Below, in pieces: positions 1 through 25,976 of a stretch of 25,976 bases of DNA. Under the pieces are notes generated by a model. It did not search any database, was not told the origin of the DNA, and saw only the letters and a list, made by a program, of their open reading frames with translations. A program made the position numbers and the translations under genes. Source of the stretch: a virus; the IMG/VR virus record IMGVR_UViG_3300048593_000331, positions 1 to 25,976 of that record; one strand, written 5' to 3'. Positions within the stretch are counted from its first letter, which is position 1. Each line of letters starts with the position of its first letter.

Positions 1-176
1 TGCTTGTACGAATTGAGGGGCACACCGAACCCACATACATGACAAGCATCCTGCGCAAAGGCTTTGTCGCTGGTGGCGGATTGATGCTTGTTCTTGACCA
101 TGGAAATGGAGAGATAGACCAAGTGCTCAAGCTGCTGAACGACCAACAACAGAAAGATGACCATGCCAGTAATTGA
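1..176 (+). CDS. 3' end of a small protein of unknown function (5' end outside window)
   Basis: Reading from base 3, the frame is open from the window edge to a TGA at 174-176, giving the last 57 residues of a protein. It contains a Gly-rich hydrophobic stretch (FVAGGGLMLVLD) followed by a helical, Gln/Asp-rich tail ending DDHASN. Its stop lies inside the next gene, overlapping it by 14 nt, as is normal within a phage operon. Base composition is clearly lower in GC than the late genes to the right. I do not recognise the family, and an internal ATG at 39 could also be a start, so this could be a complete short ORF. Confidence 0.5.
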   Translation, partial: LVRIEGHTEPTYMTSILRKGFVAGGGLMLVLDHGNGEIDQVLKLLNDQQQKDDHASN

Positions 177-387
177 AATCACTGTCCGCGAGCGCGTCAC
201 TTACAGGCGTGAGGTTGAGGTAACAGAAGCCGAGTTCCGGGCAATGGAAACACAGCTTGACACGCTGAAGGGCCGCGAATACGACAGCGCCGTCGAAGCG
301 ATTGCGGATAAGTACATCCGGCGCGATGAGCGGGACTTTTTCGACGCTTATGACCTAGAGCTTGACGACTTGAGAGTTGTTGCTTGA
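163..387 (+). CDS. Small acidic hypothetical protein (74 aa)
   Basis: The start was chosen at ATG 163 rather than ATG 157 because an AGAAAG ribosome-binding site (151-156) sits 6 nt before it. The protein begins with an alternating pattern typical of beta strands (PVIEITVRERVTY), continues with a helix (VTEAEFRAM), and ends in an Asp/Glu-rich segment with several aromatic residues. It has no signal peptide and no membrane segment, so it should be a soluble cytoplasmic protein. It overlaps the upstream ORF by 14 nt and is followed 25 nt later by another small gene. The function is unknown; small acidic proteins of this kind are common in early or accessory phage modules. Confidence 0.7.
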   Translation: MPVIEITVRERVTYRREVEVTEAEFRAMETQLDTLKGREYDSAVEAIADKYIRRDERDFFDAYDLELDDLRVVA

Positions 388-412
388 GGCTGGCTAACAC
401 CGGAGATCAGCG

Positions 413-688
413 ATGAGCGAAGCGAATTCGATGGATTGCAGAGTTGGGCAGCCGGCGCCGGAGAAGAAGAAACCAACGGGGTTTGTTGCCATCTGCCAAT
501 GCGGAGTTGCTGTCGGAGCGCTCGATCTGGTGATGAGCGACCGCCGCGACGTGGCGCGATTGCTAGGTGCATGGCTGATGGATGGGTGCGTTGTACATCC
601 ACAGTTCGGCGGTGGATGGGCCGCTTACCTTGAGCCTTGCAAGTGCGGACAGCAGCCCAACACAATTTCTACGAACACCCCAAATTAG
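413..688 (+). CDS. Hypothetical protein with paired CxC motifs (91 aa)
   Basis: ATG 413 is preceded by GGAGA (402-406) at 6-nt spacing. The protein has two CxC pairs, C28-x-C30 (ICQCG) and C76-x-C78 (PCKCG), plus C59 in the middle and C9 near the N-terminus. The spacing of the CxC pairs could form a small metal-binding unit, but this is inference. Between them is a predicted helix (RRDVARLLGAWLMDG) and a glycine-rich turn (FGGGW). The C-terminal dozen residues are polar and probably disordered. It is co-directional with the two preceding small genes. I recognise no family. Confidence 0.7.
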   Translation: MSEANSMDCRVGQPAPEKKKPTGFVAICQCGVAVGALDLVMSDRRDVARLLGAWLMDGCVVHPQFGGGWAAYLEPCKCGQQPNTISTNTPN

Positions 689-693
689 CCCAG

Positions 694-838
694 GTGTCGT
701 GTATCCAGGGAGCCAACCATGCAAGTCATTGATCCACAAAGCACAGCGCCGGTTATCACGACACCGCTGCCGGTGATACACGACACGCGCACGACCGTCA
801 CCACCACCGGTAAACGGTATTTGGTCAGGGCGTGTATC
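694..838. repeat. 12-bp inverted repeat plus a third copy of its core
   Basis: GTGTCGTGTATC at 694-705 is exactly the reverse complement of GATACACGACAC at 775-786. The inner octamer CGTGTATC recurs at 831-838 in the first orientation, inside a 5-bp hairpin (828-842, GGGCG and CGCCC arms). The repeats flank a ribosome-binding site and start codon at 707-721 and occupy the zone where the plus-strand genes meet the minus-strand late genes. They could be operators for a phage regulator or an RNA structure over the start codon; the sequence alone does not decide. Confidence 0.55.
707..823 (+). other. Possible start of a small plus-strand gene, end undefined
   Basis: An AGGGAG ribosome-binding site (707-712) lies 6 nt before ATG 719, and the first 36 or so codons read like a plausible protein (MQVIDPQSTAPVITTPLPV then a Thr-rich stretch). 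Beyond about 823 the frame stays open to 1744 only as Arg/Ala/Gly-rich sequence antisense to the lysis genes, which is a GC-rich shadow. The likeliest readings are a short gene whose end has been lost by mutation or rearrangement, or a fortuitous start. No end can be supported. Confidence 0.3.
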
Positions 839-980
839 GCCCCTCTTCATCGCGCACCGGCAGCACATCGGGCACCTCGGCACGGCGGCGAACGTCCTGC
901 TGAGCTTGCCGGTCGCGGGCCAGGCGGCGCTGGTCGGCGCGGCGGGTGGCTTTGTCAGGGCGTGGCGGCTTGGGCTTCAT
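825..980 (-). CDS. Short basic hypothetical protein after the spanin (51 aa)
   Basis: An open frame starts at ATG 980, 26 nt before the end of the Rz gene, and stops at TGA 827-825. The product is strongly hydrophilic, rich in Arg, Lys, Asp and Pro (starting MKPKPPRPDK, ending DEEGRYTP). It has no signal or membrane segment. Third codon positions are mostly G or C, as in neighbouring late genes, which supports coding. There is no strong ribosome-binding site, so expression may depend on coupling to Rz. It would be the last gene of the leftward late operon. The function is unknown. Confidence 0.5.
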   Translation of the reverse strand: MKPKPPRPDKATRRADQRRLARDRQAQQDVRRRAEVPDVLPVRDEEGRYTP

Positions 981-1449
981 GGGTGGGCCAGGCTTCGTAC
1001 AGCCTCAGCGCGTCGGCGGCGTGGGCGTCAGCTGCTCGGCCCAGCTCGACAAGCTGCGCCGCACAAGCTCCGAGTAAGGCACGGGCGGGATCGGCTCCGT
1101 CAGCGCCGGCCGGGCAGGCAGGCGAACCGCCGGGCCCGGTGGTGGCGAGCTGGTCGCGCAGGCGGTCAAGCTCAGCGCGAGCACCAGCAGCAGCGCGCTG
1201 GTGGGTCTGGGTGCGCTCGGTGGCGCGGCGGGTGGCTGCATCGGCTACCTCCTGGAGTCGTGTGGTTTCGGCCTGCGCGGCCTCGATGGCGCGCAGGGTC
1301 TCGCGCTGGCTTTGCAGCTGCGCGCGGTCGTGGATGACGCGGTGCACCTGGTGCGCCAGTGTGCCGCCGATGGCGATGCCGACCAGCAGCGTGGCGGTGG
1401 TGCGGGTGGCGCTGCCGCCGGTGAGCCAGCCCAGGGCGGCGCCGATCAC
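955..1449 (-). CDS. Rz: Rz-like i-spanin (inner-membrane spanin subunit)
   Basis: This 164-aa protein has the layout of an inner-membrane spanin. A short N-terminus precedes one transmembrane anchor at about residues 16-33 (TTATLLVGIAIGGTLA), followed by a long charged periplasmic helix predicted to form a coiled coil (about 40-105), with Cys112 and Cys129 beyond it. Spanins join inner and outer membranes and drive the last step of lysis in Gram-negative hosts, after endolysin action. The assignment rests on topology and on the nested Rz1-like lipoprotein in another frame (1005-1241), a hallmark of Rz/Rz1 pairs; spanins diverge too fast for sequence recognition. ATG 1449 overlaps the upstream stop as ATGA. 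Confidence 0.82.
   Translation of the reverse strand: MIGAALGWLTGGSATRTTATLLVGIAIGGTLAHQVHRVIHDRAQLQSQRETLRAIEAAQAETTRLQEVADAATRRATERTQTHQRAAAGARAELDRLRDQLATTGPGGSPACPAGADGADPARALLGACAAQLVELGRAADAHAADALRLYEAWPTHEAQAATP
1005..1241 (-). CDS. Rz1: Rz1-like o-spanin lipoprotein nested inside Rz
   Basis: This 78-aa ORF lies wholly inside the Rz gene in a different frame. It has a signal sequence with a hydrophobic core (SALLLVLALSL) ending in a lipobox L-T-A-C, which predicts lipidation at Cys28. The mature part is proline-rich (TSSPPPGPAV, then IPPVPYSEL), as is usual for outer-membrane Rz1 subunits. It should be sorted to the outer membrane and pair with the periplasmic end of Rz across the periplasm. 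The n-region is weakly basic (one Arg), and an alternative start further upstream is possible. Full embedding is the lambda-type arrangement. Confidence 0.85.
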   Translation of the reverse strand: MQPPAAPPSAPRPTSALLLVLALSLTACATSSPPPGPAVRLPARPALTEPIPPVPYSELVRRSLSSWAEQLTPTPPTR

Positions 1450-2474
1450 GCCAGCACCTCGACATCTATGGCGCCGGTTTTTCGCCGGCCGGCGGCAGTC
1501 TGCAGCTGGGTGCGCACCTGGTAGGTGCCGGGGGCGTCGGGGTTGTCCACCGCCACCTGCACCACGCCGCCCACGTCCAGCCGGGCGTCGGCCGCAAGGC
1601 CTGCGTCGGCGCTGGTGGCCAGCAGCCCGTCGGCCACGTCGGCGGCGCCGGCCAGGTACTTGGCGGCGAAGTCCAGGTCGAACACGTCGCGGTCGGCCGT
1701 GCTGCGCAGGCGGAACGTCTTGGCCGACTGCACGGTGGCGCTGACCACCACGTCCAACAGGGCGGTGCTTTCGCGCCCGCCCGCGGTGCTGATGCGCAGC
1801 GCCACGCGGTAGGTGCCCGCCGCGCCCGTGGGCGTGACGGCCAGCACCACCACGCCCGTGGTCAGCGCAGAGCCGGGCGCCACCGATGGCGTGACGGACA
1901 CGCCGGCCGGTGCGTCCAGCGCCAGCACGGTTGCCGCGGTGTCGCCCGCGCCGGGCAGGTATTTGGCCTCCCAGTCCACCAGGATGCGCTCGGTGTCGGC
2001 CACATACAGCGGGATGGCCTTGACCGGTGCGGCCGGGTCGTCTGCGTCGGGCACGATGACGCGCACGCCATCGAAGGGCACGCGCGCGGTGTTGGCTTCG
2101 CCTGCACGGGCGGCGGGCCAGACGATGGAGCCGTCGCCAATGGCGCCGCCGGCATCCACCAAGCGCACCGCGTCGGCCGCGCCGACCAGGCTGTAGGCGA
2201 ACAGCGCCGAGCCGCCGGCGTCGGCCGTTGCAGACGCATCGGCACCAGCACCAAGCAGAAGGCCAAAAGCGATGCCGCCGCCGGCATCTGCCGTGGCCAC
2301 TGCGTCAGCACCCGCGCCGAGCGTGTAGGCGAACAGGGCAGCGCCGCCCGCGTCGGCCGTGGCTGTAGCGTCAGACCCGGCACCGAGCAGCACCGGCGCC
2401 TCAGACGACGCGCCACGCTGCACCGCAAACAGTGCCGCGCCGCCGCTGCGTTGTGGAGCAAAGACCGCAGCCAT
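1446..2474 (-). CDS. Repeat-containing fibre or fibre-associated protein (342 aa)
   Basis: The start at ATG 2474 shares one base with the stop of the hydrolase fibre gene (TGATG), so the two are probably co-translated. Residues 31-118 are four 22-residue repeats (pattern GAGADAxATADAGG followed by a hydrophobic stretch), and a degenerate unit appears before them. Residues of about 140-342 hold two related beta-rich domains of roughly 95 residues, each with a D-(W/F)-x-A-K-Y-L-x-G-A motif near its start and a G-T-Y-x-V strand near its end. This domain duplication is typical of phage fibre and tail-tip proteins. I infer a virion surface role next to the receptor-binding fibre; no exact family is recognised. 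Confidence 0.7.
   Translation of the reverse strand: MAAVFAPQRSGGAALFAVQRGASSEAPVLLGAGSDATATADAGGAALFAYTLGAGADAVATADAGGGIAFGLLLGAGADASATADAGGSALFAYSLVGAADAVRLVDAGGAIGDGSIVWPAARAGEANTARVPFDGVRVIVPDADDPAAPVKAIPLYVADTERILVDWEAKYLPGAGDTAATVLALDAPAGVSVTPSVAPGSALTTGVVVLAVTPTGAAGTYRVALRISTAGGRESTALLDVVVSATVQSAKTFRLRSTADRDVFDLDFAAKYLAGAADVADGLLATSADAGLAADARLDVGGVVQVAVDNPDAPGTYQVRTQLQTAAGRRKTGAIDVEVLA
2121..2384 (-). repeat. Four tandem 66-bp coding repeats
   Basis: Residues 31-52, 53-74, 75-96 and 97-118 of the fibre-associated protein are 22-aa units. The first three are close copies (core ATADAGG and a FAY or FGL hydrophobic end); the fourth has diverged (RLVDAGGAIGDG). The unit length is constant, so they align without gaps. 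Such in-frame repeats can expand or contract by recombination or slippage. Confidence 0.8.
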
Positions 2475-4789
2475 CAGGACACCTGCACCGGGCCGCTGAA
2501 CCCGCTGTGATCGCTGGCCGGGTTGCCATCGCTGTTGGTCACTTGCAGCCAGCCAATGCCGCCAGCCGACAGGGCGCTGTTGACCGTGATCGACAAAACG
2601 CCACTGCCATCGGTGCTTTCTGCTGTGCCCTTGTCGGTCGGGTACTCGGCAACGGGTGGCGTTGCCTGATCCCACCACGCCCACTTCAGACCCGTCAGGC
2701 TGGCTGCTGGCGTGCTGCCGTTGGTGGTCAGCGTCACCGACACCGTGCGCGTGCCAGCGGGCCGACCCTGCGCCACGGGCGTGGCAAAGCAGCGGTCAAA
2801 AAACGCCACGTACTCAGCGGGCACAAAGTGGCTGGGGTGGCCGTGGTTACCAGTGCACACGATCAGCTCAGATTCTCGGCAGCACTTTGCCACCAGAGCG
2901 GCCAGCACATCGGTGTTGTTGGCCTTGGACACAATCGTGTCGCCCGCGCTGGCGTAGAAGCGCATGGGCACATGCCGATATGCAAAGCCACCTTTTAAGG
3001 CCGGGTCCATGCCGCGCGTGCGGTTTGCATAGGTCCCTGTGCCCGTCCCGGTGATGCTGTAAGCGGTGTTGATGGACCCGGTGTAGGAACTGGATGTGTG
3101 CATCGCTCCAAGATTGCACACCGGGTAGGTGCCCAGCCAGCCAACCACCGGGAATTTACCCTGCGCCAGAGCGTTCAGGCCCGACATGCCGCCCATGCTT
3201 TGCGACCACAGCGCCACGCCCGCCACGTTGTACGTGTCGCGCAGGTGTTTTTCCAAGCCAGCCAGGTCATCCACCGCCGTCTGGTTGCCCCAGTTGTCCC
3301 CGCGCTGACGGGCACCGGCCAGGATATAGCCAGCATCCAGCAGCGCATCCACGCACCCAGCCTTGAGCGAGTCGGACAGCAGCGCCGTTTCGTTTTCACT
3401 GACGCCGTGCGTGTAGATGATGACCTTGGTCGGGTTCGCGGCGTTGTACGGATTCGCGGCGTTGGCGTTGGGCACCAACACCATGATGTTTTGGCTGTAA
3501 ATCGGGTCCGTCGTGTCAATGCGGGTGTATTTCACCGCCGCCGATGCGGTGTACGTGATGTTCGCCGGGTTGGTCAGGCCGCCGTCGTTGGTGGCGCTGA
3601 TCGTCTTGGCACCAGCCGACAAAGCCGTGTAGGTGAACGTCGCCGAGGGCGTGCCCGAGCTGATCGCCACACTGGCAGGGGTGAACGTGCCGCCCGCCCC
3701 GCCGTCTGCTGGCGTGACCGTCACCGTTCCCGTGATCGCGCCGTTGGCCCCCACCGTGAAGTTGGTGGATGGCGTGCCAGCCGTGCCCGTGTTCGGGCCG
3801 GTCATGGTCACCGCCGTGGCACCCGCTGCGCTGGTCGTGAATGCCGCACTGGTGACCACAGCAGAATCGGTGCTGGAGCCGTCGCGGTGCTGGACGTGCG
3901 CGTAATACGTGGTGCCGGCAGTCAGGCCGGTGACCGAAAACGTCTTGGAACCCGTGCTGATGATCGCCTGGCTTCCAGACCATGCCGCCGCTGTGCCGCC
4001 CGATTGCTGGCCCGCCTGAATCTCTGCCACCGTGGGCGCTGTTGCCACCGTGGAAACGATGGCGTACATCGTGCCCGTGGCGGTGTCGGTCGTCGCGCCT
4101 GCCGTGGCGGTCGTTGCACCCGTTGACGTTCCGACAGGTTCCGACAACGTGGGGCCGGGAGACGGCACGCCGGCCGAAAAGTTGTCAATGGTTGAACGGT
4201 TGGTCCCGGTGCTCTTTGCCAGCCACAGGCCCGCACGGCCCGCATCCGTCAGAGAAGAGTCGGTGGCGGTGATGATGTCCGTCTGCGTAGCGCCCCAAGT
4301 GTTGCCACCCGTCAACCACAAACTATCACTCAGCCGCTGGACGCGCCCCTTCAATGTGGTGCCCGCCACGTCCAGGGTCATCCGGTACGTAATGCCCGCA
4401 GCCGGGGTGAATGCAACGCCCGTGCCAATCTGCGTCAAGCCGCCGCCGTTGACGTACTTGTATAGCCTGACTTGGCTTGAAAACGTGATGAAGAAATAAC
4501 CCGAATTTACGGATGTGCTCATGCGAGCACCGGGGCCGATCAGCTCCGACCCGTCACCGTGGGTGTAATCAAGCGTGACCGGGTAGTCAGCAGACGAAGG
4601 AACACCCGAGGCGTAATAGTTGTGATTCTTGCCCGTCTCGGTGCTGACCAGCCGGCTGCTGGTGATCTGAGGCGCTGCGGTGTCTGACGCGCTGGCGTGC
4701 CGCGTCCACGTTGCGCCGACCTCGCCCGTGTGCGCCGTGATCAGCGTGCTGTCGGCATCGGTGTAGGTGTCGGATGCGAAGATCGGCAT
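2474..4789 (-). CDS. Tail fibre with built-in alpha/beta-hydrolase (esterase-like) domain, 771 aa
   Basis: Residues about 1-205 look like a concanavalin/LamG-type beta sandwich (YTDADSTLITAHTG, ending STIDNFSAG). Residues about 215-320 form a fibronectin-III-like module (TYYAHVQHRDG) and 325-415 an Ig-like module. Residues about 425-670 read as an alpha/beta-hydrolase: an oxyanion-type HG after a beta strand (IIYTHGVSEN, 457-466), a nucleophile elbow WSQSMGG with Ser531, a candidate Asp617 in ASAGDTIV, and candidate His649/651/654 in GNHGHPSHF. The elbow has Ser in place of the first Gly of GxSxG. A C-terminal beta domain follows. The likely role is binding and deacylating surface polysaccharide during adsorption, inferred from architecture and position. 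GGGAG-like binding sequence GGGAG lies before ATG 4789. Confidence 0.8.
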   Translation of the reverse strand: MPIFASDTYTDADSTLITAHTGEVGATWTRHASASDTAAPQITSSRLVSTETGKNHNYYASGVPSSADYPVTLDYTHGDGSELIGPGARMSTSVNSGYFFITFSSQVRLYKYVNGGGLTQIGTGVAFTPAAGITYRMTLDVAGTTLKGRVQRLSDSLWLTGGNTWGATQTDIITATDSSLTDAGRAGLWLAKSTGTNRSTIDNFSAGVPSPGPTLSEPVGTSTGATTATAGATTDTATGTMYAIVSTVATAPTVAEIQAGQQSGGTAAAWSGSQAIISTGSKTFSVTGLTAGTTYYAHVQHRDGSSTDSAVVTSAAFTTSAAGATAVTMTGPNTGTAGTPSTNFTVGANGAITGTVTVTPADGGAGGTFTPASVAISSGTPSATFTYTALSAGAKTISATNDGGLTNPANITYTASAAVKYTRIDTTDPIYSQNIMVLVPNANAANPYNAANPTKVIIYTHGVSENETALLSDSLKAGCVDALLDAGYILAGARQRGDNWGNQTAVDDLAGLEKHLRDTYNVAGVALWSQSMGGMSGLNALAQGKFPVVGWLGTYPVCNLGAMHTSSSYTGSINTAYSITGTGTGTYANRTRGMDPALKGGFAYRHVPMRFYASAGDTIVSKANNTDVLAALVAKCCRESELIVCTGNHGHPSHFVPAEYVAFFDRCFATPVAQGRPAGTRTVSVTLTTNGSTPAASLTGLKWAWWDQATPPVAEYPTDKGTAESTDGSGVLSITVNSALSAGGIGWLQVTNSDGNPASDHSGFSGPVQVS

Positions 4790-4805
4790 GGCTCAGTGCT
4801 CCCGA

Positions 4806-5198
4806 TCAGACCAGCGCCACCGGCTGGCGCACCACGTATGGGATGTTCGGCAACGTCACCGAGCCACCGGCCGCCACCGCGTTGGAGGTGTTCTCTTCGG
4901 TCACGCGCAGGATGCGGCTGTTGGCCGTGTCCAAGAAGGCGAAGTGCGTTGGGTTACCGCTGGCGTCAGCGCTGGCGTCGGTCTTGCTGGCGTTGTTCAG
5001 CACGCGGTCGCTGCCCGAGTCCGTGAACGTGAAGTCAGCGGGAGCCATCCCCGCCGATGCCACCACGTTGGCCGGGTTGGTCAGCGTGGCGTAGCTGTCG
5101 CCCAGCGAGAAGGCGATGACCGCCACCAGCAGGTTGCAGTTAGCCTGGATGTAGGCGGGGCCGTTGTCGAGGACGAGAGGGTGTGCGTAGCGTGCCAT
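4806..5198 (-). CDS. Putative virion structural protein, tail-fibre region (130 aa)
   Basis: This is a Ser/Thr/Ala-rich beta-type protein beginning MARYAHPLVLDNGPAYIQAN. It ends with strands resembling TNSRILRVTEEN and a Pro-containing tail. It resembles small phage proteins placed beside tail-fibre genes in other siphophages (recognised by overall pattern, not by a named family). An ACGGAGAA ribosome-binding site lies about 8 nt before ATG 5198. There is one Cys and no membrane segment or signal peptide. Its place, 16 nt upstream of the hydrolase fibre gene, suggests a fibre base or trimerisation partner; this is inference. Confidence 0.65.
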   Translation of the reverse strand: MARYAHPLVLDNGPAYIQANCNLLVAVIAFSLGDSYATLTNPANVVASAGMAPADFTFTDSGSDRVLNNASKTDASADASGNPTHFAFLDTANSRILRVTEENTSNAVAAGGSVTLPNIPYVVRQPVALV

Positions 5199-5227
5199 GG
5201 TTGGTTTCTCCGTTCGGTTGGGTTGGG

Positions 5228-5434
5228 TCAGGTGGGCTTTGAAAGGGTCGGGCGGTGCGGGGTTTCGGGCTCCATGTCCGGCAGCAGTTGCACGCCAACC
5301 GCAGCGAGGGCGAGCACTTCAATCTGCGAGACCAGCAGCGCAGCCTTGGCCAGGTCGCGCACGCCCCAGGCGTCGTTGATGACGGCGCGCGCTTCGGTGC
5401 AGCGCTGGGTGATCTCATCCGACAGGGCGCTCAT
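5228..5434 (-). CDS. Small helical hypothetical protein (68 aa)
   Basis: ATG 5434 overlaps the stop of the amidase gene as ATGA, so translation is probably coupled. The product is predicted to be mostly alpha-helical (ALSDEITQRCTEARAVIND, then LAKAALLVSQIEVLALAAVG) with a polar C-terminal tail rich in Pro and Thr. The second hydrophobic stretch is amphipathic rather than a clear membrane span. No family is recognised. Being translated directly after the endolysin, it might be a regulator or accessory of lysis, but nothing in the sequence proves this. Confidence 0.65.
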   Translation of the reverse strand: MSALSDEITQRCTEARAVINDAWGVRDLAKAALLVSQIEVLALAAVGVQLLPDMEPETPHRPTLSKPT

Positions 5435-5973
5435 GCTGCGGCCTCTTCTAGGACGTTGGCGGCCAGCACATCGGCTACGGCGCTGGCCACGCGCCAGTGC
5501 CGCGCCTGGTACTTGGCCAGGGCTTCTGGGTTGCTCAAAAAGAACACCTCGGCAATCAGGCCGCCGCTGGCCACGTAGCCCAGGCGCCCGCGGGCGCTGG
5601 CTTCCTGGCCGATCCAGCCATTGTCGCCGCGCAGAGGCTCTTCGAGCACGGTGGCCATGGCGGCGGCCAGACGCTGCGCCAGGGCCTTGTCGCGCGGCAG
5701 GCTGATCACTTCCACACCGCGGGCGGCGGGGTTGGTGCTGGCGTTGGTGTGCAGTTCCAGCGCCACGCTGCTGCCGGCCACCAGGTGCAGGGCCAGGGCC
5801 AGCGGCTGGTTGACGCCGCGCGCACCATCGCCACGCACCGGCAACCCACGCACCTGCAGTTTGCTCAGCACGATGTCGCGCAGCGTGGTCATGATCTCGT
5901 GTTCCTGCACACCCTGGTAGCTGGCGCCCGGGCTGCTGGGCGAGTGGCCGGCGGTGACGGTGATGGGTTTCAT
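5431..5973 (-). CDS. N-acetylmuramoyl-L-alanine amidase (Amidase_3-type endolysin), 180 aa
   Basis: The protein matches zinc amidases that cut the bond between N-acetylmuramic acid and L-alanine in peptidoglycan. The first metal ligand is His10 in TAGHSPSSPG, a Glu follows near 24-26 (QEHE), a second His75 sits in ELHTNAS, and the catalytic Glu142 lies in GGLIAEVFFLSN. It is essentially the catalytic domain alone, without a cell-wall-binding domain, which is usual for phages of Gram-negative hosts. There is no N-terminal signal peptide, so release to the periplasm should need a holin; several membrane proteins are encoded just upstream. The start is at ATG 5973 (MKPITVTAGH), overlapping the previous stop as ATGA. 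Confidence 0.9.
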   Translation of the reverse strand: MKPITVTAGHSPSSPGASYQGVQEHEIMTTLRDIVLSKLQVRGLPVRGDGARGVNQPLALALHLVAGSSVALELHTNASTNPAARGVEVISLPRDKALAQRLAAAMATVLEEPLRGDNGWIGQEASARGRLGYVASGGLIAEVFFLSNPEALAKYQARHWRVASAVADVLAANVLEEAAA

Positions 5974-6182
5974 GGCGCGCGCTCCAAAAATCGGCTGAAA
6001 GCGGTGCGCACCGCCCACAGCCACAGGAAACGAAGGACAAACAGAATCACGCCGATGACCGCGCCATGCCCGGTGGTCAAGCTGCCGCCGACCAGCCAGG
6101 CCAGTGCGGGCAGGCTCAAGAAGCCGAACAGCAAAATGCCAAGGCTGCCGACCATCGCTTCGACGGCGTGCTGCTTTTTCAT
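5970..6182 (-). CDS. Small two-span membrane protein (70 aa)
   Basis: After a short basic N-terminus (MKKQHAVEAM) there are two hydrophobic segments, about residues 10-32 (GSLGILLFGFLSLPALAWLV) and 41-59 (VIGVILFVLRFLWLWAV), then a basic tail. Size and topology fit a class II holin or a small holin partner, but they also fit other phage membrane peptides. It sits between another membrane protein and the endolysin, with ATGA overlaps on both sides, so all three are probably translated together. The position next to the endolysin is the main reason to consider a holin role. Confidence 0.7.
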   Translation of the reverse strand: MKKQHAVEAMVGSLGILLFGFLSLPALAWLVGGSLTTGHGAVIGVILFVLRFLWLWAVRTAFSRFLERAP

Positions 6183-6631
6183 GGCGTCACCTCGAACATG
6201 GGCGAATCGGCGCGGACCACCTTGTCGGGCCAGATGCCGTGGGCGTGGATGCGCCAGTCGGTGGCGAGGTAGTAGCGCCCCGGTGGCAGGGCCGAGCAGG
6301 CGCCGCCAGTCCACCACTCCAGCGTCAGGTCGGGCGGCATGTTGGCGCCGGCCCGATAGTTGGAGGTTGCCGAGCCAGAGCACACCACGTGCCCGCTGAC
6401 ACTGCGCACCGATGCCGCCCAGGTGGCCGTAAAGTCGGCGCGCACATTGCGCTCCACGGTCATGCGCAGCGGCTCGCCCGCCTTGCCGTTGCTGACCAGC
6501 ACGGCCTGCACATCGAGCCAGCGCGAGGCGGGCCAGAAGTCGGTGGCCGCGATCCAGCCGGCCCAGCACAGCAGGCCCACCAGCACGTAGTAAGACGCCA
6601 GCGCGTCAATGGCGGGAGCGAGCTTTTTCAT
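6179..6631 (-). CDS. Single-span membrane protein with exported beta domain (150 aa)
   Basis: An N-terminal hydrophobic helix at about residues 12-30 (SYYVLVGLLCWAGWIAA), preceded by Lys2-Lys3, should anchor the protein or act as a signal. The remaining 115 residues look like an exported beta domain with a Cys pair (C84 and C111) that could form a disulphide, and several Trp residues. I have the impression of similar proteins in lysis regions of other Burkholderiales phages but cannot name a family. The start at ATG 6631 has AAGGAAG about 6 nt before it and overlaps the upstream gene by 26 nt. The function is unknown; a role at the envelope during lysis or superinfection exclusion is possible. 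Confidence 0.7.
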   Translation of the reverse strand: MKKLAPAIDALASYYVLVGLLCWAGWIAATDFWPASRWLDVQAVLVSNGKAGEPLRMTVERNVRADFTATWAASVRSVSGHVVCSGSATSNYRAGANMPPDLTLEWWTGGACSALPPGRYYLATDWRIHAHGIWPDKVVRADSPMFEVTP

Positions 6632-7019
6632 GGCTGTCTTCCTTTTGGTCGCGCAGGGCTTCGACCATCTCCCAATCGGCCAACATCGCCGACTTGATCT
6701 GGTTGACCTTGCGCCGGCTCATTTCGTGCACCTCGGCCTGGCGGTCCAGCTCGGCGCTGATGTAGGCGCCAGCGCGCCAGACCATGACCTCGGTGATGCC
6801 CATGCCGACCACCATACCCAGGGCGCAGCGCAGGCCGGTAGCGGTGTCGCCGGTGATGGCCATGACCACCATGCCCACACCGGAAGCCACCGTCAGCGGC
6901 ATGGACACGCCCTTGACGATGTGCGGCGCCCGCTTTAGGGCCGTGGCCGCGGCGATGTGGTGCGCAGACACGCCCACACCAGCAAAGAACATGACGGCGC
7001 GGATCAGTTCACTGTCCAT
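6606..7019 (-). CDS. Holin-like membrane protein with charged C-terminal tail (137 aa)
   Basis: Three hydrophobic segments are visible at about residues 7-25, 39-57 and 64-82 (GVGMVVMAITGD, ALGMVVGMGITEVMVW). A highly charged helix of about 50 residues follows (SAELDRQAEVHEMSRRK to the end). Three spans and a charged cytoplasmic tail resemble class I holins, which open the inner membrane to release the endolysin. The start chosen is ATG 7019 (MDSELIRAVMFF), overlapping the upstream stop by 11 nt; the longer frame upstream is antisense-like Arg/Cys/Trp-rich sequence. Another membrane gene precedes it, so which of the two is the holin cannot be told. Confidence 0.7.
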   Translation of the reverse strand: MDSELIRAVMFFAGVGVSAHHIAAATALKRAPHIVKGVSMPLTVASGVGMVVMAITGDTATGLRCALGMVVGMGITEVMVWRAGAYISAELDRQAEVHEMSRRKVNQIKSAMLADWEMVEALRDQKEDSHEKARSRH

Positions 7020-7413
7020 TGCCTGCCTCCATGGCTTTGGCGCGGCTGCGCACGATGCCCATGGCCAGCGGCACCAGCCACGGCCAGCCAGCACCCAGCA
7101 CGCCCGCCAGAATCCAGTCGTTTGCAAACACCGGGCCGGCGTACACGGCCAGCACCGCAGCGGCCCACGGGGCGCCAATGCCACCCAGGAAGATGCTGAT
7201 GACCGCATTGGCCAGTGCGTGTTCGCGGCTCAGGGGCCGCTTGTAGGCATAGACCACGGTGACCGCGGCGGCCCCGATGAGCCAGGGCACCGGGTCGCGC
7301 CCAAGTTGCGAAGCGGTCACGCCCGCAGCGGCCACTGTGCCTACCGTGGCGAGTGCCTGTTTGCCGTGGAAGGCCATGGCCAGGGCGACGGCGGCTTTCT
7401 GTAGCCAGCTCAT
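7009..7413 (-). CDS. Multi-span membrane protein, candidate holin (134 aa)
   Basis: The sequence is mostly hydrophobic, with segments at about 20-34, 42-57 (PWLIGAAAVTVVYAY), 66-92 and 100-121 (ILAGVLGAGWPWLVPLAMG). A basic loop (KRPLSREH) and a basic tail suggest a cytoplasmic C-terminus. Putative holins of about this size and composition are known in betaproteobacterial phages; this is recognition by pattern only. ATG 7413 overlaps the preceding stop as ATGA. Together with the next gene downstream it could form a holin/antiholin pair. Confidence 0.7.
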   Translation of the reverse strand: MSWLQKAAVALAMAFHGKQALATVGTVAAAGVTASQLGRDPVPWLIGAAAVTVVYAYKRPLSREHALANAVISIFLGGIGAPWAAAVLAVYAGPVFANDWILAGVLGAGWPWLVPLAMGIVRSRAKAMEAGNGQ

Positions 7414-7871
7414 GGCGATCCTTTCATGTGTTGTACGTCCAGTTCTTCGGCCAGCTGCTGCGCCACCAGCACGGCCAGTTGTTCGGCGGTCACGCGGCCG
7501 GTTGACTTGTCACCGGTCAGCACGTGCCGGCCGAACTCGAAGCAGTAGTCTGCCCGGCTACAGCGCACCGACACGGGCAGCACGAAGGCCAGCAGGCTGA
7601 TCCAGTCGTACCGGCGGCCCAGGCGTTGCGCAATGCGCTTGCGCGCGGTGCGTTCGTCCAGCGTGGTGGGCAGCAGCAGCCAGCCGTCTGCCTCGGTGGG
7701 CGCTTGCTCTGTGTGCACGCCATCGGCCAGGGTGCTGTGGTACAGCGCGCTGCCAATGACGATGCCCGCGTGCGGGTAGGCCGTGACCAGCCGCCAGCGA
7801 ATGAGCCTGGCGAACAGGCCGCGCAGCCCGGCCGGGTCGCGGTGGCGCAGGGCGAGGTAAACGGTGGTCAT
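7410..7871 (-). CDS. Possible permuted NlpC/P60-like (papain-fold) protein, 153 aa
   Basis: The order of motifs is reversed relative to ordinary NlpC/P60 enzymes: an early His34 in AYPHAGIVIG (the small-residue-hydrophobic context of the catalytic His strand), then YDW at 88-90, and a late Cys110 in DYCFEFG preceded by a helix. This matches the layout of the permuted papain-like YiiX/YaeF group, where the Cys motif is typically YCSE. Such enzymes hydrolyse amide or ester bonds, and the natural substrate here is unknown. There is no signal peptide. The start is ATG 7871 (MTTVYLALRHRD), overlapping the previous stop as ATGA. Without a structure comparison the enzyme assignment remains tentative. 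Confidence 0.6.
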   Translation of the reverse strand: MTTVYLALRHRDPAGLRGLFARLIRWRLVTAYPHAGIVIGSALYHSTLADGVHTEQAPTEADGWLLLPTTLDERTARKRIAQRLGRRYDWISLLAFVLPVSVRCSRADYCFEFGRHVLTGDKSTGRVTAEQLAVLVAQQLAEELDVQHMKGSP

Positions 7872-8311
7872 AGCTGCGCCGCCTGGGTGAACAGCGCGTC
7901 GAGGTCTTGCGCGGTCATGCCGATGGCGGCGGCCAGGGCCAGCAGCGTGGGGCGCGTGCGCTGGAATTCCTGGCTGTCGTCCCACTCGATCTGCACCAGG
8001 CCGCGCTGCACCGGGTCGGAAATGGCGTCGATGGCGGGCTGCACGTCCTGCAGGCGGCCGGCCAGCAGCAGCGCCTGGCGGGCCTGGCGGCGGGTGACCA
8101 CTTGCGGCACCTCGGGCGGCGCAGGTGGCTGCGGCACATAGGGTGCGGGCACCATGAGGATGGCCGCCGCGTGGATGGCGCGGCCGTGCTCGGTGTCGTC
8201 GGTGGCGCTGGCGGTGAAGGGCACCCAGCCGAACGCGGGGTGCTCGATCTCGCAGTCGATGCGGCCGTCGGCCAGGAAGCGCGGGGTGCGGATGTTGATG
8301 GTGGTGCTCAT
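7868..8311 (-). CDS. Putative tail-fibre assembly or accessory protein (147 aa)
   Basis: The N-terminal third is a small beta domain (TPRFLADGRIDCEIEHPAF), followed by a Pro-rich linker (VPQPPAPPEVPQ). The C-terminal half is a helical domain (TRRQARQALLLAGRLQDV, later IEWDDSQEFQR, then a final helix AQDLDALFTQAA). The helical part resembles the C-terminal domain often found in small proteins encoded directly after tail fibres, some of which act as fibre chaperones. It begins 10 nt after the fibre gene stop, with AAAGG five bases before ATG 8311. The chaperone role is inferred from position and pattern. Confidence 0.65.
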   Translation of the reverse strand: MSTTINIRTPRFLADGRIDCEIEHPAFGWVPFTASATDDTEHGRAIHAAAILMVPAPYVPQPPAPPEVPQVVTRRQARQALLLAGRLQDVQPAIDAISDPVQRGLVQIEWDDSQEFQRTRPTLLALAAAIGMTAQDLDALFTQAAQL

Positions 8312-8321
8312 GGGTGGCCTT

Positions 8322-8987
8322 TCAGGAAACGCGCTTCCACACGCTGGCCCGGGAGTTTTGGGTGTAGCCACACAGCATCCAGGTGCCATCGGGCGAGCCG
8401 CTGAACGCCACGCCGCTGCTGTTGACCGAGGCGTAGAACAGCGAAGACCCGGCCACCAGAGCGCCGGCAGCCGCATCGCCGCCAAAGCGCAACATGGCGA
8501 ATGTGCCAACCGCGCCCACGGGCGCCGCGGCAATGGCCGGCAGCGGGTTGGCCAGCACGGCAATGGCCTGAGCCGTGCGCAGGGGCGTCATGGCGGTGGC
8601 GTCGTCGGTTCCGGCTTCGGCCTGCGCCTGGGTGGCCTTGGTGACCGTGATCACCCGGTCAGCAGCCAGCGCACCCCCACCACTGGCCAGCCCGGCGCCG
8701 GTGACGCTGCGGCTGCAGTTGGTGGCGTCGGTCGCGCTGGCGGCGCTGCCGGTGATGCTGACGCCCCAGGTGCCCGTGGCGCCGCCGCCGTTGCGGCTGG
8801 GCACGTCCAGCGTGGTGCGGGCGGTGGCCGCGTCGGCGCTGCCCAGCAGGCCCTGCATGAAGGTGGTGACGTGGGCCACCAGCAGGTTGAACTTGTCGGC
8901 CAGGCCTTTGACCTCGGGCCGCGCGTTTTGCAGCGTGTCGGTGTCAGCGTCCAGGCTGCTGGTGGTCTGTGTCGTGGGCCAGGTCAT
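8322..8987 (-). CDS. Tail fibre-like protein (221 aa)
   Basis: The N-terminus is polar and helical (DADTDTLQNARPEVKGLADK, then a hydrophobic helix LVAHVTTFMQGLLG), suited to attachment to the tail tip. A Gly/Ala/Ser/Thr-rich shaft follows with the motif GTWGVSITGSA, common in phage side-tail-fibre shafts, and a compact C-terminal segment (GTWMLCGYTQNSRASVWKR). It starts 3 nt after the gpJ-like gene stop, the usual position for a fibre or tip extension. At 221 residues it is short for a full fibre and may be a stub onto which the larger fibre, encoded further on, is assembled; that is inference. Confidence 0.75.
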   Translation of the reverse strand: MTWPTTQTTSSLDADTDTLQNARPEVKGLADKFNLLVAHVTTFMQGLLGSADAATARTTLDVPSRNGGGATGTWGVSITGSAASATDATNCSRSVTGAGLASGGGALAADRVITVTKATQAQAEAGTDDATAMTPLRTAQAIAVLANPLPAIAAAPVGAVGTFAMLRFGGDAAAGALVAGSSLFYASVNSSGVAFSGSPDGTWMLCGYTQNSRASVWKRVS

Positions 8988-8990
8988 GGG

Positions 8991-11900
8991 TCAGATTCCT
9001 TCAATGTCAAAGTCCACCAGGGCGGGGTCGGCCAGGGTGCCGTTCAGGCGAAACTGGAAGCGCGGGCCGGTGTTGGCGCGGTCGATGCGGGTGGCCGTCC
9101 AGCTGCCGGCGGTGCTGTCCTGAATCACCGCCACGGCCTTGCGGATGACGGTGTAGGTTTTCTCCAGCGGCACGCGCACGTCGCCGGTGCCGATGCGGCG
9201 CGCACCGGTCAGGCTGGCGGGCACCACGTCGTTGATGTATTCGCGCTGCACTTCGGCGCTGACGGTGTAGGCCAGGCTGCGCAGCGTGGGCACGGCCACG
9301 CCGGTGAGCGTGACGCGCAGGCGGATGAAGCGCGCCGTGAAGGTGTTGACCACCGGCTGCCAGGCGCTCCAGGTGGTGCCGTCGGCGCTGGTGGCCAGTT
9401 CCACGGTGGCGGTGCCGTCGGCGTCGAGCTGCACGTCCACCTGGCCGGCGATGGTGCTTTCCAGGTCCAGCGCGGGGGTGGTGTAGCTGGGCGATGCCGC
9501 CGCACCGGCCGACCATGCGCCCGCGCTGGCCCAGGTGCCGGCGCTGGCCCAGGTGGCGGTGCTGGTGGCCACCAGGGCGGCGCCGATCAGCGTGAAGCTG
9601 GTGCGCGTGCCGGGCCAGGCCGGGTCGCTGGGCACCTCGGCGTACACGCTGCCGCTGCGCCGGTCGGGCAAGGTGATGCTGACCACCTTGGGCGTGCTCA
9701 GGTTGCCGCTGGTGTCGCGGCTGCGGCAGGCAAAGGTCCACGCGCCGGCCAGCGGTGCGTTGGTTTCCACCGGGCTGGCGGTGTAGTGGGTGCTGCTGTC
9801 CTGCAGGGGCAGCATGGCGTCCCAGTCAGGGCTTGGCACGGTGCCCGGGGTGTAGCGGATCTCGGCGCCCAGCCAGTCCACCGGCGGCTCGGTGGTGGTG
9901 TAGCTGTAGTTGTACTGGCGCGTGCCGTCGGGCTGGGCCAGCACGGTGAACACGTCAAACGGCGGGGGCGGCTCGCGCAGGCCCTGCACGTCGTAGTACA
10001 GGCGAAACGGTGCGCCCATGCGGGTGTCACCCCACACGCGCAGCTCCAGGTGCCAGCGTTCGTCCAGGCCGCCGCGCCAGGTCAGCGTCTGGCTGGTGCC
10101 GGTGGCCAGCAGGCGCTGGGGCGGGCTGGCCTCGCCCTCGCCCACGGCGCCCCACAGTTCGGCGCGGCGGAAGTTGCCGTCGGTGCCGAAGGTGATGGAC
10201 AGGTCGGTGTAGTAGCTGGTGCCCTGGCGGGCGAGTTCTTCGTCCACCCGCACACTGGTCACCGCCGGGGCGGTGCGCAGCAGGCTGGTGACCGGTGGCG
10301 CGGTGTAGGCGCCGGTTTCCACCATGTTCCAGAACTCGGTGGACTCTGGCACCAGGGTGAGTTCGGCCCCGTCGGCGCTGGGGCGGATGCCCACCACGCG
10401 CAGCAGCTGGCCGGGCACGGCCTTGAAGTCGTAGACCCAAAGGCAGTCGCGCGCGGGGGCGCCGGTGCCCGGCAGGGGCACGCCCGCGGGCCAGGCGGCG
10501 TCGAGTTCAATGACGCGGGCCGAGCCGGCGAAGGGCTTGACGGGGAAGACGCGCATTTGCTGTTCGCCCACCAGGCGCAGGCCGATGTAGCGGCCGGTGT
10601 AGCCGGCCGGGATGCCGCCGGGGGCGGTGTCGTCCAGCGTCAGGCGAACGGTGCCGCCCACGGTTTCGCAGGCCTGCAGGCGCCCGCTGTACCCCCACTG
10701 CGTCATGTCGTGGCTGAGCGCCACCACGCTGCCGCGCTGGTGGGTCATGTATTCCAGGTCCATGCTGCAGGTGACCGTTTTGCGCTGGTAGGCGTTTTGG
10801 GCCATGGCAAAGCGCATGAGCTTGGCGGCGTGCGCTTCGCTGCTCACGCCCACCAGCGGCTGGCGGCCGGTGGTGCGTGGGGTGATGACGCCCGGCGCCA
10901 GGGTGCGCACGCTGCGCCAGGCGGCGGCGTCGCGGTCGAACCAGGTGAACTCCAGCTCGTCGGCGGTGGGCCGGGTGTCGTAGCTCACGCCGAAGCTGCG
11001 GGCGCTGATGCTGCCCATGTTGATGACGCCGCGCACGGGGTCGGTGGCGCTGAAAAAGCCCACACCCAGCTTGCCGCCGCGCCGCGTGCGAAAACCCATG
11101 CCGGCGTAGGCCACGGCCTCCAGCAATTCTTCAATGCTGGTGGCTTCCTGCAGGAACAGGTCGAACTCGAAGCCGTTGGCCGCGCAGTGGACCATGAAGG
11201 TCTTGAGGCCTTCCACGTCAATGCGGTCGTCGCTGTAGCCCAGGCCGGCGAGCTTGCGGCCCGCGTCGTCGTAGATGCCGCGGCACAGCAGCAGGAAGAT
11301 GGCGCCGGGGTTGCACAGGCCGCTGGCGCGGTCGGTGGCGGTCACCCAGGCGCTGCCGTTCCAGTACGGCATGGGCTTGGCGCGCAGGCGGGCGTTGAGT
11401 TCGTCCAGCGCGCCGTTGAGCTGGCCGCTGGCGCGGATCTGCACCGCCAGGCGGGCCTGGCCGTTGTAGCTGGCGGTGTCGCGCTGGTAGCTCTTGAGCT
11501 GCACCCAGCTGACGGTGTTGGCGCCGCTGGTGCCGGTGTAGTCCACCGTGGCTTTGCGCATGCGCACTTCGTACTGGCCGGCGGGCACGTCCAGCTCCAC
11601 GGTTTTGCGCAGCGGCTTCTGTGTGGCGTTTTTCAGGCGCAGCACGCCGGCGGGCACCTCGGGCACCTCGGGGGTGACGACCTCGATGTAGGCGTTTTTC
11701 GATTCGGTCTCGGGGTGCGCCACGGTCACCGCCGGGGCGCCGGCCACACCGGGTGTGAACGGCAGCCAGGTGCTGCTGCCCACGGCGCGGTATTCCACGC
11801 CCACGTCCAGCGTGCGGTTGCGGTAGGCCCCGCTGCTGGTGGACACGCTGAACAGCGAGGCCTCCACATCCACCGCGATGCGCACGGTGCCCGCGCTGGT

Positions 11901-12677
11901 GGTGCGCACGGCCCAGGCGCCCGGGGCGGTGGCGGCTTCGAGCAGCTGGCCGGCCACACTGTCGACACTGGTGCCCAGTGCGGGCAGGTCGCTGTTGCCG
12001 GTGGCAAAGCCGCTGCGCAGCACCGACACGTCGGCATAGCTTTCAATGCTGGTCTGCCCGATGCGCAGGGTGTGCGCGTCGGCGCAGTTGATGCCGCAGT
12101 GGAGCATCTGCCACAGGTACTGTTCGCCGCCCTGCGTGTAGGTGTAGGGCTGGGCGGCCAGGTCGGGCACGGCGTAGGGCTCGCCCAGCACCAGGGCCAT
12201 GGGCTGGTAGGCGCGGGCCTGGTTGCGTCCCCCGCTTTGCAGGCTGTAGGTCGGGCTGGTGGTGGCCTCGGTGGGCTTGATGGCCTTGGGCGCCAGCATT
12301 TTGTTGATGATCAGCGTGCCCACCAAGCGCACGGCGGCTTGCAGCCACACGTTCATGCCTTGGGTGGCCATGGTGAGCGCCACAAATGCCACCAGGCGCA
12401 GTGCCTCGCGCTGGGGCACGCGCCGGCATTCGATGACGTGGCCGTGCCGCGGCTTGACGCGGGCCCAGTGCATTTCGTGCACCAGCACGCCGCCAATGGT
12501 GACCACCCAGCACTGGCCGGGCTCCACACCGTGGCGGGCCAGGAAGCTGGCCAGCGTTTCACCCGGGCGCAGGTCGGCGGCGTGGTCGTCCAGCACGCGC
12601 TGGCCTTGCAGGGTCAGCGGGTGCGGCGTCACCACCAGGGCGGTGGTCGGGCGATGAATGGCGGGCGTCAGTTCCAT
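8991..12677 (-). CDS. J: gpJ-like tail tip / host specificity protein (1228 aa)
   Basis: This is the largest gene and occupies the lambda J position after the NlpC/P60 gene. Residues about 1-95 look like a small beta-grasp domain (ETLASFLARHGVEPGQC then VTIGGVLVHEMHW), the type found in tail proteins of the gpI group. A hydrophobic stretch follows (about 100-130). The central part contains the tip-attachment region (SLQSGGRNQARAYQPM, later YDDAGRKLAG and a helix ATSIEELLEAVAYAG), and the C-terminal third carries fibronectin-like modules (residues near DGTRQYNYSYTTTEPPVDW). The protein should form the trimeric tip that seals the tube and contacts the receptor. The start at ATG 12677 (MELTPAIHRP) overlaps the upstream stop by 10 nt. 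Confidence 0.9.
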   Translation of the reverse strand: MELTPAIHRPTTALVVTPHPLTLQGQRVLDDHAADLRPGETLASFLARHGVEPGQCWVVTIGGVLVHEMHWARVKPRHGHVIECRRVPQREALRLVAFVALTMATQGMNVWLQAAVRLVGTLIINKMLAPKAIKPTEATTSPTYSLQSGGRNQARAYQPMALVLGEPYAVPDLAAQPYTYTQGGEQYLWQMLHCGINCADAHTLRIGQTSIESYADVSVLRSGFATGNSDLPALGTSVDSVAGQLLEAATAPGAWAVRTTSAGTVRIAVDVEASLFSVSTSSGAYRNRTLDVGVEYRAVGSSTWLPFTPGVAGAPAVTVAHPETESKNAYIEVVTPEVPEVPAGVLRLKNATQKPLRKTVELDVPAGQYEVRMRKATVDYTGTSGANTVSWVQLKSYQRDTASYNGQARLAVQIRASGQLNGALDELNARLRAKPMPYWNGSAWVTATDRASGLCNPGAIFLLLCRGIYDDAGRKLAGLGYSDDRIDVEGLKTFMVHCAANGFEFDLFLQEATSIEELLEAVAYAGMGFRTRRGGKLGVGFFSATDPVRGVINMGSISARSFGVSYDTRPTADELEFTWFDRDAAAWRSVRTLAPGVITPRTTGRQPLVGVSSEAHAAKLMRFAMAQNAYQRKTVTCSMDLEYMTHQRGSVVALSHDMTQWGYSGRLQACETVGGTVRLTLDDTAPGGIPAGYTGRYIGLRLVGEQQMRVFPVKPFAGSARVIELDAAWPAGVPLPGTGAPARDCLWVYDFKAVPGQLLRVVGIRPSADGAELTLVPESTEFWNMVETGAYTAPPVTSLLRTAPAVTSVRVDEELARQGTSYYTDLSITFGTDGNFRRAELWGAVGEGEASPPQRLLATGTSQTLTWRGGLDERWHLELRVWGDTRMGAPFRLYYDVQGLREPPPPFDVFTVLAQPDGTRQYNYSYTTTEPPVDWLGAEIRYTPGTVPSPDWDAMLPLQDSSTHYTASPVETNAPLAGAWTFACRSRDTSGNLSTPKVVSITLPDRRSGSVYAEVPSDPAWPGTRTSFTLIGAALVATSTATWASAGTWASAGAWSAGAAASPSYTTPALDLESTIAGQVDVQLDADGTATVELATSADGTTWSAWQPVVNTFTARFIRLRVTLTGVAVPTLRSLAYTVSAEVQREYINDVVPASLTGARRIGTGDVRVPLEKTYTVIRKAVAVIQDSTAGSWTATRIDRANTGPRFQFRLNGTLADPALVDFDIEGI

Positions 12678-13123
12678 GCGTAGAAGCCCTCGAACTTCAT
12701 GCCCCAGGCCTGCAGGTCGGCCAGCGGGTCCATGCGCACGCCGCCGGTGGCGTAGCTGTTGTGCAGCACCCACACGTCGCCCCGCATGATGGCCACGGTG
12801 CCGATGTGCCAGTGCTCGTCGCCTTTGTCGTTGACGTCGCTGAACAGCACGGCCGCACCGGTGAAGGGCACGGCCACGCGGTGGGCCAGGGCGTCGCGGT
12901 GGCGCAGCACGGCGGCGCGCTGCCCCGCCCCGCCACGGGGGTGGGTGGGCAGGTGCACGGCGCGGCCAAACACCTCGGCCTGCACCAGCACAGCCAGGTC
13001 GGCGCAGTCGAACGCGCCCACTTCGTAAGCGCGGCCCACGTAGCCCTGCAGCGCGCGCCAGACGGGCAGCGCGGTGTCGGCCAGCGGGTGGGCGGTTGAT
13101 GCGTCGGCGGTCATGGCGGTCAT
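12668..13123 (-). CDS. NlpC/P60-family tail peptidase (gpK-like), 151 aa
   Basis: A canonical NlpC/P60 order is visible: nucleophile Cys40 in AFDCADLAVL, then a basic loop with a hydrophobic strand (PFTGAAVLFSDV), and His106 in HWHIGTVAIM, followed by the strand WVLHNSYATGG with a polar residue (Asn122) that could complete the site. Enzymes of this family cut peptides in the cell wall; in lambda the corresponding gpK works in tail-tip assembly and DNA entry. Unlike lambda gpK it lacks an N-terminal Mov34/JAB domain. ATG 13123 overlaps the upstream stop as ATGA, and Met4 at 13114 is a possible alternative start. Confidence 0.87.
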   Translation of the reverse strand: MTAMTADASTAHPLADTALPVWRALQGYVGRAYEVGAFDCADLAVLVQAEVFGRAVHLPTHPRGGAGQRAAVLRHRDALAHRVAVPFTGAAVLFSDVNDKGDEHWHIGTVAIMRGDVWVLHNSYATGGVRMDPLADLQAWGMKFEGFYAWN

Positions 13124-13599
13124 CCGGCGAACAGGCCCGGGGCCGTGAATGGGTCGAAACGGATGTCCACCACCGGCAGGCGCATCAGGTCGCCTTCGCT
13201 GATGGTGGCGGTGATGGTCAGCACGCCGGCCTGCACGCCGCTCATGGGCGCGGTGAACGTGCTTTCCACCACGTCGGGCGTGGCACGGCACACGGTTTCG
13301 AGCGTGGCCAGCAGCTCGGCGCCGGGTGGCAGGCGCTCCAGCTCGGCGGTGAGTTCGCGGCCCACGTTGTCGATTTGCAGCTGCGCGCGGCCCACTTCGC
13401 CGGCGGCTTCTTCGGGCAGGGTCCAGGCGAACGGCAAGCCCAGGTACACCTGGCCGCGGCTGGTGCAGTCGCGCGTATCCGACACCAGGCGGATGGTGTC
13501 GCTCAGCCCGTCGCCGGTGATGGTGAGCAGCATGAGCAGGCCGAACGGGTCGTCGCTGCTCTGCAGGGCGCGCACGGCGGTGCTGGACAGGGTGCTCAT
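13120..13599 (-). CDS. DUF1833-family tail protein (159 aa)
   Basis: The pattern is that of DUF1833 proteins, found between minor tail and NlpC/P60 genes in siphophages: a short helical start, the strand-rich core (IRLVSDTRDCTSRGQVYLGL, then RAQLQIDNVGRELTAEL), and a C-terminal end in which LPVVDIRFDPFTAPGLF is prominent. It is likely a distal-tail or tip-initiator component, as suggested by position in the order tape measure, minor tail, this gene, peptidase, gpJ. Start ATG 13599 and stop 13120 both use ATGA overlaps with neighbours, implying coupled translation of this tip cluster. Confidence 0.8.
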   Translation of the reverse strand: MSTLSSTAVRALQSSDDPFGLLMLLTITGDGLSDTIRLVSDTRDCTSRGQVYLGLPFAWTLPEEAAGEVGRAQLQIDNVGRELTAELERLPPGAELLATLETVCRATPDVVESTFTAPMSGVQAGVLTITATISEGDLMRLPVVDIRFDPFTAPGLFAG

Positions 13600-14696
13600 G
13601 CCGCCACCGTGATGATGTCCGCCGCGCGCGTGGCGGGGGCGGTGGTGGTGGGGGTGTAGGCGGTGATGCCTTCGGCCTCATGCTGCGCACCGAACAGGTA
13701 CACGGAGTTGGCGACGTTGCCTGCATAGACGGGCGGCCCCGTCACATCGGCCTGGCACAGGCAAACGGCGCCAACGTCGAACGACACTGCGCTTTCAATG
13801 CCGATGCGGAACCACCCACCGGCCAGCGCCTGCATGATCGTGGCCACAGGAGCGCCGGCCGCCCAGTTGGACACGGGCGTTGCGGCCTGGAGGTCGAACG
13901 TACGGCCGCAAACGATGCCGCTCATAAACCCGTACAGGGCCACATAGCGCAACCCGGCGGCCTTCACAAACACCGAGAACGAACGGCCCACCGCCGACGA
14001 CGGCACATAAGCCTCGTGCTGGGCGGTGGTGGCGGCTTCGGTCAGGGCGTCGGCCACGTACTGCACGCCGTTAGGTCCAGCCACCGAAACCCCAGGCGAA
14101 ACGGTGGTGCCCTGCTTGACCCAGCTGCTCGCTTCAAACGCTTCGGAGTTGGTGATCAGGTTGGTGGCGGCCCCCTCCACCAGCATCTGCCCGCCCTGGT
14201 AGCGCGCCACGTTGGCCGCAGCGGTCTGCAACACACCGGCATCGTCCACAAACGTGGCGGTGCTGTTGCGCTGAACGATGAGCACGCGGGCTGCGTCCAC
14301 GGTGTGCAGGCCTGGGGGCAGTTGCACGAAGCCGGGGCGGATGTATTCGAGCGTGACCGTGCGCTCGGCCACGCGGAAGCCTTCGGCCAGCGGCGTGAGG
14401 GCGCCCAGCTCGCCACCCAGCACACGCGCCTGCACCACCGCACCGGTGCGGGGGTGGGTGAAGTCGAACCACGCGGCGCCGGCCAGGGCGTCGGCGTAGA
14501 ACCAGGCGTCGAAGTCGGCCACGGCCTGCGCCGATGTGAAGACCAGCGGAACGGTCAGGTTGACCCGTGCGTCGGCCGACGTGCGGCGCTGGCGCGGGGT
14601 GCCGCGCTCGACTTCGGAGCGCGCCACCATGGGCGCGGCCTGCTCGACCATGCCGGCCAGGCGGATGCGGCAAAGAGTGTGGGGGAAGGTGGCCAT
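13596..14696 (-). CDS. Minor tail protein with C-terminal jelly-roll-like domain (366 aa)
   Basis: Residues 1-110 form a conserved tail domain (TSAQAVADFDAWFYADAL, WFDFTHPRTGAVVQARVLGG, ending TVTLEYIRPG). The remaining 250 residues are of a different kind: a linker (TNLITNSEAFEASSWVKQG) leading into a beta sandwich (SFSVFVKAAGLRYVALYG, GGWFRIGIES) and ending YLFGAQHEAEGITAYTPTT then TRAADIITV. This pattern is common at the ends of phage tail proteins and is thought to be a carbohydrate-binding jelly roll. The gene starts 14 nt after the tape measure stop. The start is ATG 14696 (MATFPHTLCR); the longer open frame above it is antisense-like Arg/Gln-rich sequence. Confidence 0.78.
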   Translation of the reverse strand: MATFPHTLCRIRLAGMVEQAAPMVARSEVERGTPRQRRTSADARVNLTVPLVFTSAQAVADFDAWFYADALAGAAWFDFTHPRTGAVVQARVLGGELGALTPLAEGFRVAERTVTLEYIRPGFVQLPPGLHTVDAARVLIVQRNSTATFVDDAGVLQTAAANVARYQGGQMLVEGAATNLITNSEAFEASSWVKQGTTVSPGVSVAGPNGVQYVADALTEAATTAQHEAYVPSSAVGRSFSVFVKAAGLRYVALYGFMSGIVCGRTFDLQAATPVSNWAAGAPVATIMQALAGGWFRIGIESAVSFDVGAVCLCQADVTGPPVYAGNVANSVYLFGAQHEAEGITAYTPTTTAPATRAADIITVAA

Positions 14697-14710
14697 GGTG
14701 CGGTGTTCTT

Positions 14711-16834
14711 TCAGGCCATGGCGGGGCGCAGGTTGTAGCCAGCCTCCAGCCCGCGGGCAGGGGCGCCGCTGCGGTTGGCCAGGCTGTCGCCCACGGCCAC
14801 CAGCACCAGTTCCAGCATGCGGTTGCCCGATGCGTCGGTGCTTTCGCGCTGGCTGCCCACGGCCACGCCCTGGCCGGTCTGGTTGATGACGTTGACGGTG
14901 ACGTTGCCACCACCGCCGGCCGCGGTGACGCCCAGGCGCCCGTCGGGCCCGCGGCGCAGCGGCATGATGGCTTCGGCGCCCGCTTCGCCCATGAGGCCAA
15001 TGCCTTTGGCGAACGGGAACAGCGTGGGCTTGCTGACCACCTGCGAGCTGTAGGCGCTGATGCCGGGGCCAGCCGGGAAGACGTTGCCGTTGGCACTGGC
15101 CACCAGGTTGCTCAGCCACTTGGAAGCGCTGTCGAGCAGGCCGCCACCGCTGCGCTGCTTGGTCGTGGCGTCGACCGTGCCGAACAGGCTGTCCATGATC
15201 TTGGCGGCGGCGGCTTCGGCCACCATGCGCTGGATCAGCTTTGAAAAGCTGTTGCCGATGTTGTCGAACTCGCCCGAGAGCAGGTTGGTGAGTTCGTCGC
15301 CCAGCGCGCCCTGGATGCGCTCGCTCGCCTGCAGGGCGGCCTGCGTCATGGCGTCCATGGCTTCGGGCACGGTGCCGCCGGTGCCCAGGTAGGCCTGGGC
15401 GGATTCGGCAAACTTGCGCATGGCCTCTTCGCTGCCAACGGCGCCCAGGCGGCCCTGCTCGTAGGCTTCGGCCAGGAACAGCATGTCGGCACGCTGCTTG
15501 TCCAGCCGGCCGGTGTCGCTGGCGCCCAGCAGGGCGTCCAGGCGCTCCTGGTCGCGGCGGCCAATGTCGGCCACCAGATCGTCCAGGCCTTTCTGGTTCT
15601 GCGCGCGCTCCTTCTCGGCGTCGGCCAGCTGACGGGTGGCGTCCACCTGGGCGGCGGTGGCCTTGAGCTGCTTTTCCAGGTCGGGCGTGAGCTTGCCCAG
15701 CGAGCCGCGGCGGATGTCGTCCAGCAGCTTCTCGGTGGCGGTCAAAGCCTGCGCGGTTTGCAACTGGCCCTGCAGGCTGTCGAGGTAGCGCTTGGCGTCG
15801 GCTGTGGGGTCTCTGGTCGCTGCCGATGCCGTGCGGGGGGAATTTGGGTTGCCAGGCTGGCCGGGAATGTCCAGCTCAGGGCGAACCAGTGGCGGGTTGA
15901 TGAAGCCGCGCCCACCACCGGCAGGCCGAAAGCCGCGGGCGTCGTTGAATGCCTTTTTGGCGGCCTCAAACTTGGCCGTCACTTCACCGATCTGCTTTTC
16001 GATGGCTTCCTGATTGAAGAACGGGTTGCCGCGCTTTTCCTTGAGGATGTTGAGGTCGCGGTTCAGGTCTGTCACGCTGCTGGCCAGGCCCGCCAGCGTG
16101 GCCTTGTCGCCAAAGGTGCGCACATCCTCAAAAATCCGGTTCAACGCCGGCACCAGGCTGCCCACGATGGCGCGCGCCGCGTCGCTGGCGTTGGTTTGCA
16201 GCTTGAACAGCTCTTTGTTGAACTTTTCGGCCTCGGCGGCCTGCTCGGTGGTGACCTTGGCGTTGAGCTGGCCGTTTTCGGCCAGATCTTTGAGGAACGG
16301 CGCCGCCTCTTTCACGGACTTGCCGAACAGTTCCTGCACCGCGCGGGCCTTGTTGCCGTCGTCGGCGTAGCCGCTCAGGGCCACGGCCACCTGGCGCAGG
16401 GCTTCGGCAGGGTCTTCGCGCTTGAGGGCTTGCACCTCCAGGCCCAGGGCCTTGAGGATGGCGCCCGGCCCCTTGCTGGGGTCGGCGTCCCGAAGCACGC
16501 TGTTGAACTTGACCAGCGTGGACGACACCGTTTCGATGTTGGTGCCGGTGCGCTTGGCCACGTCTTCCAGCGCGCTGATGTTTTCCACCGTTGCGCCGGT
16601 GGCGTCGGCCACGTCGTTGAGGGCGTCCACGGCGTCGACCGTAGCGCGCACAAAGGCCACCAACGCACCAGCAGACACACCGGCGGCAATGCCCGCAATG
16701 CCGCTTTTGACCAGATCGAACGCCTGCGCCATGCGCTGCGACTGGGCCACGGTCACGTCGGCCGTGCGCTTGAGGTCGCGCTCGAACGCCGCGACCTTGG
16801 CCACCAGGTCAATGGAGAGTTGGGCCAGTGCCAT
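14711..16834 (-). CDS. Tail tape measure protein (707 aa)
   Basis: The protein is long and mostly helical with a hydrophobic region near the N-terminus (about 43-70, SGIAGIAAGVSAGALVAFV), charged coiled-coil stretches in the middle, and a glycine-rich C-terminal part containing the lambda gpH-type signature GLMGEAGAEAIMPL followed by RRGPDGRLGV. Tape measures fix tail length, fill the tube during assembly, and leave with the DNA. Using the known rule of about 0.15 nm per residue, a tail of roughly 100 nm is expected (inference). It starts 4 nt after the end of the frameshifted chaperone gene, the invariant position for this protein. Confidence 0.93.
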   Translation of the reverse strand: MALAQLSIDLVAKVAAFERDLKRTADVTVAQSQRMAQAFDLVKSGIAGIAAGVSAGALVAFVRATVDAVDALNDVADATGATVENISALEDVAKRTGTNIETVSSTLVKFNSVLRDADPSKGPGAILKALGLEVQALKREDPAEALRQVAVALSGYADDGNKARAVQELFGKSVKEAAPFLKDLAENGQLNAKVTTEQAAEAEKFNKELFKLQTNASDAARAIVGSLVPALNRIFEDVRTFGDKATLAGLASSVTDLNRDLNILKEKRGNPFFNQEAIEKQIGEVTAKFEAAKKAFNDARGFRPAGGGRGFINPPLVRPELDIPGQPGNPNSPRTASAATRDPTADAKRYLDSLQGQLQTAQALTATEKLLDDIRRGSLGKLTPDLEKQLKATAAQVDATRQLADAEKERAQNQKGLDDLVADIGRRDQERLDALLGASDTGRLDKQRADMLFLAEAYEQGRLGAVGSEEAMRKFAESAQAYLGTGGTVPEAMDAMTQAALQASERIQGALGDELTNLLSGEFDNIGNSFSKLIQRMVAEAAAAKIMDSLFGTVDATTKQRSGGGLLDSASKWLSNLVASANGNVFPAGPGISAYSSQVVSKPTLFPFAKGIGLMGEAGAEAIMPLRRGPDGRLGVTAAGGGGNVTVNVINQTGQGVAVGSQRESTDASGNRMLELVLVAVGDSLANRSGAPARGLEAGYNLRPAMA

Positions 16835-16837
16835 GGA

Positions 16838-17466
16838 TCAGGTCTTTCTGATTTCGCTTTTGATGTGTTCTTGCAGTTCCAGGACGAGAGAGAGGTCGTC
16901 CACTTCGTGCAAGGCGGCGTACAGCGGCAGCCGCTCGGGGTGCCATCCCTCGCACCAGGACCAGCAGTGCAGGGCCTGGGCGGTGTCGTTGGTCAGTGGT
17001 GGCGGCGGGGCAATGAGGTCGCCAAAACCAGCCTCGCGGAGCTTTTGCGCATCCCCCAGCGATTGCTCGTGGGCAATGCGCTCGCTCAGTTTTTTTCTGC
17101 GGCCTCCAGCCGGTCGTTGCGTTCCTGCGCTTTGGCCACAAAGGCTTCCAGCAGGGCAGCAGCCGCTTGGGGGTCGTTGTCCAGCAGCAGCGCGGCCGCA
17201 CCCGGCACCAGCTCGGCCAGATCAGAACCGCCGCCGGGCGCCAGCTGTTCGTGCGTCACGCCAGACCATCCGACCAAAGAAGCCTCCAGCAGGCGCCGGG
17301 TGAGCACCGCTGGCAAGGCGGCATCGCCGTCCGACCGGCTGCGCAGCACTTCCACCTCGGTTTCGTGGCGGGTTGGCAGGCGAAGGGTGTAGCTGCACGC
17401 TCCAGCCTGCACAGTGAACTCGCGCGCGGCCTGCGCCTTGCGGCGCAGTTCGTTGATGTCGGTCAT
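16838..17466 (-). CDS. gpGT-like tail assembly chaperone, long form by -1 frameshift (209 aa)
   Basis: Ribosomes shifting back one base at the slippery heptamer (17095-17089) leave the short-form frame before its stop and continue in the -1 frame for 83 more codons to a TGA at 16840-16838. The extension starts LSERIAHEQSLGDAQKLREA, contains LIAPPPPLTND and CWSWCEGW, and ends EIRKT. It has no start codon of its own with a ribosome-binding site at the junction, so it should be made only as a fusion. In lambda the G and GT forms coat the tape measure during tail assembly, GT recruiting tube subunits. Two genes between tube and tape measure in overlapping frames is the conserved arrangement. Confidence 0.9.
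17058..17095 (-). promoter_or_regulatory. Programmed -1 ribosomal frameshift signal
   Basis: On the mRNA strand the codons GCA GAA AAA AAC TGA contain the heptamer A AAA AAC in the correct phase (17095-17089). After a 6-nt spacer (17088-17083) comes a stem-loop: arm AGCGCATTGC (17082-17073), loop CCACGA, arm GCAATCGCT (17066-17058). The stem pairs 9 bp with one bulged C. Slippery site, spacer of 5-9 nt and a following stem form the standard arrangement for -1 shifting. The zero-frame stop sits in the spacer. Confidence 0.88.
17086..17466 (-). CDS. gpG-like tail assembly chaperone, short form (126 aa)
   Basis: This is the unshifted product, starting at ATG 17466 and ending at TGA 17088-17086 right after the slippery run. 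It is a small helical protein (start TDINELRRKAQAAREFTVQ, middle AVLTRRLLEASLVGWSG, end helix LLEAFVAKAQERNDRLEAAEKN). By analogy with lambda gpG it is the abundant form that binds the tape measure and keeps it soluble. It follows the tail tube gene by 16 nt. The ribosome-binding site is weak, which would keep its level below that of the tube protein. Sequence identity with lambda is not claimed; the call is by position and frameshift. Confidence 0.85.
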   Translation of the reverse strand: MTDINELRRKAQAAREFTVQAGACSYTLRLPTRHETEVEVLRSRSDGDAALPAVLTRRLLEASLVGWSGVTHEQLAPGGGSDLAELVPGAAALLLDNDPQAAAALLEAFVAKAQERNDRLEAAEKN

Positions 17467-17482
17467 GCGTCAGGCCCCGCGA

Positions 17483-18133
17483 TCAGCTGGCGTAACGGGT
17501 GGGCTCGGCCAGGGTGCTCATGCTCAGGGTGGACGTGAGCGGGCTGTTGGCGTTGATGTTGGGCACCTTCTGCAGCGACCAGTAGGCATTGGCCACCAGG
17601 CGGCTGTTGTTCGGGAACACGAAGCGCACCGCGGCGGGCGTGGAACTGTCGCTGGCGGTCTGCACCGGCGCGTACCAGGCCAGGGCCGGGTCGTCGAACA
17701 CGGTGAGGGTGATTTCCTGCGGGCTGCGGGTAGTGGGGATCTGCTTTTGCGTACGGTCGGTGATGGACGTGATGTCGGCGTACTGCTGATCGCCACCGGA
17801 GCTGCCGACGTTCTGCACCTGGGTGATTTGCGTCCAGGCGGTGATGCGGCGCACCGAGCCCGTGCCAGTGCCGGCGGGGAAGTTGGTGGTGCTGGTGGTG
17901 TTGAAGCCTTCGAGCGTCACGTCGTTGGTGGAAACGGCCGACACGCGGAAGATGCGGCCGGTGGCGAGGTCCCAGCCCGAGGTGAATTCAACGAAGTCAC
18001 CCACCACGATGCCGTGGGCGGCTGCAACAGTGATGACACAGGCCGCGGCGTTGGTGGCGGCGGTGACGGCCGACGCGGTGGCGTAGGTGGATGCGATGGC
18101 GACTTGCGTGCCGGTGGCGAGGGTGATAGCCAT
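17483..18133 (-). CDS. Major tail tube protein (216 aa)
   Basis: This beta-rich, Thr/Ser/Ala-rich protein (start MAITLATGTQVAIASTYA; core AAHGIVVGDFVEFTSGWDL; DRTQKQIPTTRSPQEITLTV) sits exactly where the tube gene is expected, between the tail-completion genes and the chaperone pair. It polymerises into stacked hexameric rings around the tape measure. ATG 18133 is preceded by AGGAG at about 8-nt spacing, one of the strongest ribosome-binding sites in the window, as fits an abundant protein. An intrinsic terminator lies directly upstream of this binding site. There is a single Cys (residue 32). Confidence 0.88.
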   Translation of the reverse strand: MAITLATGTQVAIASTYATASAVTAATNAAACVITVAAAHGIVVGDFVEFTSGWDLATGRIFRVSAVSTNDVTLEGFNTTSTTNFPAGTGTGSVRRITAWTQITQVQNVGSSGGDQQYADITSITDRTQKQIPTTRSPQEITLTVFDDPALAWYAPVQTASDSSTPAAVRFVFPNNSRLVANAYWSLQKVPNINANSPLTSTLSMSTLAEPTRYAS

Positions 18134-18146
18134 TTCTCAAGCTCCT

Positions 18147-18174
18147 AAAAAGAAAAAGCCACCCGGCGGGTGGC
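18147..18174 (-). terminator. Intrinsic terminator upstream of the tail tube gene
   Basis: Read on the minus strand, GCCACCC, loop GCC and GGGTGGC form a perfect 7-bp GC-rich stem followed at once by TTTTTCTTTTT. It lies in the 67-nt gap between the DUF3168 gene stop (18201) and the tube start (18133), with the tube gene's AGGAG just after the T run. No obvious promoter is visible in the remaining short gap. Confidence 0.88.
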
Positions 18175-18200
18175 GTTGTGGGTCCGGCACGCGCCGGGGT

Positions 18201-18560
18201 TCAGGTGGTCTCGAACCATTCAACAGCCAGCACGGCGGCCTGTAGGTCGAGATTCGGGTCTGTGGATGCGCTGCGATTGACAACCAGCTGGCCAGCCGAA
18301 CGGATGACGGACTGGCAGGCGTCGGCCAGCGCTTCGGCGCCGGCTCGACTTTCGGCCCAACACTGCAACTCGATGCCGGTGCGGGCACCCAGCAGTGCGC
18401 CGTCAATGGTGGTGTAGGGATCGGTTGCGGTTCTGGTGAACACCGCAAAAGGCAACGGCGCACCCTGCTCGGCACGGTCGGCCACCACGCGCTGGCCCAC
18501 CATGGCTGTGACAGATGGCGCAGCCAGCAAGGCGGCGCGCAAGGCGGTTTCGGCACTCAT
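18201..18560 (-). CDS. DUF3168 tail-completion protein (gpU/gp17-like), 119 aa
   Basis: The protein fits DUF3168: an N-terminal helix (ETALRAALLAAPSVTAMVGQ), then strands PLPFAVFTRTATDPYTTIDG, a strand with a central hydrophobic and polar alternation (TGIELQCWAESRAGAEAL), a helix, and a final strand (AVLAVEWFETT). Members sit at the tail end of the connector and allow tail joining or tube termination. ATG 18560 overlaps the gp10-like stop as ATGA. The gene is followed by the terminator that separates it from the tube gene. Confidence 0.85.
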   Translation of the reverse strand: MSAETALRAALLAAPSVTAMVGQRVVADRAEQGAPLPFAVFTRTATDPYTTIDGALLGARTGIELQCWAESRAGAEALADACQSVIRSAGQLVVNRSASTDPNLDLQAAVLAVEWFETT

Positions 18561-19108
18561 GCGGACAGGTCCCCGCGCTGGTTGATCTTGTTGACCCAGC
18601 GGGTCACTTCGTTGCTGATGCGGCGCAGCGCGTCGGGCAGCTTCTCGGCCGCGGGCTGCAAGAAAGGACGTGCCCCCATGCGCTTGGTGCCGAATTCCAG
18701 GAAGCGCCAGTAAAACGGGTCGTTTCGACTCTTTGCGCCGCGCTGGCCTTCGGCCTTGAGGGTGCGGCGCTTGACTTTGACGCCCAGGATGCGGCTGCGA
18801 AGCGTTTCGGCTCGGTACTGGGCGCCGCGGGCCGGCCGCACGTTGACGAACACGCCCACATTGCCCTCGCGCCGCGCCACCTTGCTGGTGCGCACCGTGA
18901 TGGCATCTTTGACGGTTCCAGGCTTGCGAAACGGCGCGCTGCGGGCGTTTTCAGCGCTCAGAACAGGGGCCAGGCGCTTGGCTTCGTCACGAACCGTGCG
19001 GGCGCCAGCGGCCAGCGCGTTGCGCAGCACGCGGCGCTTCATGGCGTCGGGCAGCGAATTGAGCTTGCGCACCAGTTCACCAACACCTTGCACGGATTCA
19101 GCGGCCAT
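18557..19108 (-). CDS. HK97 gp10-family tail-completion protein (183 aa)
   Basis: The start used is ATG 19108 (MAAESVQGVGELVRKLNSL) because AAGGGG lies 7 nt before it; the longer frame adds 16 residues without such a site. The HK97-gp10 family pattern is seen in a helical start, the ARTVRDEAKRLAPV segment, and the C-terminal FYWRFLEFGTKRMGARPFL, the most conserved part of the family, where the Gly-Thr and Pro-Phe pairs are typical. It corresponds in position to lambda gpZ and joins tail to head. It is longer than many members because of a basic insert near residues 100-135 (VKVKRRTLKAEGQRGAKS). Confidence 0.88.
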   Translation of the reverse strand: MAAESVQGVGELVRKLNSLPDAMKRRVLRNALAAGARTVRDEAKRLAPVLSAENARSAPFRKPGTVKDAITVRTSKVARREGNVGVFVNVRPARGAQYRAETLRSRILGVKVKRRTLKAEGQRGAKSRNDPFYWRFLEFGTKRMGARPFLQPAAEKLPDALRRISNEVTRWVNKINQRGDLSA

Positions 19109-19436
19109 CTTTGACCCCTTGCAGCGCCATGACCTCGGCCCAAGCACCGCGGCCACCCAGGTCGGTGACGCCGGTGATGTCGTAGACCTGGCCCCGCCAG
19201 ACGATGCGGGCGGTGGGCTTCAACTCAGGCCGCCAGCGCATGGTGAACTTCACCGAATGTTCTTGCTGAACCTGAGCCGCTGCAAAAAACTCGCGACCAC
19301 GCAGCGGCAGCGCTTCGGCCCACACGGTCAGCACGGTGGCCCACTGCTCGGCAGCCTGGCCCATGTCGTCGGTGGTGGCGGCGCGCGTCTGCACCTGCAC
19401 ACGGTGGCGCAGGCGGCCGGGGTCGATGGCTTGCAT
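19098..19436 (-). CDS. Head-tail joining (head-closure) protein, 112 aa
   Basis: This is a small beta-barrel type protein of the phage head-tail joining family: start DPGRLRHRVQVQTRA, then DDMGQAAEQWATVLTVWAEA, the conserved PLRGREFFAA, and the end ARIVWRGQVYDITGVTDLGG. The R-h-x-x-x-x-Y-x-I-x-x-V pattern near the end is characteristic. It caps the connector after packaging and accepts the tail. ATG 19436 shares one base with the upstream stop (TGATG), and the end overlaps the gp10-like gene by 11 nt. Frames further upstream in the same register are antisense-like and not part of the gene. Confidence 0.87.
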   Translation of the reverse strand: MQAIDPGRLRHRVQVQTRAATTDDMGQAAEQWATVLTVWAEALPLRGREFFAAAQVQQEHSVKFTMRWRPELKPTARIVWRGQVYDITGVTDLGGRGAWAEVMALQGVKDGR

Positions 19437-20032
19437 CACACCCCCAGCAGCCGGTAGGGCTGCAGCAGTGCGTCCACAAACTGGTGGGGTGTGGCGGGTT
19501 GCTCGGCACTGGCGTTGCGGCGCTCGTACAGGTCGCCCACGGCCAGCAGGATCCACTGCTTGAGCGGTGCGGGCACATCGGCCGGCGCGTCGCCGTAGCC
19601 GGCGCGGTAGGCCACGCGCACGGCGCCGGGGGCGCTGAGCGTGGCGGGCCAGCGGTCCACCGGCGTGATCAGCGCGGGCTCCTGCGTCAGGCTCACGCGA
19701 TAGGCGGCAGGGTCCAGCGTCTGCTCCACGCCGTCGGCGTCGTCGTACTTGATGGACAGGACCGACTGCACCGGGCAGGCTCGCAGGGCAATGGCGGCGT
19801 GCGGGTTGAACCGGCAGGCAGCGGGGAAGGCGTCCAGCGTGAGCAGCCAGTCGCTGGTGATGAGGGCGCGCTCGGTGCGCTGCTCGCAGGCGTCGTGCGC
19901 GGCGGCAATGTAGGCCTCCAGCAGCAAGTCGCCGGCGCCGTTGTCGCCCTCGAACTCGCGCACCTGCGCCAGCGCGTCGGCCAGGGTGACGGCGCGCCGG
20001 GCGGGCGCTTCGGTGCGGCGGGTGTGGTGCAT
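19436..20032 (-). CDS. Head-tail connector (phiE125 gp8 / gp6-like adaptor), 198 aa
   Basis: The pattern of the phiE125 gp8/gp6-like connector family is visible: an N-terminal helical part (TLADALAQVREFEG, then LLLEAYIAAAHDACEQRTERAL), a strand region with a DAFP turn and SVLSIKYDDADG, then VRVAYRAGYGDAPADVPAPL, and the conserved helix LKQWILLAVGDLYERRN. It forms the ring beneath the portal to which the head-closure protein binds. About 33 N-terminal residues are basic or polar and probably flexible. The C-terminal end runs directly into the head-closure gene through a one-base overlap. Confidence 0.88.
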   Translation of the reverse strand: MHHTRRTEAPARRAVTLADALAQVREFEGDNGAGDLLLEAYIAAAHDACEQRTERALITSDWLLTLDAFPAACRFNPHAAIALRACPVQSVLSIKYDDADGVEQTLDPAAYRVSLTQEPALITPVDRWPATLSAPGAVRVAYRAGYGDAPADVPAPLKQWILLAVGDLYERRNASAEQPATPHQFVDALLQPYRLLGV

Positions 20033-20040
20033 GGCTTGTC

Positions 20041-20295
20041 TCAGGCTTCTGTTTTGGGCTTGCGCGGTCGGCGCACAGGTGCCTCTGTGGCAGCGGGTGG
20101 CGCGGCCACTTCATCAAGGCCGAAGCTCACCACGGTGAAGCCGTTGTCCAGCGCGTAGGCGACCGAATCCGGGTGCGGGTCCACGTCGCCGGAATCGGCC
20201 AGGGCGTTGATGAGCTGATGGGGAGCCTCCAGCACGTGGCCGCTTTTCACGGCGTAGGGCTGGAGGTCCATCAGCGCGCGAGCGCGCTTTTTCAT
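20041..20295 (-). CDS. Small hypothetical head-region protein (84 aa)
   Basis: ATG 20295 shares a base with the capsid stop (TGATG). The protein begins with a basic stretch (MKKRARALMDLQPYAVKSG), has a hydrophobic strand-like segment (GFTVVSFGLDEV) and ends in a Pro/Ala-rich basic tail (APVRRPRKPKTEA). No family is recognised. The position between major capsid and gp6-like adaptor, and co-translation with the capsid, suggest a head-related role such as a minor decoration or assembly factor, but the sequence does not show it. There is no signal or membrane segment. Confidence 0.7.
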   Translation of the reverse strand: MKKRARALMDLQPYAVKSGHVLEAPHQLINALADSGDVDPHPDSVAYALDNGFTVVSFGLDEVAAPPAATEAPVRRPRKPKTEA

Positions 20296-21515
20296 CAGGT
20301 GGCCGAGTTCACGTACAGCTTGACGGCACCGGTGTCCACCAGGTTGCCGCCCGAACGGTGCCAGGCCAGGAAGCCGACCTGGCCCAGCTTGGCATAGGCG
20401 CTGTCCTCGAAGCGGAACAGCGTCACGTCCATCACGTCGCGCACGTAGTATTGCGACAGGTCACCGAAGGCAACCGACTTGGCGTTCGCTGCCATGACAG
20501 CCATGTCCTGGTTGACGGTCACGCCGAAGCCCAGGATGGTGTCGCCCATGCTTTGGCCCATGCCGTCGTAACCCGGCAGGAAGATGGGGCGGCCGGCGGT
20601 GTCCTTGAGCTGGCGAACCTTCAGCAGGCTGTTGTCGTGCATCATGAAGCCCACACCGGCGGCGCGGCGGTAAGCCGGGTCAACCGAGTGAACCAGGGCC
20701 AGCAGGTTGTCGAACGTGATGGTGGTGGCCGAACCGGTGGAGGCCGTCACGCCCGTGGCGGCGCGAGTGACCAGACCAGCGGGCTGATTGGTGCCAGTGC
20801 CAGTGGTGAAGAATGCGTTGGTGGCGCGGCCGATGCGCTGCACCAGGCGGTTTTCCACGAAGGCTTCCACGTCGATCTGGCTGTCCTGCAGCAGCTCGAA
20901 CGGCACAGCCACCACCTTGGAACTGAACTTGTAGACCGGGATGCCCACGGTGTTGAAGCTGGGGTCCAGGTCGGTGGCGGTGATGTTCTGCGCGATCAGT
21001 TCACCCACTTCGCTGGTGCCGTCGCTGGTGGGAAACGCCATGTCATTGCCCATCGACGTGCGCAGCACGGTGGCGGCTTCACGAATGCCGCCGTAGGCCT
21101 TGAGCGCGTCGATCACGCGGGTGGCCACTTCGCTCTGAACGGTGAAACCGCCCTGGCTGCCAGTGGTGGTGGACATGGTGGCGCGGATTTCGCGCCAGTC
21201 TTCTGCGGTGATGGCCTTCTCGCCCTCGCGCAGGAACTTGGCGTACAGGCCGGCGAGCTTGTCGCCTTCCTTGGCGCCAGATGCGCGGGCGGCCACGGCG
21301 CCGGCAATGGCTTCGTTTTCGCGCTGGTCGCGGGTGGCGTTCAGCACGGATTCGGCGCGGTCCACCGAGGCTTTGAGTTCCTCGATTTCGCGCATGCCGG
21401 CGTCGTACTTGCCCTGGTGGTCACTGGTCCAGCCGTCGTTGTTGGCTTCGACCAGATCACGGACTTCTTTGGCGCGGGCTGCAATCTGCTCGCGCAAGGC
21501 TTGGATGCTTTTCAT
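20295..21515 (-). CDS. Major capsid protein, HK97 fold (406 aa)
   Basis: Residues 1-105 form a charged coiled-coil delta domain (REQIAARAKEVRDLVEANND, later ELKASVDRAESV), removed in HK97-type capsids by the head protease. From about 115 the mature capsid begins (TTTGSQGGFTVQSEVATRV), with the conserved segments RTSMGNDMAFPTSD, IPVYKFSSKVVAVPFELL and FFTTGTGTNQPAGL, and the C-terminal AWHRSGGNLVDTGAVKLYV. The length is usual for the family. AAGGAAA lies about 9 nt before ATG 21515. An intrinsic terminator stands in the 96-nt gap between this gene and the protease gene, unlike most junctions in this operon, which overlap. Confidence 0.95.
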   Translation of the reverse strand: MKSIQALREQIAARAKEVRDLVEANNDGWTSDHQGKYDAGMREIEELKASVDRAESVLNATRDQRENEAIAGAVAARASGAKEGDKLAGLYAKFLREGEKAITAEDWREIRATMSTTTGSQGGFTVQSEVATRVIDALKAYGGIREAATVLRTSMGNDMAFPTSDGTSEVGELIAQNITATDLDPSFNTVGIPVYKFSSKVVAVPFELLQDSQIDVEAFVENRLVQRIGRATNAFFTTGTGTNQPAGLVTRAATGVTASTGSATTITFDNLLALVHSVDPAYRRAAGVGFMMHDNSLLKVRQLKDTAGRPIFLPGYDGMGQSMGDTILGFGVTVNQDMAVMAANAKSVAFGDLSQYYVRDVMDVTLFRFEDSAYAKLGQVGFLAWHRSGGNLVDTGAVKLYVNSAT

Positions 21516-21538
21516 GGCTTGGTTTCCTTTGGGTAATG

Positions 21539-21561
21539 AAAAAAGCCGCTCAGAGGCGGCT
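21539..21561 (-). terminator. Intrinsic terminator upstream of the capsid gene
   Basis: Read on the minus strand, AGCCGC, a 6-nt loop CTCTGA and GCGGCT form a perfect stem, immediately followed by a T run, so the full element is stem then TTTTTT (21544-21539). It is located 50 nt after the protease stop (21612) and 24 nt before the capsid start codon, upstream of the AAGGA binding site. No clear promoter consensus is seen between it and the start codon. Confidence 0.85.
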
Positions 21562-21611
21562 GGGTCATTCGCCTTGCAGCGAATCGGGGGTGCCTTGCGG
21601 CGGGTCTTGGG

Positions 21612-22349
21612 TCAGAGCAGCGCAGCGGCTAGCCGGCGCTTGAGGGCGGCGGCGTCTGCCTTGGCGGCTGGGGACGGCTCGGGTTCTGGTTGGGGGGCGG
21701 GCTGGGCGGGCGCCTTGGCATAGGCGCTCAGGTCCCAGCGGGCGCTGGCGCTGGCGTCCTGGCCGGCCACCTTGTCGGCAAAGCCGTGCTGCACAGCCTC
21801 TTCGGCGGTGAACCAGGTCTCGGCGGCCATCCAGTCGGCAATCTGCGGCTTTTCGCCACCGGTGCGGGCTGCGTAGGTGTCCACCAGCGTGCTGTCGATT
21901 TTTTCCAGCAGCCCGGCGGTCTCCATCATGTCGTTGGCGTTGCCGAACGCAATGGACCAGGCCTTGTGGATCATGAACAGAGAACCGGGCGCAATGACAA
22001 TCTCGTCGGCTGCCATGGCGATGAAGGTGGCCGCGCTGGCGGCCAGTCCATCGATGTGCGCCACCACCTTGGCCGGGTGCTCGCGCAGGGCCTGCTCGAT
22101 GGCGCGGGCGGCAAACACCGAGCCGCCAGGGGAGTTGATGCGCAGGTGGATGGTGTCGGCCTTGATGCCGCGCAGCGCCTTCACGAAGGGCTGCGGCGCC
22201 ACGCCGCCCCAGTATTCGGCCTCGGCCTCATCGGACACGACCGCTTCGTACAGGAAGACTTCGGCCTCGTTCTCGCCCTTGGCCACCACGTCGAAGCGGC
22301 GGCCGGCGCAGGCCTTGTTATTCGCCAGCAGGCGCAGGTAGGGGTTCAT
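21612..22349 (-). CDS. ClpP-like head maturation protease (245 aa)
   Basis: This is a ClpP-type (S14) serine protease. The oxyanion-region motif LRINSPGGSV (residues 69-78), nucleophile Ser105 in GLAASAATFIA, catalytic His128 in LFMIHKAW, and the FTAEEAVQHGFADKV motif match the fold, with an Asp in the helix near 152-157 a candidate third residue. The C-terminal 40 residues are a Pro/Ala-rich tail (PAQPAPQPEPEPSP) beyond the catalytic domain. It cleaves the capsid delta domain and itself during head maturation. The start at 22349 overlaps the portal gene by 32 nt, with GAGG about 9 nt upstream. It is the third gene of the packaging block, the usual order being portal, protease, capsid. Confidence 0.92.
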   Translation of the reverse strand: MNPYLRLLANNKACAGRRFDVVAKGENEAEVFLYEAVVSDEAEAEYWGGVAPQPFVKALRGIKADTIHLRINSPGGSVFAARAIEQALREHPAKVVAHIDGLAASAATFIAMAADEIVIAPGSLFMIHKAWSIAFGNANDMMETAGLLEKIDSTLVDTYAARTGGEKPQIADWMAAETWFTAEEAVQHGFADKVAGQDASASARWDLSAYAKAPAQPAPQPEPEPSPAAKADAAALKRRLAAALL

Positions 22350-23628
22350 TGTTCATGGCCTCATCAAAAGTGGTGTCGGCGGGCAGGTTTTCGAGCTTGC
22401 GGATTTCGCTAGGCTTCATCCATCCGGGTTCACCAGCGCGGCCCAGGGCCACGCGGTAAGCCTCGTAACGGCCCTTGATGTCGCCACGCTCCAGCCCGGC
22501 GGTGACGAACTCGCAGAAGTTGCGCGAGGTCTTGAAGAGCTTGTTGTTGAACTCTTGCTCGATGGCGACCAGGTGTCGCTGCAGCGTGTACTTGACGAAG
22601 CCGATGCCCATCTCGCCAATGCCGCTACCCCAGCTGGTGGTCTTTTCGGTGTGGCCGATCATGAAAGGCGGCACGCCCATCACACGGCAAACCTCTTCAA
22701 TCTGGAATTTGCGCGTGGCCAGCAGTTGCGCGTCTTCTGCGCTCAGCGTGAGCTGGTGCAGCTTCATGCCGCCCGACAGAACCACCGGCGCACGCTTGGA
22801 CCCCTGGCCGCTGTGGCGCTCCAGAAAGGTCTTGCGGATCTGGTCGGCCTGTTCCGCCGTGACGTTGCCGGGAATCTCGAACGCAAAGTCGGGCCGGGCG
22901 CCGTCTTTGAGGAAGGTTCCGGCCTGCTCGTCAGCCGTGAGGGCGATGCCGGCCGGGTTGCGCAGCGCGTATTTGAGCTGGCTCATGCTTCGCACGCCAT
23001 CAAACCCGGGGCCGGGCACGTGGATCATGTCGTCCTGCTCGATGCGCTCGATCTTGCCGCCCGCCTCTTCGGGCAGGATGCTGTAGACCAGTCGACCATC
23101 GGTGTCGCGCTCCACACGCACGCGCGACGGATGGCAGGGCTCGAATCCCTCCACCGCCCCGCTGTACCGTGCGCGGCGGATGATGGCGAACGCATCGCCA
23201 TGGAACAGCCGCGAGGTGACCAGGTACTCCCAGAAGGCCGCAGCACTCCAGGCGGCGGCCGGGCGCTCGTTCAGCATCCACCAGGTGGCGTCCTTGTACG
23301 ATTCGCGGTCATCACCTGCGCGGCGGTAGAAGTGCAGCGGCAAGCTGGCCACGCTGCCGGAAATGAGGTTCACGCAAGCCACCACGGCAGAGATGGAACG
23401 GGCAGTGGCCTCATTCACACCAACACCAGCCGAAGCCGCGCCGCCGTTGATGAATTCATCCCACGACACGCCAGCCCACTGCAGGGCCTGCGGCCCGGAC
23501 GGCGCGCGCGCGGCCACGTCCTTGAGTTGCCCGGATGCCGCACGGGTTTGCATCCACCGCGCGAGCACGGCCGAGCCCGGCGCGGCAGCACGGCGCTGCG
23601 CCTCGGCAAAGGTCTGCTGGTTGTTCAT
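22318..23628 (-). CDS. Portal protein (436 aa)
   Basis: The protein belongs to the HK97-type Phage_portal family. Features include an N-terminal flexible region (MNNQQTFAEAQRRAAAPGS), LPLHFYRRAGDD, HPSRVRVERDTDGRLVYSI, the conserved DDMIHVPGPGFDGVRSMSQL, and the later VCRVMGVPPFMIGHTEKTTS near the clip. It forms the dodecameric ring at one capsid vertex and channels DNA. The start is ATG 23628, overlapping the terminase stop as ATGA; the longer frame is Arg-rich antisense-like sequence of the terminase gene. The C-terminal 40 residues include the ENLPADTTFDEAMNN segment, and the gene overlaps the protease gene by 32 nt. Confidence 0.93.
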   Translation of the reverse strand: MNNQQTFAEAQRRAAAPGSAVLARWMQTRAASGQLKDVAARAPSGPQALQWAGVSWDEFINGGAASAGVGVNEATARSISAVVACVNLISGSVASLPLHFYRRAGDDRESYKDATWWMLNERPAAAWSAAAFWEYLVTSRLFHGDAFAIIRRARYSGAVEGFEPCHPSRVRVERDTDGRLVYSILPEEAGGKIERIEQDDMIHVPGPGFDGVRSMSQLKYALRNPAGIALTADEQAGTFLKDGARPDFAFEIPGNVTAEQADQIRKTFLERHSGQGSKRAPVVLSGGMKLHQLTLSAEDAQLLATRKFQIEEVCRVMGVPPFMIGHTEKTTSWGSGIGEMGIGFVKYTLQRHLVAIEQEFNNKLFKTSRNFCEFVTAGLERGDIKGRYEAYRVALGRAGEPGWMKPSEIRKLENLPADTTFDEAMNNEPLPAPAGE

Positions 23629-25343
23629 ACGTAGATTTGCGGTGTTGCGGTTTCGGTTTCGGCGCCATTGGCAGCGCCAACAGCCATCACAGCTGCCACG
23701 ATCAGGTCGATGCGGCCGGTGGCTTTCTCTTTGCTCAGCTTGCGGTTCTCGGCGTCGTCGCTCACGGTCACGGCGTTGGCCGCGCACCAGGTGAACACCG
23801 GGTGTCCGGGGTGCGCCACTTCACGGTTGAGCAGCGCGGTCTCGAAGGCTTCGATGGCCGGGCTCATGTCCTTGTAGCCCTGGCCGAACGGCACCATGTT
23901 CGGCAGCGTGATGCCGGCGTCTTCGGCCATGGCTTTCACGTCTTCCAGCCGCCAGCGGTCCACCGCCACGGCTTGCAGGTCGAACTGCTCGGCCAGCTCG
24001 GCCAGCCGGCGCACCAGGTGCAGGCGGCTCACAGCGCGGCCGGGCGTGGTTTCCAGGTAGCCGGCGTCACGCCAGGCCAGGTACGGCACGCGGTCCAGGT
24101 CTTCCTTGCGGGCCAGCCCTTCGTCGGGCAGCCACGCAAAGGGCACCAGCTTCCAGGGCTCGCCGGCTTCGGCGGGCTCTACGTACAGCACCAGCCCGGT
24201 CAGGTCGGTGGTGCTGCCCAGGTCGAACCCGGCCCAGGCGCGGCGCCCGCGCAGGGTCTGCCAGTCGTAGTCGACCTGGGCACCCAGCCACACATCGCCC
24301 GAGATCCACGGGTTGGCCGCGTCTGTCCACTGGCAGAAGTTCAGCCGGCGCACCAGCGCTTCCTTGCCGGGCATGCCGCGGGCTTCGGTCACCTGCTCGC
24401 GCAGGTACTTGATGCCCGGCAGGTTGGCGCCCTGCAGGCTGGGGTTGGCTTTCGCCCACACCTTTTCGTTGCGGAACGGGTCGTCTTTCTCGTCCAGCGC
24501 GCAGACGTAGCCGAAGAAGGCGTCGTCCTTCAGCATGCCGCTGCAGACCTTGGCGGCGTAGTCGTGGTACTGCCACCCGGGGCCGGTCTTGTTCGCGCCG
24601 CTGTTGGTGATCATGAGAATCAGCGCCTGGCGCCGGCTCTTCGTGCCGGCCCGCTGCATCTCGATCACCGTGTTGTTGCGGTGCTCGTGCACCTCATCAA
24701 TCAGGCTGATGTGTGGCCGCGGACCGCTCTGCCCGTCGTCGGCGCTGATGGGACGGAAGAAACTGCCCTTCTCCAGATACGCCAGGTTCCACACGTTCTC
24801 GCCGGTGCCGCTGCTCTTGAGCCGCGCATGCAAGGCCGGGGACTGCTGCCACATGGCCACCGCGTCACGGAAAAGGACCATGGCCTGATCCTTTTTCGTG
24901 GCTGCGGCGTAAATCTCGGCACGCGCCTCGCCATCGGCCACCAACCCATACATGCCGATGCCAGCCGCCAGCGGGCTCTTGCCGCTGCCCTTGGCTGTTT
25001 CGACGTAGCCCACCCGGAAGCGGCGCCAGCCGTCGGCACCCTTCCAGCCGAACAGGCTGCCCACGATGAACTGCTGCCAGTCCAGCAGCTCAAAGGCGGC
25101 GCCCTCGAACTCGCCGCCGTTCAGGCGCAGCACCACGCGGAAGAACTCGATGGCCCGCTCCGCCGCCACGCGGTCGAACGTCAGGCCGCGGTCGGCGCCG
25201 GTCTTGAGGTCTTCCAGGTGCCGCTTGCACGCATCGCGCACATGCGGGCCGGCAATCTTCTTGCCGCTGGCCACCGCCTTCGCGTAGGCCGTGACGGGAT
25301 CAGTGGAAGAACGACGCGGCCGGGTCGGCGGGCTTTTTTCCAT
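23625..25343 (-). CDS. terL: Terminase large subunit (572 aa; GTG 25349 would give 574)
   Basis: This packaging motor has both required parts. In 574-residue numbering, the ATPase has Walker A VETAKGSGKS (116-125), Walker B SLIDEV followed by His (215-221) with Glu219 as catalytic candidate, and the ITNSG coupling motif (247-251). The nuclease part has AGFDLGSTTDLTG with Asp376, VDRW with Asp464 and RIDLIVAAVMA with Asp548 as metal ligands. It belongs to the HK97 gp2-type Terminase_1 group. It overlaps the small subunit by about 44 nt in another frame and the portal as ATGA. The start is ambiguous between GTG 25349 and ATG 25343; ATG is preferred. Confidence 0.95.
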   Translation of the reverse strand: MEKSPPTRPRRSSTDPVTAYAKAVASGKKIAGPHVRDACKRHLEDLKTGADRGLTFDRVAAERAIEFFRVVLRLNGGEFEGAAFELLDWQQFIVGSLFGWKGADGWRRFRVGYVETAKGSGKSPLAAGIGMYGLVADGEARAEIYAAATKKDQAMVLFRDAVAMWQQSPALHARLKSSGTGENVWNLAYLEKGSFFRPISADDGQSGPRPHISLIDEVHEHRNNTVIEMQRAGTKSRRQALILMITNSGANKTGPGWQYHDYAAKVCSGMLKDDAFFGYVCALDEKDDPFRNEKVWAKANPSLQGANLPGIKYLREQVTEARGMPGKEALVRRLNFCQWTDAANPWISGDVWLGAQVDYDWQTLRGRRAWAGFDLGSTTDLTGLVLYVEPAEAGEPWKLVPFAWLPDEGLARKEDLDRVPYLAWRDAGYLETTPGRAVSRLHLVRRLAELAEQFDLQAVAVDRWRLEDVKAMAEDAGITLPNMVPFGQGYKDMSPAIEAFETALLNREVAHPGHPVFTWCAANAVTVSDDAENRKLSKEKATGRIDLIVAAVMAVGAANGAETETATPQIYV

Positions 25344-25806
25344 CGTCACCGAACAGCGAGCCCTGCGGGTTCACCTCGACGCGGGTGCGGTCCTGCGGCG
25401 TGCCGCCGAACTTGCCCAGCCACATGCCCAGCTGCTTGCTGCTCATGCTCTTGACCATCGCCCAGGGGTTCAGGTGCTCCCCCACAGCGCGCACCTCGCC
25501 TTCTTCGTCCTCGGCGTACTTGCACTTCACATCGTCCTCGCCCGTCTTGCGCACGGCGCGGCGGTAGTCCGCGGCGCTCTGGCACAAGGCGGCAAAGGCC
25601 ATCACGTCGATCTCAGAAAGAAGGTGAGCCTTGCGGAACTTCGGCGCTTCCTGCAGCCACACCTCTCGGGCGCCATCGCTCAGCCAGTCGGGCGGCGTCA
25701 GGTCGTTCAGGTAAGTCGGCTCTGGCTCGTTCTTGTTGATCGCACGCTTCCCCGGATTCCCCATTGCATTCTTTTTGGCTGTAGGTGTCGGGTTTCGTCC
25801 TGCCAT
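25300..25806 (-). CDS. terS: Terminase small subunit, P27 family (168 aa)
   Basis: The P27 pattern is clear: a basic start (MAGRNPTPTAKKNAMGNPGK), then PPDWLSDGAREVWLQEAPKF, the helix LLSEIDVMAFAALCQSAADY, and the C-terminal MVKSMSSKQLGMWLGKFGGT followed by a Pro/Arg segment (TPQDRTRV). It binds the packaging site on phage DNA and recruits the large subunit. The N-terminal basic portion suits DNA contact. ATG 25806 is preceded only by a weak GAG. An insert of acidic residues (KYAEDEEGEVRAVG) separates the two conserved halves. It is the first gene of the late block visible in this window. Confidence 0.9.
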   Translation of the reverse strand: MAGRNPTPTAKKNAMGNPGKRAINKNEPEPTYLNDLTPPDWLSDGAREVWLQEAPKFRKAHLLSEIDVMAFAALCQSAADYRRAVRKTGEDDVKCKYAEDEEGEVRAVGEHLNPWAMVKSMSSKQLGMWLGKFGGTPQDRTRVEVNPQGSLFGDDGKKPADPAASFFH

Positions 25807-25976
25807 AGTCTCGATGTGTGGCGCCTGGTGCCATCCTCTGGCGTGCTCACTCAGGGCCGGCCGGGTACGTCTGTTGTCCCGTCCGGCTTGCTTGCCCAGG
25901 CTGTAAAACTGTGCTGATCCACCCCCAGCCCTTGAACCCCTCCCCCCTCCCCATTTCGCGGCGCTGCGAGAAAAGG
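25807..25976 (-). other. Non-coding region before terS with G-quadruplex motif; possible packaging site
   Basis: No convincing gene is seen here. On the minus strand, 25952-25922 has five G tracts of 4, 6, 4, 3 and 5 bases, separated by 1, 1, 5 and 2 nt, a canonical G-quadruplex-forming motif. In HK97-like phages the cohesive-end site lies upstream of the small terminase gene, so this stretch could include it; this is inferred from gene order only. Whatever precedes it is outside the window. Confidence 0.4.

Follow-up and report, generated by a model that had tools for sequence, protein, structure and literature searches.

Organization of the tail gene locus

The DNA analyzed here, referred to as the window, is a stretch of 25,976 bases with a G+C content of 68% from the viral record IMGVR_UViG_3300048593_000331. 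Its minus-strand genes run in the order terminase, portal, Clp-like protease, major head protein, head-tail adaptor, neck, tail terminator, major tail protein, a G/T open reading frame (ORF), tape measure protein, minor tail proteins, central fiber (J-like) and lysis genes, and the window derives from a long-tailed phage of the HK97/lambda type. The G/T ORF occupies exactly the slot usual for the tail assembly chaperone in such phages. Searches of the window for Rfam families and tRNA genes were negative. The features of the G/T locus are listed in Table 1.

Table 1. Features of the G/T locus and its flanking genes in the window.
Feature	Coordinates	Strand	Basis or remark
Major tail protein gene	17483..18133	-	phrog_584, E 2e-71; immediately upstream of G
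G, zero-frame ORF, 126 codons; tail assembly chaperone	17086..17466	-	ORF, predicted fold and gene position
GGAGG, possible Shine-Dalgarno-like stimulator (unproven)	17103..17107	-	sequence
Slippery heptamer A AAA AAC	17089..17095	-	sequence
Zero-frame stop TGA	17086..17088	-	sequence; abuts the 3' end of the heptamer
T, -1 frame extension, 83 codons and stop	16838..17089	-	conserved HCWxWCxGWxPE motif
Bulged stem of 9 pairs, noted earlier	17058..17082	-	not conserved
3' hairpin of 14 pairs	17047..17081	-	likely stimulatory structure
Tape measure protein gene, 707 aa	14711..16834	-	phrog_1716, E 3e-27

Several genes outside this locus are also of note. A Rz-like spanin gene (955-1449, minus strand) has a weak PHROG spanin match, as does an ORF nested within it in another frame (1005-1241, minus strand), which resembles an Rz1 lipoprotein with a signal ending LTAC. 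Near the lysis genes, a 191-aa ORF (7410-7985, minus strand) matches phrog_1128 (enoyl-CoA hydratase-like, E 7e-15) without a Pfam match, and the enoyl-CoA hydratase-like name looks doubtful. Past the tail module, a 771-aa protein (2474-4789, minus strand) contains an alpha/beta hydrolase-like stretch (WSQSMGG), has no Pfam match, and could represent a tail protein with depolymerase or esterase activity. An open frame of 1509 codons on the plus strand (8154-12683), antisense to the J-like fiber gene, most probably reflects codon usage at high G+C.

The slip site and its reading frames

The 3' end of G reads GAA AAA AAC TGA, with the protein ending in EAAEKN, and the heptamer is in phase (X XXY YYZ) with G. 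A -1 slip on it leads into CTG AGC GAG CGC and onward through a frame that stays open for 83 codons, up to a TGA at 16840-16838, and that has no ATG or GTG among its first 40 codons. The original prediction had described the exact phase, the length of the -1 frame and the lack of a start codon in the extension, and all three are confirmed. Two finer points of the layout are revised. The T stop, placed 4 nt before the tape measure start, does adjoin that ATG, although the gap is 3 nt (TCC) and a value of 4 is obtained only by counting from the last base of the stop. The zero-frame stop, assigned to the spacer, does lie right after the heptamer but is inessential, as its position in the relatives indicates (see below).

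Because AAAAAAC occurs three times in the window, compared to 0.93 expected, the mere presence of the heptamer means little; what matters is its phase, where it lies and how well it is conserved. A GGAGG located 7 nt upstream of the heptamer could, on the strength of its sequence, add a Shine-Dalgarno-like push. Across the relatives described below the GGAGG shows no excess beyond codon and amino-acid constraint (codon null, mean z -0.11).

Conservation of the slip site in relatives

Direct protein searches of viral contigs with G or T revealed no relatives, and the fused G-T protein has no match among 50,697 GenBank phages. Searching with the major tail protein instead led to 25 loci, several of them carrying an alignable G-T pair, and in a second step a G-T alignment of the window and four of those loci yielded 68 viral loci together with one locus in a Tepidimonas metagenome-assembled genome (MAG), the only one given by the scan of genome contigs. 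Loci were picked by similarity of the G and T proteins and kept if an in-phase heptamer lay no more than 90 nt from the G stop; L093 alone was lost under this rule, being a fragmentary match without an in-phase heptamer at its first G stop. The 47 distinct sites with an in-phase heptamer fall into 36 clusters (85% identity over 57 nt).

An in-phase heptamer and an open -1 frame are present in all 36 clusters, each kept only if the heptamer is within 90 nt of the G stop. The heptamer is AAAAAAC in 32 clusters, GGGAAAC in two, and AAAAAAT and AAAAAAG in one each. This comparison had been proposed as a check on the signal, with a disrupted heptamer or a closed -1 frame in related phages as the evidence that would count against it; such cases were looked for, and there were none among the sites with a readable G end. 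Conservation of the amino acids does not explain the heptamer, because only 9% of wobble positions in the genes of the relatives are A, with GCA accounting for 11% of alanine, AAA for 31% of lysine and AAC for 66% of asparagine codons; GCA-AAA-AAC is thus expected from codon usage in approximately 2% of cases (0.11 x 0.31 x 0.66).

The zero-frame stop directly follows the heptamer in 31 of the 36 clusters and comes 1 to 21 codons later in the other five, and it therefore lies outside the core signal. At L029, L043, L047, L085 and L089, where it is found 1 to 21 codons past the heptamer, gpG would gain a short extra tail.

G and T are each conserved as proteins in the relatives, on both sides of the frame break. 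This bears on whether the break stems from faulty sequencing or assembly, or from gene decay, with one frame broken by a homopolymer indel. A homopolymer in a metagenome-derived contig is a typical spot for such errors, but the 36 clusters, which come from different contigs and one MAG, all share the break at the same site, and we regard this explanation as vanishingly improbable. It is also very unlikely that T is a separate gene, expressed from its own start or by termination-reinitiation without any frameshift. The close overlap of the frames is like that of translationally coupled genes, but the T frame of the window lacks a start codon over the stretch noted above, none of the 36 clusters has an ATG or GTG among its first nine T codons, homology in T starts at the heptamer, and a separate gene would leave the in-phase heptamer unexplained. 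A further alternative is transcriptional slippage, in which RNA polymerase would insert or omit an A while transcribing the A-run, so that G and T share a frame in some of the mRNAs. The seven A's at the window site (G AAAAAAA C) are compatible with this, but the run comprises only six in 28 of the 36 clusters and three in the two GGGAAAC clusters, and the hairpin that we find to be selected at ribosomal spacing (see below) is needless for polymerase slippage. We consider this, too, a highly improbable account of the locus, and favor slippage of the ribosome at the heptamer.

A selected RNA hairpin downstream of the heptamer

The stem originally proposed, with 9 pairs, a bulge and a 6-nt spacer, does exist, albeit at only -10.3 kcal/mol compared to -24.1 kcal/mol for an alternative hairpin of 14 pairs with one 1x1 mismatch, one bulge and a GCAA loop (GCGCAUU-g-CCCACGA-GCAA-UCG-c-UGGG-g-GAUGCGC), which is separated from the heptamer by 7 nt. 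The two share bases and are mutually exclusive. A 58-nt fold of the site has a minimum energy of -25.8 compared to a mean of -14.2 in dinucleotide shuffles (z -4.2), with an ensemble frequency of 0.72. Folding of a longer stretch that begins beyond the heptamer gives an unremarkable overall value (z -0.87), and the folding signal is therefore local.

Folding in the relatives was evaluated against a null in which synonymous codons in the T frame were re-sampled 300 times per cluster, preserving both the protein and the codon usage. At the site the mean z is -2.1 and 72% of the clusters fall below -1.5, with about 10 of the 36 having no clear folding excess (z above -1.5). By comparison, 108 control windows further down T have a mean z of -0.14, with 6% below -1.5 (Mann-Whitney p 6e-13 versus the site). 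RNA folding immediately 3' of the heptamer is thus under strong selection.

The two candidate structures were compared on 22 ungapped homologous sites. For the 14-pair hairpin, 68.5% of cells are paired, compared to 33-45% when it is slid by 1 to 3 columns, and nine of its pairs have changes on both sides; its covariation score of 0.209 (0.137 in shuffles) is reached by none of 500 shuffles. A lower-stem pair at columns 19/45, for example, is A-U at six sites, C-G at six and G-C at two. For the 9-pair stem 41.9% of cells are paired, and its covariation score is reached by 56 of the 500 shuffles. The covariation that the original prediction anticipated in related phages is thus found in the lower stem of the 14-pair hairpin, while the stem for which it was anticipated does no better than shuffles.

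RNAalifold gave no single consensus structure for all 22 ungapped homologous sites because the stem register moves, and some relatives (such as L053-L055 and L062) use a shifted register. Applied to 11 sites with an unshifted register, which were selected in part by eye and are offered as supporting evidence only, it returned an 8-pair lower stem. Across the aligned sequences a hairpin is thus kept at this spacing, though the pairing partners are not always the same.

Sister tail modules, which have a related major tail protein and another type of G, keep the heptamer and often have no hairpin (mean z -1.2, strongly uneven). Modules of the other G type, with AAAAAAC or GGGAAAC, include L003, L005, L010 and L025 as against L018, L019 and L022-L024; some have a strong hairpin and others have none.

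It could be argued that the frameshift is real and the hairpin not a stimulator at all, being a by-product of conserved amino acids and of high G+C. The base composition of the window (68% G+C), the clusters without a clear hairpin, and the frequent absence of a hairpin from sister modules that keep the heptamer would fit such a view. It does not account for a site that stands out under a null preserving protein and codon usage, or for changes on both sides that keep the pairs, and we think it unlikely. A stimulatory role for the hairpin is the better reading.

Predicted structures of the G and T proteins

Neither G nor T of the window has a significant Pfam, PHROG or PDB sequence match, although for five of the 36 G members there is a weak match to phrog_313 (tail assembly chaperone; best E 5e-5). 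AlphaFold2 models were built from the 36-member alignments, with a pLDDT of 95.3 for G and a mean pLDDT of 94.8 for T, which is modeled as all helical with four helices. In the viral structure library BFVD the G model matches annotated tail or tape measure chaperones at a probability of 0.99-1.00, among them those of Proteus phage PM135, Acinetobacter phage Loki, Vibrio phage JSF10, Xanthomonas phage Suba and Caulobacter phage CcrColossus. A Foldseek search restricted to the PDB returned nothing significant for either G or T. Ranked by Z-score, the top four PDB chains for the G model are 3klu (YqbN, 6.5), 5ir0 (5.5), 3fgx (RBSTP2171, 5.3) and 2ob9 (HK97 gp13, 5.0), scores that are moderate and agree with the gene position. 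G aligns with YqbN, RBSTP2171 and HK97 gp13 over about 92-98 residues (Z 5.0-6.5), albeit at 8-14% sequence identity and an rmsd of 4-6 A. The predicted fold of G matches that of tail assembly chaperones, including HK97 gp13.

Comparison with known frameshift systems

The slip heptamer of phage lambda is G GGA AAG, in contrast to A AAA AAC here. In both systems the gene precedes that for the tape measure protein, the shift is in the -1 direction with the slip site near the end of G, and T exists only as an extension. They differ in that no sequence similarity to database families was detected for the G and T of the window, and that a strong 3' hairpin is conserved in the family of the window. 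G/GT frameshifting is widely conserved across long-tailed phages (PMC5009743), and that paper cites Levin 1993 and Xu, Hendrix and Duda 2004, 2013 and 2014 for lambda. It summarizes the lambda roles as binding of the tape measure protein by the G part and of the major tail protein by the T part (PMC5009743).

AAAAAAC has been reported as the tail-chaperone slip site in phiCbK-group Caulobacter phages (PMC3556154), in the chaperone gene of Acinetobacter phage Loki (PMC5313236) and in HCTV-2 (PMC5009743), and GGGAAAC is given as the chaperone-gene heptamer in Colossus (PMC3556154). The likeness between the window and the phiCbK group and Loki extends from the heptamer to structure, the Loki and CcrColossus chaperones being structural matches of G. 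They are unlike in that sequence similarity to G was undetected in the GenBank phage collection, and in that the excerpts of PMC3556154 and PMC5313236 contain no mention of a downstream hairpin.

A 3' hairpin is a textbook stimulator, as in Escherichia coli dnaX, where an A-rich heptamer is followed by a hairpin at short spacing (PMC3711429). The window shares this arrangement, with its hairpin a few nucleotides after the heptamer. A GGAGG is present upstream in the window, but as a Shine-Dalgarno-like element it is unsupported by conservation. The dnaX heptamer is A AAA AAG, and the gene is unrelated. Frameshifting in two HK97-like chaperone genes has been measured at 6-7% (PMC3711429). In E. 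coli, A AAA AAC is far less shift-prone than A AAA AAG (PMC5009743), and the efficiency of the frameshift in the host of the window phage is therefore uncertain.

A probable programmed frameshift in a divergent chaperone family

We conclude with high confidence that programmed -1 ribosomal frameshifting at this locus yields two tail assembly chaperones that share a single start. Five lines of computational evidence support this reading, which is that of the original prediction: the gene order, the phase of the heptamer, the conservation of heptamer and -1 frame across the 36 clusters, the selection for downstream folding, and the predicted chaperone fold. The locus has the features of the G/GT class, namely a gene between those for the major tail protein and the tape measure protein, an in-phase slip site, and an open, conserved -1 frame. 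The class itself is already known, and the window is a further member of it. The present analysis adds a divergent, unannotated family with joint conservation of the heptamer, the -1 frame and a hairpin, as well as the corrected identity of the hairpin.

Analogy with the characterized systems suggests how the slip might proceed and what its products might do. Most ribosomes would read G through to its TGA and release a 126-aa gpG. A minority would stall against the hairpin, 7 nt past the heptamer, as it resists unwinding, leaving the heptamer in the P and A sites; both tRNAs would then shift back, from AAA and AAC onto AAA and AAA, and reading would resume at CTG AGC, giving a 209-aa gpGT. By the lambda precedent, gpG would coat the tape measure protein, and recruitment of the major tail protein would fall to the T portion of gpGT, such that the tail tube polymerizes around the tape measure.

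Ordinary annotation of phages of this kind would lack both the chaperone and its extension, because G and T of the window have no significant Pfam or PHROG match and T lacks a start codon of its own. The 47 aligned sites make it possible to study the evolution of a stimulatory hairpin within an overlapping coding region, and to ask under what conditions heptamers like A AAA AAC require one. We see roughly even chances that this divergent family of tail chaperones, represented so far only by uncultivated phages and one MAG, has a 3' hairpin at fixed spacing as a standard part of its G/T signal, with a register that drifts within the coding region, and that the heptamer of the sister modules often works without one.
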